DNA of 64,000 nucleotides, from NCBI GenBank assembly GCA_029821755.1, contig JALGSV010000009.1, positions 1-64,000 of the forward strand, in the 5' to 3' direction. Position 1 is the stretch's first letter; each line of letters starts with the position of its first letter. A program made the position numbers and the translations under genes. The DNA comes from Candidatus Zipacnadum vermilionense (GTDB taxonomy: Bacteria > Armatimonadota > Zipacnadia > Zipacnadales > Zipacnadaceae). Below are positions 1 through 64,000 of this stretch, piece after piece. The notes beneath the pieces were generated by a model. It was given only the letters and a program-made list of their open reading frames with translations. It did no database searches and was not told where the DNA came from.

Positions 1-123
1 ATGAGCTACAAGTTCCACCATAAGGCCTCCGGCAAGCAGCTTACCGATGACCAGACCCTGGCTGACGCCGGAGTCAAGGACGGCGATGTCATGCGCCTGC
101 AGCCGGAGATCACTGCGGGATAA
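1..123 (+). CDS. Ubiquitin-like protein, C-terminal half (partial, 5' end off window)
   Basis: The 40 visible codons align by eye with the second half of the ubiquitin fold: the pattern GKQLTDDQTLADAGVKDGDV followed by a final strand corresponds to ubiquitin's [20 protein letters not shown] and last strand. The protein ends in Thr-Ala-Gly, so the terminal residue is a glycine already exposed for adenylation, and no precursor tail needs removal. The first visible ATG is probably internal, since a whole ubiquitin-like domain needs about 75 residues. Its stop overlaps the start of the E1 gene (TAATG), which implies translational coupling. By family knowledge it would be the modifier activated by the adjacent E1 and passed to the E2. 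A YukD/EsaB-like fold is the alternative name for the same half-domain. The function is inferred from context. Confidence 0.8.
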   Translation: MSYKFHHKASGKQLTDDQTLADAGVKDGDVMRLQPEITAG

Positions 124-1328
124 TGGATGCCGACGAACCCGGTTTAGATATTCTCGATCTCACCGTAGAGCCCGAGGACGACGACCGCTACGCCCGCTTC
201 CGCCTTATCCACTGGTGGGACCAGCAGCGTCTCCATGAGGCCCGCGTCCTGGTCGTTGGCGCCGGCGCCCTGGGCAACGAAATCGTCAAGCAACTGGGCC
301 TGCTCGGCGTCGGCCATGTCCTGGTCGCGGACATGGACATTATCGAGCGGTCCAACCTCACCCGCTCGGTGCTCTTCCGCGAGAAGGACCTGGGCCGGCG
401 CAAGGCCGAGGTCGCCTGCCGCGCCTTGGAAGACCTCAACCCCGAGGTCACCGCCCAGCCCTTCGTCGGCAACACCGTCTACGACCTGGGGGCTGGTGTC
501 TACAGCGAGATGGACTTGGTCTTTGGCGCGCTGGACAATCGCGAGGCCCGCGTCTCCATCAACCAGCACTGCTGGAACCACAATATCCCCTGGGTAGACG
601 GCGCCATCGAGGTCATGCAGGGCGTGGCCCGCATGTTCCTGCCCCCGGACGGCCCCTGCTACGAGTGCACCATGTCGGAGCTGGACTACAAGCTCCTGAA
701 CATGCGCCGCTCCTGCGCCCTGCTCACCCGCGCGGAGATGCTCGCCGGCAAGGTCCCCACCACCCCCACCACCGCCTCGGTGATCGCCGGAATTCAGGTG
801 CAGGAGGCGGTCAAGTACCTCCACCGCGACCGCGGCCTGCCCCTGCTGGATGGGAAGGCGTTTGTTTTCAACGGTCTCAGCAACGATTCGTACATCGTCG
901 AATACCAGCGCCGCGAGGACTGCCTGGCCCACTACACCTACCCGGAGGTCTGCCCGACCAACTTCGGCAGCGAGACGCCGGTGGGGGAGGCCCTGGAGTT
1001 CGTGCGACGAGAGATGGGCCCGGAGGCGGTCCTGGACCTCTCCCGCGAGGTCTGCGTAGCCCTACGCTGCAAGCACTGCGACGAGGTGCAGCCGCTGTTC
1101 CGCTCCCTGGGCCAGGTAACGGAGGCCGAGGGCCGCTGCCCCACCTGCGAGGAGATGCGCGAGCCGGAGCTGATGCACACCATCGAGGGCGACGAACCGT
1201 ACCTGGACAAGACCCTGGGCCAGTTAGGGATCCCGCCCTACGACATCTTCACGGGGCGGGTGGGGCTGGAGATGAAGCATTACGTCATGGGAGCGGATAG
1301 GGCGGAGGTGATGGGGAAGCTGGCCTAG
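123..1328 (+). CDS. E1-like ubiquitin-activating enzyme (ThiF/UBA3-type)
   Basis: This 401-residue protein should adenylate the C-terminal Gly of the upstream ubiquitin-like protein and carry it as a thioester. A Rossmann nucleotide site, GAGALG, lies at residues 46-51, followed by the ADMDIIERSNLTR strand/turn (69-81) with Asp70 and Asp72 and the Arg/Lys-rich DLGRRKAEV stretch, as in eukaryotic UBA3 and MoeB. The helix-loop after CYEC (179-182) has Cys198 (RRSC) where UBA3 carries its catalytic Cys. CYEC is normally half of a zinc knuckle. The expected partner CxxC appears as Cys267-x2-His270, a candidate Cys-to-His change. A separate C-terminal zinc ribbon has CKHC (316-319) and CPTC (339-342). 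The length is short for a eukaryotic E1 and closer to UBA3. The start overlaps the preceding stop. It lies in an operon with E2, RING and JAMM genes. Confidence 0.93.
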   Translation: MDADEPGLDILDLTVEPEDDDRYARFRLIHWWDQQRLHEARVLVVGAGALGNEIVKQLGLLGVGHVLVADMDIIERSNLTRSVLFREKDLGRRKAEVACRALEDLNPEVTAQPFVGNTVYDLGAGVYSEMDLVFGALDNREARVSINQHCWNHNIPWVDGAIEVMQGVARMFLPPDGPCYECTMSELDYKLLNMRRSCALLTRAEMLAGKVPTTPTTASVIAGIQVQEAVKYLHRDRGLPLLDGKAFVFNGLSNDSYIVEYQRREDCLAHYTYPEVCPTNFGSETPVGEALEFVRREMGPEAVLDLSREVCVALRCKHCDEVQPLFRSLGQVTEAEGRCPTCEEMREPELMHTIEGDEPYLDKTLGQLGIPPYDIFTGRVGLEMKHYVMGADRAEVMGKLA

Positions 1329-1418
1329 TGGAGGGGTCGGACTCCAACCGCCATCCAGCCGAATGTCCAGTTGCGCGTCGTCCTGCAAGGCGGCGTTCCA
1401 CCCCACCAACCACCAGCG

Positions 1419-1438
1419 GGCGGCACATGAAGTGCCGC
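1419..1438. repeat. Small hairpin between E1 and first JAMM gene
   Basis: A perfect 7-bp inverted repeat, GCGGCAC at 1420-1426 and GTGCCGC at 1432-1438, sits in the 142-bp gap between the E1 stop and the next start. This is the only sizeable gap among the otherwise tightly packed first genes. It resembles the many intergenic palindromes of this genome and has no U-tract, so it is more likely a repeat remnant or weak attenuator than a terminator. Confidence 0.4.
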
Positions 1439-1470
1439 TCCTACCCGACCGGCCTTGCCGCCTGAGAACT

Positions 1471-2436
1471 ATGCCTGACCAGCCCGTACCCGAATTCACC
1501 CCGACCGACGACCTCCCTATCGCCCTCCCCTCCCCCGCCGAGGAGCCCTCTCCCTCTGCCTCCCCTCCGCCCCGGGTGCTGCTGTCCCAGACCGCCCTTG
1601 CGGCCATCCGCGAGCATGGGTATACCGACACCGCCCACGAGTGCGGGGGGGTGATGGTCGGGGAGAAGCTGGACGGCGACCGGGGACCGATGGTGCTGGT
1701 GGAGGCCGTCATCGCCGGGGCGCATACCGACAACCGGCGCGGGTCGGTGACCTTTACCCACGAGACCTGGGAACAGATCAACCAGGAAAAGGATCAGAAC
1801 TACAGCGACCTGCGCATCGTCGGCTGGTATCACACCCACCCCGGCTTCGGGATCTTCCTGTCCGACTATGACCAGTTCATCCAGGCCAACTTCTTCAACC
1901 TGCCCTGGAATGTCGCCTTCGTGCTCGACCCGCTCTCCGGCGAGTCGGGCGCTTTCGGCTGGGTAGAAGGGAAGATCACCCGCCTCCCGGAATATGAGTC
2001 CTACGCCGTGGCCGACGAACATCCGCCGGCTCCCGCGGAGGGAGAGCCGGTCGCCGAGGCGGAGTCGGAGGCTGCCGAAACCGCTGCCGAACCCGAGTCG
2101 CCGCCGCTCCTGCGCCGCCCGCTGCGCTGGGGAATAGTCGGCACGGTATTAGCCAGTCTGGTGCTGCTGGCGCTGGTGATTCTGTCGCTGCTGGGGATGG
2201 GGCTGATGCTGGATCAGCAACGTCTGCCGGCGTCGCCGCCCCCGGTGTCGATGCCTCCCGCCCCGGTTCCGGCAGCTTCACCAGCCGCCCCGGGCCCGGC
2301 TTCAACCGAGGCCCCGGCCCCGACCGAGGCGCCGCCGACTGAGGCCGGCCCGCCCCCGTCAGCGTCCAATCAGGAGAACGCTCCCGCGCCGGAAGCGCCG
2401 CATGACTCCAGCCCCCTCGAACAACCCGAGCCCTGA
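1471..2436 (+). CDS. JAMM/JAB isopeptidase with membrane anchor (JAMM-1)
   Basis: This 321-residue protein is a predicted zinc metalloprotease that would remove the ubiquitin-like modifier. The complete JAMM signature is present: Glu57 (HECGG), His121 and His123 (HTHPGFG), seven residues, Ser131, then Asp134. A long hydrophobic helix at about 220-247 follows an acidic Ala/Glu/Pro linker, and the last 70 residues are Pro/Ala-rich. The catalytic domain is therefore N-terminal and tethered to the membrane, probably facing the cytoplasm. The ATG at 1471 was chosen because the longer open frame back to 1363 encodes intergenic repeat sequence and lacks similarity to the domain. The gene overlaps the next JAMM gene by 35 bp. 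RadC is excluded by the lack of its helix-hairpin-helix part. Confidence 0.9.
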   Translation: MPDQPVPEFTPTDDLPIALPSPAEEPSPSASPPPRVLLSQTALAAIREHGYTDTAHECGGVMVGEKLDGDRGPMVLVEAVIAGAHTDNRRGSVTFTHETWEQINQEKDQNYSDLRIVGWYHTHPGFGIFLSDYDQFIQANFFNLPWNVAFVLDPLSGESGAFGWVEGKITRLPEYESYAVADEHPPAPAEGEPVAEAESEAAETAAEPESPPLLRRPLRWGIVGTVLASLVLLALVILSLLGMGLMLDQQRLPASPPPVSMPPAPVPAASPAAPGPASTEAPAPTEAPPTEAGPPPSASNQENAPAPEAPHDSSPLEQPEP

Positions 2437-3118
2437 CGACCTGGAGATCGAGATCGGCGAGTCCTCCGCCGAGGCCGAGGCGCTGGGGGAGGATCCTGCC
2501 CATCGCGAGGGCGTGAACCTCCTCACCTTGGGCAAGCCGGCGCATGACCCGCGCTTTCTGGTCGGCTATCCCTGCCTCAAACAGGTTCTGGCCCACGGAC
2601 AGCGGCACGAGGACACGGAGATCGGCGGCGTCCTGCTGGGCCGCATCTGGCGCTGCGAGCGCGGCCGGGTCACCGAGGTGACCGAGACCGTGCCCGCCGA
2701 GAACACCGAGGCAGGCCTCGGCCACGTGACTTTCTCGCACGAAACCTGGCAAGAGATATATAATGAGGTGGACAGGCGACCACCGGAGTTGAAGATCGTC
2801 GGCTGGTACCACAGCCATCCCGGCTTCGGGGTCTTCTTTTCCCAGCAGGACCGCTTCATCCAGCGGCATTTCTTCGGCGGCGAGGGCCAACTCGGGATCG
2901 TGGTCGACCCCCAGCGGATGGCTGTAGCCGCCTTCGAGACCCGGGACGGCGAGGTCGTGGCGCTGCCGGGTCTGCTCCTGTCCGCCGACCACGACACCCA
3001 CGCGGCCGCCCAGGGGCTGCTGCACAAGCTATCCTTCCCCCCGGCCGGGGAGAAGAGGGGAGTATTGCAGCGGCTTTCCGAACCGCTGCATAATCTGATC
3101 GAAGGTAATGGAGGTTAG
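2402..3118 (+). CDS. JAMM/JAB isopeptidase ending in Gly-Gly (JAMM-2)
   Basis: A 238-residue soluble JAMM protease starts inside the preceding gene (35-bp overlap, different frame). Its metal site is intact: Glu73 (TEIGG), His137, His139 (HSHPGFG), Ser147 and Asp150. The domain core from about 68 to 190 is clearly paralogous to the preceding gene (shared strings such as VTFxHETW, IVGWYHxHPGFG), but there is no membrane helix. The C-terminal tail of about 50 residues is helical-looking and ends in Asn-Gly-Gly. A terminal GG on a protease is odd and might be chance, or might make it a conjugation substrate. The predicted role is removal of the operon's modifier from targets. The substrate is unknown. 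Confidence 0.9.
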   Translation: MTPAPSNNPSPDDLEIEIGESSAEAEALGEDPAHREGVNLLTLGKPAHDPRFLVGYPCLKQVLAHGQRHEDTEIGGVLLGRIWRCERGRVTEVTETVPAENTEAGLGHVTFSHETWQEIYNEVDRRPPELKIVGWYHSHPGFGVFFSQQDRFIQRHFFGGEGQLGIVVDPQRMAVAAFETRDGEVVALPGLLLSADHDTHAAAQGLLHKLSFPPAGEKRGVLQRLSEPLHNLIEGNGG

Positions 3119-3126
3119 AGCCAGGT

Positions 3127-3675
3127 TTGACTAACGCCCGTTTGCGCCGCCTATACGCCGATTACCGGGATGTGACCGAGCAATTTGCCGGGCATCCCTA
3201 TATCACCGTAACTCCGCTGCGGGGCAATCCGCCCGAGGCTTACGAGGTGCGCTACCGCATCCCCGGCCTGGAGCTGGACACCGCTTCCAACCGCCCCCGT
3301 CGCCGCGACCAGCACATTGCCCACATCTACCTGCAGGACACCTACCCGCGGGAGAAGCCCAAGTGCGCCATGGAGACGCCGATCTTCCACCCCAACTTTG
3401 GGTCGTACATCTGCATTGATGACTACTGGTTCGCGGGTACGACGCTGTGCTACATCATCATCCACATCGGAGAAATGATCCAGTACCAGAACTACAACCC
3501 CAAGAGCCCGCTGGACCCGGTCGCCGCACGCTGGGCCCAGCAGAACGAGCGTCTGCTCCCGGTGGGCAACCTCGATCTCTCCCAGCCGGAGTTAGACATA
3601 GACTTCCTCGGCGAGGGCGGTGAAGAGACCCCCACCCCGGCGGCCGAGGAGGACATGGACATCCAGCTGTGCTAG
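3127..3675 (+). CDS. E2-like ubiquitin-conjugating enzyme (UBC fold)
   Basis: This 182-residue protein should take the modifier from the E1 as a thioester and pass it on. The UBC core is canonical: an N-terminal helix (RLRRLYADYRDV), a beta meander, then HPN at residues 88-90, the catalytic Cys96 in YICIDDYW, and the downstream NPKSPLDPVA segment (124-133) that matches the NPDDPL helix-loop of eukaryotic E2s. HPN is the oxyanion motif that many bacterial E2-like proteins lack, so its presence makes this a eukaryote-like E2. An acidic tail of about 40 residues follows the fold and ends in Cys. The start is TTG, nine bases after the preceding stop, chosen because it places helix 1 correctly. 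It is flanked by JAMM-2 and a small membrane protein. Confidence 0.93.
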   Translation: MTNARLRRLYADYRDVTEQFAGHPYITVTPLRGNPPEAYEVRYRIPGLELDTASNRPRRRDQHIAHIYLQDTYPREKPKCAMETPIFHPNFGSYICIDDYWFAGTTLCYIIIHIGEMIQYQNYNPKSPLDPVAARWAQQNERLLPVGNLDLSQPELDIDFLGEGGEETPTPAAEEDMDIQLC

Positions 3676-3687
3676 CGTGGGGGGGGA

Positions 3688-3717
3688 GCGCGAGCTGGAA
3701 AGCCCGCGCTACGCGGA
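3688..3717. repeat. Palindromic repeat R1, single copy
   Basis: A copy of the R1 family (reverse orientation) ends in ACGCGGA and carries the GCGGGC-like stem around GGAAA (here GCGAGCTGGAAAGCCCGCGC). It occupies the short gap between the E2 gene and the small membrane protein, so the repeat family has entered even the ubiquitin-like operon. No promoter is visible in it. Confidence 0.7.
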
Positions 3718-3725
3718 CCGATACC

Positions 3726-3974
3726 ATGCGCTACCTGATCGAATATCATCAGACCGGCCAGCCCCCTTCCCGCTGGCGCGCCTTCTGGCAGCAGGTGCTG
3801 GCCTGGGTGATCCTGGTCGCCTTCGCCGCCATAACCGTGACCCTGGCGATCTTCTTCTTCAGCGTAGTCGCCTCCATCGTCGCCGCGCTGCTCATCATCG
3901 GCGCCCTCACCGCGCTGGTTTTCCGGCTCCGCTACGGCCCCGGCTGGTGGTGGCGAGTCGGCCGCAAGCGCTAA
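3726..3974 (+). CDS. Small two-helix membrane protein of the ubiquitin-like operon
   Basis: This 82-residue protein is not recognised. It starts MRYLIEYHQTG and has one long or two tightly packed hydrophobic segments (about residues 24-68, rich in Val, Ile, Phe and Ala) followed by a basic WWWRVGRKR end. The ATG at 3726 follows an R1 repeat; a GTG at 3669 would only add translated repeat. Its place between the E2 and the RING protein suggests it is a membrane partner that helps bring the conjugation machinery to the bilayer. That role is inference only. Confidence 0.65.
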   Translation: MRYLIEYHQTGQPPSRWRAFWQQVLAWVILVAFAAITVTLAIFFFSVVASIVAALLIIGALTALVFRLRYGPGWWWRVGRKR

Positions 3975-4023
3975 GACCCCCGAAGTTGTTCCACAGACAT
4001 TTGTCGTCGTGCCTACCGTCACC

Positions 4024-4875
4024 ATGCGTTGTCCCGCTTGCCATCAAAACATACGAGTTCAGGGCAAGTTCTGCCCCAAGTGCGGGGACCAGATCTTTGG
4101 CCTGCCTGTCCACGGATCGGGGGGGCCCGAGGGGCCGTCGGAACCCTCCGTGCCTCCCCCGCCTGCCCAGGACTCGGCCATTCCCGTCCCGCCACCGCCC
4201 CCACCGACGGCGTATGCGCCCACATCTCCCCCTCCACCCGGCTCCGTGGCAATTGACGACGACTTCAGCACCAGCCTCTATCCTAGCCCCCCCGCCTCCG
4301 AGCCGGTGCTGGACATCACGCTCGAGGACGACACTCCCGGCGCCACCAGCCTGGCCGAGGCGATCGGCAAGGTCTGCCCCTACTGCCGCTTCCCCATCAA
4401 GGCCGGCGAGCCCGTGCAGATTTGCCCCAGTTGCGGCGAGCCGCACCACCGCGACTGCTGGCAGGAGAACGGTGGCTGTACCATCTACGGCTGCCGGTCT
4501 AGCCCGGCCATGGCCGGCACCGCCGCGGCCCCGGTAGCCGTGCCCAGCCAGACGTTGCCGCAGTGGCCCGGCTATGGAGACGGAGGTTACCAGTCCACCT
4601 CCCTGCCTCGCGATGCCATCGCCCTGCTGGAGGCGGAGCTAACCCGCCTGGCCACCAACGCCCTGGCCTTCGCGCTGCTGGGCTTCCTGGGCCTAACGGC
4701 GGTGATCGGTCTGCTCACGGGCGTCTCGGTCCTGGGCCAGATCTCCCACTCGGGCTTGCGCGCCTCCCGCGCCCGCGGCCTGGCCTGGGCCGCGGTCGGC
4801 CTGTCCGTCTTCTGGCTGATCATCATTATCGGCCTCCTCGTGGTAGGTGCCCAGATAATCAGCAGCGTCGGCTGA
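4024..4875 (+). CDS. Membrane-bound Prok-RING-type protein, candidate E3 ligase
   Basis: Numbering here follows a GTG start at 4009; the ATG at 4024 is five codons later. An N-terminal zinc ribbon (CPAC 8-11, CPKC 22-25) is followed by a Pro-rich linker of about 80 residues. Then comes a RING-like cross-brace, CPYC (123-126), CPSC (139-142), HH (146-147), Cys150, Cys157, Cys162: the C-x2-C...C-x2-C-x3-H-x2-C...C spacing of the Prokaryotic RING finger family 1. Two C-terminal transmembrane helices (about 215-237 and 257-283) form a DUF4190-like hairpin. By analogy it would bind the E2 and direct transfer of the modifier at the membrane. Direct E3 activity of Prok-RING proteins is not something the sequence can prove. 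It sits between the small membrane protein and JAMM-3. Confidence 0.87.
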   Translation: MRCPACHQNIRVQGKFCPKCGDQIFGLPVHGSGGPEGPSEPSVPPPPAQDSAIPVPPPPPPTAYAPTSPPPPGSVAIDDDFSTSLYPSPPASEPVLDITLEDDTPGATSLAEAIGKVCPYCRFPIKAGEPVQICPSCGEPHHRDCWQENGGCTIYGCRSSPAMAGTAAAPVAVPSQTLPQWPGYGDGGYQSTSLPRDAIALLEAELTRLATNALAFALLGFLGLTAVIGLLTGVSVLGQISHSGLRASRARGLAWAAVGLSVFWLIIIIGLLVVGAQIISSVG

Positions 4876-4922
4876 GCGCCTGCGGAGCGGCCGCAGGGAG
4901 CTCGGCCCCGCACCTGAAACCC

Positions 4923-5525
4923 ATGCCCACCTCCCCTCTCAACCGCCGCCCCGCCTCTCCTCTCTTCGCCCTGGCCGAGAAGGGCTCCACCACCAGTGAG
5001 TCTCTTGACGTCTACCTCCACCTTGACGCGCTGGAGGATATTCTCGACGTCGTCAACCCCCGCGACCGCGACGAGGCCGGCGGCCTGCTCGCCGGGGAGT
5101 CGGACCAGGACGACACCGGTCCCTACCTCCTCGTCCGCCGCGCCCTGCCCGCCCGCCGCGCCCGCGGGAAGCGTATCTCTCTCACCTTCACTCCCGAGGC
5201 CTGGGAGGACCTGTGGACTGCTCACGACCGCGAGTGCCCCGACTTGGCCGTGGTGGGCTGGTACCACACCCATCCCGGCCTGGGCGTCTTCCTCTCCGAA
5301 CAGGACCAGTTCATCCATCGTCACTTCTTTACGGCAGGCCACCAAATCGCCCTCGTCTACGATCCTGACGAATTCCGCTGGGGCGTCTTCTACTGGGACG
5401 GCGAGGGTTTGCGCGCTGCGCGCGGGCTGTATGTCTACTCCGAAACCGCCCGCTCCTACCCCGCGCTGGAGCAGGCCTTGCGTGAAGTCACCCCAGAGTG
5501 GATAATATTGCACGATCAGGACTGA
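4923..5525 (+). CDS. JAMM/JAB isopeptidase, third copy (JAMM-3)
   Basis: This 200-residue JAMM metalloprotease has Glu51 (DEAGG), His115 and His117 (HTHPGLG), Ser125 and Asp128 all present. It is the shortest of the three, with no membrane helix and a compact C-terminus (EWIILHDQD). The surrounding motif ITLTFTPEAW/VVGWYHTHPG matches the other two, so the three arose by duplication but are well diverged. The ATG at 4923 follows the RING gene by 47 bp that contain a short GC-rich palindrome; the open frame upstream overlaps the RING gene and is a shadow. The predicted role is deconjugation or recycling of the modifier, perhaps with a different target range from JAMM-1 and JAMM-2. Confidence 0.9.
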   Translation: MPTSPLNRRPASPLFALAEKGSTTSESLDVYLHLDALEDILDVVNPRDRDEAGGLLAGESDQDDTGPYLLVRRALPARRARGKRISLTFTPEAWEDLWTAHDRECPDLAVVGWYHTHPGLGVFLSEQDQFIHRHFFTAGHQIALVYDPDEFRWGVFYWDGEGLRAARGLYVYSETARSYPALEQALREVTPEWIILHDQD

Positions 5526-5540
5526 CAGGAGGGTTTCACT

Positions 5541-6071
5541 ATGCGCGATGTTCTGGGAGTTCTGCAGGAGGCCCTGACGGTGGAGCACGACGGCGAGGCC
5601 TTCTACCGCCGCGCCGCCGACACTTGCAGCAACCCGATGGCCCGGGAGACGTTCCTGGCCCTGGCGGAAGTGGAGAAGCAGCACGCCTCGTATTTCCAGG
5701 CCTACTACGACGCCATGTCCGCGACGAAGCAGTGGCCGGCCGCCAGCCCGGTGGAGCTGGCCCCCCACGAGGTCCCCGCGATGGCCAAGGCCATCTACGA
5801 CCAGGCCCGTTGCGACGCCCAGGAGTGCGACGTGGTGATGTGCGCCGAGCTGCACCAGCTTTACGCCACGGCCATGGACAAGGAGCGCCAGTCGATCGCG
5901 CTGTACCAGACCCAGGCCGCCGAGTCCGACAGCGGGGACCAGCAGACCTTCTTCCAGTTCCTGGTAGGCCAGGAGCAGGGCCATCTGGAGATCCTCGCCA
6001 ACACCCAGAAATACCTCGACGACCCGAGCCACTGGTTCTTCGACCAGGAGCAGTGGATAGTGGAGGGGTAG
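5541..6071 (+). CDS. Ferritin-like / rubrerythrin-family di-iron protein
   Basis: This 176-residue four-helix protein has ligands spaced as in rubrerythrin-type di-iron sites: Glu19, ExxH at 45-48 (EKQH), Glu115 and ExxH at 145-148 (EQGH). It lacks the C-terminal rubredoxin domain. Family members reduce peroxide or handle iron and oxygen. A strong AGGAGG ribosome site lies 9 bases before the ATG, and the gene begins 15 bp after JAMM-3, so it is probably cotranscribed with the ubiquitin-like operon. Whether it is a partner, a substrate or just a neighbour cannot be told from sequence. Confidence 0.8.
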   Translation: MRDVLGVLQEALTVEHDGEAFYRRAADTCSNPMARETFLALAEVEKQHASYFQAYYDAMSATKQWPAASPVELAPHEVPAMAKAIYDQARCDAQECDVVMCAELHQLYATAMDKERQSIALYQTQAAESDSGDQQTFFQFLVGQEQGHLEILANTQKYLDDPSHWFFDQEQWIVEG

Positions 6072-6125
6072 GACGGGCGTCTCGCCCGTCCGGGTAGGGG
6101 CGCAATTCATTGTGCCCATCTAGGA
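6070..6125. repeat. Palindromes of R4 and R5 type
   Basis: GACGGGCGTCTCGCCCGTC (R4: stem around the loop GTCTC) is followed directly by TAGGGGCGCAATTCATTGTGCCC (R5-like). The R4 stem differs from the copies at 8974, 46081 and 56128 on both sides of the loop together, so pairing is kept. Confidence 0.6.
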
Positions 6126-6135
6126 GGGCAATCTC

Positions 6136-6351
6136 ATGAGGGAAGGCCGGACAATTCGAGCGATTCGAGAAGCGATTGCGAGGGGTCACCTGCGAGAGCC
6201 GTTTGGTCCGTCCGAGGTCAACCGAGTTCTTGGGATAAACTATGCTGGCGTGTTTCTCCCGAAGCACAGAGCGGGCAATCCAGGCGACAATACTGAGCTA
6301 TTCATTCAGGTGAGCCACCGTCCCGCTCTGTATCGACTACGCCAAAAATAG
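6136..6351 (+). CDS. Small conserved-looking protein, possible winged-helix fold
   Basis: A 71-residue protein has a strong AGGAGG site eight bases before its ATG. The N-terminal half (IREAIARGHLREPFGPSEVNRVL) reads like a helix-turn-helix, and the C-terminal half holds FLPKHRAGNPG and a final strand LYRLRQK. I do not recognise a named family. It may be the last gene of the ubiquitin-like operon or independent. A DNA-binding role is a guess from helix pattern only. Confidence 0.6.
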   Translation: MREGRTIRAIREAIARGHLREPFGPSEVNRVLGINYAGVFLPKHRAGNPGDNTELFIQVSHRPALYRLRQK

Positions 6352-6396
6352 GTGGCTGAGTACACCCCCACCGCGGCGAGGGGAGAATTGCCTAGG

Positions 6397-7344
6397 TCAG
6401 GGCGTGGTAGCAGGTGCCACCTGGGAGGAGACGGAAGCCTGCCACGGCGAGAGAGCGATCTCCCCGAAGTGCTTCTTCCCCACCCATTTGACATGTCCGT
6501 CGGCGTAGCCAACGTTCAAGCCGCCGTTGTGCCGATAGGCAGCGACATCTCGACCGCCTCCTAACTGGGTACCGTCAAAGAGAACCCCCGTTTCCCCTGG
6601 TGGGAGAGTACCCGGCGGGTAAGGGAAACCGGCATAGAAGCCGTTGAAAGCGGGACTCATGGTGTAACTCACCGATTCGCTGCAGCCGCTGGTCTGCTTG
6701 TTGCTGCGCCCATCAGTGCGCCCATCAGAGGGGCAGGCGTAGATCTGCGTGTTATTGATGTAGGGCAAGATGGCATCGGGCCAGTTGCCAGCGTACGGCC
6801 AGCGGTCGTCGTAGTCGCTGGCATACATCAACATGCCCAGGTTGAGCTGCTTGACGTTGGAGAGGCAGCTATTCTGTTGCGCCTTCGCTCTAGCCCGCGC
6901 GAATACGGGGAACAAGATGGCCGCGACGATGGGGCCAACCACCAGGCTGACTAAGAAGGCCACGCATCCCAGGACGACGCCCACGATGGCCATGGGCCCG
7001 CCGGGCTGTCGCCTGCTCAGCGACACCGACCCGAGGATGATCGCCAGCGGCCCGGTGATCAAGCCCACTGGCCCCAGGGGGAAAGACACAATCCCCAGGA
7101 TCATGGCGGCAACAGCAAGCCCTGAGCTACCCTCGGGCCGGTAGTTGGGGGTCGGGGCGCAAGTTGGCGGGGGCACGGGTGGCCGCGGGGCGAGCTCAGG
7201 AGGTGGCGGTGGAGTGCTCGGGAGTAGGTCTATGTCGACGTCGCCCGGCGCGGCGTCTCCCTCCACTTGCGCTTGCATGTTCGCGCATCTGGGACACTCC
7301 CGGTCAAAGGCTGTCATTTCGTAACCGCAACGCAGACATTCCAT
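6397..7344 (-). CDS. Zinc-ribbon/DUF4190/pseudopilin fusion protein
   Basis: This 315-residue protein has an N-terminal zinc ribbon (CLRC, CPRC), a Pro-rich linker, two membrane helices of DUF4190 type (about 75-140), and then a pseudopilin-like part with LFPVFARARAKAQQ, CLSNVKQLNLGMLMYASDYDDR and the C-terminal YADGHVKW motif typical of DUF1559-like and Armatimonadota prepilin proteins. The usual N-terminal prepilin helix is replaced by the DUF4190 pair, with the second helix running into the pilin head. GGAGG lies upstream of the ATG. It has a paralogue at 56307, which carries a different N-terminus. It is probably a surface- or envelope-exposed structural protein. The function is unknown. 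Confidence 0.8.
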   Translation of the reverse strand: MECLRCGYEMTAFDRECPRCANMQAQVEGDAAPGDVDIDLLPSTPPPPPELAPRPPVPPPTCAPTPNYRPEGSSGLAVAAMILGIVSFPLGPVGLITGPLAIILGSVSLSRRQPGGPMAIVGVVLGCVAFLVSLVVGPIVAAILFPVFARARAKAQQNSCLSNVKQLNLGMLMYASDYDDRWPYAGNWPDAILPYINNTQIYACPSDGRTDGRSNKQTSGCSESVSYTMSPAFNGFYAGFPYPPGTLPPGETGVLFDGTQLGGGRDVAAYRHNGGLNVGYADGHVKWVGKKHFGEIALSPWQASVSSQVAPATTP

Positions 7345-7379
7345 CGTCGGTCCTCCCTTGTCCGGACTCCTACTGTTTG

Positions 7380-7408
7380 ATTATATTACCGCCCGTCCAC
7401 ATGCGCAA
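7380..7408 (-). promoter_or_regulatory. Sigma70-like promoter for the pseudopilin fusion gene
   Basis: On the minus strand TTGCGC (7408-7403) and TATAAT (7385-7380) are separated by 17 bp and lie about 36 bp before the ATG at 7344. Confidence 0.5.
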
Positions 7409-7446
7409 CCCTTGCACTCCTCCCCCAAACCTTGCATACTACCTTC

Positions 7447-8964
7447 ATGCAAACCGACGGTTCCGAGAAACTCTGGGGTGGGCGGTTCTCGGCCGATATG
7501 GCCGACCTGGCGCTCGCCTATAGCGAGTCCACTGACGCCGACTCGCCCATGGTCCAGGAGGACATCTGGGGCTCCCAGGCCCACGCCCTCATGCTGGCCC
7601 GTTGCGGAATCATCCCCGAGGAGGACCTCCGCGAGATCCTCCGCTGGCTGGAGTATGCGCGGCAGGAGTATGAGGCCGGGCGGATGACGCTGCAGCGCGA
7701 GCGCGAGGACGTCCACATGAACGTGGAGTTCTACCTGCGCGAGCACGCCGGCCCCGAAATGGGCGGGCGGCTGCATACGGCGCGGTCGCGCAACGACCAG
7801 GTCGTCACCGACTGCCGGATGCACCTGCGCAGCCGCCTGCTCGATGTGCAGGAGGCCGTGGCCGCGCTCCAGAGCGTCTTGCTCTCCCTCGCCGCGCGGC
7901 ACACCGAGACGGTCATGCCCGGCTACACCCACACCCAGCACGCCCAGCCGATTTCCGTGGGCTTCTGGCTGTCGGGCCATGCCGCGGCCTTCCAGCGTGA
8001 CCAGCAGCGCCTGGAGCAAACCTACGTCCGCGTCAACCGCTGCCCGCTGGGCGCCGCGGCCCTGGCCGGGACCTCCTTCCCCACCGACCGCCGCCTGACC
8101 GCCGCCCTGCTGGGGTTCGACGGGGTGGAGGAGCACTCCCTCGACGCCGTGGGCGACCGGGACTTCGTCATGGAGTCCCTGGCCGACCTGGCCATCCTGG
8201 GCGTGCATCTCTCCCGCCTGGCCGAGGAGATCGTCGTCTTCTCCACCTACGAGTTCGGCATGATCGAGGTGCACGATAAGCACGCCTCGGGCAGCAGCAT
8301 CATGCCGCAGAAGAAGAATCCCTGCCTGGCGGAGCTGGCGCGGGGCAAGACCGGGCGACTCGTCGGGCGGCTGATGCAGAGCCTGATGACCTTCAAGGGC
8401 CTGATCAGCGGCTACAACCGCGACCTGCAGGAGGACAAGCCCCCGCTCTGGGAGGCCCTGGCGATAGCCGAATCCGGCGCCCGCGTCCTGGCCGAGACCA
8501 TGCGCGACGCCACGCTGAAGACAGACCGCATGCGCGAGCTGGTCGGCAAGAACTTCGCCACCGCTACCGAGCTGGCTAACTACCTGGTTCGCGAGCGGGG
8601 CCTGCCTTTCCGCACCTGCCACGAGATCATCGGCTCCTTGGTGGGCCAACTGATCCAGGAGGGCGAGACCCTCAACAACCACGAGCGCGTCCGTGAGATC
8701 CTCTCCGCTGCCGGGCACGATCTGACGCTAGAGGAGATAGCGGACGTAGTGGACCCGGAGGCCTGCCTGCGCCTGCAGCGCAGCCTCGGCTCCACCGGCC
8801 CGGAACAAACCACCGCCCTAGTCGGTAACCTGGAGGACGCCCGCTCCGACGCCGAGGTCCTCGCTGCGGAGCGCCGCGCCGCCCTCCTCGCCGCACGCCA
8901 ATGGACCGCGCGACTGGTCGAGGCCGTCCTGGAGGGGAAGGGGCTGGACGGGCTGGAGTGGTAG
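7447..8964 (+). CDS. argH: Argininosuccinate lyase
   Basis: This 505-residue enzyme of the fumarase/aspartase superfamily splits argininosuccinate into arginine and fumarate, the last step of arginine synthesis in the cytoplasm. The signature GSSIMPQKKNP is at about residues 282-292, with the mobile-loop Ser, and the conserved HTARSRNDQV and TPGYTHTQHAQP-like blocks are present. Length is slightly above the usual 460, due to a C-terminal extension. The ATG at 7447 was chosen over a TTG at 7432 because MQTDGSEKLWGGRF is the usual family start. It appears monocistronic; no argG is nearby. Confidence 0.95.
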   Translation: MQTDGSEKLWGGRFSADMADLALAYSESTDADSPMVQEDIWGSQAHALMLARCGIIPEEDLREILRWLEYARQEYEAGRMTLQREREDVHMNVEFYLREHAGPEMGGRLHTARSRNDQVVTDCRMHLRSRLLDVQEAVAALQSVLLSLAARHTETVMPGYTHTQHAQPISVGFWLSGHAAAFQRDQQRLEQTYVRVNRCPLGAAALAGTSFPTDRRLTAALLGFDGVEEHSLDAVGDRDFVMESLADLAILGVHLSRLAEEIVVFSTYEFGMIEVHDKHASGSSIMPQKKNPCLAELARGKTGRLVGRLMQSLMTFKGLISGYNRDLQEDKPPLWEALAIAESGARVLAETMRDATLKTDRMRELVGKNFATATELANYLVRERGLPFRTCHEIIGSLVGQLIQEGETLNNHERVREILSAAGHDLTLEEIADVVDPEACLRLQRSLGSTGPEQTTALVGNLEDARSDAEVLAAERRAALLAARQWTARLVEAVLEGKGLDGLEW

Positions 8965-8973
8965 GAGGTCCCT

Positions 8974-9002
8974 CCGGTGGCACCGGCGTCTCGCCGGTGC
9001 TC
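8974..9002. repeat. Palindromic repeat R4
   Basis: GGCACCGGCGTCTCGCCGGTGCTCC: a GCACCGGC stem around a GTCTC loop. Other copies are at about 6070, 46081 and 56128, with stems that differ in compensated pairs. Confidence 0.7.
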
Positions 9003-9083
9003 CGCGTGGGGCGGGCTTTCTAGCCCGCCCAGGCTAGCGACTACCTTCCCCGAGCGCGGGCTAGAAAGCCCGCGCCACGCGGA
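9001..9083. repeat. Palindromic repeat R1, inverted pair
   Basis: Two R1 copies in opposite orientation: TCCGCGTGGGGCGGGCTTTC at the left and the reverse form ending GCGCCACGCGGA at the right, with a spacer of about 20 bp. Together they could fold as one long hairpin. The element ends exactly before the first possible pyrK start codons. Confidence 0.85.
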
Positions 9084-9086
9084 TTG

Positions 9087-9905
9087 ATGCTTTCCATGTT
9101 CAACCTCACCCCAACGGTTGTCTCCCGCGAGCAGGTCACGCCCGTCCACGTGCGCCTGCGGCTGAGCGCGCCGGAGATCGCTCTTGCCGCCCTGCCGGGG
9201 CAGTTCCTCCACCTCCGCGTCTCCGCCGCCTGTGACCCGCTCCTGCGCCGCCCCTTCAGTATCATGCTTACCGAGCCGGCTACCGGCTTGATTGACCTGC
9301 TCGTCCAAGTCGTGGGCCGCGGCAGCGAGGCCGTCGCCGCCGCCATGCCGGGTCAGTCCTTTGATATCATCGGCCCCCTCGGCCACGGTTTCCCTCTCGC
9401 CCCTAGCGGCAGCCAGGTCTTCCTGGTCGCCGGCGGCGTCGGTGTTGCCCCCCTCATTGGCCTTGCCGAGGCCCTCGCCGAGGCCCCCGGAGAGCGCGAG
9501 ATCTTCAGCCTGTTCGGCGCCCGCACCGAGTCTTTGCTCTGCTGCTGGCTGGAGTTGGCCGAGCGCTGCGTGGAGTTCACCGCCGTCACCGAGGACGGCT
9601 CCATCGGCGAGACCGGCCTGGTCAGCGAGGCCCTCGCCCGCCGCCTGCAAGCGCCGTTCCCTGGCAAGCGCGTAATCTACGCCTGCGGACCTATGCCCAT
9701 GCTCACCGCTATCGCCGCAATTGGCCGCGAGGCGGACGTCGAGACCTACGTCTCCCTGGAGCGCTGGATGGGCTGCGGCGTCGGGGCCTGCCTGGGCTGC
9801 GTTGTCCCCGCGGCCGCGCCCTCTGTGGAGCGTTATCTCCGCGTCTGCAAGGACGGCCCGGTCTTCCCGGCGACCGCCCTCGATTGGGAGGCGATGCCCC
9901 GGTGA
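9087..9905 (+). CDS. pyrK: Dihydroorotate dehydrogenase electron-transfer subunit
   Basis: This roughly 272-residue iron-sulfur flavoprotein moves electrons from the PyrD catalytic subunit (type 1B) to NAD+ in pyrimidine synthesis. FAD-binding motifs LRRPFSI and an NAD-binding GGVGVAPL segment are present. The 2Fe-2S ligands are at the C-terminus: CGVGACLGC and a later Cys in RVCKDGPVF. The start is uncertain (TTG 9084, ATG 9087, ATG 9096); none has a clear ribosome site because an R1 repeat abuts the start. The stop overlaps the GTG start of pyrD, so the two subunits are coupled. Confidence 0.9.
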   Translation: MLSMFNLTPTVVSREQVTPVHVRLRLSAPEIALAALPGQFLHLRVSAACDPLLRRPFSIMLTEPATGLIDLLVQVVGRGSEAVAAAMPGQSFDIIGPLGHGFPLAPSGSQVFLVAGGVGVAPLIGLAEALAEAPGEREIFSLFGARTESLLCCWLELAERCVEFTAVTEDGSIGETGLVSEALARRLQAPFPGKRVIYACGPMPMLTAIAAIGREADVETYVSLERWMGCGVGACLGCVVPAAAPSVERYLRVCKDGPVFPATALDWEAMPR

Positions 9906-10822
9906 GCGCCGTCGACCTTTCCGTCGAGTTGTGCGGGCTGGGTCTGAAGAACCCGGTGATGGTGGCCTCCGGGATCTTCGGCTACGGTACCGAGTATGCC
10001 GATCTGGTGGACGTCTCCTCCCTCGGCGCCCTGGTGACCAAAGCCGTTACCCTCGAGCCGCGCGAGGGCAACCCGCCCCCGCGCCTCTGCGAGACCCCCG
10101 CCGCCATGCTCAACGCCATCGGCCTGCAGAACCCCGGCGTGGAGGTCTTCGTCACCGAGAAGCTCCCCGCCCTGCGCGACTTCGGCGTGCCGATCATCGT
10201 CAACGTTGCCGGAGCGACGCTGGAGGACTACGTAGCCGTCGCCCGCCGTTTGGCCGAGACCGAGGGCCTAGCGGCCCTGGAACTGAACGTCTCCTGCCCC
10301 AACGTCAAGGCCGGCGGCCTCCACTGCGGCGTTAGCCCCGACCTGACCGCGGAGCTGGTCGCCACCGTCAAGGCCGCCTGCCCGCTCCCACTCATCACCA
10401 AGCTCTCGCCCAACGTGACGGACATCGCCAGCATCGCCCGCGCCGCCGTGGAGGCCGGTAGCGACGCCCTGTCCCTGATCAACACGTTGCTGGGCATGGC
10501 GATTGACGTGGAGCGCCAGGCTCCGGTGCTGGCGAACGTGACCGGCGGGCTGAGCGGCCCGGCTATCCGCCCCGTCGCGGTGCGCATGGTCTGGGAGGTC
10601 GCCCGCGCCGTGCCGGTGCCGATCATCGGCATGGGGGGCATCATGACCGCCCGCGACGCCCTGGAGTTCCTGCTGGCGGGCGCGACGGCCGTAGCGATAG
10701 GCACCGCTAACTTCGTCAACCCGGACACGGCAGCCGAGGTCCTCAAGGGCCTGGAGGACTACTGTCGCCGCCACGAGGTAGCGCGCCTATCCGACCTGAT
10801 CGGCGCGGCACATCAGTACTAG
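9902..10822 (+). CDS. pyrD: Dihydroorotate dehydrogenase 1B, catalytic subunit
   Basis: This 306-residue TIM-barrel flavoenzyme oxidises dihydroorotate to orotate, in a complex with PyrK. The catalytic Cys132 sits in NVSCPNVKAGG, the mark of the class 1 enzymes. FMN-binding IGMGGIMTARDALEFLLAGA is near the C-terminus. The GTG start at 9902 overlaps the pyrK stop (GTGA). No other pyr gene is in the window. Confidence 0.94.
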   Translation: MSAVDLSVELCGLGLKNPVMVASGIFGYGTEYADLVDVSSLGALVTKAVTLEPREGNPPPRLCETPAAMLNAIGLQNPGVEVFVTEKLPALRDFGVPIIVNVAGATLEDYVAVARRLAETEGLAALELNVSCPNVKAGGLHCGVSPDLTAELVATVKAACPLPLITKLSPNVTDIASIARAAVEAGSDALSLINTLLGMAIDVERQAPVLANVTGGLSGPAIRPVAVRMVWEVARAVPVPIIGMGGIMTARDALEFLLAGATAVAIGTANFVNPDTAAEVLKGLEDYCRRHEVARLSDLIGAAHQY

Positions 10823-10849
10823 GGGAGAGGCCGACTACGGCATAAACAA

Positions 10850-10869
10850 ACCAGGGGGGCCCTCCTGGT
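10850..10869. terminator. Terminator-like palindrome after pyrD
   Basis: ACCAGGGGGGCCCTCCTGGT is a near-perfect palindrome with one mismatched pair per arm, lying between pyrD and the acetolactate decarboxylase gene. It lacks a T-run, so a terminator role is tentative. Confidence 0.35.
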
Positions 10870-10913
10870 GTTCTGCCGAGGGCTACCGGCCCCTCCCAAG
10901 GAGACCCGCAACC

Positions 10914-11708
10914 ATGAAACGCAGTCTGACCCTCCTCTTCCTGGCCTTCGCTCTCGCCCTCCCGCTCTACGCCCAGGCCCCGCCTGCCGTGGTTTCCTCC
11001 TACTCTCTGCCCCGCGAGGAAACGCTTTTCCAGGTCTCCAGTTTGTCCGCTCTCCTCAACGGCAACTACGACGGCTGGACTACCTTCGCTGACCTGAAGA
11101 AGCACGGCGATTTCGGCATCGGCACCTTCAACGCCCTCGACGGCGAGATGGTCCAGGTGGACGGCCAGATCTACCAGGTCCGCAGCGATGGTAAGGTCTA
11201 CCCGGTCACCGATACGGCCCTCACGCCCTTCGCTGTCACCACTTACTTCTACCCGCGCCTGACGCGGGTGATCGCCGTTGTCTTGCCCGACCTGCCGGCC
11301 CTGGAGAAGGCGATTGATGCACTGCGCCTGCCCGGCCTGCCCTGCGCGGTGAAAATCACCGGCAGCTTCGACTACCTCAAGACCCGCTCAGTCCCAGCGC
11401 AGAGCAAGCCCTATCCGCGCCTGGTGGAGGTCGTCAAGACCCAGCCCACCTTCGAGTTCACCAACGTCACCGGGGTGATGGTCGGCTTCTGGCTTCCGAG
11501 GGACTTTGTGGGACTGAATGTCACCGGCTACCATTTGCACTTCCTCACTGCCGATCGCACCGGCGGCGGCCACCTGCTGGAGGCCAAGCCTCGCCAGATC
11601 ACCGTAGAGCTCGAACCCCTCCGCCAGTTCCAGCTCATCCTCCCCGAGGAGATAGGCGGAGCCGCCGGCGGCAATGTCGCCGAAGAAACTACGAAAGTTG
11701 AGAACTAG
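10914..11708 (+). CDS. budA: Acetolactate decarboxylase, exported
   Basis: This 264-residue protein converts acetolactate to acetoin. Family blocks LFQVSSLSALLNGNYDG, GDFGIGTFNALDGEM and DGKVYPV are followed by the zinc-site GYHLHF (His207, His209) and a later His at about 221 (GGGH). A signal peptide (MKRSLTLLFLAFALALPLYAQA) precedes the domain, so the enzyme is probably exported, as in some Bacillus relatives. A strong AAGGAG site lies upstream. No acetolactate synthase gene is adjacent, so its substrate source is unknown here. Confidence 0.9.
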   Translation: MKRSLTLLFLAFALALPLYAQAPPAVVSSYSLPREETLFQVSSLSALLNGNYDGWTTFADLKKHGDFGIGTFNALDGEMVQVDGQIYQVRSDGKVYPVTDTALTPFAVTTYFYPRLTRVIAVVLPDLPALEKAIDALRLPGLPCAVKITGSFDYLKTRSVPAQSKPYPRLVEVVKTQPTFEFTNVTGVMVGFWLPRDFVGLNVTGYHLHFLTADRTGGGHLLEAKPRQITVELEPLRQFQLILPEEIGGAAGGNVAEETTKVEN

Positions 11709-11765
11709 GGCAAGCGGCTTGCGGCGCTGGGGACCACTGGCGCCGCCCACCTGCCCCTAACACCC

Positions 11766-12656
11766 ATGCCTAATCCCTTCAACCAGCCCGGCTCCTGGCT
11801 CCGCGGCAATGTCCACACGCACACCACCCGCTCCGACGGTTACCTGTCACCGCAACAGACCGTGGACGAGTATGCCGCTCGCGGCTACGACTTCCTGGCG
11901 ATTACTGACCACCTGATCCTCACCGACCCCGGCGAGCTTGACCCCCACGGGATGACACTTATCCCGGGCGCCGAAATGTTCGTCCCCGGCGGCAGCTTTG
12001 GGTATCCCTTCCATGTCGTAGCCCTGGGGGGCGACCGCGTGCCTGTCGTCCCCGACAATGTCCCGCCGCCGGAGGCGATGCGTGCCCTGGCCGATCAGGT
12101 GCCGCTCTGCTTCTTCTGCCATCCCTTCTGGTCGCTGATCGAGGGGCACCAGCTTCTCCCGCTGCAGGGCCACATCGGCGTAGAGGTATTCAACCAGACC
12201 TGCCGCGGCCACACCGGCCGCGGCGGCTCCGAGTCGACCTGGGACTTCCTCCTCGCCCACGGCCAGCCCATGTGGGGTCTGGCCGTAGACGACGCCCACC
12301 AACCCGGTGACATTGGCCAAGCCTGGATCGTCGCCAAGAGCGAGAGCCGCTCCCCGGAGGCGCTCCTGGACGCCCTCCGCGTGGGCCATTTCTACTCCAG
12401 CATCGGCCCCGAGTTACGGGGCCTGCGTCGGCACGGGGAGAACCTGCTCGTCCAGTGTTCCCCCTGCGAACAGGCGGTAGTGCTCGGCGCTATGGCTGGC
12501 TCCGGCCGCGCCTCTTACTACATGCCCGGCCTGCAGCGCCCCTTCGAGGAGATCCTCCTCCCCTTCCCCAGCAGCGATGCTTGGCTGCGGGTGGAGATAA
12601 TCGACGAGAAGGGCCGCAAGGCCTGGAGCAATCCCTTCCGCCCGGAGGAGCTGTAG
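11766..12656 (+). CDS. PHP-domain metal-dependent hydrolase (CehA/McbA-like)
   Basis: This 296-residue protein has the first PHP motif near its start (NVHTHTTRSDG, His17, His19, Asp24), a second at AITDH, then further His/Asp positions (FFCHPFW, AVDDAH). It is predicted to be a phosphoesterase or related hydrolase using two or three metals. There is no polymerase or ribonuclease part. Substrate is not predictable. It begins 57 bp after the decarboxylase gene. Confidence 0.8.
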   Translation: MPNPFNQPGSWLRGNVHTHTTRSDGYLSPQQTVDEYAARGYDFLAITDHLILTDPGELDPHGMTLIPGAEMFVPGGSFGYPFHVVALGGDRVPVVPDNVPPPEAMRALADQVPLCFFCHPFWSLIEGHQLLPLQGHIGVEVFNQTCRGHTGRGGSESTWDFLLAHGQPMWGLAVDDAHQPGDIGQAWIVAKSESRSPEALLDALRVGHFYSSIGPELRGLRRHGENLLVQCSPCEQAVVLGAMAGSGRASYYMPGLQRPFEEILLPFPSSDAWLRVEIIDEKGRKAWSNPFRPEEL

Positions 12657-12658
12657 AC

Positions 12659-12765
12659 TACAGTGTCAGTTGACAGTCGACAGTGCCAGGTGGGGAAACA
12701 GCGCGCCGGCACCGACCACCGACGCTGTCGACTGAGCACTCCGAACTGAACTGACGACTGACACT
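12659..12765. repeat. Imperfect long inverted repeat
   Basis: The left end AGTGTCAGT...CAGTCGACAG and the right end CTGTCGACTG...ACTGACACT are inverted copies with internal differences, filling nearly the whole gap between the PHP and glycosidase-like genes. It looks like a miniature palindromic element of the same kind as the one at 33588. No coding potential. Confidence 0.6.
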
Positions 12766-12772
12766 TATTTCC

Positions 12773-13909
12773 ATGCGCACCATCAAACAACTACCCCCCG
12801 TCGCTATCGACCCGGAAGACTACGCCTTCCTCCGCGACACCTGCGGCCGCCTGCTCACCGGGGCCCGGCACGTGGCCGACGACGGCACGCCGGTTTACTT
12901 CCCCGACACCTCCGGCTGCTACGCCGCCGTGTGGACCCGCGACTTCTGCTACATGGCCGAATACGCCGGCGACCTGCTCCCCGCAGAGGAGATCCTCGCC
13001 GGGATTGACTTCCTCCTCGCCGGGCAGAGCGAGACCGGGGTCATTCCGGACCGGGTCCAGCTGGACGGTACGCCCGTTTATCTTGCCGGCCCGGAGGACG
13101 CGCCCCTGGGCCAGGACCCGCCCGTCGACAACACGGCGATGATGGTCAAGCTCCTGGAAGCCTATTACCTGCGCACCGGCGACGTGGCCGGCTGGTTGAA
13201 TCGCCTCCCCGCTCTGCTGCAGGCGATGGGGAACGTTCCCCTCAGCCCCGATGGCCTGGTTTACATCGACCCCAACCGCCCCCACCCGGGCTACGGCTTC
13301 GCCGACACCGCCGCGCTCACCGGCAAGGTCTTCATGGCCTCGCTGCTCCACTGGGAGGCCGCCCGCCGCCTGGCAGTACGCCTGCAGGAGTTGGAGGAGC
13401 ATGAGGAGGCCCGTATCTGGTACGACGTCTCCGAGGCGACGCTCAAGACCCTCCCCGAGTTGTACGACGAGGAGTCCTTGCTTTACTGGGCGGCCTCGGA
13501 GGACTGCCACCAGCCTGACCTGTGGGGCTCGGTCTACGCCGCGGTCATCCGCATCGCCTCCAAGCGCGTAAGCCGACTGATCGGCGATCTGCTGCTCGAA
13601 CAGGCCGACATGGCCTTCTACCGCGGCCACCTGCGACACCTGCCCAAGGGCGCGTACTGGGAGCGGATGCTCGTTCCGGTCCCGCCCGAGACCTACCAGA
13701 ACGGCGCCTACTGGGCCGTCCCCACCGGCTGGGCTGCGCAGACGATAGCGTTGGAGCACCCCGCCGAGGCGGAGGCGCTGGTGGGCGAGGTGCTCCAGGT
13801 CTGGCGCGAGAGCGAGGTCTGCGAATGCCTCTCCCCCTATGCCGACCCCCGCTGCCCTGGCTACGCAGCCAGCGCCTGCTGCCTGCTAGGGGCGGTGAAA
13901 CCCAGGTAG
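12773..13909 (+). CDS. Alpha/alpha-barrel glycosidase-like protein
   Basis: This 378-residue protein has the WTRDF motif (54-58) and helical repeats of six-hairpin glycosidases. Other blocks are VDNTAMMVKLLEAYYLRTGD, YGFADTAALTGK and GAYWAVPTGWAAQ. Related families act on alpha-glucosides, glycogen-type chains or unsaturated sugars; which one applies is not clear. No signal peptide, so likely cytoplasmic. It precedes a small cupin gene by 72 bp that hold an R3 repeat. Confidence 0.65.
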   Translation: MRTIKQLPPVAIDPEDYAFLRDTCGRLLTGARHVADDGTPVYFPDTSGCYAAVWTRDFCYMAEYAGDLLPAEEILAGIDFLLAGQSETGVIPDRVQLDGTPVYLAGPEDAPLGQDPPVDNTAMMVKLLEAYYLRTGDVAGWLNRLPALLQAMGNVPLSPDGLVYIDPNRPHPGYGFADTAALTGKVFMASLLHWEAARRLAVRLQELEEHEEARIWYDVSEATLKTLPELYDEESLLYWAASEDCHQPDLWGSVYAAVIRIASKRVSRLIGDLLLEQADMAFYRGHLRHLPKGAYWERMLVPVPPETYQNGAYWAVPTGWAAQTIALEHPAEAEALVGEVLQVWRESEVCECLSPYADPRCPGYAASACCLLGAVKPR

Positions 13910-13911
13910 CG

Positions 13912-13979
13912 CCTCCCGGAGGGGCCGCATGCGGGTTCGGTTCGCGCCGCGAACCGAGCGAAGCCTCCGGCCCACGCCC
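13912..13979. repeat. Palindromic repeat R3
   Basis: The conserved edges GGAGGGGCCGC and AAGCCTCCGGCCCA enclose the hairpin core CGGTTCGCGCCGCGAACCG. Other R3 copies have unrelated cores that are still self-complementary (see 16281, 28580, 30870, 39826, 59950). Confidence 0.65.
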
Positions 13980-13981
13980 AA

Positions 13982-14332
13982 ATGGAACCTTACCGCACCC
14001 TCGACGGTTCTCTAGTCTGGGAGCTGGTTCGCCCCGAACTCCAGGGCAGCCGCCACCTCAGCGTGGCCTTGGCCGAGGTGGCCCCGGGGGCCGTTACTAA
14101 CCCGCACTGCCACCGCACCTCCGAGGAGGTGTACTACGCCCTCTCCGGCGAGGGCGAGCTAACCCTAGCGGGCGAGACCACGCCCCTGCGCCCCGGTCAG
14201 GCGGTGCTGATCCGCGCGGGCCAGGGACACTCGGTCCGCTGCGTCTCGGCCGAGCCCTTGCGCCTCCTCTGCTGCTGCGCCCCGCCGTACCAGCATGAGG
14301 ACACGGAGCTGGCCGAGGGCCCAGCGACATGA
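13982..14332 (+). CDS. Cupin-domain protein
   Basis: This 116-residue single cupin has motif 1 His42, His44, Glu48/49 (PHCHRTSEEVYY) and motif 2 His83 (GQGHSVRC), so a metal site is likely. Small cupins like this can be sugar isomerases or regulators of sugar enzymes; the substrate is unknown. Its stop overlaps the next start (ATGA). Confidence 0.82.
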   Translation: MEPYRTLDGSLVWELVRPELQGSRHLSVALAEVAPGAVTNPHCHRTSEEVYYALSGEGELTLAGETTPLRPGQAVLIRAGQGHSVRCVSAEPLRLLCCCAPPYQHEDTELAEGPAT

Positions 14333-14598
14333 ATCCCCCCGACGAGCGTGATGTGCTGCGCCTACAAGCCGAGGACGCTCTGGGCCGGAGAATTGTCCTG
14401 CGGCCCATCCAGTCCCCGGAGCCCGGCCTGCTCGGCCGTCTGCTCGACCGCGGGGGGTATCTCCTGGTAGAATACCGTGACCGTACCAGCGGCTATTTCT
14501 GGGACCTCGACGCACTAAGGGAAGTCCTGCGCGTCGCCGGTGAAGGGAAGACGAATCTCAGCCTGTATGAAGACGGACGTACTGTGGATGAAACCTAG
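14329..14598 (+). CDS. Small hypothetical protein coupled to the cupin gene
   Basis: An 89-residue protein of no recognised family. It is acidic and soluble, with no membrane helix or metal motif; the middle reads as two beta strands (YLLVEYRD, GYFWDLDAL) followed by a helix. Overlap with the cupin stop (ATGA) and with the next gene's likely start (14588) implies a three-gene coupled unit. Confidence 0.6.
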   Translation: MNPPDERDVLRLQAEDALGRRIVLRPIQSPEPGLLGRLLDRGGYLLVEYRDRTSGYFWDLDALREVLRVAGEGKTNLSLYEDGRTVDET

Positions 14599-15541
14599 AG
14601 TCGCGTCCCGCGCACTGGCTGCGCTGCTCCTCGCCGCCGCCAGCCTCGGCTTACTCCTCCTGGCCTTCTGTTCGGCCCTGTGGGCGGAGGATCGGGGTGT
14701 CATCGCCACCGTCAACGGCCGGCCCATCACTGAGGCCGAATTCCAGCAAGCCCTCTGGGAGTCTGCCGGCGCCCGGGTGCTGGTGGAGATGATCGATGAG
14801 ACCATCATTGGCGCCGCCGCTGCCCAGGCCGGCATCACCGCCTCCCCGGATATGGTGAGGATGCGCCAGGAGAGTCTCCTGGCTCAAGCGGGCGGCGAGA
14901 GTGGGCTGCAGGCGCTGCTGGCCGCGGCCGGCTTCACTCCGGAGCGCCTGCGGGAGCAGGTCCGTCTCGGCCTCCTGCTCGACGGGATCGTCCAGGACGA
15001 GATGGCCATCCCCGAGGCTGAAGTCGATAAGTACTACCACGACCACGCCGACCGCTACCGCCGCGGTCCGCAGGTGAGGGGCCGGATGATCCTCACCGCC
15101 ACCCAAGACAACGCTCAGGCCCTCTATGAAGCCCTCCAGGCCGGGGGCGACTTTGCCGGCCTCGCCAAAGAGCTCTCCAGCGATCCCGCTACCGCTCCCC
15201 AGAACGGGGATATGGGCTGGTTCGAACGCCAGGACTACGCCACGGCCCTCAGCGACGTCGCCTTCCGTCTGCAGAAGGGTGAACTAAGCAAGCCTTTCGA
15301 GGGTCCCGACGGCTGGTATCTGATCAAGGTAGAGGACACGCGCCCCAGCGGTAGCCGCCCCCTGGCGGAGGTCCGCGAGGAGATCGTCTCCACCCTCAAG
15401 TTCAAGCGCCTCCCCCAGGCCCGCGAGCAGTGGCTGATCGGCCGCCGCAAGCAGGTCCAGGTCACCGTAACCGACCCCGACGTCCGCGCCACCGCCGAGC
15501 GCCTTCTCCAGCTAGCCCCACCCCCCGGTACCCTCCCGTAG
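14588..15541 (+). CDS. Parvulin-type peptidyl-prolyl isomerase (PpiC/SurA-like), exported
   Basis: This 317-residue protein has a signal sequence (LAALLLAAASLGLLLLAFCSALWA), a SurA-like N-terminal helical part starting IATVNGRPITEAEF, and a parvulin domain at about 155-250 with MILTATQDNAQALYEAL, LSSDPATAPQNGDMGWF and GPDGWYLIKV. It is expected to fold envelope proteins. Starts at 14540 and 14567 are possible but put charged residues before the signal; 14588 is preferred. Confidence 0.87.
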   Translation: MKPRVASRALAALLLAAASLGLLLLAFCSALWAEDRGVIATVNGRPITEAEFQQALWESAGARVLVEMIDETIIGAAAAQAGITASPDMVRMRQESLLAQAGGESGLQALLAAAGFTPERLREQVRLGLLLDGIVQDEMAIPEAEVDKYYHDHADRYRRGPQVRGRMILTATQDNAQALYEALQAGGDFAGLAKELSSDPATAPQNGDMGWFERQDYATALSDVAFRLQKGELSKPFEGPDGWYLIKVEDTRPSGSRPLAEVREEIVSTLKFKRLPQAREQWLIGRRKQVQVTVTDPDVRATAERLLQLAPPPGTLP

Positions 15542-15666
15542 GGGCGGCTGCTGCGGGGCCGTCCGGAGGTGGCTGGTGCTGTGCCCCCCTCCGATAACGT
15601 CGACGTCTCCCCCTCCGCGCCAGCCCTTCGCCTCCTCACTCGCGACTTGCGTCTGGAGACTCCGCT

Positions 15667-16268
15667 ATGTCCCACATCGTCGTCAACAATCTTTCCTCCA
15701 ATACAACGGTGACCCGGCCCTGCGAGGGGTAAGCCTGGAGATTCCCGATCGGCAGATCACCGCCGTCATCGGCCCCTCCGGCTGCGACAAGACCACCTTC
15801 CTGCGCTGCCTCAACCGCCTGATCGACACCAGGGACTACGTGGAGGTCAGCGGCGAGGTACTGATTGACGGCGAGGACATCTTCGTTCCCCGCGCCGACG
15901 TCATCAGCCTGCGCCGCAAGATGGGCCTGCTTTCTCAGAAACCCCAGGTCCTGCCCATGTCCATCTACGACAATGTCGCCTATGGTCCGCGTCTGCACGG
16001 CACCAAGCAGCGGCGCGTGCTGGACGACCTGGTCCGCCGCTGTCTGGAGATGAGCGCCCTGTGGGGGGAGGTCGAGCACCGCCTGTACGCCCCGGCCAGC
16101 GCCCTCTCCGTCGGCCAGCAGCAGCGCCTGTGCCTGGCACGCGGCCTGGCCGACTATCTGGTCTTCTTCTACCTGGGAGAGTTGGTGGAGCACCGCCCCG
16201 CCGAGCAGCTTCTCAACCACCCCCGCGACGAGCGGACGCGCAAGTACTTGGAGGGAGTCATCAGCTAG
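15667..16268 (+). pseudogene. pstB: Decayed phosphate ABC transporter ATPase (pstB remnant)
   Basis: The sequence follows PstB closely (ITAVIGPSGCDK, FLRCLNRLID, MSIYDNVAYGPRLHG, QQQRLCLARGLA, FFYLGELVEH) but carries several lesions. The start MSHIVVNNLS runs into a -1 frameshift near 15696; the rest continues in another frame as QYNGDPALRGVSLEIP. Walker A has Asp for Gly (GCDK). The signature is LSVGQ rather than LSGGQ. After LARGLA the sequence jumps straight to ADYLVFFYLGEL, so about 45 residues with Walker B, the D-loop and the H-loop are gone. No pstSCA or phoU is nearby. It is a dead copy or relic, not an active ATPase. Confidence 0.88.
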
Positions 16269-16280
16269 AAGGGCGCTCGG

Positions 16281-16338
16281 ACGGAGGGGCCGCGTCGAGT
16301 GGCCCGCGCCGCTTGCGGGCCAGGAGGCCGGCCCAGAG
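16281..16338. repeat. Palindromic repeat R3
   Basis: Edges GGAGGGGCCGCGTCGAG and CAGGAGGCCGGCCCA around the hairpin core TGGCCCGCGCCGCTTGCGGGCCA. Confidence 0.65.
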
Positions 16339-16411
16339 CTTTGGCGCGGGCGGAGGGTGGAGGGTTTCGGGGACTGTCACGCGCGGCGATTACCACAGCG
16401 TTAGCGAATCG

Positions 16412-17146
16412 TCACACAGGGCATAGGGCTCTATCGGTAACGCGGGGCATCTGCTCCCACATGCGCCCGGCCAGCACCTTGCCAGCCTTCTTCTTATTCG
16501 TACCACCCCACTGCTTGAAGAAGAAGGGCACGCGAGCCGCCAGGCACTTGTCCCGCACCTCCAGCGCCCACTCCTCGCGCATGGGCCGCGCGCCCGGCCC
16601 GGACTCCCCGCCGACGATCACCCAGTCAATCCCCGTCAGGTCCAACCCCGGCACCGGCCCCAGCAGCGGCTCCAGCGACAGGAACTTGACCGCCGCGCCC
16701 GTACTGCGCAGGTCGTCCACGCGCCGCAGGTAGTCATCGTTCTCCACGCTGACCCCCATCCACACATTAGCCGGCCAGTCGATCTCCCCCGCGCACTCCG
16801 CCAGCCGCTCGGAACGCTTGGTGAGCACCTGGAACACATGCCAATGTGCCCGCCGCATGACGCTAAACACGCGCATGATAAAGGCCAGCGGTACGTCCTC
16901 GTGGAACAGGTCACTCATGGAGTTGACAAAGATAACCTGCGGCTTGCGCCACGTCAGCGGCAGGTCGAGGGCATGCTCATGCAGCGTAAGGGCGAACCCA
17001 TTGCGGTAGTTGGGCTGCCCCATAGCCTTCAGCCGCTTAGCCATGCGCTCAGCATAGCAGTGCGCACACCCCGGACTGACATGCGAGCAGCCCGTGATGG
17101 GGTTCCAGGTGGATTCGGTCCATTCTATGTGGGAGTGGGAGGACAT
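16412..17146 (-). CDS. Three-Cys-motif protein, phage Gp37/Gp68 family (DUF5131)
   Basis: This 244-residue protein has the family start IEWTESTWNPITGCSHVSPGCAHCYAE; Cys20, Cys27 and Cys30 form the three-Cys motif (CX6CX2C), which resembles a radical-SAM-like cluster site. Later blocks are VNSMSDLFHEDV, VFQVLTKRSERL and WVIVGGESGPGARP. The enzyme function is not established. It follows the TcmP gene with a single-base gap (TAACATG), the usual partner arrangement. The neighbouring context is chromosomal, not a prophage. Confidence 0.88.
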   Translation of the reverse strand: MSSHSHIEWTESTWNPITGCSHVSPGCAHCYAERMAKRLKAMGQPNYRNGFALTLHEHALDLPLTWRKPQVIFVNSMSDLFHEDVPLAFIMRVFSVMRRAHWHVFQVLTKRSERLAECAGEIDWPANVWMGVSVENDDYLRRVDDLRSTGAAVKFLSLEPLLGPVPGLDLTGIDWVIVGGESGPGARPMREEWALEVRDKCLAARVPFFFKQWGGTNKKKAGKVLAGRMWEQMPRVTDRALCPV

Positions 17147-17147
17147 G

Positions 17148-17978
17148 TTAGGCGCCACGGTCGTGATACTTGTTGAAGATTTGAGTCACGATCTTATTTG
17201 CGACCGGGTTGGGGCTCGCGAAAAACAGATAGTAGACGATGGCGTTCCGCGTGTTGCGCATGGGGATGGGCCTGGCCACATACTTGAAACCCGCGACCTC
17301 CTTGAGACGTTGTCGATAGGCTTCGGCAATCCGGTCCAACTCCGCCTTCTCTGGCAGCCCGAACACGTTCAGATCGGTCCTATAGACAGCGTCAAGCCAC
17401 GACTCGTCACCCCAGAACCGTGTCAGCCGCTCGGCCTGTTGGGGGTCAACGCGGTCGGGGTCGCGCCAGAGAACGTTCCGGTTCATGTCCATGACTGGGA
17501 AATGCAGGAACATGTCCACGGAACCCATATGCCCAGCGGTCTGAACGACTCGCCAGTCCAGGTCCAGGCTGTACGGGTCGAGCAAGCAGAGCGCACGCCG
17601 ACGGTCTGCGTAGAGCGCCCTCGGGAATACCTTGTCGATCAGGACTTCATTGCAGTCTTCCTCGTATACGAAGACGTTCGGGTGGTTGCCGACCAGTGCG
17701 CGCAGATTGGACGTCTTCCCGGGATCGAGGTCGATGAAGTGGTACTCAGTGAACGGGGGGCGTATCGCAAGGGCCCTCAGTGGCGAACCGGGCACTATCT
17801 CCTTGGTGGCCTCGGAGATGTGTTCGCCAGCCCCGGCGAAGCCGTCGATATAGATGTGCTCGAGGTTGGGCTGCGCCGCCAGTATCCTGGAGTACGCCGC
17901 GGCGTAGTCCCCGAGAATGTCCAGCTTCATCTCGGTCCAGTACCCGATCTCGTCAAGGAGGCCCGTGCTGCGTTTCAT
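17148..17978 (-). CDS. tcmP: Three-Cys-motif partner protein
   Basis: This 276-residue protein matches TcmP: K-rich MKRSTGLLDEIGYWTEMKLDIL start, YIDGFAGAG (43-51) that looks like a SAM- or nucleotide-binding loop, HFIDLDPGKTSNL, and CLLDPYSLDLDW resembling a methyltransferase D/NPP-like block. The family is consistently found next to three-Cys-motif proteins and may form a two-gene mobile or defence-like cassette; its biochemical role is unknown. GGAG lies upstream of the ATG. A longer frame to 18038 lacks a ribosome site. Confidence 0.85.
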   Translation of the reverse strand: MKRSTGLLDEIGYWTEMKLDILGDYAAAYSRILAAQPNLEHIYIDGFAGAGEHISEATKEIVPGSPLRALAIRPPFTEYHFIDLDPGKTSNLRALVGNHPNVFVYEEDCNEVLIDKVFPRALYADRRRALCLLDPYSLDLDWRVVQTAGHMGSVDMFLHFPVMDMNRNVLWRDPDRVDPQQAERLTRFWGDESWLDAVYRTDLNVFGLPEKAELDRIAEAYRQRLKEVAGFKYVARPIPMRNTRNAIVYYLFFASPNPVANKIVTQIFNKYHDRGA

Positions 17979-18026
17979 GGCGCTTCTCCGGGCGCGGCTG
18001 TACTGATGCGCATGGGGTGTACCCAC

Positions 18027-18035
18027 ATTATAGCA
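18027..18035 (-). promoter_or_regulatory. Extended -10 promoter for tcmP
   Basis: Minus-strand TGCTATAAT (extended -10) lies about 50 bp before the tcmP start. A -35 box is weak. Confidence 0.5.
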
Positions 18036-18058
18036 CATATGACGCCCATTGCGACACT

Positions 18059-18460
18059 CCCTTGACCCTCCCCTCCCCTCGTGCTACCATTCTCCCATCC
18101 TTCCGCCTGGTGATTTGCCGCCTATGCAACTGCACGAACTATCCGCTCACGAACTAGCCCACGGCCTCGCGGCACGCGAGTTCTCCGCTCGCGAGGTGGC
18201 CGACGCCCATATCTCGCGCCTGGAAGCGGTGGAAGACGGCGTTAAGGCCTTCCTCCTGACCACGCCGGAGGCGGCGCGCGAGGAGGCCGATTCCGTCGAC
18301 CAGGCTCGCGCCGCCGGGGAGAGCCTGCCGCCCCTGGCGGGCGTGCCTATCGCGCACAAGGACCTGCTGTGCACGCGCGGGGTGCGGACCACCTGCGGGT
18401 CGCGGATTCTGGAGAGCTTCGTGCCGCCCTATGATGCCACCGTGGTGGCCCGCTGCCGGG
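18059..18460. repeat. Direct duplication, copy 1 (gatA promoter and 5' end)
   Basis: About 400 bp from the sequence CTTGACCCTCCCCTCCCCTC through the codons for TVVARCR is repeated at about 19541-19938 with scattered mismatches. The two copies flank the minus-strand methyltransferase and DsrE genes. Confidence 0.85.
18062..18090 (+). promoter_or_regulatory. Promoter copy before truncated gatA
   Basis: TTGACC, 17-bp spacer, TACCAT with TGC before it (extended -10). The same sequence occurs at 19542-19570 before the full gatA, as part of the direct duplication. Confidence 0.5.
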
Positions 18461-18463
18461 CCG
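18124..18463 (+). pseudogene. gatA: Truncated gatA fragment
   Basis: The first 113 codons of gatA ([20 protein letters not shown] to TVVARCR) are present and largely synonymous or conservatively different from the complete gene at 19603. It then runs into unrelated sequence, and the catalytic Ser-cis-Ser region is missing. It keeps the promoter and start codon, so a short peptide might still be made. It marks the left edge of the methyltransferase-DsrE cassette. Confidence 0.88.
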
Positions 18464-18479
18464 CCTCGAGCGGCGGCTT

Positions 18480-19133
18480 TCACGCTTCCTCGTGTGGACG
18501 GAAGGCCAGGGCGACAAACCCCATACCCGGCGTGATCCCGGGGCGGCAATCCGCGATCTCCTCAACGGCACAGCCCGGGGGAGTGTCAAGACCACTGCGG
18601 GCTTCCTCTAGCCGGAAACCTGTGGCCGCCGCCAGCTTGATGACCTCTTGCACCGTGTAAAAGCGGGCTTCGCGGTAGAAGGGGTGCCCCGCTTCTCCCT
18701 GGCGGGCGTATTCCTGCCCCCACGGGCTGTCCGCCGGTACGAAGCCGAGAACCAGCCGGCCGCCGGGGCGCAGTACGCGCGCTGCCTCTGCCAAGACCCG
18801 CTCCGGCTGGGGGACGAAACAGATTGTGACCACCATCAGTACGCCGCCGAAGCTGTTGTTGCCATACGGCAGGTGCTCTCCGTAACCTTCTCGCACGCGG
18901 AGGCCACGGGCCGAGGCCTTTTCCAGCATGGAGATCGAGGGGTCCACGCCGTCCTCAACGCCCAAGGCCTGGGCGAAGCGACCGGTCCCGACGCCGACCT
19001 CTAGCCAGGGACGGAACGCCGCGGCTACCAAGGCGCGCAGGCATCTCAGCTCCAACCTAAAGAGACTGCTGCCTTGGGGCGCGTCAAACCACGCGTCGTA
19101 CTGTTCGACGAGAGCATCAAAAGGGTTACTCAT
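18480..19133 (-). CDS. Class I SAM-dependent methyltransferase
   Basis: This 217-residue protein is of UbiE/type 11 form. It starts [13 protein letters not shown] and has motif [12 protein letters not shown] (44-54), the acidic EDGVDPS strand end, [14 protein letters not shown], and [13 protein letters not shown]. It probably modifies a small molecule; substrate unknown. A DsrE-like gene lies just upstream on the same strand (gap 6 bp), an association seen in other bacteria. Both are inside the duplication-flanked cassette. Confidence 0.85.
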
Positions 19134-19139
19134 GGCTCC

Positions 19140-19460
19140 TCAGAACGTCACAACTCTGTCAGCCCCTTCGATCATGTCATAGAGGTCCTTCATGGTGGAT
19201 AGGGGGCACAACTCTGACCCCTCGGAATTGCGCAGCTTCAGGCATGCTCCGCACGCGTGGATGGACCCGCCAGCAGTGAGAAACGCTTCTGCTTGCTCTC
19301 GGGCGTTGAATCTTGGGTCCTCGATTTGATCCAGCTCAACGGCCTTGCCCAGCAGGAACACGCCAACCACGTCCCCTTGCTCGAGGGCATAGTTGGCGAG
19401 GCGGAGCGCATTGAAGACTGCCTCGGCTTCCGTAACTGTCAGTACCAGCGCGAGTTTCAT
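19140..19460 (-). CDS. DsrE-family sulfur-relay-like protein
   Basis: This 106-residue DsrE/DsrF fold protein starts MKLALVLTVTEAE and contains Cys70, Cys73 (HACGACLKLR) and Cys85 (ELCPLSTMKDLY). The Cys pair may carry a persulfide. It probably works with the downstream methyltransferase, perhaps in sulfur or thiol modification; that link is inferred from their tight pairing. Confidence 0.8.
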   Translation of the reverse strand: MKLALVLTVTEAEAVFNALRLANYALEQGDVVGVFLLGKAVELDQIEDPRFNAREQAEAFLTAGGSIHACGACLKLRNSEGSELCPLSTMKDLYDMIEGADRVVTF

Positions 19461-19602
19461 GAGCCACTCCTTCGAGGGGTGACCTTGTCTGGGAGATGAG
19501 GGGCGTAGTACGGATTCCCGCTCACCTGTCCAGTTCCCTCCTTGACCCTCCCCTCCCCTCGTGCTACCATCCTTCCATCCTTCCGCCTGGTGATTTCCGC
19601 CT

Positions 19603-21063
<1,461 letters not shown>

Positions 21064-21158
21064 CCGGAGGGGGAGGCGTCACCTCCCCTCCTCCCTCCTC
21101 GCCACTGCGGGCCCCGGACCTGCGCCCCGCTTGGTTGCCTCGCACCTGCTGCCGCCCC

Positions 21159-22103
21159 TCACTTGTTGAGCTGGTCCACCAGGGCCTGCACGACCTCGGA
21201 GAGGTTGTACTTCGTGGCCAGGCCGTGGCCACGACCCGGCATCGGTACCGCTTCCACCGACACTTCCGCGTCCTTGAGCCGCTGGGCCATAGCCTCGGCC
21301 TGGCCGGGGGGCACGACGTTGTCGTTGAGACCGTAGAACAGCAAGGCCGGCGGATGGTCCGCCGTGACGCGAGTGAGCGGCGAGGCCTCGGCGTATGTTT
21401 CGGGAATGTCCTGCGGCCGGCCGCCCAGGAACTGGATTACCTGAGGGAGAAGCGAGCGCCGCAGCGGGGGCGCCTCCGGGGGGTTAACCGCACCCGGCTG
21501 GCGCAGGTCCGTCGGCCCCGACAAGGAGGCCACCACCAGCACCAGGCTCTTGAGCGGCTCACCCTCGCTGTCCACGTCGCCCTGGCCCGGCTTGGTAGTA
21601 GCGACCATCAGCGCCAGATGGCCTCCCGAGGAACCGCCCATCACCGCGATTCGGTCCGGGTCTACCCGGAACTCCGCCGCATGCTGCCGGACCCAGCGGA
21701 CCGCCGCGATACAATCGTCCACCGCGGCCGGGTAGGGCGCCTGGCCAGAGAGGCGGTAGTTAACCGGAAAGCAAGCGATCCCCTCGGCCAGGTAAGAGGG
21801 GATAGCCTTGTTGAACTCGCTCTTGTCGCCCTGCTTCCAGCCGCCCCCATGGAACATGAGCACTGCGGGGAAGGGCCCCGGGCCTGCCGGCGTGTGGGCA
21901 TCCAGGAACAGCGGGATGCCGTCGACCTCACCGTATTGCGTGTCCACCCGCGCCGCGTTCTCTTGAAGCGCTACCGCCCCCGCCTGAGGTACAGCAGCGG
22001 CCGCGAGGAGGGTGGTCACACCGGCATCATCTGCCCGCGGGCAGGCCGCTAGGGAAGCCAGCAGAGCTAGGGCCGGCAGTACAAAGAATCTTTGGGTACT
22101 CAT
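21159..22103 (-). CDS. Alpha/beta-hydrolase esterase lipoprotein
   Basis: This 314-residue member of the hormone-sensitive-lipase/acetyl-esterase group has an oxyanion motif HGGGW (85-89), nucleophile Ser158 in GGSSGG, a late Asp in FYGLNDNVVP and His in GRGHGLA. The N-terminus has a lipobox (LAAC, Cys21), so it should be attached to a membrane outside the cytoplasm. A GGGAGAGG site lies before the ATG. The likely substrate is an acylated carbohydrate, from context only. Confidence 0.87.
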   Translation of the reverse strand: MSTQRFFVLPALALLASLAACPRADDAGVTTLLAAAAVPQAGAVALQENAARVDTQYGEVDGIPLFLDAHTPAGPGPFPAVLMFHGGGWKQGDKSEFNKAIPSYLAEGIACFPVNYRLSGQAPYPAAVDDCIAAVRWVRQHAAEFRVDPDRIAVMGGSSGGHLALMVATTKPGQGDVDSEGEPLKSLVLVVASLSGPTDLRQPGAVNPPEAPPLRRSLLPQVIQFLGGRPQDIPETYAEASPLTRVTADHPPALLFYGLNDNVVPPGQAEAMAQRLKDAEVSVEAVPMPGRGHGLATKYNLSEVVQALVDQLNK

Positions 22104-22256
22104 TTGCCTCTCCCAGGCGAACGGGGTGCGATATCGCTCTAGTTACTGACGCTCGACGCGGGTAAATAGCTCCTTGCGCAGGAAAAAAAGCGTGAGGGAG
22201 GGAACAGGCCCCTAGTCTTACATGCCCCTACGGGGTTTCGGAAAGGTGTTGTTGTC

Positions 22257-24161
22257 ATGTCTGATTCGGTGCTGGGTGAACAAGTATGTGTCGGCTTGCT
22301 GGCCGGACCGGCGGAGTTGGCCAGACTCCGTCACGCGCGGCGCGGCGGCGTGGTGGGCCGGGTGTGGCGAGATATGGGCCAGGCCCTGGAGGCCGTGAAC
22401 GACTTCTCCGGGGCCTGGAGTCTCTTGCCCGACCTGGCCCTGGCTGCTGCGCTCTCCCAACGACAGGATTGGGCACAAAAGGCGGTCGCGGCCGCGCTCA
22501 AGGTCGCCCAGCGCCCGCACTGGCTGCACTCCGAGTCCGGCGCGCTGGGGCTGGAAGGGATGCATCTCGTCTTCGACCTGGCGCTGGTCACCGACTGGCT
22601 CTGGCCGGTGCTCCAGCCGCATCAGCGGGAGGCGCTGGTGTGCGCCATACTGGCGAAGGGGGTGGAGAACCTCACCCCCGCCCCGGAGGGCACGCGCGAT
22701 CCCGGCGACGGGCACGGGCAGCTCCTACTGGCCCGGCGTATGGACAAAGACGACCCCCACTGTCTGCACCCTCTTCCGCCGCAGGTTAACAACTGGGACC
22801 AGTGGTTCTCCGCCTCGCTGTATATGGCCGCGACCGTGGCCGAGCGGGCCTTCCTGCAGCCGGCGGAGGGCGAGCCGGCGCTGGAGTGGGGACTGCACTT
22901 TGACCCCGGCTACGACCTGGACGCCGACCGCGTGGCCCGCTGGAAGCGCTGCGCCCGAGAGCGGGTGGACCAGGCGCTGGCCACCCAGGTGGGGCCGGAC
23001 GGAGACTACGCCGAAGGCGTGTCTTACGCCGGCTATGGCGGGGTCCCGCTGGTGGTCAACCTGTGCCTGCGCGAGCGCCTGGACGGGGAGGACCTCTTCT
23101 CGCCCGGCGTCCTGGCCCTGCCTTTGTGGATTCGCAACCAGCACCCCGCGGACCTGCTTTACGGCGCGGCCAATTTTAACGATGCCAAGCTGGCCAACCT
23201 GCCCGACGCGGGGGTGCTGGCCGCTCTGGCAGCGCGGTCGGGGGACCCGCGGGCGCAAGGGATTGCGCTGGAGGCGCTGGACGTGTCCCGCGAGCACTTC
23301 TGGTTCCTCGCCCTGCTGGGCCTGGACCCGGATCTGCCCGCCGAGTCAGTCACGCTCCCGGAGGCTACGGCCTACACTCACACCGGCGAGGTCATCTGGC
23401 GCACTGCGCAGGACCGGCAGGGGGTGTTCTTCGCTCTGCAGTGTGGGACGCACGGCGGCGCCCACCAGCACCGCGACCGCGGCAACTTCTTCCTGTCCGC
23501 GTACGGTGAGCACCTGCTGGTGGATCTGGGCGACAGCCGCTATGCCCAACCCTCCGACCCTCCCACCGTTGACACCCGCGGGCACAACTGCCTGCTCCTC
23601 GACGGGCGCGGGCAGATCGGCGACAACAGCCGTCCGGTGGCCGGGAAGCTCCTGGAGCACGAGCATGAGGGCGATCTCTCCACGGCGTTGGTCGAGGCCA
23701 CAACCTGCTACGAGGGCGTGGACCTGTACCGCCGAAGGGCGATCTTCTGCCGGCCGGACCTGCTGGTCGTCGCCGACCGAGTGGAGGGCGAGGTGAGCTC
23801 AGTCACCTTTCTCCTCCAGGGCCACAACGCCGACGGTCAGGGGCAGTGGACCTGCCGGGAGGAGGAGGCCGTCTTCGCGCGTCCGGGAGCGCGGGTCCAT
23901 GCCTTCTACCTCGAGTCGGTGACCGAGTTCGATGTCCACGCTGGTACGCTGGAGGGTCAGCAGCGGGGCCTGCTGCGGCTGGAGGCTACGGTCCCCGGCA
24001 GGACCGCTACGGTGGTCCTGGTTCCCTGCCTCGCCGAGGAAACCCCTCCCGTAGGCGAGCACATGGCGGGTGCGCTGGTGGTAAGCTGGCGCGGTAAGCA
24101 GTGGCGAGTGGAGCGAGGTGCGGATCGACTGGTGGTGGACGGGCGAGCGTTCGCTCTGTAG
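22257..24161 (+). CDS. Heparinase II/III-family protein
   Basis: A 634-residue protein with an N-terminal alpha/alpha toroid (to about 350) and a C-terminal beta-sandwich. The conserved GTHGGAHQHRDRGNFFL, EHLLVDLGDSRYA, TRGHNCLLLDG and RRAIFCRPDLLVVADR segments match the heparinase II/III-like lyases, which cleave uronic-acid polysaccharides by beta-elimination. There is no signal peptide, so it may act on imported oligosaccharides. Substrate uncertain. Confidence 0.82.
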   Translation: MSDSVLGEQVCVGLLAGPAELARLRHARRGGVVGRVWRDMGQALEAVNDFSGAWSLLPDLALAAALSQRQDWAQKAVAAALKVAQRPHWLHSESGALGLEGMHLVFDLALVTDWLWPVLQPHQREALVCAILAKGVENLTPAPEGTRDPGDGHGQLLLARRMDKDDPHCLHPLPPQVNNWDQWFSASLYMAATVAERAFLQPAEGEPALEWGLHFDPGYDLDADRVARWKRCARERVDQALATQVGPDGDYAEGVSYAGYGGVPLVVNLCLRERLDGEDLFSPGVLALPLWIRNQHPADLLYGAANFNDAKLANLPDAGVLAALAARSGDPRAQGIALEALDVSREHFWFLALLGLDPDLPAESVTLPEATAYTHTGEVIWRTAQDRQGVFFALQCGTHGGAHQHRDRGNFFLSAYGEHLLVDLGDSRYAQPSDPPTVDTRGHNCLLLDGRGQIGDNSRPVAGKLLEHEHEGDLSTALVEATTCYEGVDLYRRRAIFCRPDLLVVADRVEGEVSSVTFLLQGHNADGQGQWTCREEEAVFARPGARVHAFYLESVTEFDVHAGTLEGQQRGLLRLEATVPGRTATVVLVPCLAEETPPVGEHMAGALVVSWRGKQWRVERGADRLVVDGRAFAL

Positions 24162-24186
24162 ACGGTACCCACACCAGACATAAACC

Positions 24187-24215
24187 CAGGAGCGGCCCGC
24201 CGGGGGCCACTCCTG
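24187..24215. terminator. Bidirectional terminator-like hairpin
   Basis: CAGGAGCGGCCCGCCGGGGGCCACTCCTG folds into a GC-rich stem between two convergent genes (24161 stop and 24250 stop). It lacks a clear T-run on the plus side, but position and stem favour a terminator. Confidence 0.6.
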
Positions 24216-24249
24216 TTGCGTGTCCGGAAGGGCGCGGTGCGTTGCGCCT

Positions 24250-25008
24250 CTACTTGCGGCCCGTGGCCAGGCCCTGGCCTACCAGATACGCGTAGCTGTC
24301 TGCGACCGCCTGCATCATGTCCGTGTCGCAGGAGTCCAGCTCCACTATCAGCCAGGCCAGGTCAGCGCTGGCGGCGCCGATGATCGCCGGCCAGTCGAGC
24401 ACGCCCTGGCCCACTGCGGTCATGGCCTTCTCCTTGACGGCCGGTCCGTCCTTGATGTGCAGCAGCGGGGCCCGCGAGCCCAGCTTGGCGACCTCCGCCA
24501 CCGGGTCAGCGCCCCCGGTCTGGGTCCAGTAGGTGTCCACCTCGGCAAAGACGTCCGGGGCGGCGGCCATGAAGACCTCGTGCGCGTACTTGCCGTCGAA
24601 CTGATGGTCGAACTCCCACCAGTGGTTGTGAATGCCAAACTCGATCCCGTACGGCTTGAGCAGCAACGCCGCCTGCTGAGCCAGCGCCGCGTGCTCCAAG
24701 GTGCTCTCCACCGTGGCAAATTCCGGCGGGCCCCAGCCGGAGATGTGGTAGGTATAGCCCACCGTCTTGGCCGTGTCGACGATCTCTTCCAGATTGTCCT
24801 TGGTGGGTAGCGCGCCGTGCGTGGAGGAGGCCACTAGGCCTAGCTCATCGAGGAACGCGCGGAACTCCGTCGCGGTCATGCCATACAGGTCCCCTCCCTC
24901 GACGCCAACGTAGCCGATCTCGGCGACCTTGGTAATAGTGCCCACGGGGTCCTGAGCGGCCAACTCCCGGACGCTGTAGAGTTGCAGAGAAATCGGGGCG
25001 GGTTTCAT
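24250..25008 (-). CDS. Sugar phosphate isomerase/epimerase (xylose-isomerase-like TIM barrel)
   Basis: A 252-residue protein starts ISLQLYSVRELAAQDP, with VEGGDLYG, GIHNHWWEF and VDTYWTQTGG blocks that carry the metal ligands of this family, and LLHIKDGP. It probably acts on a keto or 3-keto sugar; the exact substrate is unknown. Followed by a hairpin terminator. Its upstream region (25009-25177) holds nothing recognisable. Confidence 0.85.
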   Translation of the reverse strand: MKPAPISLQLYSVRELAAQDPVGTITKVAEIGYVGVEGGDLYGMTATEFRAFLDELGLVASSTHGALPTKDNLEEIVDTAKTVGYTYHISGWGPPEFATVESTLEHAALAQQAALLLKPYGIEFGIHNHWWEFDHQFDGKYAHEVFMAAAPDVFAEVDTYWTQTGGADPVAEVAKLGSRAPLLHIKDGPAVKEKAMTAVGQGVLDWPAIIGAASADLAWLIVELDSCDTDMMQAVADSYAYLVGQGLATGRK

Positions 25009-25177
25009 GAGTCAGCGGTCATCCCTTTCGGTGATTTAGACTGGAAATAGGCGGCGGTGAGGCCGCAACGACAGGGGCTATTCCCCGGAGGGCCAGGGAT
25101 TCCTCCTCCCGTCCCGCCGGCCCCAACGAAATCGCCGCACGCCGGTGCGGATCGGGTGGGACTATCCGGCTGGTCGC

Positions 25178-25891
25178 CTACCCCAGGCTACCCAGCCCGC
25201 GTATGAGCGCCTCCGCCCTCGCCAGGTCCCCCGGCTCGTCAATGTCCACGGATTCCAGCGGATCCATCACCAGCGCTCGCACGTCTCCCCCCAGCCGGTT
25301 GCCGTAGGTCTCCAGGACCTGCCGGCGGAACAGATGCAGCGCCCCGTTCTCCGAGTACCTCGCCCCGGCCTGCTGCGAGAACAGCCGCTCGCCGTAGCGA
25401 TACTCGGGCTGCCAGCGGTCGTCCTCGCCGAGGGTGCCCTGCAAGTGCGCGTTCATCACCGGCGCCACCCCCAACACGCAGTCGCAGCCGGTCTCCAGCA
25501 GCAGGCGCAGTCCCCGGTCGATGACTTCCGCGCCGCGCAGGGGCGCGGTAGGCTGCAGCATCGCGACGACGTCCGGCTGGTAGCCCTCATCCTCGCGTAG
25601 GTACGCCAGCGCCTGCACCAGCACCGGCTCGGTGTGGGTGGTATCCTCGGCCAACTCCGCCGGTCGAGGGATCACCTCCACCCCCGCCTGCGCGGCCACG
25701 GCAGCGATCTCCGCATCCTCGGTGGAGACCGCCACTCGGCTGACCAGCTCCGCCGCCAGCGCCGCCTCGATCGTCCACACCATCAGCGGCTTGCCCGCCA
25801 ACGACGCCAGGTTCTTGCGCGGAATCCCCTTGGACCCTCCCCGGGCGGGGATAATCGCCAGCACTTCCAGGTTAGATGCAGGTTCGGTCAC
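25178..25891 (-). CDS. Acylneuraminate/sugar-acid cytidylyltransferase
   Basis: This 237-residue nucleotidyltransferase starts VTEPASNLEVLAIIPARGGSKGIPRKN, the CTP-binding signature of CMP-sialate/CMP-KDO-type synthetases. Other blocks are STEDAEIAAVA and LQPTAPLRGAEVID. The GTG at 25891 was chosen because AGGAGAGG lies eight bases upstream; an ATG at 25948 has none. Together with the downstream kinases and phosphatase it suggests synthesis of a CMP-activated acidic or heptose-like sugar. Confidence 0.82.
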   Translation of the reverse strand: MTEPASNLEVLAIIPARGGSKGIPRKNLASLAGKPLMVWTIEAALAAELVSRVAVSTEDAEIAAVAAQAGVEVIPRPAELAEDTTHTEPVLVQALAYLREDEGYQPDVVAMLQPTAPLRGAEVIDRGLRLLLETGCDCVLGVAPVMNAHLQGTLGEDDRWQPEYRYGERLFSQQAGARYSENGALHLFRRQVLETYGNRLGGDVRALVMDPLESVDIDEPGDLARAEALIRGLGSLG

Positions 25892-25998
25892 GTCAAAGCC
25901 TCTCCTGATGGGCGCATGCGCCAACCCCGGCCCCATATTGAGGGGCACCCAAGGGGGGACAGTTCAGTACAGACGGCAGGAGCGGGCGCCCACCCCGC

Positions 25999-27447
25999 CT
26001 ACTCAAACCCTCCTTCCCCCACTTCCCCCACTGCCTCTCCCTCCCCCTCCGGTGACAGCCACTCCCGCACGGTCTGGCGCAGCGCGTTCTCTACGGAACG
26101 GTTGATTGCCTGGGTCGCCCCGGCGCAGGTGTGGCAGTGCGGTCCCGGCAGGCAGGCCACCTGCCCCACCGACCGCTGGATATTCTCCGCCACGCCCGCC
26201 CCGCGCACCTGGCCCAGCGGCTCCGGCCGAGAAGTGGCATGGCCGCCGCACCAGTATTGGCTCCCGTCCGGCAGGAGGAAACTCTGGGTCGGCGCGACGT
26301 AGCAGCGCGGGGTGAGCGCCAGCTCCGCCGGTCGGCCCTGCGCTGCCGTCTCGGCCCATTCCCGCAGATCGCCCCGCTGCTCGACCCGATGGAAGGGGCT
26401 CATGAAGGGCACCTTCTCCTGCAGCGGCCCCCGCTGGTCGGCGGGGACCTCCTGCTCCGTCTGGTACTCCTGCCACACCTCCTCCGCCCTCGCCCCGGTC
26501 TCGGTAAAGAACCGCACGTATTCGTCGGCGGTGAGCCGCAGCTCCCGGTTCTGTTCGCCACCCACCGGGATCAGGTGCATGTCAAAGTCGCCGCTAAGCC
26601 CCTCCGCTTGCCGCGGCCGCAGGCTAAGCAGGAAGCGGAGAAACTCCGGGAAATCGTCGGCGTTCCGGCGCGTCAGCACGCAATTGACATGGATGACCGG
26701 GTGCTGCACTCCCAGGAGAGCCTTGGCTATCTGGAGATTACAGATGCCCCGCATCACCTGCTGCCACCTCCCGGACCCACCCCGCAGGGCGTCCTGCGCC
26801 TCGGGCCGGTGGGTGTCGAGGGAGATGTGTACGCGCCCCAGCCCAGCGCTCACCAGACCAAGCGCGGCCGTGGGAGTGAGTGCCAGGGCATTGGTGTTAA
26901 CGTTGCAGACCGCTCCCGCCGCGTGGGCGGTGCGCAGGAGACCCCCCGGCCCCCACAGCTCCTCCGCGAACAGGAGTGGCTCCCCGCCCGTGAAGAAGAC
27001 GTACGGTCCCTCTCCCTCTGCCTCTGCCGCGGCCAGGCCGGCCAGCACCTGGCGCCAGTCCGCCGGCGTCATCTGCTCAGCCACCGGCTGTTGGTTGCAG
27101 TACACGCAGCGCGGCTGCATGTCGCAGCGCATGCTCAGGTTGATCCCTAGGAAGGACAGCCGCACCCGCCTCCCCGCCGGCCACCGCGTCGGCCAGGTCC
27201 CCAGGGCTGCCACCAGCCGCTCCTCGTCTCGCTCCCCCGCCTCGATCATCCCCCGGACCTGGCGCTCGTTCAGATCTTTCAGTTCAGTGACGGGCAAGGC
27301 AAAAACGCTCACGGTCTGGCGAGGGGTCAACAGGCTGCGCCCCGCCTCCTCGACCGCGCCGCCTGCTACGGCCTCCCACCAATCGGCCCCGCCCCACCTG
27401 ACCTCCAGGCGCTCCGCATGTGATTCTCCGAAGGAATCAAACCCCAT
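25999..27447 (-). CDS. Radical SAM protein with CX5CX2C motif and C-terminal Cys cluster
   Basis: This 482-residue protein has its SAM-cluster cysteines at 108, 114 and 117 (CDMQPRCVYC), a five-residue first spacing rather than the standard three. GGEPLLF and VNTNALALT follow as in the radical SAM barrel. A C-terminal Cys-rich region (CYVAP, YWCGG, CLPGPHCHTC) is SPASM/Twitch-like and could bind extra clusters. It is the second gene of the sugar-activation run, and may modify a sugar, peptide or lipid precursor. No precursor peptide gene was seen next to it. Confidence 0.78.
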   Translation of the reverse strand: MGFDSFGESHAERLEVRWGGADWWEAVAGGAVEEAGRSLLTPRQTVSVFALPVTELKDLNERQVRGMIEAGERDEERLVAALGTWPTRWPAGRRVRLSFLGINLSMRCDMQPRCVYCNQQPVAEQMTPADWRQVLAGLAAAEAEGEGPYVFFTGGEPLLFAEELWGPGGLLRTAHAAGAVCNVNTNALALTPTAALGLVSAGLGRVHISLDTHRPEAQDALRGGSGRWQQVMRGICNLQIAKALLGVQHPVIHVNCVLTRRNADDFPEFLRFLLSLRPRQAEGLSGDFDMHLIPVGGEQNRELRLTADEYVRFFTETGARAEEVWQEYQTEQEVPADQRGPLQEKVPFMSPFHRVEQRGDLREWAETAAQGRPAELALTPRCYVAPTQSFLLPDGSQYWCGGHATSRPEPLGQVRGAGVAENIQRSVGQVACLPGPHCHTCAGATQAINRSVENALRQTVREWLSPEGEGEAVGEVGEGGFE

Positions 27448-27474
27448 GGATCTCCTGCTTCGCAGACCGTGTCC

Positions 27475-28491
27475 TCACAGCCGCTTGACCTCCAACCCCT
27501 CCCCCGGCTCCAGCCAGAGCAGCCTCTCCGCCCCCGCCGCCAGCAGCCTCTGGCCCATCCATTCCGGGTCCTCGTGCAGGGCGATGATCGTCCCCCCCCG
27601 GCCCGCGCCGCTTAGCTTCGCCCCCAGCGCCCCCGCCTCCCGCGCCACCGCGATCAGCCGCTCGTTGGCCTCCCCGCAACCGATCAGGTCCCGCACGATC
27701 TCGCAGTTCTCATTCATCAACTCTCCTAGCCACGCCCAGTTCCCGTCCAGCAGCGCCCGCTTGCCCAGGCGGCCTAGCTCCCCGATGCGCTCGAAGCCCG
27801 CCCGCCGCCGGGGGTCGCCCGCCTCCCAGGCCTGGCGCGGCTCGGCGTGGAATTCCCCGCTGTGCCGCTGGATGCCGGTGTTGGCCAGCACGAAGGGCAG
27901 CCGAGGCACGTGCGGCGCCAGCGGCTCCACCGAGGCATACGGCACCTGCAGGCCGCAGTCATGGTCCGCCTTGCCGCGCATGTCCACCGCGTTGAGCCCC
28001 CCGAAGGCGATCATGTACTGGTCCTGGTAGCCACAGGTCACCCCCAACTCGTGGCGCTCGATGTCACGGGCCAGCTCGGCGAAGGCGTAGCGGCTCAGCT
28101 CGATCTCGAAATGCGCTAGTACCCCGGACAGAATGCACATGAGAATGGCGGTAGACCCGGCGCAGCCGGCCTGCAGGGGAATGTTGCTGCTCGCCCGCAC
28201 ATGGAAGGTGGCCGCTGGATCAACCAGCCCTTCCCGGGCATAGGAGGACTTGCGCAGATAGCGCCAGACGGCCTTGGCGACGTCGAGGTAGTGCAGGTCG
28301 GGGGAGCACTCCAGGTCGGCCACGCTGTCTAGGACCTGGAAGTGGCCGTAGATGTCGAAGATGAGCCGGGGGCTGGGGGCGATGAGCGCCTCGGCGCGCT
28401 CGCCGATGGTGCAGGAGACGACCGTCCCGCCGTACATGTCCGACGGATTCCCGATAATGCCCCCCCGTCCGGGGGCGGAAACGTGGACCAT
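27475..28491 (-). CDS. GHMP-family sugar kinase
   Basis: This 338-residue kinase starts VHVSAPGRGGIIGNPSDMYGG and has the phosphate loop PLQAGCAGSTA (105-115) and the C-terminal GAKLSGAGRGG. It fits heptose-7-phosphate/glucuronokinase-like members. The Gly-rich loop reads GCAGSTA where the family norm is GLGSSSA-like. It probably phosphorylates a sugar at the anomeric or a hydroxyl position as part of the adjacent pathway. Confidence 0.8.
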   Translation of the reverse strand: MVHVSAPGRGGIIGNPSDMYGGTVVSCTIGERAEALIAPSPRLIFDIYGHFQVLDSVADLECSPDLHYLDVAKAVWRYLRKSSYAREGLVDPAATFHVRASSNIPLQAGCAGSTAILMCILSGVLAHFEIELSRYAFAELARDIERHELGVTCGYQDQYMIAFGGLNAVDMRGKADHDCGLQVPYASVEPLAPHVPRLPFVLANTGIQRHSGEFHAEPRQAWEAGDPRRRAGFERIGELGRLGKRALLDGNWAWLGELMNENCEIVRDLIGCGEANERLIAVAREAGALGAKLSGAGRGGTIIALHEDPEWMGQRLLAAGAERLLWLEPGEGLEVKRL

Positions 28492-28579
28492 GCGAGGCCT
28501 CCAGGGACAGCGTGATGGTGGCAGGAGTATAGGAGCGGGGGAAGGGGAGTGTCAAGGACGGTCCGTCCGCGTGGCCCTC

Positions 28580-28637
28580 AAGGGGGGCCGCGATGAACTG
28601 CGCACGCAGTGCGCGGCGAATCCGGCCCGCCGCGTGT
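28580..28637. repeat. Palindromic repeat R3
   Basis: GGGGCCGCGATGAACTGCGCACGCAGTGCGCGGCGAATCCGGCCC: the core CTGCGCAC/GTGCGC is self-complementary, and the edges match R3. It ends where the PfkB gene stops. Confidence 0.6.
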
Positions 28638-29681
28638 CTACACCTCGGCGTACAACCCCTCACATTCCGCAAACCTAGCCCGCACCTGCGCTGGCGTGGC
28701 TGTCCCGGTCGTGCCAAGTTGCTGCACCGTGATCGAGGCCACGAGGTTACCCACCACCGCTGCCTCGGCGGGGCTAGCCCCGGCGGCGAGCGCCATCATG
28801 ATCCCCGCGTTGGCGCTGTCGCCGGCGCCCACGATGTCCAGGGGGCCTTCCAGCTTGATCCCAAGCACGGGCGTGGCCGTGTCGGGGGTGCAGACAGTGA
28901 TGCCCTCGGCGCCGCGGGTGAGGAACACCGGCTTGCTCGCGTGGGCGCTCAGGCCCTGCCCGGCCTGCACCGCCTGCTCTGCCGTCACCTGCTCCCGGAA
29001 ATCCCCGGTGGCGGCATGGACCGCCTCATGCTGGTTCGGCTTGAGCATCACGTTGTGGAAGAGGCCGATGCGGGTACGAGAGTCCACCAGCACCTCCAGC
29101 GTGGGGTTCTCCAGGGCCATGCGCGCCAGGCCGCTGCGCATCCCGGCGGTGATGAGCCCGTAGCCTTCCTCCTGCACCTGGTCGGACACGATCACCCCCT
29201 GCACGCGCTGGGATATCTCCCGCAGGCAGTCAATCATCTGCGCCTCGGCGACCTCCGGGAGGGGGCGCCGGTTCTTGATGTCGATCCGGTTCATCTCCAC
29301 TTCGGCGCCGTCGGCGAGGCGCTCCATAGGCTTGGTGTAGGTCGGGGTAAAGAAATCCGGCACGCTGCGCAGATAGTGCAGAAGCACCCCCCGCAACTCC
29401 AGGCCCTGCCGCAGTTCATACCCCTGCCCGTCCTCCCCCACCAGGCCCATCGCGTACAGCTCCCCCACGCCCAGCGCGGCGAGGTTGTTGCAGACCGTCC
29501 CGGCCGCCCCCGGGCTGTGCCGAATCTCCACGACCTGGAGGACCTCCTTCCCGGTCTCCAGCGAGGTCTCGCTCAGGGCGCGGTCAACGATCAGGTACTT
29601 ATCCAGGAAGAAGTCCCCCACGACCGCGAGGGAGATTTCCGGAAAGCGCGAGAGGATGTCGTCTAGGCGTTCGGGAGTCAT
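28638..29681 (-). CDS. PfkB-family carbohydrate kinase, RfaE-like
   Basis: This 346-residue ribokinase-fold enzyme starts at MTPERLDDILSRF (29681), with an AGAGGA site eight to nine bases upstream; the frame to 29783 would add repeat-derived sequence. SPGAAGTVCNNLAALG and the ATP/anion-hole DIVGAGDSANAG are present. It most resembles the kinase part of RfaE/HldE (heptose 7-phosphate to heptose bisphosphate). The neighbouring GHMP kinase and HAD phosphatase fit a heptose-like activation pathway. Confidence 0.84.
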   Translation of the reverse strand: MTPERLDDILSRFPEISLAVVGDFFLDKYLIVDRALSETSLETGKEVLQVVEIRHSPGAAGTVCNNLAALGVGELYAMGLVGEDGQGYELRQGLELRGVLLHYLRSVPDFFTPTYTKPMERLADGAEVEMNRIDIKNRRPLPEVAEAQMIDCLREISQRVQGVIVSDQVQEEGYGLITAGMRSGLARMALENPTLEVLVDSRTRIGLFHNVMLKPNQHEAVHAATGDFREQVTAEQAVQAGQGLSAHASKPVFLTRGAEGITVCTPDTATPVLGIKLEGPLDIVGAGDSANAGIMMALAAGASPAEAAVVGNLVASITVQQLGTTGTATPAQVRARFAECEGLYAEV

Positions 29682-29714
29682 GGGGATGGTCCTCTTTGTG
29701 CGGTGCCTGCGGCG

Positions 29715-29900
29715 CCTCGTAGGGGCGAGTGTTGGGCGCTTCTGAGCGCACAACATCCGCCCGCGCCGGCCGAGAACAGGCACGGAACCGCTGTCGGAAT
29801 GAGTTGTCGCATGTCGCCGGAATGCCGGTGCCAGTGTGGCGGCAGGGGCGTGGTCGTCGCGGGCGGATATTGCCGCGCAGACGCGGCAATATCCGCCCCT
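29715..29900. repeat. Palindromic R5 elements
   Basis: Two palindromes, TAGGGGCGAGTGTTGGGCGC...GCGCACAACATCCGCCC at 29719-29767 and GGGCGGATATTGCCGCG...CGCGGCAATATCCGCCC at 29866-29897, fill the gap between the PfkB gene and the next gene. A similar element is at 46110. Right arm reads into the stop of the 29899 gene. Confidence 0.6.
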
Positions 29901-30852
29901 ACGAAAGCGCCCGGTACAACCCGCTCACTGTCAGCTTATGGTCGCCCTTGATGTAGAAGCTCTCCCCTCCGTCAGCGATCGTCCGTACCAGGATCGTCTT
30001 CCACGGCCGGTAGTAATACCCTGGCTCAGCCTTGGTGGGGGTGTGGGAGAAGTCGGTGGGTAGGTCCAGCAGGTCGAAGACGGCGGTGGTGAAGTGCGCG
30101 ATCTCCTCGCCGCGCTGCCGGGCCACGTTGCGCACCATCGACAGCGCCTTCAGGTACACCTCCGGCCCCATCACCGCGCTGCCGAAGTTGAGGAACACCC
30201 CGCCCTCCAGGTTGGTGAGCGCCTGGGCAAAGACCAGGAAGTCGCTGTAGGAGGCCGCCCCCAGGGCGCCGCCGTTGCAGCCCGGCAGCTCGTGGGTAAT
30301 GTCCAGGCCGATGCCGACGTGCACCGTGGCCGGCACCCCCGCGCGGTAAGCTCCGGCGAAGATGCTCGTGTCCCTGTGCGGCAAGCCGCCCTCCTCAATC
30401 ATCTTCCCCAGCGCCTCCCCAAAGCCGATCCCTTGCGCCGCCGCGAGCTGCGCCGCCTCGTTGTAGCCGCCGGTCTCCTGCCACAGGCCGAACTGCCCCT
30501 CGCGGATGTACCGCGCCACCGACTCGGTCGTCGCCCCGATCAGCGCCAGCTCGTAGTCGTGAATCGCACAGGCCCCGTTGCCCCCGAGATGGGTAATCCA
30601 GCCCTCCTCCAGCAGCTTGAGGACGAAGCGCGACAACCCCTGCTTGATCACATGCGCGCCCATCAGCATGACGACGGCGCGACCGTTCTCCCGCGCCCGC
30701 CGGATGCGCTCAGCGACCGTGGCGAGGTCAGGATTGCCCAGGACCGGCAGGTCCGCGTCGAGAGGAAGAACGTCGTCGAGCGTCATGTCGTGCTCCCGCT
30801 CGGCGAGGGAGAGCACATGTAGCTGGCTGCGGTCGAATTGCGGGTAGGGCAT
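29899..30852 (-). CDS. Conserved protein, deoxyhypusine-synthase-like candidate
   Basis: This 317-residue protein has VVMLMGAHVIKQGLSRFV, ITHLGGNGACAIHDYELALIG and GGVFLNFGSAVMGPEVYLK segments, which recall a Rossmann-like NAD-binding fold of deoxyhypusine-synthase type. I do not recognise a characterised function. It lies between the HAD phosphatase and PfkB genes and probably works in the same pathway. The first codons fit a standard start, although the ribosome site is weak. Confidence 0.55.
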   Translation of the reverse strand: MPYPQFDRSQLHVLSLAEREHDMTLDDVLPLDADLPVLGNPDLATVAERIRRARENGRAVVMLMGAHVIKQGLSRFVLKLLEEGWITHLGGNGACAIHDYELALIGATTESVARYIREGQFGLWQETGGYNEAAQLAAAQGIGFGEALGKMIEEGGLPHRDTSIFAGAYRAGVPATVHVGIGLDITHELPGCNGGALGAASYSDFLVFAQALTNLEGGVFLNFGSAVMGPEVYLKALSMVRNVARQRGEEIAHFTTAVFDLLDLPTDFSHTPTKAEPGYYYRPWKTILVRTIADGGESFYIKGDHKLTVSGLYRALS

Positions 30853-30867
30853 GATGGATGCTCCCTA

Positions 30868-31022
30868 TGGAGGGGCCATGTCGAGCGGCGATTGCGGAGC
30901 AATCGCCGGGAGGCCAGCCCCCGGCGTGTCGCTTGAGGTAGCGATTCGTCTCGATTCCGGTCGCTCTGGGGCCAGCCTCCCCCTGCCCGCTGCGCAGACG
31001 CGGCTCGACGGGCCCCTCCGCC
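30868..31022. repeat. Palindromic R3 pair
   Basis: Left copy GGAGGGGCCATGTCGAGCGGCGATTGCGGAGCAATCGCCGGGAGGCCAGCC and an inverted right copy that ends ACGCGGCTCGACGGGCCCCTCC. Core GGCGATTGC/GCAATCGCC differs from all other R3 cores yet pairs. Confidence 0.65.
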
Positions 31023-31029
31023 GAGCCCC

Positions 31030-31872
31030 CTACTCCTCCCCCCACAACAACCCAATCAACCTCTCATATTCCTCGAAGTCCGGGATGATCAGGTCCGCCC
31101 CCACCCTCATCAGCCTCTCGCGCTTCCACTCATCCAGACCCCCGCGGTTCTTCTCATCCGTCGCTACCCCGAGGGCGACTCCGCCCACGCGCTTGGTCTC
31201 CTCGATCTCGACGAACCCGTCACCCACCCCCATGAACTCGTTCCCCTGCAGGTCGTTCTCCCGAATCAGCCGCTCGATGACCATCGCCTTGGAGCAGTCC
31301 AGCAGGTCCGCCGTCGCCCCGTAGATATCTCCCTGCGCGTACTCGGCCGCCCCCAGCAGGGCAGCTTCCTCGATCACATTCGGCTCATCCGTACCGCTGG
31401 CGAAGAAGATACGCACCCCACGTTCGCGCAGCGCCCGCAGCATCTCCAGCGCCCCCGGCACCACCAGGTCTGCCGGTTGTAGCGTCCCCTGCTGCAGGCC
31501 CGCCACGCGGTCCTTGATGCGCTCCCACAGTCGCTCCAGGTACATCTCCTTGTACTCCAGCGGCTTCAGTGGCGTCCCTCCGCGGGAGGCAATCTCCTCG
31601 GCGAAACGGATCATCTGGTAGATGGTCTGTTTGCCGGTGAGGAAGGAGACAAATTCATGCACGACGGCATAGCGCTGCTGGGGGGACTCCTCGGGAAGCG
31701 CGTAGTCCTCTATGATTTCCACCATCATGGGGATCATGACTTCCTGCCAGCCCTCGCGGATGAGGGAGACAGTGCCGTCGAAGTCAAACAGCGCAAAGGG
31801 CTTGGGCCCTCGGGGGAAGTCGGGGTCGATGATCTCGATGCGGGAATTGGGTAGGTAGTTGCGGTCAGTCAT
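31030..31872 (-). CDS. HAD-superfamily phosphatase
   Basis: This 280-residue protein has motif I FDFDGTV (Asp30, Asp32), FASGTD as motif II, a Lys in CSKAMVI and GVGDGFVEIEETKRVGG as motif IV, with a helical cap. It is likely a sugar phosphatase. As first gene of the run neighbouring two sugar kinases, a role in dephosphorylating a bisphosphate intermediate (as GmhB does) is reasonable, but the cap is not GmhB-like. Confidence 0.82.
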   Translation of the reverse strand: MTDRNYLPNSRIEIIDPDFPRGPKPFALFDFDGTVSLIREGWQEVMIPMMVEIIEDYALPEESPQQRYAVVHEFVSFLTGKQTIYQMIRFAEEIASRGGTPLKPLEYKEMYLERLWERIKDRVAGLQQGTLQPADLVVPGALEMLRALRERGVRIFFASGTDEPNVIEEAALLGAAEYAQGDIYGATADLLDCSKAMVIERLIRENDLQGNEFMGVGDGFVEIEETKRVGGVALGVATDEKNRGGLDEWKRERLMRVGADLIIPDFEEYERLIGLLWGEE

Positions 31873-31878
31873 GCGTAT

Positions 31879-33042
31879 TCACAGAATAGTCCCTCCGCCC
31901 AGCAGCACTTCCCCCTCATACCACACCGCCGCCTGCCCGGGGCTGACGGCCTGGTCATGCTCGGCCAGACGCAGGCTCACGCGATCGCCCTCCTCGGCCG
32001 TGATCTCTGCCACAATCGGTGTCCCGCGATAGCGCAGCTCCACCTCGGCGGAGATGGTCTCCCCGCTCTCCAGCCCTGGCCGGGAGACCCAGTTGACCTC
32101 ACGCACCTGCACCTCCCGCCGCGCCAGGCTCTCCCGGGGGCCGACGATCAGCCGGTTCGCACCGGCGTCCTTGGCCAGCACGACCCGCACCTCCCCACCT
32201 CCGCCGGAGCGCGCGCGCGCGCACCCCAGGCCCTTGCGCTGGCCGACGGTGTAAGCGGGGAGGCCCTCGTGCTCCCCGACCACCCGGCCCTGCTCATCCA
32301 CCATCGGGCCGGGAAGGAAAGGGATCCGCTCGCGGAGGAACTCCCGATAGTCACCGCCGGGGACAAAGCACAGATCCTGGCTTTCCTCCGTCTCCGCGCT
32401 GGGCAGGCCCCGGGCGGCAGCGATCTGGCGGACCTGCGGCTTGGTCAGTTCCCCCAGCGGCAGCAGCGTACGAGCCAGCGCCTCCTGGGAGAGGCCGTAA
32501 AGGGCGTAAGACTGATCCTTCGCCTGGTCCACCCCGCGCAGCAGCCGCTGGCGCTCGGGGCCGCACTCCACCCGCGCGTAATGACCGGTCGCCAGACACT
32601 CACAACCGGCGCCACGGGCACGCCGGAGTAACTCGCCCCACTTTACCACCATGTTACAGCGCAAGCAAGGGTTGGGCGTGCGTCCCGCGGCGTAGTCGGC
32701 GACGAAGGGCGACACCACCTCGCGCTCGAAAGCGGCGGTGAAGTTGAGGGTGTAATGCGGTATCCCCAGCCGTCGGCAAACGGCTTGCGCCCGGCGCACC
32801 GCCTCCAACGAGCAGCACCCGCGGTCACCGGACAGGTCGTCGGGCAGATCCAGCAGCTTCATCGTCGCCCCGGCGACCTCGTACCCTTGCTCCAGCAGCA
32901 CTGCTGCCGCTACCGAGGAGTCCACCCCGCCGCTCATGGCGACCATGACTCGCTTCCCTCCGCGTGGCGCAGGCTTTCTAGCCTGCGCTCCGGTAGTGCC
33001 GAGGGACGGGCTAGAAAGTCTGCCCCGCGCGGAGTCTGTCAT
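31879..33042 (-). CDS. mnmA: tRNA-specific 2-thiouridylase
   Basis: The enzyme thiolates U34 of Lys, Glu and Gln tRNAs. PP-loop SGGVDSS (37-43 from 33042), NPCLRCN with the first catalytic Cys, and the second in ESQDLCFVPGG are all present. The core begins at MVAMSGG (ATG 32946). However, the ATG at 33042 overlaps the upstream stop (ATGA) with a GGTGAGG site before it, and would give a 32-residue leader entirely made of R1 repeat, in frame. Either the leader is translated, or the repeat forms a hairpin 5' UTR in front of 32946. Downstream gene spacing is 6 bp. Confidence 0.9.
   Translation of the reverse strand: MTDSARGRLSSPSLGTTGAQARKPAPRGGKRVMVAMSGGVDSSVAAAVLLEQGYEVAGATMKLLDLPDDLSGDRGCCSLEAVRRAQAVCRRLGIPHYTLNFTAAFEREVVSPFVADYAAGRTPNPCLRCNMVVKWGELLRRARGAGCECLATGHYARVECGPERQRLLRGVDQAKDQSYALYGLSQEALARTLLPLGELTKPQVRQIAAARGLPSAETEESQDLCFVPGGDYREFLRERIPFLPGPMVDEQGRVVGEHEGLPAYTVGQRKGLGCARARSGGGGEVRVVLAKDAGANRLIVGPRESLARREVQVREVNWVSRPGLESGETISAEVELRYRGTPIVAEITAEEGDRVSLRLAEHDQAVSPGQAAVWYEGEVLLGGGTIL
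32959..33033. repeat. Palindromic repeat R1, inverted pair at the mnmA 5' end
   Basis: The plus-strand copy CCGCGTGGCGCAGGCTTTCT and an inverted copy with GGGCTAGAAAGTC...CGCGGA. The left stem reads GCAGGC/GCCTGC where other copies have GCGGGC/GCCCGC, a compensated change. The pair is open in the mnmA frame. Confidence 0.8.
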
Positions 33043-33536
33043 TTCGCCCTCACCATCCACACTGTAAACACCGCCACCGTCCCCAGCAGCGCCGCCATGA
33101 ACCCCACCATCACCGCCGGGGACAGCCCCACCGCCTGCCCCGTCCCCACCTGCACCACCACCCCTTGCAGGTACGCGAACAGCGCCGCTATCTCCGCCTT
33201 GAGCCAACGGATCAGGCCCACTGTTATCATCTGCAGGCGCGCTCGGTTCTCGTCGGTGGCCTTCACTGGGTAGTTGAACTTGCGCGACTGCCGCTGCACC
33301 AGCGTCATCCCCACGTACGTCACCGCCACGATCCCCGCCAGCACGTAGAGCATTAACTTGGGCCCCCAGCCGTCGGGAGCCCCGCTCAAACCGAAGTGCA
33401 CCGGAATCCGCTCCGGCAGGGCCACTGCCCCCTGGTAGGTAATGGCCACCAGCGTCCCCAGAGCCACTAGCCCCAGGTATTCCGGCACCCGATTTAACCA
33501 CCCATGGCAGAACTCTAGCGAGGCATCATTAGTCAT
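33039..33536 (-). CDS. DUF1648-domain membrane protein
   Basis: A 165-residue protein has membrane helices at about 18-36, 62-82 and 140-160. The PERIPVHFGLSGAPDGWGPK block is the DUF1648 signature seen in SdpI-like and other small membrane proteins. It overlaps mnmA by ATGA. Function unknown. The ATG at 33536 follows ATGAGGAGTATAC-like sequence only weakly; longer frames translate an inverted repeat. Confidence 0.75.
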   Translation of the reverse strand: MTNDASLEFCHGWLNRVPEYLGLVALGTLVAITYQGAVALPERIPVHFGLSGAPDGWGPKLMLYVLAGIVAVTYVGMTLVQRQSRKFNYPVKATDENRARLQMITVGLIRWLKAEIAALFAYLQGVVVQVGTGQAVGLSPAVMVGFMAALLGTVAVFTVWMVRAK

Positions 33537-33587
33537 CTTATGAGGAGTATACGAGCGAGAGGCAGGTAGTGGCAAGTGGCGGATAGA

Positions 33588-33673
33588 GTGGAAGGTGGAA
33601 CGTGGAACGTGGGAAACGACGGGATACAGCCGTCTTCGGCGCCGTTTTCCACGTTCCACGTTCCACCTTCCAC
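33588..33673. repeat. 31-bp inverted repeat (GTGGAAGGTGGAACGTGG...)
   Basis: The arms at 33588-33618 and 33643-33673 are inverted copies with one mismatch; the loop includes a second small palindrome (CCGTCTTCGGC). It lies in the intergenic space between divergent genes. Confidence 0.75.
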
Positions 33674-33691
33674 CTTCCACCTCGGTCTCCC

Positions 33692-33720
33692 TTGACCCTG
33701 TTCCCCGTTCCGGCTAACCT
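33692..33720 (+). promoter_or_regulatory. Possible promoter for the cysteine desulfurase gene
   Basis: TTGACC, 17-bp spacer, TAACCT; the -10 is poor (three of six consensus bases). Confidence 0.3.
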
Positions 33721-33757
33721 GTGCGCGTATTCAGCGTTGCTGAGGAGTTGACCCCAC

Positions 33758-34936
33758 TTGATCTACTTGGACCATGCCGCGACCACGCCGGTGGCCCCCG
33801 AGGTTTTCGAGGCGATGGCGCCCTATCTGCAGGGGGAATACGGTAATCCCTCCAGCTTCTACGGCCTCGCTCGCCGCGCCCGGGGGGCGGTGGACGAGGC
33901 GCGCGAACGAATCGCCGCCTACCTGGGTTGCGCGCCGCGGGAGCTAGTCTTCACCGGCTGCGGCACCGAGGCGGATAACCTGGCCATCAAAGGCCTGGCT
34001 TTCGCCCACGCGGACCAGGGCCGGCATATCATCACCTCCGCCATTGAGCATCATGCGGTCCTGCATACTTGCCGATCCCTCGAGAAGTACCACGGCTTCG
34101 AGGTCACCTACTTGCCCGTAGACCGGGACGGGCTGGTGGCTGTGGAGCAGGTGGCCGAAGCGATACGTCCCGACACCCTCCTGGTCACCGTCATGCACTC
34201 CAACAATGAGGTGGGCACCATCCAGCCTATCTCGGAGATCGGCGCGCTGTGCATGGAGCGCAAGGTCCGCCTGCACACCGACGCGGTGCAGTCCCTGGGC
34301 AAGACCCCGCTCAAGGTCGACGATCTGAACGTGGACATGCTCACTATTGCCGGCCACAAGTTCTACGCCCCCAAGGGCGTCGGGGCGCTGTACATGCGCA
34401 GGGGCGTCAAGCTGGCGAACCTGCTGGACGGCGGCGCGCAGGAATTCGCCCGCCGCGCGGGCACGGAGAACGTCGCCGGCATCGTGGGCATGGCCAAGGC
34501 CGTGGAGCTGTTGGAGACGCGGGGAGTGGAGGACAATGAGCGCATCACCCGCCTGCGCGACCGCCTCATCACCGGTGTCCTGGAGCGTATCCCCCAGGCC
34601 CAGCTCACCGGCCATCCCACCCAGCGCATCTGCAACCTCGCCAGCTTCTGCTTCCACTTCATCGAGGGCGAGGGCATCCTGCTTAGCCTGGACTTCGAGG
34701 ACGTTTGCGTCTCCAGCGGCTCGGCCTGCACCAGCGCCTCGCTGGATCCCTCCCACGTGCTGATCGCCATGGGCTACCCGCACGAGGTCGCCCACGGCTC
34801 CATCCGCATGAGCCTGGGCCGGCACAACACCGAGCAGGAGATAGACCAGGTGCTGGACCTCCTGCCGCCCATCGTCGAACGCCTCCGCAGCATGTCGCCC
34901 CTCTGGGCCGACGCGAAGAGGAAGGGAGAGGTCTAG
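33758..34936 (+). CDS. Cysteine desulfurase, IscS/NifS type
   Basis: This 392-residue PLP enzyme passes sulfur from cysteine to Fe-S or thio-modification partners. The PLP lysine is at about 201 (AGHKFYAPKG) and the catalytic Cys at about 324 in GSACTSASLDPSHVL, the class I pattern. A TTG start follows GAGGAG by 8 bases. It is probably the sulfur donor for the MnmA encoded divergently 700 bp away. The downstream PAS protein is separated by one base. Confidence 0.93.
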   Translation: MIYLDHAATTPVAPEVFEAMAPYLQGEYGNPSSFYGLARRARGAVDEARERIAAYLGCAPRELVFTGCGTEADNLAIKGLAFAHADQGRHIITSAIEHHAVLHTCRSLEKYHGFEVTYLPVDRDGLVAVEQVAEAIRPDTLLVTVMHSNNEVGTIQPISEIGALCMERKVRLHTDAVQSLGKTPLKVDDLNVDMLTIAGHKFYAPKGVGALYMRRGVKLANLLDGGAQEFARRAGTENVAGIVGMAKAVELLETRGVEDNERITRLRDRLITGVLERIPQAQLTGHPTQRICNLASFCFHFIEGEGILLSLDFEDVCVSSGSACTSASLDPSHVLIAMGYPHEVAHGSIRMSLGRHNTEQEIDQVLDLLPPIVERLRSMSPLWADAKRKGEV

Positions 34937-34937
34937 C

Positions 34938-35273
34938 ATGGCCGACATCAACCTCGAGCTCTATGCAGCTCTGGTCGACAGCATCTCCGACCCCCTTATG
35001 TTCGTAGATACCAACCATGTCATCCGCTACATGAACAAGGGCGCCCTCGCTCACTACCAGCAGGGCGCCGCCTTGCTGGGCACCTCGCTGATGGACTGCC
35101 ACAACGAGGAGTCGCAGGCCATGATCCGCGAGCTCTGGGCCCGCCTCCAGGCCGGCGAGGAGGAAATCCTCTACTACGAGAAGCCCGATCTGCGCCTGTA
35201 CATGCGCGCCGTCCGGAATGGCAACGGCCACCTGATCGGCTACCTCGAGCGTCGCGAGAAGGTCGGAGAGTAG
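34938..35273 (+). CDS. Single-domain PAS protein
   Basis: A 111-residue PAS protein with DSISDPLMFVDTNHVIRYMNKGA as the PAS start and a conserved MDCHNEES loop, then LYMRAVRNGNGHLIGYLERRE. Small stand-alone PAS proteins of this type might sense redox state or a ligand. It is coupled to the cysteine desulfurase gene, so a link to sulfur or Fe-S status is plausible but unproven. Confidence 0.82.
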   Translation: MADINLELYAALVDSISDPLMFVDTNHVIRYMNKGALAHYQQGAALLGTSLMDCHNEESQAMIRELWARLQAGEEEILYYEKPDLRLYMRAVRNGNGHLIGYLERREKVGE

Positions 35274-35410
35274 GCCTCGGGGGTGGGCTATCGCCCCCCC
35301 ACGGCGAGATCTCTCCGGCCGGCTGCCCCCAGACCCCGGGAAGGTCCTCCCCTCCCCCTGCGCGAATCACCCTCCCGTTGTTCCATGAACCTCAGGAGTG
35401 CCTTCCGCTT

Positions 35411-36565
35411 ATGCAACCCGATTTCACTAACCTTGATTGCTGGGTCCTGGCCGGTCAGTCCAACATGGAGGGGCTGGGCGTGCAGGCCGATAGCCTCCCG
35501 CCCGACGACCGCGTCTGGTCCTTCTCCAGCGCGGGGAACTGGGAGGTCGCCCAGGACCCGCTGCACAAGCTCTGGGAGAGCTTCACGCCCTGCCACAACG
35601 ACATCATCCGCCCCTCGCTGACGCCCGAGGAAGCCGACATGCCCGACGAGGAGCTGGCCAAGCGCTTCTTCCGCGAGGGCAACGGCGGCGGGCTGGGCGT
35701 AGCCTTCGGCCAGGCTCTGGCCGCCGCCACGGGCCGCCCCCTCGGCCTGATCCCCGCCGCCCACGGCGGGACCTCCCTAGAGCAGTGGAATCCCCACAAC
35801 AAGGACCAGGGCGTCCACAGTCTCTACGGCGCCATGCTCGAGCGCATTGCCCGGTCCGGCGGCCGCCTTCGGGGGATCCTCTGGTACCAGGGCGAGTCGG
35901 ACGCCAACGCCGAGTGGGCGCCCTCCTACCTCGACCGCATGACCGCTTGGGTAGGGGCTGCCCGCGCCGATACCGGGATCGCCGATCTGCCGGTGCTGGT
36001 GGTGCAGATTGGCTGCTACGTGGTGCCCGACCAGAGCAGCACCCAGTGGTGGGACCTCGTCCGCGAGGCGCTCCGCCGCCTGCCCGAGCAGGTTCCCCAT
36101 ATCGCGGTAACCACTGCCCTCGACCTGGGCCTGACCGACTGCATCCACCTCAACACCCCCGGCCTGTATCGTCTGGGGCGGCGCCTGGCCCGTCAGGCCC
36201 TGGCCCTGGGCGGCGCCGATCTGCCCGCCGGCCCCCGGGTCGAGCGCGTCGAGCGCGCCGGCACCTGGCCCAACGGCCTGCCCCTCGTCCGCGTAGTCTG
36301 CAGCGGCGTCGCCGGCGGCTGGCTACCCGCGCAACATATCGGCGGGTTCGAGGTCCGCACGCCGGATCACGAGCCGCATCCCGGCGTGCAAGTCATCACC
36401 GCCGAGCGCAACCCGGACGACCCCACGGCGATTCGCCTCTTGCTGAGCGCCGAGCCGGACGAGGACACCCGCCTGGGCTACGGCCTGGGCCTGAACCCAT
36501 ACTGCAACGCCGTCGACGAGGCGGACATGCCCCTGCCGGCCTTCTGGCCGCAGGAGATCCTGTAA
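35411..36565 (+). CDS. Sialate O-acetylesterase-like (SGNH/CE6) enzyme
   Basis: This 384-residue protein has the SGNH nucleophile in LAGQSNMEG (Ser17), GLIPAAHGGTSLEQW, ILWYQGESDA and a late DCIHLNTPG with the catalytic Asp/His. It is expected to remove acetyl groups from sugars. No signal peptide is apparent. ATG at 35411 is preferred; AGGAG lies 12 bases upstream. Confidence 0.85.
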   Translation: MQPDFTNLDCWVLAGQSNMEGLGVQADSLPPDDRVWSFSSAGNWEVAQDPLHKLWESFTPCHNDIIRPSLTPEEADMPDEELAKRFFREGNGGGLGVAFGQALAAATGRPLGLIPAAHGGTSLEQWNPHNKDQGVHSLYGAMLERIARSGGRLRGILWYQGESDANAEWAPSYLDRMTAWVGAARADTGIADLPVLVVQIGCYVVPDQSSTQWWDLVREALRRLPEQVPHIAVTTALDLGLTDCIHLNTPGLYRLGRRLARQALALGGADLPAGPRVERVERAGTWPNGLPLVRVVCSGVAGGWLPAQHIGGFEVRTPDHEPHPGVQVITAERNPDDPTAIRLLLSAEPDEDTRLGYGLGLNPYCNAVDEADMPLPAFWPQEIL

Positions 36566-36569
36566 ACCG

Positions 36570-36599
36570 TCCGCGTGGCGCGGGCTTCCAGCCCGTGCT
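36570..36599. repeat. Palindromic repeat R1, single copy
   Basis: TCCGCGTGGCGCGGGCTTCCAGCCCGTGC, immediately after the esterase stop. Confidence 0.7.
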
Positions 36600-36628
36600 G
36601 GCCTCACTTCATGACCTAGGTTTCCGCC

Positions 36629-37755
36629 ATGCCCGCCGCCGACCTCCTACTTCAGGCCCTCTCCGGCGCCACCTCCGGCCCCGTGTCCTGCGCGCCGCTG
36701 TACCTCGACCTGTACTACGCCGGTCCCCAGCGTCGGGAGCTGGCCCAGGTCTACCGCGATCTCGCCGCCGGTGAACAAGCCCTGGAGTTGTCTCTCGAGC
36801 TGGAGGCCACCGCCCGCGCCGCGGTCTGGCAGCGACTCCTCGCCCGTCTGGGTCGCCGGCCGGACTGGCTGCCGGGGAGGCTCGGCTCGCCGCGCCGTGG
36901 TCTCGACGGCGCGTGCGTTGTGTTCCGGCCGGAGCAGTGCCTGTGGTATCCGCCCGGGGCCTCCCAGCCCGCGGACGATTTGCTGGCGCCTTACGACAGC
37001 CGCCACCCCGGCCTGTGGGAGGCGGACCATCCGCCGGCCACGCTCGCCGCGGTTTGCGCCAGCCTGCCCCTACAGTCGCCGGAAGACTTCCTCGCCGACG
37101 ACCGCGCCCTCTACGGGCGGGTCTTCCAGGAGACGCTCGGCGCGCAGACCTGCCCGTATATCAGCACTGGCAGCCCCTACTGGGGATGCTACTCGCTGTT
37201 CGGTTTCGCCGGGCTGATGGAGAACTTGCGCTGCCAGCCGGAGCTGCTGCTCCGCGCCGCCGAGCGCAACCTGCACAACCGGGTGGCTTACGCCCGGGCG
37301 GCGTGGCAGGCGGGGTTTCGCGTGCTGTTCATAGAGGAATGCCTGTCCGGCGCAGACCTCATCTCATCGTCTGGTCTTTCCTGCGGGAAATGCTGGAGGA
37401 ATGCCGACAGATCGGTCTGCAGACCGTCTTCTACCACTGCGGCGCGGTGGAGGGCCGCCTGGACCTACTCGCCGGCTCCGCCGCTGACGCCCTGGCCTTC
37501 GAGGAGAGCAAGAAAGGCTTCGTGGTGGACTTGGCCCGGATTCGCCGCGAGATCGGCCCCGATAAGGTCCTCTTCGGCAACACCGATGTAGTCCTGGTCC
37601 GCGACGGGTCGCCGGAGCGCATCGCCGCGGACGTGCAGCGGCAATACGCGGAGGCGGGTCCCCGGTTCGTGGCAAGTATCGGCAGCCCCCTCACCCTAGA
37701 CACCGACGAGGAGAAGATCGCCGCACTGGCGGAGGCCGCGGAGAGTCTGAGGTAG
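36629..37755 (+). pseudogene. Frameshifted uroporphyrinogen decarboxylase-family gene
   Basis: The first frame from 36629 reads a URO-D-like protein up to IEECLSGADLIS, near 37365. It then leaves the family, while another frame continues from there with VWSFLREMLEECRQIGLQTVFYHCGAVEGRL through to RFVASIGSPL and a stop at 37753-37755. A short direct repeat CTCATCTCATC marks the junction, and the usual 'PEDYRRF' stretch seems missing, so a small deletion of more than a base is likely. Members of this group are methyltransferases or decarboxylases. Sequencing error is the main alternative. Confidence 0.8.
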
Positions 37756-37757
37756 CC

Positions 37758-37830
37758 ATGTAGGACGCGGCCTACGTGCCGCGCCGTCCGGAGCGGCGGG
37801 GAACGTAGCCCCCGCCCTACATCCCGAAGG
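37758..37830. repeat. Intergenic palindrome of TGTAGG...CCTACA type
   Basis: TGTAGGACGCGGCCTACGTG...ACGTAGCCCCCGCCCTACA can fold on itself. Similar in style to the other families but not clearly one of them. Confidence 0.45.
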
Positions 37831-37841
37831 CGCATCCTTTC

Positions 37842-38858
37842 ATGTCCAAAGAACGCGCTATCGTGGTCGGCGCCGGCGGTATCTCCGGCGCCTGGTTCCC
37901 GCCCCTGATCGCCGAGAAGGTCCGTGTACAGGCTGTGGTCGACCTCAATCTCGCCACCGCCCAGGAGAGGATCGCCCAGTATGAACTGGACGCCGAAGCC
38001 TCCACCGACCTGCGGGCTATGTTGGACAAGCACCAGCCGGACTTCGTGGTGGACCTGACCGTCCCCGAGGCCCACTGCGCCGTCACCTGCACCGCCCTGC
38101 GTGCCGGCTGCCCCGTCCTTGGCGAGAAGCCCATGGCCTCTTCGATGGCCGAGGCCCGCCGGATGGTGCAGGCCTCCGAGGAAAGCGGCCAGCTCTACAT
38201 GGTCAGCCAGTCCCGCCGCTGGGACACTAAGCACGACCAGGCGGCACGCGTGGTGCGCGGCGGGAAGATAGGCGAGTTGACTACCATCAACTGCGACTTC
38301 TTCCTCGGTGTGCACTTCGGCGGCTTCCGCGACGAGATGCCCAGCCCGTTGATCCTGGACATGTCCATCCACCACTTCGACCTGGCCCGCTACCTGACCG
38401 GCGCCGACCCGGTCAGCGTCTACTGCCAGGAATTCAACCCCCAGGGCTCCTGGTACCAGGGCGATGTGGCCGCCAGCGCCATCTTCGAGATGACGAACGG
38501 CGTCATCTTCGCTTACCGCGGGTCGTGGTGCGCCGAGGGTTGCCCTACCAGCTGGAACGGCGACTGGCGCTTCATCGGCGATCGGGGTACGCTGCTCTAC
38601 GACCACGACCAGACCCCTTGCGGGCAGGTCGTAGCGAATCACACCGGCTTCTCGCGTAAGCTCAAGGACGTCAAGATCCCCGCCGAACGGGTCAAGCACT
38701 TCGGCATGCACGGCGCCCTCCGCGAGATACTGGCCTTCCTGCGTACCGGCAAGCAGCCCCAGACCGAGTGCCACGACAACATCAAGTCTCTCGCCATGGT
38801 CTTCGCCGCCATCGAGAGCAACAAGCGAGGGAAGAAGGTCCCGGTGAAAGGCCTCTGA
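37842..38858 (+). CDS. Gfo/Idh/MocA-family oxidoreductase
   Basis: This 338-residue NAD(P)-dependent sugar dehydrogenase has nucleotide loop GAGGIS (10-15), the catalytic GEKPMA (94-99) and HHFDLARYLTG. It likely oxidises a sugar or inositol-like substrate. A sugar isomerase follows 46 bp later, a common pairing in carbohydrate catabolism. AAGGCG-type ribosome site weak. Confidence 0.9.
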   Translation: MSKERAIVVGAGGISGAWFPPLIAEKVRVQAVVDLNLATAQERIAQYELDAEASTDLRAMLDKHQPDFVVDLTVPEAHCAVTCTALRAGCPVLGEKPMASSMAEARRMVQASEESGQLYMVSQSRRWDTKHDQAARVVRGGKIGELTTINCDFFLGVHFGGFRDEMPSPLILDMSIHHFDLARYLTGADPVSVYCQEFNPQGSWYQGDVAASAIFEMTNGVIFAYRGSWCAEGCPTSWNGDWRFIGDRGTLLYDHDQTPCGQVVANHTGFSRKLKDVKIPAERVKHFGMHGALREILAFLRTGKQPQTECHDNIKSLAMVFAAIESNKRGKKVPVKGL

Positions 38859-38904
38859 GCACCCGCCCGGGAGGGGCCAGTCAACCACCAAAGGAGCAAA
38901 CGCA

Positions 38905-39798
38905 ATGTACCAGGAATCCATCCGCATCGGCACCATGGTCAACGCCGGCCCCGGCGCGCCAGAGTATATCCGTCAAATCCTGCCCCACGGCTTCGAGTCC
39001 TTCTCGGTTTCGTTCTGGCAGACGCTGGGGGACACCAACCTCAAGCGCCTGGCCGGGGAGATCCGCGAGGCCCTCGGCGACAGTGGCGCCGTCATCAACA
39101 GCATCAGTTGCTTCGGCAACCCCCTCGGCGTCGAGCCGATGGACGAGGACACCCGCAAGGGCTGGCGGAAGCTCATTGACAATGCCCACCTCTTCGGATG
39201 CGACTTGGTCACCGGCTTTGCCGGGCGTGTAGTGGACGAGCCGATTGACCAGTCCATGGCCCGCTACGCCAAGGTCTTCGGCCTCCTGGCTAAGCGCGCC
39301 GCCGACAAGGGCGTCCGCCTGGCCTTCGAGAACTGCGACATGGGCGGCGACTGGTGGCGCGGCAGCTGGAACTGCGCCCACAACCCCGCCGCCTGGGAGA
39401 TGATGTTCGACGCCATCCCCTCCGACAACGTTGGCCTGCAGTGGGAGCCCTGCCACCAGATGGTCAGCCTGATCGACCCGCTGCCGCAATTACGCCAGTG
39501 GGTCTCCAAGGTCTTCTGCGTGCATGGCAAGGACGCGACCATTCTGTGGGACGTCGTGCGCAAACACGGCATCCACGGCCCCGAGCAGTTCGCCTATCAC
39601 CGCACCCCCGGCTTCGGCGACACCAATTGGACGGACCTGATCACCATCCTGCGCCAGGCCGGCTTCATCGGCAGCATCGACATCGAGGGCTGGCACGACC
39701 CGGTCTACCGCGACGAGTTGGAGATGATGGGCCAAGTCCACGGCCTAAACTACCTCAAGCAGTGCCGCGGGGGCGCCTGGGTGCCCAATCCGGCCTAG
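38905..39798 (+). CDS. Sugar phosphate isomerase/epimerase
   Basis: This 297-residue TIM-barrel protein has AFENCDMGGDWW, LQWEPCHQM, VHGKDATI and GSIDIEGWHDP blocks carrying the metal-binding Glu, His and Asp. AAAGGAG lies 7 bases before the ATG. It is probably cotranscribed with the preceding dehydrogenase. Substrate unknown. Confidence 0.87.
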   Translation: MYQESIRIGTMVNAGPGAPEYIRQILPHGFESFSVSFWQTLGDTNLKRLAGEIREALGDSGAVINSISCFGNPLGVEPMDEDTRKGWRKLIDNAHLFGCDLVTGFAGRVVDEPIDQSMARYAKVFGLLAKRAADKGVRLAFENCDMGGDWWRGSWNCAHNPAAWEMMFDAIPSDNVGLQWEPCHQMVSLIDPLPQLRQWVSKVFCVHGKDATILWDVVRKHGIHGPEQFAYHRTPGFGDTNWTDLITILRQAGFIGSIDIEGWHDPVYRDELEMMGQVHGLNYLKQCRGGAWVPNPA

Positions 39799-39825
39799 CG
39801 GTCGGCGGGACCGGCGTACCCCCTC

Positions 39826-40002
39826 CCGCAGGGACCGCATACGAGCTCTGCTCGCCATGGGCAGAGCAAAGCACCCGGCCCACCCGGCCTATTGCCCTTC
39901 GCACAATACGCCGTGTTCCCGATCAGGGAGTCATCCCTTGCTCTGGCTGCTCTGCTACCCCCTCTCCTGCCAGGAGAGCGGGCCGGGGGTGAGGCTCTGC
40001 GG
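39826..40002. repeat. R3 and R2 repeats
   Basis: R3: CAGGGACCGCATACGAGCTCTGCTCGCCATGGGCAGAGCAAAGCACCCGGCCCA (39826-39880). R2: CCCCCTCTCCTGCCAGGAGAGCGGGCCGGGGGTGAGGCT (39957-39998). Both lie in a 250-bp gap that has no gene of its own. Confidence 0.65.
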
Positions 40003-40050
40003 ACGACGACGGACTCGGCAACATGCGAAGGTCAATTGGAGGTCCACCCC

Positions 40051-41178
40051 ATGTCTCAACCCGTCCTCTCTCTCGGCAGCGCCTGCGAGATAGCCGCCGG
40101 CCCCCACGACCGCGCCGGGGTTCCCCTGGTCGCGGCGTGGGCGGGGGACCCGACCGTAGCGGCGCCGACGCTCGAATTGCTGGACGCCGAGGGTCCGGAG
40201 ATCCCCGCGCAACTCATGAACGGGGACTCGCTGGTCTGCCTCCTGCCCTCGCTGGCGGCCGGGCAGACTGCCCGCTACCGGGTGGTGGACGGTGCCCTGC
40301 AGTGCCCCGTCGCCACGGTCGCGGCCGGGGAGAACCGCTACGACTTCGCCGTCGGCGGGAAGCCTTTTACCTCCTACCTGGTCGGCCCCGAGCACGCCCG
40401 CCCGCACTGCCTCCCCGTCTACGGCCCAGGCGGCGTACAGGTCACCCGCAGCACGCCCGGTGACCATGTCCACCACCGTTCCCTTTGGGTAGCCCAGGGC
40501 CAGGTCAACGGCTTCGACAACTGGTCTGAGGAGCCCGGCCACGCCCGCACCGTCAACCGGTCCTGCGCGGTGACCGCCGAAGGCCCGGTTTGCGCGCAGC
40601 TTCTTGCGGAAAATGACTGGGAAACGCCCGATGGGAAGAAGCTCCTGGCCGAGACCACCCGTCTCACCGTCTACAACCTCCCCGGCGAGGCTCGGCTCAT
40701 GGACTGGGATATCACCTGGACCGCGGCTTACGGCGGCGTGTTCTTCGGGGATACCAAGGAGGCGGGGACGCTGTCGGTAAGGGTAGCCGAGAGCATGCGC
40801 GTGGACCACGGCGGGCGCATGGTCAACGGCTACGGCGGAGTCGGCGAGGCCGAGTGCTGGGGTAAGCCGGCCCCCTGGGTGGACTACAGCGGCCTCTCCG
40901 AGGGCCGCCACGTCGGCCTGGCGCTCCTCGATCACCCTACCAACTTCCGCTACCCCACTCCCTGGCACGTGCGCGACTACGGCCTGTTCACCGCCAACTG
41001 CTGGGGCTGGCACGACTACACTGGCGACTGGTCGGTCCGCGGCGACCACACCTTGTCGGCCGGACAATCCCTGCACTGGACCTTCCGCGTCTACCTTCAC
41101 GAGGGCGACGAGCAGGCGGGACAGGTGGCAGCGAGGTGGCTGGACTTCGCCTACCCGCCGAGGGTGACGGTGTTCTGA
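40051..41178 (+). CDS. DUF6807/PmoA-type protein
   Basis: This 375-residue protein has NRYDFAVGGKPFTSYLVG, GPGGVQVTRSTPGDHVHHRSLWVA and NCWGWHDYTGDW blocks of the family once called 'methane oxygenase PmoA', although it is not methane monooxygenase. GGAGG is 8 bases upstream of ATG 40051; the longer frame upstream is repeat. Members often sit in sugar-catabolism clusters. Activity unknown. Confidence 0.8.
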   Translation: MSQPVLSLGSACEIAAGPHDRAGVPLVAAWAGDPTVAAPTLELLDAEGPEIPAQLMNGDSLVCLLPSLAAGQTARYRVVDGALQCPVATVAAGENRYDFAVGGKPFTSYLVGPEHARPHCLPVYGPGGVQVTRSTPGDHVHHRSLWVAQGQVNGFDNWSEEPGHARTVNRSCAVTAEGPVCAQLLAENDWETPDGKKLLAETTRLTVYNLPGEARLMDWDITWTAAYGGVFFGDTKEAGTLSVRVAESMRVDHGGRMVNGYGGVGEAECWGKPAPWVDYSGLSEGRHVGLALLDHPTNFRYPTPWHVRDYGLFTANCWGWHDYTGDWSVRGDHTLSAGQSLHWTFRVYLHEGDEQAGQVAARWLDFAYPPRVTVF

Positions 41179-41257
41179 TCCGCGTGGGGCGGGCTTTCTA
41201 GCCCGCCCAGCCTGCTGCACCCAGAGAGCGCGGGCTGGAAAGCCCGCGCCACGCGGA
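41179..41257. repeat. Palindromic repeat R1, inverted pair
   Basis: TCCGCGTGGGGCGGGCTTTC ... GCGCGGGCTGGAAAGCCCGC... GCCACGCGGA, as at 9001. Confidence 0.85.
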
Positions 41258-41325
41258 AGGACTTCCTACTACCCCTGCCGAACCTCTCTTAGCCGTACCC
41301 CATCCCTCTACACCAGGTGATCCAG

Positions 41326-42027
41326 ATGCGCGTAATGTCCGTAGGCGCCCATCCCGATGATATCGAGTTCCTCTGCGCCGGTACTATCGCCCGCTACACT
41401 GCCCGGGGAGACTACGCCGTCAACGTGGTCTTCACCAACGGGGACATGGGCCACAAGCTCATCGGCCCGGAGGAGTTGGCCAAGATCCGCTGCGAGGAGG
41501 CGCGCCGAGCCGCCGCCACGGTCGGCGCCGACTTCAAGATGCTGGGCGAGCCCGACGAGTGGCTCTTTCACGACAAGCGCACCCGCCTGATGATGATCGA
41601 CACTATCCGGGAGTTCCGCCCCGACGTCATCATCACCCACTCCCCCGAGGACTACCACCCCGACCACCGCTGCTGCTACGACATCGTCTTCGCAGCCAGC
41701 TTCCTGTGCACCGTTCCCCACATCGAGACCGAGCACGAGGCCACTGACCACGTCGCCACCCTCCTCCTCATGGACACCCTTGGCGGCACCAACTTCATGC
41801 CCGAGGAGTACGTGGACATTAGCGACACACTGGAGTTAAAGGTCCAGGCCCTGCTCCAGCATGAGAGCCAGGTCAAGTGGCTGAGGGACCACGACAACAT
41901 TGACGTGGCCGAGTTCGTCCGCAGCCTAGCCTCCACGCGCGGCCTGCAATGCTCCGTCCCCTTCGCTGAGGGCTTCCGCACTGAGAAGCTCTGGCCCCGG
42001 CTCAAGCCCGAGCGGCTGCTGCCCTAG
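41326..42027 (+). CDS. PIG-L/LmbE-family deacetylase
   Basis: This 233-residue zinc enzyme has AHPDD (His9, Asp11, Asp12) and the downstream YHPDHRCC His pair that complete the metal site. It probably removes an acetyl group from an N-acetyl sugar or similar molecule. ATG 41326 is preferred over GTG 41317. Neighbours are carbohydrate genes. Confidence 0.88.
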   Translation: MRVMSVGAHPDDIEFLCAGTIARYTARGDYAVNVVFTNGDMGHKLIGPEELAKIRCEEARRAAATVGADFKMLGEPDEWLFHDKRTRLMMIDTIREFRPDVIITHSPEDYHPDHRCCYDIVFAASFLCTVPHIETEHEATDHVATLLLMDTLGGTNFMPEEYVDISDTLELKVQALLQHESQVKWLRDHDNIDVAEFVRSLASTRGLQCSVPFAEGFRTEKLWPRLKPERLLP

Positions 42028-42114
42028 CCTCCCTCTGGGCCGGGCTTCCCGCCCGGCCTGATGGCACCCCTGGTTCTCCGGCGCGGGCCGGAGGATCTGC
42101 CCCGGCGCGCGACC

Positions 42115-43716
42115 CTACGGCCCCAGCTTCACCCTATACAACGACGCCCCCGGTCGAGCCTCCACCACCTCCAGAATCTCCGTCCCTGCCCGCGTCGCCG
42201 TCGCCAGCGCCTCCCGGTCCTTCCCCTCCGCCAGCACGTAGTTGCACCCCGACTCCCACAGTAGCCCTCGCCGCCACTGGTCAGTGGTGCTCGGCTCGAA
42301 GAAGCGCTGCACCTGCTCCTTGCGCCCCTCCGCCTGCGGGGTCAACTCGTTATGTCCCACGTACACGCTCTGCCCGGTAAGCCGCGGCAGCCAGTTCCCC
42401 GGCGTCAGCCGGCACAGCACCGCCTGCCCCGGCGGGAGCTCTGCCAGCTTCCCCGCCAGTGCCAGGAAGTCGCGGCTGACGTAGTCCCCTTGGGTAGCGT
42501 AGTAGTTCATCCGCAAGGCCAACCCCGGCCAGGTCAGCGCCGGCAGGATCAACCACGCCATCGCCAGCGCTGCCACCCGTCCACTCCGCGCCCAGCGGGG
42601 CACCACGTACCGGCTCCAGTTCATCACCGCCAACATCACCACCGGAATCTGGAGGCCCATCATCAGTCGCCGCTCGAAAGGAATCAGCCCGTCGGTAAAC
42701 AGCAGCGGCACGTTCACCAGCAGCCAGATCGGCGGCAGCATCTCGGCCAGGGACATCTCCCGCCAGTGGAACAGTCGCCGGTGGTCCGCCAGCGCTACCA
42801 GCAGCGGGATCCCCAGCCCCGCCGCATAAGCCAGCGGCGACCAGGACAACATCTGATTCGCCTCCCCCCACGCTCGCCCCAGGGGGCTGCGGGCCAGCAT
42901 CGCCCCCACCAGCAGTGTCACCACTACCCCCGGCGCCAGGATCACCAGCAGCGCCCGCAGCGTATGCGGCCCCGCCTTCCCCACGCGCCGGGCCATGACC
43001 CAGTGCGCCCCCAATACCACGCCCACCGTCACCACGTCATACACATGAAATCCCGCCAGCAATGCCAGGAGCAACCCGCCCGTTGCGGCATAGACCGCCC
43101 ACCGCTCCGGTCGCCGGTACGCCGCCAGCGCGAAGTAGAGCACCCCCGCCATCGCCGCGAGGGCCGCGGCGAAATGCGGCAGCAGCGCCATGGACGGCCA
43201 CGCCAGTAGCTCCGGCGCCGCAAAGGCCTCTGTCCCCAGCGGCACCCCATACGGCCCGGGCCGGTTCAGCCCGAAGAATACCCAGCACAGTCCCTCCCCG
43301 GTGGCCATCAGCAGCAGCCCCACCCGCCGCTCCCACCTCGACTTCAGCACCGCCCCCAGCAGCGCGTACAGTGCGATCAGCAGCGCCAGGCTGAAGACCA
43401 CTCTCCCCGCGTGGTACGCCACCAGCAGCCGCGCCGGCCCTCCCGCCAACCTCCCCAGCGCCAGCCACATCAGGTTAGTGTAGAAGGGCTCGTGAGGATC
43501 GGCAGTCATCAGATCCCGCCACCACACCTGCCCTTGCGCCGCCTGCCGCATCCACATCAGATACGTGTTCTGGTCCCCAATGGCGAAGATGATTCCGCCA
43601 AACGCCTCCCCACTCGGCGCCCGCCGCACCTGGAGCCAGTAGGGCAGGGCCGTGGTGATCAGCACCACCAGGAAGACAGCAGCGATGAAGAGAGTATCCG
43701 AGGAATGTCGTTTCAC
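42115..43716 (-). CDS. Polytopic membrane protein, GT-C-like candidate
   Basis: A 533-residue protein with about ten hydrophobic segments and a soluble C-terminal domain after residue 420. An early acidic-His pair, DPHEPFYTN, after the first long loop fits GT-C-type glycosyltransferases, which use lipid-phosphate sugars. No firm family match by eye. It lies opposite recD2, with its start near 43716; the upstream region to 43801 is short. Confidence 0.6.
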   Translation of the reverse strand: MKRHSSDTLFIAAVFLVVLITTALPYWLQVRRAPSGEAFGGIIFAIGDQNTYLMWMRQAAQGQVWWRDLMTADPHEPFYTNLMWLALGRLAGGPARLLVAYHAGRVVFSLALLIALYALLGAVLKSRWERRVGLLLMATGEGLCWVFFGLNRPGPYGVPLGTEAFAAPELLAWPSMALLPHFAAALAAMAGVLYFALAAYRRPERWAVYAATGGLLLALLAGFHVYDVVTVGVVLGAHWVMARRVGKAGPHTLRALLVILAPGVVVTLLVGAMLARSPLGRAWGEANQMLSWSPLAYAAGLGIPLLVALADHRRLFHWREMSLAEMLPPIWLLVNVPLLFTDGLIPFERRLMMGLQIPVVMLAVMNWSRYVVPRWARSGRVAALAMAWLILPALTWPGLALRMNYYATQGDYVSRDFLALAGKLAELPPGQAVLCRLTPGNWLPRLTGQSVYVGHNELTPQAEGRKEQVQRFFEPSTTDQWRRGLLWESGCNYVLAEGKDREALATATRAGTEILEVVEARPGASLYRVKLGP

Positions 43717-43801
43717 TGGCGAACCCGATCGGATGTTGGTCTGCGGCGGCCGGTCGCTGACCCGCCTCGCGCCTATTCCCCTCGCCCCCGCACCCCTCCT
43801 C

Positions 43802-43830
43802 TTGGCTCAGTCCCCGGCTCAGTGTATCAT
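43802..43830 (+). promoter_or_regulatory. Sigma70-like promoter for recD2
   Basis: TTGGCT (43802-43807), 17 bp, TATCAT (43825-43830); gives a short leader before the ATG at 43855. Confidence 0.5.
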
Positions 43831-43854
43831 ATGCGTGAGGAGCCTTCCCTCCGT

Positions 43855-46053
43855 ATGTCTTCGGTATCTCCCGACCCCCCAACCGAGACCATCATCGGCC
43901 ACCTGGAGCGAGTGGTCTACCACAACCCCGACTCCGGTTGGGGCATCCTGATCATTGCGCGGGACGGGGAGGAGCCCCTCACTGCGGCTGGTCTGGTAGC
44001 CGCCCCGGCTACTGGCGACAGCCTCCGCCTCCATGGGCACTGGGAAATCCATCCCCGCTATGGCAAGCAGTTCCGCTTCGAGAGCTACGAGCTGCTCCGC
44101 CCCACCACGCCCGAGGCCCTCATCAAGTACCTCTCCTCCGGCGCCATCAAGGGCATCGGCCCCGTACTGGCTGGCGAGATCGTCCGTCGTTTCGGCGAGC
44201 AGACCCTCGACATTCTTGATCAGCATCCCGACCGGCTGCAGGGCGTGCCCGGCATCGGCCCGACGCGGGCCAAGACCCTCCAGGAGGCTTGGCGCGAGCA
44301 TGAGCAGCACCGCCACGTCCTGCTCTTCCTCTTCCAACACGGCCTGGGCGTCGCCCTTAGCCGCAAGATTCTCGAGCGCTACGGTGCCCGCGCCATCGAG
44401 GTCGTTGAGCGCGACCCCTACTGCCTCGCTCTAGACATCTCCGGTATCGGGTTTCTTATCGCCGACGGTATTGCCCGCACGCAGGGAATGGCCCTCGACG
44501 ACCCCATGCGCCTGCAGGCCGGCCTCCTGCACTGTCTGGAGCGAGCCACGGGCGACGGTCACTTCTACCTGCCCCTGCCCGTCCTGCTCCCCCAGGCCCA
44601 GTCCCTCACCGGCATGAACGAGGAGCAACTCCGCTACGCTCTGGACCTGCTAGTCGCGAGGGGTAAGGCCGTCCTCGTGCCGGGCGAGGAGGACCTGGTC
44701 GCGGTCTACCAGACGGAGATGGACCTGGAGGAGCGGGAGGCCGCCGAGCGCTTCCGTGCCCTGCTTAGCGCCACGGCTCGCTCTCTGCCTCATCAGGGCG
44801 CGATGGAGCAGTGGCTGGCCGACCAGGAGACCTTCACCGGCATCGAGCTGACCCCCGAGCAGCGTGCCGCCGTGCTCACTGCTCTCCGCCATCCCCTCTG
44901 CGTCATTACCGGCGGCCCCGGCACCGGCAAGACCACCATCGTCCGCTTCCTGGCTCACGTCGGCGTGCAGGGCGGCCGCTCTCTCGGTCTGTGCGCCCCC
45001 ACCGGCCGCGCCGCCCAGCGCCTCGAGCAGGTCACCGGCCATTCCGCCTCCACCATCCATCGCCTGCTCTCCTACGACCCCTTCAAGCGCGGTTTTCGCC
45101 ACGGCGTCGGCAACCCGCTGGAGGCCGACTGGGTCATCGTGGACGAGGCCAGCATGCTGGAGGTCCCCCTTGCCAACTGCCTGCTTCGCGCCCTCCCCGC
45201 CGGCGCCAGCCTGCTCCTGGTCGGCGACGCCGACCAGCTCCCCAGCGTCGGCCCCGGCGCCCTGCTGGGGAACCTCGTCGCCAGCGGCGTCGTCCCCGTC
45301 GTTCGCCTGGAGCACATTCATCGCCAGGCGGCGGGCAGCCTCATCGTACAGAACGCCCACCGCATCAACCGCGGCGAGTCGCCCACCTTCCCCACCCCCC
45401 GGACCTGGCAGAGCGGCGAGGACTGCGTCTTCATTGACAAGACCAACCCGGAAGAGGTCGCCGAGCGCGTCGTCCAACTGGTCAGCGGCGGCCTCACCCG
45501 CATGGGCTTCACCTCCGACGCCATCCAGGTCATCACCTCCTTGCACCGCGGCCCCATCGGCGTGCAGGAACTCAACCGCCGCCTGCAGGCCGCCGTCAAC
45601 CCCCCCGGCCCCGACAAACCGGAGATGCCCCGCGCCGAAACCTGCTTCCGCCTGGGCGATCGGGTGCTGCAGACCGTCAACGACTATGATAAGATGGTCT
45701 TCAATGGGGACATCGGCCGGGTGGTGGGAGTGGACCTGGAGGGCGGGGCGCTAGCCGTGATGTTTGGGGAGAACCGCGTCGTCTACTTGCGGAGCGATCT
45801 GGACCAGCTAGAGTTGGCCTACGCCCTGACCGTGCACAAATCCCAGGGCAACGAATTCCCAGCGGTGGTGCTAGTCGTGCACAGCAGCCACTACATTATG
45901 CTACACCGCAACCTACTTTACACCGGCGTCACCCGCGCGCGCGAGATGCTCTGCGTAGTGGGCGACAACAAGGGCCTTCACAAGGCCCTCCGCAGCACCC
46001 ACCTGTCCGAGCGCTACACGAGGCTGGCCGAGCGGCTGCGGGAAGGTCTGTAG
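43855..46053 (+). CDS. recD2: RecD2-type ATP-dependent DNA helicase
   Basis: This 732-residue SF1B helicase moves 5' to 3' and takes part in DNA repair. An N-terminal OB-like part is followed by helix-hairpin-helix segments (GIGPVLAGEIVRRFG, GVPGIGPTRAKTL). Walker A GGPGTGKTT is at 353-361, then VDEASML, GDADQLPSVGPG, and late motifs LAYALTVHKSQGNEFPAVV and LYTGVTRARE. ATG 43855 has GAGGAG about ten bases upstream; the frame extends further up only as a shadow. No recB or recC nearby, as usual for RecD2. Confidence 0.94.
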   Translation: MSSVSPDPPTETIIGHLERVVYHNPDSGWGILIIARDGEEPLTAAGLVAAPATGDSLRLHGHWEIHPRYGKQFRFESYELLRPTTPEALIKYLSSGAIKGIGPVLAGEIVRRFGEQTLDILDQHPDRLQGVPGIGPTRAKTLQEAWREHEQHRHVLLFLFQHGLGVALSRKILERYGARAIEVVERDPYCLALDISGIGFLIADGIARTQGMALDDPMRLQAGLLHCLERATGDGHFYLPLPVLLPQAQSLTGMNEEQLRYALDLLVARGKAVLVPGEEDLVAVYQTEMDLEEREAAERFRALLSATARSLPHQGAMEQWLADQETFTGIELTPEQRAAVLTALRHPLCVITGGPGTGKTTIVRFLAHVGVQGGRSLGLCAPTGRAAQRLEQVTGHSASTIHRLLSYDPFKRGFRHGVGNPLEADWVIVDEASMLEVPLANCLLRALPAGASLLLVGDADQLPSVGPGALLGNLVASGVVPVVRLEHIHRQAAGSLIVQNAHRINRGESPTFPTPRTWQSGEDCVFIDKTNPEEVAERVVQLVSGGLTRMGFTSDAIQVITSLHRGPIGVQELNRRLQAAVNPPGPDKPEMPRAETCFRLGDRVLQTVNDYDKMVFNGDIGRVVGVDLEGGALAVMFGENRVVYLRSDLDQLELAYALTVHKSQGNEFPAVVLVVHSSHYIMLHRNLLYTGVTRAREMLCVVGDNKGLHKALRSTHLSERYTRLAERLREGL

Positions 46054-46078
46054 GGCGGGGGCTCGTACCGCGTCCCTT

Positions 46079-46175
46079 CTGGTGGCACCGGCGTCTCGCC
46101 GGTGTTCCGGTAGGGGCGAATGTTGTGCGGTCCGCCGCGCAACCTCCGCCCGCGCCAGGCGCTGACTGTCGCCCT
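46079..46175. repeat. R4 and R5 repeats after recD2
   Basis: GGCACCGGCGTCTCGCCGGTGTTCC (R4), then TAGGGGCGAATGTTGTGCGGTCCGCCGCGCAACCTCCGCCC (R5). Nothing else recognisable in the gap. Confidence 0.65.
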
Positions 46176-46214
46176 GCCCGCGCGCCGCGGGGCAGGATCC
46201 GAGGCGAACAACCC

Positions 46215-46937
46215 ATGCCCACCCAACTCCCCTCCCTCTCGGTCTTCTTCCCCTGCCACAACGAGGTGGGCAACCTCGAACGCCTCGTCGCCTCCGCCCG
46301 CGAGACCCTCCCCCGCGTCGCCGACCAGTGGGAGGTCATCGTCGTGGACGACGGCAGCACCGACGGCACCGGCCCGCTCGCCGATCGCCTGGCCGCCGAC
46401 GACCCCTGCGTCCGCGTCGTCCACCACCCGCACAACCGCGGCTACGGCGCCGCCCTCCAGTCCGGCTTCGCCGCCGCCCGCTACGACTACGTCTTCTTCA
46501 CCGACGGCGACGGGCAGTTCGACCTGGCCGAGATCGCCCTGCTCCTGCCGCTGCTCGACCAGGCCGACCTCGCCCTCGGCTACCGCCTGCGCCGCGCCGA
46601 CCCCGCCCACCGCCTCCTCTACGCCTGGTGCTACAAGCTCCTCATTCGCGCCATCCTCGGCCTCAAAGTCCGCGATCTGGACTGCGCCTTCAAGCTCCTC
46701 CCCCGCCGCCTCCTGGAGTCAGTAACCCTCACCAGCAACGGCGCCCTCATCAGCGCTGAACTGCTGCTCAAGGCCCAGCGCGCCGGCTTCACCTGGGCCC
46801 AGGTAGGCGTGCACCACTACCCGAGGATTTCGGGGCAGCAGTCGGGCGGGGACCTGAGGGTAATACTGAGGATGTTCCGGGAGCTGTGGCAACTGCGGCA
46901 AGAGGGGTCAAACACTATTTCTCGTCGCGAGGAATAG
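46215..46937 (+). CDS. Family 2 glycosyltransferase, dolichol-phosphate-mannose-synthase-like
   Basis: This 240-residue GT-A fold enzyme has VVDDGSTDG (44-51), FFTDGDGQFD with the DXD-like metal site (97-99), and a late Asp in DLDCAFKLLPRRLLE. It probably transfers a sugar to polyprenyl phosphate. The last codons and stop form the left arm of an extraordinary hairpin (46894-46958), so the C-terminal EEGSNTISRREE may be repeat-derived. Confidence 0.87.
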   Translation: MPTQLPSLSVFFPCHNEVGNLERLVASARETLPRVADQWEVIVVDDGSTDGTGPLADRLAADDPCVRVVHHPHNRGYGAALQSGFAAARYDYVFFTDGDGQFDLAEIALLLPLLDQADLALGYRLRRADPAHRLLYAWCYKLLIRAILGLKVRDLDCAFKLLPRRLLESVTLTSNGALISAELLLKAQRAGFTWAQVGVHHYPRISGQQSGGDLRVILRMFRELWQLRQEGSNTISRREE

Positions 46938-46958
46938 TGTTTGACCCCTCTTGCCGCA
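46894..46958. repeat. 65-nt near-perfect hairpin across the glycosyltransferase stop codon
   Basis: Arms 46894-46919 and 46933-46958 are perfect 26-bp inverted copies (TGCGGCAAGAGGGGTCAAAC...). After one G-T wobble the stem continues as CTCG/CGAG with a three-base loop. It holds the stop codon. It could act as a terminator between convergent genes, but there is no T-run; it resembles a REP/BIME-type insert. Confidence 0.9.
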
Positions 46959-46989
46959 CCTCCCCATGGTCGGAGCCTGCGGTCGCGCC

Positions 46990-49356
46990 CTAGCGGGCCG
47001 TGAGCAGGTACTCCCCTCCCCCCTCCGCCTCCCACACCACCACTCCACCTTCCCGCCTCGCCTTGACTACCTCCCCTCCTCGCCTTACCTTTACCTCTCC
47101 CTTGACCGCCACCCTACACTCCCCTCCCCGTCTCGCCCGGATGACCGCCTGCTTCAGCTTCTCCTCCGCCCACTCGATGTCTACCTCGAATCCGCCCCTG
47201 GCTACCAGCCCGCTGACCTTGCCCTCCGGCCAGGCGCTCGGTAGTGCCGGGAGCAGACGGATTACGCCGCCGTGCGATTGCAGCAGCATCTCCGCCACGC
47301 CCGCCGTGCCGCCGAAGTTGCCGTCTATCTGGAAGATGTGCGGGGGGTGCAGGTCCAACAGCGAGTCGGTGGCGAAGTCGGCTACCAGATGCTGCAGGTG
47401 CTCGTGCGCCGCGTCGCCGTCGCCCAGGCGCGCGAAGCAGCACACCGTCCACGACCGGCTCCACCCGGTATGCCCGCCCTCGTGCGCTAGGCGCCGCTCC
47501 AGCGACACCCGTGCCGCCCGGAAGATCTCCGGCATCGCCTCCGCCGTGATCTGCTCCCCGGGGAACAGCCCGAACAGGTGCGAGATGTGCCGGTGGCCGG
47601 GCTCTACCTCCTCGTAATCCTCCAGCCACTCCTGGAGTTGCCCCCACTTGCCGATCTGTAGCGGCGGAATCTCCCACAGGATCCCCCGCCACTCTTCTCG
47701 CAACTCCTCATCCACGCCCAGGATTTCGCTCGCCGCCCTCGCGTGAGTCAGCGCGTCCCAGATCAGCTCCAGGTCCATCGTCGCCCCCACGCCCAGCGAC
47801 ACCGGCTCGGTGCCGCCGACGAAGCGGTTCTCCGGCGACTGACTGGGCACCGGCACCAGCCGCCCCTGCGGATCGCGTACCAGGTAGGACTGGTAGAACG
47901 CCGCCACTTCCTTGAGGAACGGGTACACCCGCTCCCGCAGGAATCCCTCGTCCCCGCCCCACTCCCACCGCCACCACAGGTGCTGCGCCAGCCACGGCGC
48001 CGCGCCGATCCACACGTCCCACCCCCGCGACTCCGGCGTGCACCGGCCCCAGGGGTCCGTCTGGATGGGGAACCAGATGCCATCGCAGTCATACAGCTTC
48101 CGCGCCGCCTCTCGAGCGTGCGGCACGCAGCGCTCCAGGTGCGCCCACAGCGGCTCCAGCGTCTCCGGCAGGTTGCACACCTCCGCCGGCCAGTAGTTCA
48201 TCTGCAGGTTGACGTCCTGGTGCAGGTCACACTCCCACGGCGGCCGCAGTTCCTCATTCCACTTCCCCTGCAGATTCGCCGGGTACTTCGCCCCCCACGA
48301 GGAGGCGATCAGCAGGTATCGCCCGTAGTCGAAGTACAGCGCCAGGAGGTCCTCGTCGTCGGCCCCGGTGCGCAGCGCCGCGATGCGCTCATCGGTCGGC
48401 GTCTCGCCGGCGCACCCCTCCGCGTGGGGCGGGCTTTCTGGCCCGCCCTCCCCCCCCTCTCCTGCAAGGAGAGGGGGCAGGGGGTGAGGCTCCCCCGGTG
48501 TTACCCGCAGCTCCACCCTCCCGAACCTCCGCCCATGCTCCTCCACATGCGAGGCCAGCAGCGCCTCCCACTCCCGCGGGGCCGCCGCCAACTGGTCGCG
48601 ACAAATCTGCACCGGGTCCTTGTCGTCCACCGACACCGCCGCCGTCAGCAGCAACAGGGCCTCGGGGAAGTTGACCAGATGCGCTCCCGCCCCGGTTTCC
48701 ATGGGGAGGAGGTAGCCGGGATCGCACACTTGGGCCTCCAGGGCGAACTTGACGCCCTCCGGAAACTCCCCCGCCAGCCCGAAGCTCTCTCGGGTGGCCC
48801 AGCGCTGCAGCGTACATTCGGCGTCCTCGATCCGCGTCAGTTCCACCTTCCCGCTCACGAACGCCCCGCCCTCCGGGGCGGTTAGGTGCACCGCGATCAC
48901 CGGATGCACGGCGTGCGCCAGGATCTCCCGTCGCTGCCGTGTCAGGTTCGCTTGGTACTCCACCGTCACCACCGCCCGCTCCAGGTCCAACTCCCGCCGG
49001 TAGTTGCTCACCTTGCCCGGCGGCAGCTCAATCCACAGATCGCCCAGCGGCTGGTAGGGATCCACGCGATTGGGCCGCCCGGTGCTGCCGCCCCCGCCCC
49101 CCAGCTTCTCATTGGCCAGCCCGCCGGCCTCCAGCCTTTTACCCTCGAAGAACAGCCGCCGGATCTCTGCCAGGTGTTGCCGACACTCCTCCACGTCCCG
49201 CCCTCGGTGCTCACCGCGCCACAGTAGCTCATGGTTGAGCGCAATCCGCTCCCGCGGCACCGTCCCCAGCACCATCCCCGCCAGCTTCCCGTTGCCGATG
49301 GGCAATCCGGCCATGTATTCCTCGGCAGGTTCGCGGTACCACAGTGTTCTGGTCAT
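46990..49356 (-). CDS. GH95-family alpha-L-fucosidase-like glycoside hydrolase
   Basis: This 788-residue protein starts [23 protein letters not shown], the GH95 hallmark, followed by [12 protein letters not shown] and catalytic-barrel blocks [40 protein letters not shown] and [25 protein letters not shown] lies upstream of ATG 49356. A segment of about 30 residues ([24 protein letters not shown]...) is encoded by R1 and R2 repeats inserted in frame before PTDERIAAL. No signal peptide is visible. It probably releases fucose or galactose from oligosaccharides. Confidence 0.88.
48419..48492. repeat. R1 and R2 repeats inside the GH95 gene
   Basis: TCCGCGTGGGGCGGGCTTTCTGGCCCGCC (R1, 48419-48447), then CCCCCCCTCTCCTGCAAGGAGAGGGGGCAGGGGGTGAGGC (R2). 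They stay in the reading frame. Confidence 0.85.
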
Positions 49357-49408
49357 TGGGATAAATCTCTCCTGGGGAAGGGGTGACACTTGCGCGACGC
49401 ACCCTGAA

Positions 49409-49485
49409 CTCCCCCTCCTCCCGCAAGCGCACGTCTGCGTGGGCAGGAGAGGGGGGCCAAGCGCACTTGTGCGCAGGGGTGAGGC
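49409..49485. repeat. R2-type repeat with extra hairpin
   Basis: CCCCCTCCTCCCGCAAGCGCACGTCTGCG...GGGCAGGAGAGGGGGGCCAAGCGCACTTGTGCGCAGGGGTGAGGC, between GH95 and the 51-residue gene. Confidence 0.5.
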
Positions 49486-49494
49486 GTCCTCCCG

Positions 49495-49650
49495 TCAGAA
49501 CGGGAACCGGTACAGCTTGCTCGCCAGCTTCCGCCCCACCAGCTTATTCTTGAGACGTTTGGCGATGCGTTTGGGCTTGCCGCTCAGTAGTGTCTCGATG
49601 TCGTTGGCCGTCCGCGCAGCCTTGTACAATAAGCTTACCAACTTGCTCAA
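49495..49650 (-). CDS. Small conserved basic protein (51 residues)
   Basis: The TTG at 49650 follows a GGAGGG site; the product LSKLVSLLYKAARTANDIET... ends in SKLYRFPF. The stretch SGKPKRIAKRLKNKLVGRKL is the recognisable core of a widespread small basic protein of unknown function. It is rich in Lys and Arg and has no membrane helix. The surrounding longer frame is a shadow. Confidence 0.7.
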   Translation of the reverse strand: MSKLVSLLYKAARTANDIETLLSGKPKRIAKRLKNKLVGRKLASKLYRFPF

Positions 49651-49663
49651 GACGAACCCTCCG

Positions 49664-49693
49664 TCCGCGTGGGGCGGGCTTTCCAGCCTGCCT
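49664..49693. repeat. Palindromic repeat R1, single copy
   Basis: TCCGCGTGGGGCGGGCTTTCCAGCCTGCC, just after the end of xerC/D. Confidence 0.7.
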
Positions 49694-49696
49694 TCC

Positions 49697-50617
49697 CTAC
49701 TCCTTCGCCAGCGGATGTGCCTTCCCATACGCCTCTTGCAGCCTTGCCTGGCTGACGTGCGTGTAGATCTGCGTGGTCGCAATCCGCTTGTGACCCAGCA
49801 GTTCCTGGATCACGCGCAGGTCCGCCCCCCGGTCCAGCAGGTGCGTGGCGAACGAGTGCCTTAGTGTATGGGGGCTGGTGCGTGCGCTGGCCCCGATCTG
49901 CAGCGCCAGCTCATGCACCACGTTCTGGATGCCCCGCACCGACAGCCGCTTGCCGTTCTTGTTCAGCACCAGCGCCGGTTCCTCCTCTGTCCCCTTGCGC
50001 TTAGTCAGCAGCAGCGTCCGCGCCTGCTGCAGGTACCGCCGTACCATCTCCTCCGCTGGCACCCCGAAGAACACCACTCGCTCCCGGTTGCCCTTCCCCA
50101 GCACCCGCGCCGAGCGCCGCTCCAGGTCCACGTCCGCCACGTCCAGACCGGCCAACTCCGACACGCGCATCCCGGTGGCGTAGAGCAACTCCAGGATGAC
50201 CTCATTGCGCTGACCCAGAATCTCATGCTCGTTGGGGCGATCCACCAGTTCCTGCGCCTCGGCCTCGGAGAGCGCCTCCGGTAGATGCTTGGGCGTCTTG
50301 GCGGGTTGCAGCAGGGCGGCGGGGTTGTGCTCGATAGCGCCGGTGGAGACGAGGTAGCGGAACAGGGCGCGCAGGGCCGACAGCTTGCGCAGGATGGAGG
50401 TGCGGCCATACTCCTGCCGCGTCAGGTGCGCGAGGTAGCGGCGCAGCGTCGGGTAGTCCACCGCGGCCAAGTCCCAGGCCCGCTCTTCGCCGCGCGTCTC
50501 CCCCAGGAAGTCCACGAACTGCCGCACATCCAGCGCATACGCCTCCGCCGTCTGCGGAGAGACGCGACGGACATCGGTGAGGTACGTCATGAACTCGTCG
50601 ATCAGAGTAGCGGACAT
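49697..50617 (-). CDS. xerD: Tyrosine recombinase XerC/XerD
   Basis: This 306-residue site-specific recombinase probably resolves chromosome dimers. The catalytic residues are all seen: Arg151 (TGMRVSEL), Lys175, His250 and Arg253 (HTLRHSFATH), His276 (LGHK) and Tyr285 (IYTHV). An N-terminal SAM-like domain is present. XerC and XerD cannot be told apart by eye, so the symbol is tentative. ATG 50617 preferred over a longer frame to 50680. Confidence 0.9.
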   Translation of the reverse strand: MSATLIDEFMTYLTDVRRVSPQTAEAYALDVRQFVDFLGETRGEERAWDLAAVDYPTLRRYLAHLTRQEYGRTSILRKLSALRALFRYLVSTGAIEHNPAALLQPAKTPKHLPEALSEAEAQELVDRPNEHEILGQRNEVILELLYATGMRVSELAGLDVADVDLERRSARVLGKGNRERVVFFGVPAEEMVRRYLQQARTLLLTKRKGTEEEPALVLNKNGKRLSVRGIQNVVHELALQIGASARTSPHTLRHSFATHLLDRGADLRVIQELLGHKRIATTQIYTHVSQARLQEAYGKAHPLAKE

Positions 50618-50673
50618 TATCTCAGTATTCGCCGCACGCAGGAGATTCCCCTGCGTAATCTTCCGGCTCCTTC

Positions 50674-50702
50674 TTGACACGCAAAGTACTTTGTGCTATA
50701 AA
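50674..50702 (+). promoter_or_regulatory. Consensus promoter with embedded operator palindrome
   Basis: TTGACA at 50674-50679, 17-bp spacer, TATAAA at 50697-50702. The spacer holds the perfect 12-bp palindrome CAAAGTACTTTG (50682-50693), and a further AAAGTA half-site follows the -10. The winged-helix regulator encoded at 51486 is the natural candidate to bind here and repress its own operon. Confidence 0.8.
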
Positions 50703-50754
50703 GTAAACGTCGCTGGAGGCTAACCTACACGAATGAGAGAGGGAGAACAAGCAT

Positions 50755-51489
50755 ATGCCCGCCCCCAGAAAAGCAGCCCCGTCGGAGGCCGATCTGCGGG
50801 AGATCTCTGTCTGGTCCCGCCGTTACGCCCAGAACCGCAGCGTCCCTGTTCTAGTCTCCCTGCTGCTCTTCACCGTGGTATTTGGCGCTATAGGGGGATC
50901 AAGCTACCTGGTCGGCTGGTCGTATCTCGCCGGACACCGTGCGCTCGTCGCGCCTGCCGTGGCCTTGCTTGCCCTGGCGCTGGCCCTATGGATATGGTCC
51001 ATGACCCCCGCGAGTGCACATTTCATCCGCCGTATCAGTGATCGGGCCTACCGCGGGGAAGGCGAGGCCACGCTCTCCGCTGGCGGCCCACCGCGCCGCT
51101 TGGACCGCGCAGTCGCTGTGGCCTTCGGGGTCAGCATTGGGGTCTCAGTCGCCCTGGGGGTTGCCGGGATAATCCCTCTGCGCTACATGCAGCCGGTATC
51201 CGCGCTGTACAGCGTCCCGTTCTTGCTCTACCTGTGTCGGCGGCAGAGACGCATGATAGGTCCCCTCGCCTATCTGTGGCCGATCCTCTACGCGACGCAC
51301 GCCGTGCTCTTGCTGCTGGGAGCGCCCATTTACTTCAGTGGTCCCCTGCAAACCCTCAACATGCTGGTTCCCACGATCGGCTACGGATTGCTGGCCGCGC
51401 TGGCGGGCCACCTCTACAGCCGCTTTGCCCTACGCAAGCTGCGTCGCCTGGCGGCCGCTGGGCCGGAGGAGGGGGAGGAGCAAGCGTGA
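50755..51489 (+). CDS. Multi-helix membrane protein cotranscribed with a regulator
   Basis: A 244-residue membrane protein has about six helices in two groups of two to four. No family recognised and no catalytic motif. Its stop overlaps the regulator's GTG (GTGA). The promoter with an operator lies 50 bp upstream. Pairs of a small membrane protein and this regulator type are common. Confidence 0.72.
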   Translation: MPAPRKAAPSEADLREISVWSRRYAQNRSVPVLVSLLLFTVVFGAIGGSSYLVGWSYLAGHRALVAPAVALLALALALWIWSMTPASAHFIRRISDRAYRGEGEATLSAGGPPRRLDRAVAVAFGVSIGVSVALGVAGIIPLRYMQPVSALYSVPFLLYLCRRQRRMIGPLAYLWPILYATHAVLLLLGAPIYFSGPLQTLNMLVPTIGYGLLAALAGHLYSRFALRKLRRLAAAGPEEGEEQA

Positions 51490-51794
51490 GCCTGCCGGAG
51501 ATAAACCCGATCATCCACCAATCCACCCGCCTCCGGGTCCTGACCCTGCTCTCCGGCGTGGACGAGGCCGACTTCAACTTCCTCTCCCGCACACTCGGCC
51601 TGAGCGACGGCAATCTCTCGGTCCATACGAGCAAGCTGGAGGAAGCGGGTTACCTGGAGATCCGCAAGCAATTCGAGCGTAAGCTGCCCAGAACGACGTA
51701 TCGCCTGACAGCGCAGGGGAAAGAGCAACTGAAGCGGTACTGGCAGGCGCTGGAGGAACTCCGCAACGCCGGAGGTGGAGGACCAGCAGCATAG
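51486..51794 (+). CDS. Winged-helix transcriptional regulator (HTH_34/MarR-like)
   Basis: A 102-residue wHTH protein: IIHQSTRLRVLTLL, FNFLSRTLGLSDGNLSVHTSKLEEAGYLEI (recognition helix), RTTYRLTAQGKEQLKRYW. The pattern fits the short regulator family that represses its own membrane-protein operon. GTG start overlaps the upstream stop. Confidence 0.88.
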   Translation: MSLPEINPIIHQSTRLRVLTLLSGVDEADFNFLSRTLGLSDGNLSVHTSKLEEAGYLEIRKQFERKLPRTTYRLTAQGKEQLKRYWQALEELRNAGGGGPAA

Positions 51795-51845
51795 GGCCGG
51801 GGACCGACGCGCTACTTGTGGCCGCCCAGCAGCCGTTCCCTTCCT

Positions 51846-51890
51846 CCCCCTCTCCTGCCAGGAGAGGGGGCAGGGGGTGAGGCTCTGCGG
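51846..51890. repeat. R2 repeat
   Basis: CCCCCTCTCCTGCCAGGAGAGGGGGCAGGGGGTGAGGCT, followed by CTGCGG, as at 39957. Confidence 0.7.
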
Positions 51891-51908
51891 GTGGCGCCAG
51901 CGCCGCCC

Positions 51909-53234
51909 TTAGGGAACCAGCCCCGGCTCCCCCTCCAACCAGCCCTCCAGCGCCCCCAGACACTCCGGCCCCCGCTCCTCCCGCTGCTGCTGTTTGGACT
52001 TGCGCTTGTCCCGCTCCACCGGCGGTAGCAAGCCAAAGTTGGCGTTCATCGGCTGGAAGTGCTCTGGGTCGGCGCTGCAAATATGGTCCAGCAGCGCCCC
52101 GCTGATGCTCCCCGTGGGCAGCGCCACCGGCTCTTTCCCCGCCAGCAGTCGCGCCCCGTTCACCCCCGCCAGCCACCCGGCGACCGTGGACTCCAGGTAG
52201 CCCTCCACCCCCGTAATCTGCCCCGCGAAGAACAGGTCCTCCCGCTGGCGACTCTGCATCGTTGGCCATAGCAGCGTCGGGGCGTTGATGAAGGTGTTGC
52301 GGTGCACTGCCCCAAAGCGCAAGAACTCGGCCTGCTCCAAGCCGGGGATCGTGCGAAAGACCCGTTGCTGCTCGCCATACTTGAGCGAGGTCTGGAAACC
52401 GACCAGGTTGTACATGGTCAGCTCGTTGTTCTCCGGTCGCAGTTGCACCACCGCGTACGGCTGCTGGCCAGTATGCTCGTTGGTCAGTCCTACCGGCTTC
52501 ATCGGCCCAAAGCGTAGGGTTTCCGGCCCCCGCGCGGCGATGACCTCCACCGGCAGACACCCCTCGAACAGCTCTTTGGGGTCGTAGTCAGCGTGCAGTG
52601 TCTTCTCCGCCCCCAGCAGCGCCGCGCAGAAGGCGGCATACTGTTCCTGGTCCAGCGGGCAGTTCCAGTAAGCCGCCTCTCCCTTACCGTAGCGCGAGGC
52701 CAGCCAGGCCACCTCACGGTTGATGCTCTCAACGTTGACGATGGGAGAGATGGCGTCGTAGAAGAACATGTACTCGGCGCCGGTGAAGCGGAACAGGTTG
52801 CGGGCCAGCGGCTGGGAGGTCAGGGGCCCACTGGCGATGATCACCGGCCCTTCCTCGGGAATCTCGGTGACCTCCTCGCGGATGATCTCAATCAGCGGCT
52901 CCGCCTCGATCGCGTCAGTGATAGCCTGGGCAAACAGGTCGCGGTCCACCGCCAGGGCATCCCCCGCCGGCACCCGTGTCCCCTCGGCGGCCTGCATGAT
53001 CAGCGACCCCAGCCGCCGCAACTCCGCCTTGAGAATCCCCTGCCCCCGGCTGAGCGAGTCGCTCTTGAGCGAATTGGAGCAGACCAATTCGGCCAACAGC
53101 CCGGTCTTGTGCGCCGGCGTCATCTTCTCCGGTCGCATCTCAAACAGCCGCACGCGCACGCCCCGCCGCGCCGCCTGCCACGCGGCCTCCGACCCGGCTA
53201 ACCCCGCGCCAATTATGAAAAGGCAGTCGTTCAC
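51909..53234 (-). CDS. trmFO: Methylenetetrahydrofolate-tRNA-(uracil-5-)-methyltransferase
   Basis: This 441-residue flavoenzyme methylates U54 of tRNA using methylene-THF. FAD loop GAGLAGSE (9-16), ELVCSNSLKSDSL and CPLDQEQYAAF, FEGCLPVEVIA, GLTNEHTGQQPYAVVQLR and GQITGVEGYLES are family hallmarks. Length is normal. It has a tail rich in charged residues. Gap upstream is small. Confidence 0.95.
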   Translation of the reverse strand: MNDCLFIIGAGLAGSEAAWQAARRGVRVRLFEMRPEKMTPAHKTGLLAELVCSNSLKSDSLSRGQGILKAELRRLGSLIMQAAEGTRVPAGDALAVDRDLFAQAITDAIEAEPLIEIIREEVTEIPEEGPVIIASGPLTSQPLARNLFRFTGAEYMFFYDAISPIVNVESINREVAWLASRYGKGEAAYWNCPLDQEQYAAFCAALLGAEKTLHADYDPKELFEGCLPVEVIAARGPETLRFGPMKPVGLTNEHTGQQPYAVVQLRPENNELTMYNLVGFQTSLKYGEQQRVFRTIPGLEQAEFLRFGAVHRNTFINAPTLLWPTMQSRQREDLFFAGQITGVEGYLESTVAGWLAGVNGARLLAGKEPVALPTGSISGALLDHICSADPEHFQPMNANFGLLPPVERDKRKSKQQQREERGPECLGALEGWLEGEPGLVP

Positions 53235-53253
53235 TGATGGTCACACATCGAGA

Positions 53254-53487
53254 CTAGGGAGCGTCAATCGGCCACATCGGATGCAGCTTATGATACGCTG
53301 GTAGGTCCACCCAACTGGTGGGGACCTCCCGGAAGTGCACCGCCGGTGGCGGGACCGGACGGTCGGTCGCCCGCGGCGCCTCCCACCAGAGGATCCCCGT
53401 CATGGCAAAGACCTGCCACCACAGTACACTCACCACGATAAGGAAAGCGGCAAAAGCGCCAATCTGTCGGTTCCGCGCAACTTTCAT
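53254..53487 (-). CDS. Small membrane protein
   Basis: This 77-residue protein has one N-terminal membrane helix (IGAFAAFLIVVSVLWWQVFAM) and a Pro-rich exterior part. AGAGG lies 7 bases upstream. It follows the 40-residue zinc ribbon gene by 10 bases. Family not recognised. Confidence 0.6.
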   Translation of the reverse strand: MKVARNRQIGAFAAFLIVVSVLWWQVFAMTGILWWEAPRATDRPVPPPAVHFREVPTSWVDLPAYHKLHPMWPIDAP

Positions 53488-53497
53488 GGCCGACCTC

Positions 53498-53620
53498 TCA
53501 CTTCCTAGGACGCGCAGTCTGCATCGCCACCCGCCCGCATTTCGGGCAGCGGAACTTCCGCTTTCTGTGATGCACCCCGCGCTCTTCCTTCATACTCACT
53601 TTACAACGGGAACAGGTCAT
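53498..53620 (-). CDS. 40-residue zinc-ribbon protein
   Basis: MTCSRCKVSMKEERGVHHRK then RKFRCPKCGRVAMQTARPRK: CSRC and CPKC pairs separated by 19 residues form a zinc ribbon. Many Lys/Arg suggest nucleic acid binding. GAGGAGAG lies 14 bases upstream. Paired with a small membrane protein. Confidence 0.62.
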   Translation of the reverse strand: MTCSRCKVSMKEERGVHHRKRKFRCPKCGRVAMQTARPRK

Positions 53621-53980
53621 GGCACGATATCGGATACTCTCCTCGGCACTCCCCCTCCCCTCCAAGGGCGTCTGCGCCCCGGCAGGCGCCGGCGCACGCC
53701 GCGCGTGCCCAGAATGAGGCTCCCCCCTCCTATCGCCAGTCTTCCTCCGCTGTCAACCGCCCCAGGCACCCACGACTCCGGACTGCCCCCGGGCAATTCA
53801 TGGCTCACGCTCTGCAGTCTACAGGAAAAGGAAAAACGGGGAAAGGGAGCCGTCGCCGTCCTCACCGTCCCCACCCACTCTCCTACCCCCTCTAAACGCA
53901 GCGGGGCCGGAGGATCACTCCTCCGGCCCCGTATCTTACTCCCGCCTCCCCTGCCCAGGCAGGGGGGACAGGGGGCTAGG
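53621..53980. other. Intergenic region without a gene
   Basis: No convincing gene in either direction. It contains the hairpin at 53903, an R2 copy at 53945-53982, and GC-rich sequence with no family match. Confidence 0.5.
53903..53930 (-). terminator. Terminator-like hairpin after groEL
   Basis: Perfect 12-bp stem GGGGCCGGAGGA/TCCTCCGGCCCC with a TCAC loop, about 50 bp beyond the groEL stop. No T-run on the minus strand. Confidence 0.6.
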
Positions 53981-55624
<1,644 letters not shown>

Positions 55625-55651
55625 TTATGATGGGCCTTACCGGTCCCCGCC

Positions 55652-55939
55652 CTAGTCCTCGCGGACAGCCAGCAGCGAGTGCGAGTCGACCAACAGATAC
55701 TCCTTGTCGTCAATCTTGATCTCGTTGCCGCCGTACTTCGTGTACGTCACGATGTCGCCAGCCTTGACGCCGGTCGGGATCAGCTCGCCCTTGTCTGTGA
55801 CCCGGCCGGGACCGACGGCGACGACCTTGCCCTCACGGGGCGCCTCCTGTGCCGCTTCCGGCAGATAGATGCCCCCGGGAGTCTTGGCCTCCGGCTCCAA
55901 CGGTTCCACCAGCACGCGATCGCCCAGTGGCTTCAGCAT
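55652..55939 (-). CDS. groES: Co-chaperonin GroES (10 kDa)
   Basis: A 95-residue protein starting [14 protein letters not shown] with the mobile loop [16 protein letters not shown]-like segment and [19 protein letters not shown]. It caps GroEL. Its promoter and CIRCE element lie upstream at 56019-56084. Confidence 0.97.
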
Positions 55940-56018
55940 TGTCCAACACCACCCTTTGTAGAGATGACGTAGTAAGCCCCGCGCCCCCTAACTGGGGGGC
56001 GGGCCTTCCGAGAATCAT

Positions 56019-56045
56019 TTAGCACTCTCCCGGTGAGAGTGCTAA
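56019..56045. promoter_or_regulatory. CIRCE element (HrcA operator)
   Basis: TTAGCACTC, nine bases, GAGTGCTAA: a perfect consensus. It lies between the promoter and the groES start, so HrcA should repress groES-groEL until heat stress. hrcA itself is not in this window. Confidence 0.97.
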
Positions 56046-56056
56046 CACACGTTTTT

Positions 56057-56084
56057 ATTATACGGGGGGAAGACGCTTTGTCAA
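56057..56084 (-). promoter_or_regulatory. Sigma70 consensus promoter for groES-groEL
   Basis: On the minus strand, TTGACA (56084-56079), 16 bp, TATAAT (56062-56057); both hexamers are perfect. The transcript starts within or next to CIRCE. Confidence 0.9.
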
Positions 56085-56125
56085 GGGGGTTAGTTCACTT
56101 TTTCCTCCCGGCGACTCCTCCCGGA

Positions 56126-56152
56126 GGCACCGGCGTCTCGCCGGTGCTCCCC
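56126..56152. repeat. Palindromic repeat R4
   Basis: GGAGGCACCGGCGTCTCGCCGGTGCTCC. Confidence 0.65.
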
Positions 56153-56223
56153 TTCGCGCTGACACCGCCGCCTCGTCCCCGCACGACCTGCTACCTCTCC
56201 CCTCCTTCTCCCTCCACCTTCTA

Positions 56224-56239
56224 AGTGCTACAATGCACT
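56224..56239 (+). promoter_or_regulatory. Possible extended -10 promoter and palindrome before the pseudopilin gene
   Basis: AGTGCTACAATGCACT contains TGCTACAAT (extended -10) within AGTGC/GCACT arms, about 70 bp before the gene at 56307. No -35. Confidence 0.35.
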
Positions 56240-56306
56240 AGTCAAGTATAGCACTATACCATCATAGCGGTAACTACCTCCGGTCCCGCCCAGGGGAGTG
56301 GTCACC

Positions 56307-57185
56307 ATGCCCGACCCACTCGAGTCCGCCCGCGCCTATGTCGACGACCTTCGCCGCCGAGGCTATCCCGATTCCGAGATCGCCCGGATGCTTCGCCAGG
56401 CCGGCTGGGCCGAGGAGTATGTGTCCACCCTCCTCCCCCTGCCTGCCCCCCCGCGGCCCGCGGGCATGACCTCCCCCGCCTCCCCGCCGGAGGGCGGCTC
56501 AAGCCTGGCCACCGCCGCCCTGGTCCTGGGCCTGGTCTCCATCTTCATCTTCCCCCTGGCGCTGGTCACCGGCCCCGTCGCGGTCATTCTCGGCGCTATC
56601 TCGCTAAGCAAGCGCCGCCCCGGCTCCGGGCTGGCCCTCACCGGTATCATCCTGGCTGTCGTCTCCTGGCTGCTGCTGCTCGTCGTCGGACCTATTCTCG
56701 CCGCGATTCTCTTCCCCGTCTTCTCCCGGGCCCAAGGCAAGGCTCAGCAGAGCGCCTGCCTGTCCAACCTCAAGCAGATCTCCCTGGCGCTGAGTATATA
56801 CCAGGTTGACTACGACGGCCCCTTGCCCCCGGCTGAGCGTTGGCCGGAAGCGACCTTCCCCTACATCAAGAACGCGCAGGTTTACGTCTGCCCCGCCGAC
56901 AAGCGCCCGGTGCGGCAGACGCAGGGCGGCCACGAGACCGGCTACACCATAAGCGCCTCGCTGGGGGGCGCGAAGACCGAGACCCTCCCCTCGCCCTTCG
57001 ACGTGGGGGTGCTCTTCGACGGTATGGCCATCGCCGGTGACCGCGAGGCCGCCGCCTTCCGCCACCAGGAGGGCCTCAACCTCGCCTATGCCGACGGTCA
57101 TGTCAGGTGGTTACACCAAGGCAGCTTCGGCCAAGTCTCCCTTTCCGCCACCGAAGCCGCCGGCCCACCACCCCCGATCCCTTGA
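56307..57185 (+). CDS. DUF4190/pseudopilin fusion protein, second copy
   Basis: This 292-residue protein begins with a short UBA-like helical part (MPDPLESARAYVDDLRRRGYPDSEIARMLRQ), then two DUF4190-like helices, then LFPVFSRAQGKAQQSACLSNLKQISLALSIYQVDYDG and ADGHVRWL. It is paralogous to 6397-7344 but has a different N-terminus (no zinc ribbon). GGGGAG lies before the ATG at 56307. Probably an envelope structural protein; function unknown. Confidence 0.8.
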   Translation: MPDPLESARAYVDDLRRRGYPDSEIARMLRQAGWAEEYVSTLLPLPAPPRPAGMTSPASPPEGGSSLATAALVLGLVSIFIFPLALVTGPVAVILGAISLSKRRPGSGLALTGIILAVVSWLLLLVVGPILAAILFPVFSRAQGKAQQSACLSNLKQISLALSIYQVDYDGPLPPAERWPEATFPYIKNAQVYVCPADKRPVRQTQGGHETGYTISASLGGAKTETLPSPFDVGVLFDGMAIAGDREAAAFRHQEGLNLAYADGHVRWLHQGSFGQVSLSATEAAGPPPPIP

Positions 57186-57315
57186 CCGCCGCCGGCCCTA
57201 GGCCTCCGTCAGATAGCATCGCTTCCTCGAACCTCCCCCGGCAGGGGAGCGTCGCACAAACAGCGAATACCGTCCTGCGAGAGACCTATGCACCATGGCA
57301 GACGAGGAGAAAGAC

Positions 57316-58263
57316 ATGGACCGGCGACAGTTCCTTAGACTAGGGGGCGCAGCAGCCTTGGCGGGGAGTGCCCTGAGCTCCTTCGCCCAGGAGGAGCCGC
57401 CCCCCCTGGGCCTGGATTGTCGCCTCCTGGGCCGCACTGGCCACCACCGCTCGTGCGTCACCCTGGGCGGTATCACGGTAATGAACGAGGAGCAAGCCGT
57501 TGCTGATAAGGTGGTGGACGAGGCGCTCGCGGGCGGGGTCAACGCCGTGGATGTCGCCCCCTCCTACGGCGATGCGGAGATCAAGCTCGGCCACGCCTTG
57601 CGGGGCAAGCGCGACCTGGTCTTCCTCGGCTGCAAGACCGGCCAGCGCGACGCCGTCGGCTCCGCTGAGGAACTGCGCCATTCGCTCCAGCGCCTGCAGA
57701 CCGACCGGCTCGATCTCTACCAGCTCCACGGCCTGGACAAGCCCGAGGAGCTCGACCAGGTCTTCGCCCCCGGCGGCGCCATGGAGACGTTCCTGCACGC
57801 CAAGGAGCAGGGCCTCACCCGCTTCCTGGGCCTCACCGGCCACCGCCCCGACACGCTCCTGGCAGCGCTCGACCGCTACGACTTCGACACGGTGATGTTC
57901 CCCTACAACTTCATCCTTGACCGCACCGGCTACGCCCGCAAACTGGTGCAGGAGGCTTCCCAGCGGGGCTGCGGCTTGCTGGCCATCAAGCCCCTCGCCC
58001 AACGCGCCTGGGAGCCGGGCGAGGACCGCATCGCCCCCAAGTGCTGGTACAAGCCCTTCAGCACCCACCACGATATCTCGCTGATGGTCCGCTGGGTGCT
58101 CAGTACCCGGATAACCAGCCTCATTCCGTCCGGCGACGTGACGCTCTTCCAGCGCACCCTCAAGGCCGCTCAGCACTACCAGCCGCTCTCCGCCGCCGAG
58201 TTGGCCGAATTGGACAAGAAGACCGCCGACCTCAAGCCTCTCTTCGAGGCCCATCCGGCCTAG
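57316..58263 (+). CDS. Aldo/keto reductase with Tat signal
   Basis: This 315-residue protein starts MDRRQFLRLGGAAALAG, a twin-arginine signal. The barrel has VDVAPSYGDAE (catalytic Asp/Tyr), RDLVFLGCKTG (Lys) and LDLYQLHGLD (His). It probably reduces a carbonyl outside the cytoplasm, although NADPH supply there is unexplained. GAGGAG lies 7 bases upstream of 57316. Confidence 0.85.
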   Translation: MDRRQFLRLGGAAALAGSALSSFAQEEPPPLGLDCRLLGRTGHHRSCVTLGGITVMNEEQAVADKVVDEALAGGVNAVDVAPSYGDAEIKLGHALRGKRDLVFLGCKTGQRDAVGSAEELRHSLQRLQTDRLDLYQLHGLDKPEELDQVFAPGGAMETFLHAKEQGLTRFLGLTGHRPDTLLAALDRYDFDTVMFPYNFILDRTGYARKLVQEASQRGCGLLAIKPLAQRAWEPGEDRIAPKCWYKPFSTHHDISLMVRWVLSTRITSLIPSGDVTLFQRTLKAAQHYQPLSAAELAELDKKTADLKPLFEAHPA

Positions 58264-58433
58264 GGGTGGAGCTTACGTGGTGTTGGGAAAGGGTACGACG
58301 GGCGTCCTCGCTCGTCGAGGAAGCCCATGAAAACGGGGTTTCCGGCACGGACCGGAAAGGCCGGTGGCGCCGCTTGAGTATCGTAGGGGTGCCCCTCTCG
58401 GGGAGGTCGCATCCCGCGAGAATCCGTCCGACC

Positions 58434-58955
58434 CTACGACCGCCGCGTCAGCAGTGGCCTGCCGGTCCCCCCGGGGAGACTCATGCTGGGCCGATGGAGG
58501 ATGAGCCGCGCCAGCCACCCCAGCGGCAAGGCGGCCACCGCGCTGTACAGACCAACAATCAGTGCCCCCACCAGCCACGACCCAAAGCCGGCGGTGGGGT
58601 AGAACACCAGCCCCACCAGCCGCGCCGCTAGAAGCGATACGAAGACGATCAGCATCAACACCGGCAAGCGGTCGGAGAAAATCTGCTGCCCCAACAGCCC
58701 CATGGCGATCCCCACGCCCATGTAACTGAAGAACAGCCCCCCCGGGGGAAAGTCGGTCAGCGCCCCCCGCACCAGCGCCCCCACCAGCCCGGTCCAGGCC
58801 CCCTCCTCGGCCCCCCGGAACAGCCCCACCAACACTACCAGCACCAGCACCAGGTCCGGTCCCAGCCCCTCGACGCGCCCGCGCGGCGCCCACGCCGTCT
58901 GCGCCGCGGCCAGCAGGAAAGCAACGACCAGTTCGCCAAGGTAGAATAGGATCAT
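58434..58955 (-). CDS. mreD: Rod shape-determining protein MreD
   Basis: This 173-residue membrane protein has about five helices, follows mreB-mreC, and has the MreD pattern (GLGPDLVLVLVVLVGLFRG, GLVGALVRGALTD). It completes the mreBCD elongation complex. Separated from mreC by 85 bp. Confidence 0.83.
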   Translation of the reverse strand: MILFYLGELVVAFLLAAAQTAWAPRGRVEGLGPDLVLVLVVLVGLFRGAEEGAWTGLVGALVRGALTDFPPGGLFFSYMGVGIAMGLLGQQIFSDRLPVLMLIVFVSLLAARLVGLVFYPTAGFGSWLVGALIVGLYSAVAALPLGWLARLILHRPSMSLPGGTGRPLLTRRS

Positions 58956-59040
58956 AGCTGAACAGAAGCGGAACGCCCGCTCAAAGGGAACTCAACGGCA
59001 GCGAAACGGAAGCCAGCCGGCTCTTCCACCCTCCCCTCCC

Positions 59041-59895
59041 CTACCGCCTCCCCTTCGGCATCACCATCACGTACTCCAGCCTGAAGAAGTCCGCAGCCGG
59101 ACGCAAGATGGCCGTTACCGACGCGGCGCTGCCGGGGGACTTGATCACCTGCTCCACGCGCCCGATTGGAATTCCCGCGGGGTAAACCTGATCCAGGCCG
59201 GAGGAGATGATCTGGTCCCCCACCCGTACATCGGGGAAGGCCGCAATCGGCTTGAGCTTCTCCATCTTCAGCTTGGTGGAAGGCTGGGCCAGAGCGGGCA
59301 GGGGGTAGACAATGCCCTGGTCACGGCTGGTCAGGTCCAGTCCCGCCACCGCTGCCTCTGCGTCAATGAGCGCCAGCACCTGCGCTGTCGACCCCTGCAC
59401 CTTGATGACCCGCCCTACTAATCCGGCCGCTTGGCGCACCACGTCGCCCTCCGCTATCGTCCCGCCATGTTCCACGGCTATGGTGAGGCGGTAGCGCTGG
59501 GGGCCGGTGTCTAAGGCGATAACGCGAGCCGGCCGGCCGGCCGGAGTGCCGCGCCCCGCCGGAATGCCCAGCGACTTCAGCAAGTTCTCGTAGTAGACGC
59601 AGGAGACCATGTACTCCGTCTGACGGGCCTCGGCGGCGGCGCACTGCTGCCGCAGACGCTCATTCTCCACCACCAGGCCCGGGGCGGCAACCATGGCCCT
59701 CAGCAGCTTGCGGGGCCCCGCCTGCAGCCAGGTGAAAGCCCCTTGCAGCGGCCGGCCCACCGCACCGGCGACGCGCTCGGGCAGGCTCACCGCCTCCCGC
59801 CGCCCGGCCGCATGGTGCCACACGGTCAGCAGCATCGCCACAATGGCCAGCACCGATAGCGTGCGCAGGTTGAGGGGACGTTGTGAGGGACTCAT
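59041..59895 (-). CDS. mreC: Rod shape-determining protein MreC
   Basis: This 284-residue protein has an N-terminal membrane helix, a coiled-coil about 60-100 and beta-domains with RVIALDTGPQRYRLTIAVEHG, GLVGRVIKVQGSTAQVLALID and GDQIISSGLDQVYPAGIPIG. It links the cytoskeleton to cell-wall synthesis. Between mreB and mreD. Confidence 0.93.
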   Translation of the reverse strand: MSPSQRPLNLRTLSVLAIVAMLLTVWHHAAGRREAVSLPERVAGAVGRPLQGAFTWLQAGPRKLLRAMVAAPGLVVENERLRQQCAAAEARQTEYMVSCVYYENLLKSLGIPAGRGTPAGRPARVIALDTGPQRYRLTIAVEHGGTIAEGDVVRQAAGLVGRVIKVQGSTAQVLALIDAEAAVAGLDLTSRDQGIVYPLPALAQPSTKLKMEKLKPIAAFPDVRVGDQIISSGLDQVYPAGIPIGRVEQVIKSPGSAASVTAILRPAADFFRLEYVMVMPKGRR

Positions 59896-59944
59896 GGGGA
59901 CGGCGCCTCAGCCGGACGCGACCTCTGTTTGTCAGTAGGGGGCC

Positions 59945-60080
59945 AGGCGGGTCCGGGAGGGTCGCCGCGATCAGCTGCGCACGAAGGGCGCGGCGAATCC
60001 GGCCCACTCCCGCGACCCACAGCCCGGATTCCCGGCGGCGACGCCGCTCATGCGGCCCCTCCTTGAGGGAGGGTCGCCGG
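59945..60080. repeat. Palindromic repeat R3
   Basis: GGAGGGTCGCCGCGATCAGCTGCGCACGAAGGGCGCGGCGAATCCGGCCC and an inverted end ATGCGGCCCCTCC. The core resembles the copy at 28580 but is altered. Confidence 0.5.
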
Positions 60081-60110
60081 TCGCGGAAGGCGAGCGGCAC
60101 GGTAGGACCG

Positions 60111-61154
60111 TCATCCCGCCGGCGAGATGCCGTCGAGTTCCTCGAGATACCGGGCAGTGCCCAGGACCACGCAGGTCATCGGGTCCTCGGCCACAAAGAC
60201 GGGAATGTCCGTCTCGGCGCTGATGAGTTGGTCCAGGCCCCGTAGCAGCGAGCCGCCGCCGGCCAGCGCGATGCCCCGGTTCATCACGTCCGCCGCCAGC
60301 TCCGGCGGCGTGCTATCCAACGTCTCCTTGACGAGGTCCACAATCGCCGACACCGTTTCGGCGATGGCCTCGCGAATCTCGTTAGAGGTGATGCGAATCG
60401 ACTTGGGCAAGCCGGTGACCAGGTTCTTCCCGCGAATCTCCATGGTCAGCTCTTCCGTCAGCGGGAAGGCCGAGCCGATGCGGACCTTAATCTCCTCCGC
60501 GGTGGCCTCGCCGATGAACAGGCTGTACTCGCGGCGAATATAGATGCTGATGGCCTCGTCCATGGCCTCCCCGGCGATGCGCATCGACCGCTCGGTGCAG
60601 ATGCCGCCCAGAGAGATGACGGCGACCTCGGTAGTGCCCCCGCCGATGTCCACGATCATATTTCCCACCGGCTCGCCCACCGGCAGCCCCGCCCCGATAG
60701 CGGCCGCCATGGGCTCGTCCATGATGACGGTGTCCCAGGCCCCGGCCTCCCGGGCGGCGTCCTCCACCGCCCGGCGCTCCACCTCGGTGATTCCTGAGGG
60801 CACGCCGATGACCATGCGCGGACGCACGAACATCCGCCGACCGTAAACTTTGCGGATGAAGTGGCGGATCATCGCCTCGGTGATCTCAAAGTCAGCGATG
60901 ACCCCGTTGCGCAGGGGGCGAATGGCCGAGATGTGCGCCGGGGTGCGGCCCACCATCCGCTTGGCGTCCTCCCCGACGGCTTTGATCTCCCGCGTGTGGA
61001 TATCTATGGCTACCACGGAGGGCTCGCGTAGGACAATGCCCCGCCCGCGCACATGCACCAGCGTGGTGGCCGTACCCAAGTCGATGCCCATGTGACCCGA
61101 GTAGCGGAAGAACAGGTTCATCAGTTGCCGGGAGATCCGGGTAAGAGGTCTCAT
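60111..61154 (-). CDS. mreB: Rod shape-determining actin MreB
   Basis: A 347-residue actin-like ATPase. GIDLGTATTLVHVRGRGIVLREPSVVA, IVDIGGGTTEVAVISLGG and GIALAGGGSLLRGLD are the phosphate and adenosine motifs. The start is uncertain (61154 or 61121). First gene of mreBCD. Confidence 0.96.
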   Translation of the reverse strand: MRPLTRISRQLMNLFFRYSGHMGIDLGTATTLVHVRGRGIVLREPSVVAIDIHTREIKAVGEDAKRMVGRTPAHISAIRPLRNGVIADFEITEAMIRHFIRKVYGRRMFVRPRMVIGVPSGITEVERRAVEDAAREAGAWDTVIMDEPMAAAIGAGLPVGEPVGNMIVDIGGGTTEVAVISLGGICTERSMRIAGEAMDEAISIYIRREYSLFIGEATAEEIKVRIGSAFPLTEELTMEIRGKNLVTGLPKSIRITSNEIREAIAETVSAIVDLVKETLDSTPPELAADVMNRGIALAGGGSLLRGLDQLISAETDIPVFVAEDPMTCVVLGTARYLEELDGISPAG

Positions 61155-61212
61155 GATTCAGGCAGGGGCGTAAGTTCATCGCACCGCCGTGCGGCGGCGT
61201 CAGGCGAAGCAG

Positions 61213-61244
61213 TGGGCGGGCTAAATTGCCCACCCCACGCGGAT
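61213..61244. repeat. Palindromic repeat R1-like
   Basis: GTGGGCGGGCTAAATTGCCCACCCCACGCGGA at the end of maf. Confidence 0.5.
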
Positions 61245-61997
61245 AGCCCGCCCCGCGCAGGCAGCTTGCCCCACCTGCCCCAACGCCGCGCACACCTGCC
61301 CCACCGGCAAGCCCACGACATTATAGTAGGAACCGCGAATACTCTCAACCAAACCATGCGCGCGGTCCTGGATGCCATAGCCCCCGGCCTTGTCAAACGG
61401 CGCGCCGCTGGCGATGTAGGCGGTTATGTCATCCTCACTAAGCGGCCGGAAGCGGACCTGCGTCCGCACCACCTCCAGCCACAGAATCCGGGCAGCACCG
61501 GCTTCCCGGCCTGTGTCCGATACGCCGGTAGCCCAGGCTGGGAAGCCTGTGCTGCCCCGGCCCTGCACCGCCAGACAAAACGCCGTATACACCTCATGCG
61601 TCCGCCCCGAGAGCAGCCCCAGCATCCACCGCGCCTCCTCCGCCTCCTCCGGCTTGCCCAGGGTATGGCCTCCATAGACCACCACCGTATCCGCCCCCAA
61701 GCTCAGCCGCCCCGGACAGGCCCGCGCTCCCTGGGCGGCCTTGTGCGCCGCGCGCAGGCACGCCGCCGGCCAACTCTCCAGGTGGTGGAAAGGCGGGTCC
61801 TCTCCGGGGTCAAAGACGCGGAAGCACACGCCCGCCCGTCGCAACAATTCCCGCCGCCGCGGCGACACCGACGCCAGCAGCACCGGGTGCCGCGTGGCGC
61901 TCACTGGCAGGGACAGGTCCGCTGCCCGCCAATGCCGCGCCCCATCGGGACGCGAGCGCAAGGGGAGGGAGTGGTGAAGCGTGGCCAGCGAGTCCAT
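61221..61997 (-). CDS. maf: Maf-family nucleotide pyrophosphatase with repeat insertion
   Basis: The enzyme hydrolyses non-canonical or modified nucleoside triphosphates. LLASVSPRRRELL is the phosphate-binding signature, GADTVVVYGGHTLGKP and the late FDKAGGYGIQDRAHGLVESIRGSYYNVVGLPV are also conserved. About 23 residues (RGSTGFPAWATGVSDTGREAGAAR) inserted between TAFCLAVQ and VVRTQVRF look like translated R4-type palindrome. The exact start is unclear; the frame upstream of 61997 is repeat sequence. Confidence 0.87.
   Translation of the reverse strand: MDSLATLHHSLPLRSRPDGARHWRAADLSLPVSATRHPVLLASVSPRRRELLRRAGVCFRVFDPGEDPPFHHLESWPAACLRAAHKAAQGARACPGRLSLGADTVVVYGGHTLGKPEEAEEARWMLGLLSGRTHEVYTAFCLAVQGRGSTGFPAWATGVSDTGREAGAARILWLEVVRTQVRFRPLSEDDITAYIASGAPFDKAGGYGIQDRAHGLVESIRGSYYNVVGLPVGQVCAALGQVGQAACAGRAIRVGWAI
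61490..61563. repeat. Palindromic insert inside maf
   Basis: GCAGCACCGGCTTCCCGGCC...AGGCTGGGAAGCCTGTGCTGCC: inverted halves, in frame with maf. Confidence 0.7.
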
Positions 61998-62017
61998 CTC
62001 AGCGGCTTCTCTTCTCA

Positions 62018-62077
62018 CCTCCCTCCCCTGCCCAGCCCACGAAACGTGCGCTGGGAGGGGGGCAGGGGGGTGGGGCG
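62018..62077. repeat. R2-type repeat between maf and ubiB
   Basis: CTCCCTCCCCTGCCCAGCCCACGAAACGTGCGCTGGGAGGGGGGCAGGGGGGTGGGGC: stem with a variable loop. Confidence 0.6.
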
Positions 62078-63793
62078 TCACAATCTTCCCGACCGCACAA
62101 TCGAGTACAGCAGCCACAGCCCCATGAACCCGCCCACCGCCGCAAAGCCCAGGGCCAGGGGATTCCCGATGGCAGTGGAGGCCTTCTCGCTGCCCAGAAC
62201 GGTCGCTGAGCCCACGATGATCGCCGCCACCACCATCGCGAAGGACAGGCGGTTGACCATAATGTCCAGCCGGTGCAGCGAGCGGTCCATGTGTTCCAGT
62301 TCCAGCCGCACCCGCGTACCACCGGCCTGCGTGCGCAAGATGAGCTCAGAGAGTTGCCGCGGGATGGTCTTGGCGTAATAACCCCACTCCCGCACCGAGC
62401 CCTGTATCAGCGAGAAGATCTCGTGCGGCCGCAGGCGGGAGCGGACCATGGACTTGAGCGCTTCCTCTGCGGCCGCCCATGCGTCGAACTGCGGGTCCAG
62501 CATCAAGCATACGCCCTGGGTGATCGTGATCGCGCGCACCAGACTCGCGAAGGTCGCCGGCACCCGCACCTTGTGCTTGACCAACAGGCCGAACAGGAAA
62601 TCGAGAGCCTCGGCGAAGGTAAAGCCGCCCGAGCGGGTGAGCGCGAAGCGGGCTACCATCTTGTCTACGTCCAGCCGCAGTGAAGCTAGATCCGTCCGCG
62701 CCGATACCACGCCTACCGCGGTCAGCACGTTGACCACCCCGCGGCTGTCGCCCTCCAATAACCTTTGAAGTAGCGACAGGATCTGATCGCGCAGGTCCCG
62801 CCCGGCAAAGTCCACATGCCCGGCGTCCAACAGGGCGATACGCCCGTCGGCCATCACCTTCAGATTGCCGGCGTGTGGATCCCCGTGGAAGAAACCATCC
62901 TCGGTGACTTGCTTAAACATCGCCGCCGCGAAGCGCTGAGCCAGGCGCGGGCGATCCACCCCCAGCGCGTCCAATCGCTCGTCGTCCTTGGGGGTGACGC
63001 CCTCCACGAAATCCATGACCAGCACCCGGTGGGCCGTCAAGTCCCAGTGGACTCTGGGTGCCATGATGTAGGGAGTCTCCGCCAGGCTCTCGCGCAGGCG
63101 GTCGGTATTACGCGCCTCCTGGGTGAAATCCAGCTCGGTGCGCAGGATATGCGCGAACTCTCCGGCCCAGGAGACCACGTCGTTTTCCCGGCACCACTCG
63201 CTGCGCCGCTGTGCAAAACCGGCTGCGAAGGAGAGAATCTGTAGGTCCTGCTCGACCAACTGGCGGACCTCGGGCCGCTGGACCTTAACCGCCACCTCCC
63301 GCCCGTCATGCCGCCGGGCCCGGTGGACCTGCGAGAGGGAAGCGGCGGCGACCGGGGTAGGGTCAATCTCCGCGAAGTGCTCGTCTATGCCGCAGCCTAG
63401 CTCCTGCTCCAGCACCGCCCGCGCGGCCTCGAAGGGGAAAGACGGCGCCTCGTCCTGTAGCTTGCGCAGTTCGGCGATGTACTCCGGCGGCAGCAAGTCA
63501 GCCCGCGCCGCCAGCGCCTGGCCGATCTTGATTCCCGCCGGCCCCATCTCCTCCAGCGCCAGCCGCACCCGCACCGGAAATCCCAGGATCTGTGCGGACG
63601 CATCTGCCTTGCGTGAGCGCCGCTTCGGTGGACGGTAGCGGTCCAGTCCCGCCAGGTGCAGGAAACTCCCCAGACCGAACCGGACTACAATGCGCGCAAT
63701 ATGCATGGCCCGGCGCACCGGCAGCCCACCGCTGCCGAGGCCGTACGCCGGCTCCGCGGGCGCCTCAGGTCCGGATGTTCGTTTGGGCTCCAC
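62078..63793 (-). CDS. ABC1/UbiB-family protein kinase-like protein
   Basis: This 571-residue protein has the ABC1 KxGQ motif (IKIGQALAARADLLP), the QEARNTDRL block, ALA-type loop (AAASLSQVHRARR), HGDPHAGN and DAGHVDF (catalytic and metal residues), and two C-terminal membrane helices. It is required in some bacteria for quinone synthesis, or acts on lipids. A GTG at 63793 overlaps the preceding gene by 29 bp; ATG 63706 is another option. Confidence 0.88.
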   Translation of the reverse strand: MEPKRTSGPEAPAEPAYGLGSGGLPVRRAMHIARIVVRFGLGSFLHLAGLDRYRPPKRRSRKADASAQILGFPVRVRLALEEMGPAGIKIGQALAARADLLPPEYIAELRKLQDEAPSFPFEAARAVLEQELGCGIDEHFAEIDPTPVAAASLSQVHRARRHDGREVAVKVQRPEVRQLVEQDLQILSFAAGFAQRRSEWCRENDVVSWAGEFAHILRTELDFTQEARNTDRLRESLAETPYIMAPRVHWDLTAHRVLVMDFVEGVTPKDDERLDALGVDRPRLAQRFAAAMFKQVTEDGFFHGDPHAGNLKVMADGRIALLDAGHVDFAGRDLRDQILSLLQRLLEGDSRGVVNVLTAVGVVSARTDLASLRLDVDKMVARFALTRSGGFTFAEALDFLFGLLVKHKVRVPATFASLVRAITITQGVCLMLDPQFDAWAAAEEALKSMVRSRLRPHEIFSLIQGSVREWGYYAKTIPRQLSELILRTQAGGTRVRLELEHMDRSLHRLDIMVNRLSFAMVVAAIIVGSATVLGSEKASTAIGNPLALGFAAVGGFMGLWLLYSIVRSGRL

Positions 63794-64000
63794 AGGCTCT
63801 ACACCGTCCTTGGTTGTCCAGCCCCGTCGGGGCGGAGGAGAGGCCGCTGCGTTCCACCAGCGTTGCCCCGCAGTCGGCGCATTCCGTGTCCGTCGTGCCG
63901 GGCAGACTGAAGTTACCCACGTACACGTGTTTCATGTGCTCCCGGGCCAGATGGTAGGCGCGCAGCAGCGTCTCCGGGGGCGTGGCTGGCGCGTGTAGCC
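63765..64000 (-). CDS. AmmeMemoRadiSam system radical SAM enzyme, C-terminal end (partial)
   Basis: Only the last 78 residues are in the window (start off the right edge). TPPETLLRAYHLAREHMKHVYVGN, then CADCG, LVERSGL and CRACG form the typical Cys-rich C-terminus of the PflA-like enzyme of this system, which occurs with an AMMECR1 and a Memo protein. The radical SAM cluster lies outside the window. It overlaps the ubiB start by 29 bp. Confidence 0.78.
   Translation of the reverse strand, partial: LHAPATPPETLLRAYHLAREHMKHVYVGNFSLPGTTDTECADCGATLVERSGLSSAPTGLDNQGRCRACGAQTNIRT

Follow-up and report, generated by a model that had tools for sequence, protein, structure and literature searches.

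The window, that is, the whole stretch of 64,000 nucleotides of Candidatus Zipacnadum vermilionense that was analysed, begins inside a gene for a ubiquitin-like protein (Ubl), at the start of contig C114. The genes of the operon lie on the plus strand in the order partial Ubl, E1, JAMM-1, JAMM-2, E2, small membrane protein, RING protein, and JAMM-3, and a rubrerythrin-like gene comes next. The partial Ubl gene (1-120) encodes the C-terminal half of a YukD-type protein ending in RLQPEITAG (Pfam YukD, E=2.7e-6), and is followed by an E1 of the ThiF family (123-1328; PF00899, E=4.9e-54). JAMM-1 (1471-2436; PF01398, E=5e-9) contains a JAMM peptidase domain at residues 36-140 and a Pro-rich tail, JAMM-2 is encoded at 2402-3118 (PF14464, E=8.6e-12), and the E2 (3127-3675; UQ_con, PF00179, E=9e-8) carries an HPN...CID active site. 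Downstream are the small membrane protein of 82 residues (3726-3974), the RING protein (4009-4875), which combines a zinc ribbon, a linker, a Prok-RING_1 domain (about 4363-4494; PF14446, E=6e-12) and a C-terminal membrane domain, and JAMM-3 (4923-5525; PF01398, E=3e-9). Judging from the conserved MRCP sequence, the RING protein likely starts at the ATG at 4024, and not at the GTG at 4009. A GC-rich dispersed repeat of about 35 bases occupies positions 3684-3718; the genome contains at least 39 more copies similar to it. On the minus strand, a DUF4190 and DUF1559/pseudopilin-like protein with an N-terminal zinc-ribbon-like stretch adjoins the operon (6397-7344), a further case of a membrane domain of the DUF4190 type.

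The last 114 bases of a second contig (C40) are identical to the first 114 of the window, and C40 encodes the remaining N-terminal half of the Ubl and, directly ahead of it, a 322-residue trypsin-like protease (G000:C40:27106-28068; 1501-2469 in L121), which the contig break hides from the window. Based on this overlap and on the same order in relatives, we infer that the two contigs are joined. The protease is predicted to be membrane-anchored: it begins with a hydrophobic segment resembling a signal sequence, continues with a Trypsin_2 domain (E about 1e-34), and has a strong C-terminal helix with a Kyte-Doolittle maximum over 19 residues (KD19) of at least 2.66. Lys/Arg residues number 3.1 after this helix, on the inside, vs. 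1.6 on the outside (n=18), and the protease domain is accordingly predicted outside with its short tail inside. In some relatives, a membrane protein carrying an FHA domain at its C-terminus is also encoded after JAMM-3 or near the operon end (L075, 8756-9955; L077; L099, 5394-6509; L101, 12703-13785), and it could be a phosphothreonine-reading partner.

Membrane segments were scanned with the Kyte-Doolittle scale over 19 residues at a threshold of 1.6. The division proposed in the initial annotation, with the small protein, the RING protein, and JAMM-1 in the membrane and the E1, E2, JAMM-2, and JAMM-3 soluble, was borne out. The RING protein shows two peaks near its C-terminus (2.43 and 2.84), JAMM-1, which lies outside the annotated span of 3726-4875, a single peak (2.81; residues 222-240, about 2134-2190), and the small protein maxima of 1.93 and 2.95 within one 45-residue hydrophobic stretch with basic ends, while the window copies of the other four proteins lack such segments. 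The RING and JAMM-1 pattern is kept in about 25 related genomes: all 26 aligned RING homologs and 21 of 23 JAMM-1 homologs exceed the threshold, the other two reaching 1.45-1.46, compared with 42% and 26% of composition shuffles, respectively. No membrane segment was found in the homologs of E2 (0/44), JAMM-2 (0/19), or JAMM-3 (0/17), one longer hybrid that does have a helix being excluded from each of the two JAMM sets, and essentially none in the Ubl. Two of the 27 E1 homologs gave marginal matches, both within the Rossmann fold. In a few distant loci (L100, L106, and L107), the helix is found on a longer JAMM instead.

The small protein had been counted as part of this membrane layout; its membrane segment is indeed predicted, but the protein was found in three genomes, all of the window's genus (48-58% identity), and hence does not belong to the core. 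This level of identity, together with the differences from the L072 gene at the three codon positions (25/17/35), supports its being a real gene. AlphaFold, run on three sequences, gives one 55-residue helix (residues 16-70), which fits a hairpin or a single span alike.

The single helix assigned to JAMM-1 held up across its homologs, being fixed at about residues 200-240 in nearly all of them. A strongly conserved JAMM core precedes it, and in 18 of 23 homologs a LysM domain follows; in the window copy the LysM has been lost, with the Pro-rich tail in its place. LysM domains usually bind peptidoglycan, although in a few proteins they are cytoplasmic. The natural reading, given the LysM and the cytoplasmic partners, is a JAMM domain predicted to lie inside and a LysM outside. 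The positive-inside rule was not usable here, as there is no bias across the helix (2.57 vs. 2.27 Lys/Arg). The JAMM motif E-HxH-x7-S-x2-D is intact in 32/33, 20/20, and 18/18 members of the three JAMM sets, and literature searches returned no description of a JAB protein with a LysM domain.

Across the 291 genomes of the phylum, 47 encode an E2 relative, and among 61 close relatives a RING relative is present in 29; about 45 genome stretches formed the comparison set. A contig search with the RING protein recovered RING relatives at three loci; two of these matches are strong, and one of the two is labelled candidate division WS1. Throughout the window's family, the genes are arranged as protease-Ubl-E1-JAMM-1-JAMM-2-E2-RING-JAMM-3, with variants in its order and in two more distant families. 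The gene order is stable across genera, in housekeeping surroundings; in L076, L079, and L084 an argH-like gene follows the operon. Mean pairwise identity falls from the Ubl (78.5%) through E1 (57.8%), E2 (53.2%), JAMM-3 (46.9%), JAMM-2 (38.0%), and JAMM-1 (35.4%) to the RING protein (33.5%); the Ubl is the most conserved part, as expected for a modifier contacting every partner. Among the relatives, a second, more divergent E2 (35-41% identical) is encoded upstream of the protease-Ubl pair in L088, L089, L100-L102, L104, L117, L118, and L120. Three loci of family f3 (L114, L115, and L116) encode RING-like proteins in tandem clusters of two or three, apart from the conjugation operon, and several of these proteins have hydrophobic segments. 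In L105 (G260:C266, 3227-7945), a large WD40 protein has at its C-terminus an E2 domain that shares 52% identity with the E2 of the operon, and its N-terminal sequence (SSTFRDM...) has a DUF4062-like look; it may be an assembly chimera or a STAND-type protein equipped with an E2 module.

The alternative that fares best against a membrane-located system is that the anchors are incidental and that conjugation is general and cytosolic, for example in anti-phage defence. The main role of Bil and Bub operons, which combine Ubl, E1, E2, and protease, is against phages (PMC12687455), the E1-E2 and JAB models of PADLOC match the E1 and the JAMMs of the locus, and in some families of the phylum neither a RING nor conserved membrane proteins were detected at the E1-E2-Ubl-JAMM loci. 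However, the membrane segments have been retained even though RING sequences have diverged to about 33% identity, the secreted protease and the wall-binding LysM are tied to the locus, and the stable gene order in housekeeping surroundings is unlike that of sporadic defence islands, so that we regard this alternative as unlikely. Compact Ubl-E2 loci occur in the distant relatives L108, L110, and L111, with E1 and JAMM in L110 and L111 and Ubl ends such as HG; the RING and the conserved membrane parts were not detected in these three loci, which offer a soluble counterpart for comparison.

A short acidic-hydrophobic motif, with a consensus of about DDLDIDLE, is shared by most proteins of the operon. 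It is found at the C-terminus of the E2, in the linker of the RING protein, and near the N-termini of E1, the three JAMMs, and the FHA protein. In the window, it is clear in E1 (LDILDLTVE, at about 144-170), JAMM-2 (DDLEIEI, N-terminal), E2 (LDIDFL followed by the terminal MDIQLC, 3652-3675), and RING (VLDITLEED); JAMM-1 has a weak form (DDLPIAL), and JAMM-3 and the small protein show none. In relatives, all JAMM classes carry it N-terminally. A strict pattern matched 45 times in 48,050 residues of the six enzymes vs. 5 times in control proteins encoded nearby, which total 66,624 residues, an enrichment that is partly circular for E1, RING, JAMM-2, and E2, since the motif was first spotted by eye in the enzymes. 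The matches in the protease and the FHA protein, found after those in the enzymes, provide a more independent test: all 18 complete protease tails end in D[IVL][DE]I[TDE]Lx, as compared with E2 tails, 25 of 33 of which fit the strict pattern and most others by eye. A DNA pattern for the C-terminal motif gave two matches in the 4.39-Mb genome, one in the E2 (3652-3675) and one in the protease (G000:C40:28051-28074), and its reversed control gave none. With a wider pattern, 34 matches were obtained in 44 E2s vs. a shuffled mean of 0.34; a second, stricter pattern had proved too narrow and was replaced.

Nearly every protein of the operon has the motif and the Ubl does not, which makes the Ubl the most economical guess for its partner, perhaps bound in the way that SUMO-interacting motifs (SIMs) bind SUMO. 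SIMs sit in flexible extensions of the SUMO E1 and of SENP proteases (PMC12687455), and the two settings are alike, in sequence only, in having short hydrophobic and acidic motifs on the E1 and the deconjugases. They differ in that here the Ubl is bacterial and YukD-type and the motif is also found at the C-termini of the E2 and the protease. The beta-2 edge of the Ubl is not clearly hydrophobic as it is in SUMO, which makes SIM-like binding speculative.

Prok-RING_1 was detected by Pfam in all 26 RING homologs. The two C-terminal helices initially assigned to this protein correspond to the two hydropathy peaks, but AlphaFold gives three helices (201-223, 229-248, and 253-287; pLDDT mostly above 90) and the first peak is broken, so that a model of two plain helices was dropped in favour of a helix-break-helix followed by one helix. 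In the window copy, the first hydrophobic segment (4660-4737; 26 residues, broken at residues 224-228) is predicted to form a re-entrant hairpin, the Lys/Arg-rich loop (4738-4776) to be cytoplasmic, and the second segment (4777-4851; 25 residues) to be a membrane-crossing helix with a short C-terminal tail outside. Across the homologs, the first stretch spans about 26-33 residues, most often with a central Cys/Gly/Pro or Gly-Leu break. The 15-residue loop, followed by a 25-residue stretch, holds on average 3.6 Lys/Arg vs. 1.15 in the N-terminal flank and 0.23 at the C-terminal end, and exceeds the N-terminal flank in 21 of 26 homologs, with equality in five and a lower count in none. Matches to DUF4190 (E<=0.01) were obtained for 12 of the 26 homologs and to CD225 for one, the window copy itself matching neither in Pfam. 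CD225/IFITM proteins combine a re-entrant segment and a crossing helix with a cytoplasmic N-terminus. Comparison of the RING protein with solved structures by sequence and fold gave nothing significant, only weak PHD/RING-H2 matches, and a Foldseek search with its membrane domain found no similar solved structure (best E 0.4).

The side of the membrane on which the RING lies is decisive, as the initial annotation had recognized in naming a RING outside the cytoplasm as incompatible with its reading. If the two hydropathy peaks were two plain helices with the Lys/Arg-rich loop inside, the positive-inside rule would place the N-terminus, and with it the RING, outside the cell, and this protein would not be the E3 of the operon. 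We consider this highly improbable: AlphaFold splits the first segment into two helices, no signal peptide is present in a protein with zinc-cysteine domains, and the linker carries the motif common to the soluble E1, E2, and JAMM-2 and to the predicted cytoplasmic tail of the protease. On the strength of the three-helix model, the loop charge, the missing signal peptide, and the motif shared with the cytosolic E1 and E2, the RING is predicted to be in the cytoplasm, held by a re-entrant hairpin and one crossing helix.

The remaining components appear equipped for conjugation. A Ubl with a conjugatable C-terminal glycine adjoins a ThiF E1, a UQ_con E2, a Prok-RING_1 protein, and three JAB proteins. 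The HPN of the E2 is present in 37 of 37 loci, with its spacing to the Cys kept in 33, the best PDB matches of this enzyme are eukaryotic E2s, and the nucleotide loop GxGALG of the E1 is found in 24 of 26 sequences. The Ubl, a single YukD-type protein, ends in EITAG/AG; nine loci (L072, L075, L077, L082, L083, L102, L104, L106, and L107) have 1-6 extra residues after EITAG, which would need processing, and other genomes end exactly at AG. By analogy with known systems, this enzyme set points to covalent attachment of the Ubl. That the Ubl is instead never conjugated and serves a membrane or secretion machine as a structural component, as YukD does in type VII secretion, with E1 and E2 doing other chemistry, would fit its YukD family and the report that B. 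subtilis YukD is not conjugated (PMC1779556), but is the least probable reading of all, given one operon with a complete E1, an HPN-Cys E2, a RING, and three intact JAMM peptidases, an AG end with short tails in some genomes that would have to be removed, and no type VII secretion genes noticed in the loci examined. Among the genes listed around the operon no large FtsK/EssC-like gene was noticed, and the subset scanned with Pfam gave no such match.

Bacterial Ubl-E1-E2-RING-JAB operons were reportedly predicted by Burroughs, Iyer and Aravind in 2011, and these resemble the present locus in their enzyme set, YukD-like Ubl, and prokaryotic RING. The combination of an anchored RING, a JAMM with transmembrane helix and LysM, a membrane protease, and a shared motif was not found described, although part of it may be known, the 2011 survey lying outside what was covered. 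The ubiquitin operon of Caldiarchaeum subterraneum (Ub, E1, E2, RING, and JAMM) likewise holds all five activities in one compact locus (PMC11354881). Here, in contrast, the RING and one JAMM are predicted membrane proteins and a proteasome link was not seen at the locus. The archaeal RING is soluble, and the JAMM of that operon is Rpn11-like and comes with a proteasome. Bil and Bub systems also have Ubl, E1, E2, and JAMM in one operon (PMC12687455, PMC11354881). However, BilABCD lacks a RING, the Bil E2 motif is CEHH and not HPN, and the Ubl of the present locus is a single YukD-type protein that is not fused. PADLOC found no match to the Bil E2 or Ubl, and its BilD match to the E1 was weak, below the generic E1-E2 models. 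To our knowledge, membrane anchors are not known in Bil or Bub.

The likeness to ER-type ubiquitin ligases proposed at the outset stands as far as a predicted membrane-held RING facing the cytoplasm is concerned, as in Hrd1 and Doa10 of ERAD, but it is an analogy only, and the protein is not a member of the ER-ligase family. Its predicted anchor resembles a DUF4190/CD225 hairpin and is not that of a multi-pass retrotranslocation ligase with a channel, and the E1, E2, and deconjugases are encoded in the same operon. No homology to the membrane domains of Hrd1, Doa10, or gp78 was found by Pfam, PDB sequence, or fold search, and in the listed loci neither a dislocation ATPase (Cdc48) nor a proteasome was noticed among the genes surrounding the operon, a minority of these genes having been scanned with Pfam.

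The locus is thus a membrane-associated variant of known bacterial E1-E2-RING-JAMM systems, which probably acts at the inner face of the cytoplasmic membrane. Membrane-located modification, as initially proposed, is well supported by the conserved layout and by two further membrane proteins at the locus, the trypsin-like protease and, in some relatives, the FHA protein, and we judge it likely that a ubiquitin-like conjugation and deconjugation system comes together on the cytoplasmic side of the inner membrane. In such a system, the E1 would charge the Ubl and hand it to the E2, and the RING protein, with its zinc domains inside and its hairpin and crossing helix in the membrane, would steer the E2 to membrane or membrane-proximal substrates. 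JAMM-1, reaching to a wall-binding LysM in most relatives, and the soluble JAMM-2 and JAMM-3 would remove or process the Ubl, and the acidic-hydrophobic motif would gather the parts, most likely by SIM-like binding of the Ubl. The outside protease and the LysM may further indicate a response to envelope damage or quality control. A fully trans-envelope system is a tentative proposal to which we give somewhat less than even weight: the protease in the periplasm and the JAMM bound to the wall would pass a signal through the inner membrane to the Ubl cascade in the cytoplasm, whose parts one SIM-like motif would collect, and the system would serve envelope quality control. In the mechanism as a whole, the role in envelope sensing or quality control is the least certain step and, taken on its own, seems possible with similar reserve.

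Bacterial ubiquitin-like systems have so far been treated mostly as soluble modules against phages. With a version that is stable and passed on vertically, and that has its E3, one deconjugase, and a linked protease in the membrane, a bacterial counterpart of membrane-protein quality control would become open to testing; such an operon would also be a simple model for how ubiquitin ligases reached membranes. The shared tail motif offers a direct and cheap binding test of how the system is wired. If the trans-envelope reading is true, it would reveal a SUMO-like interaction code in bacteria serving envelope quality control.
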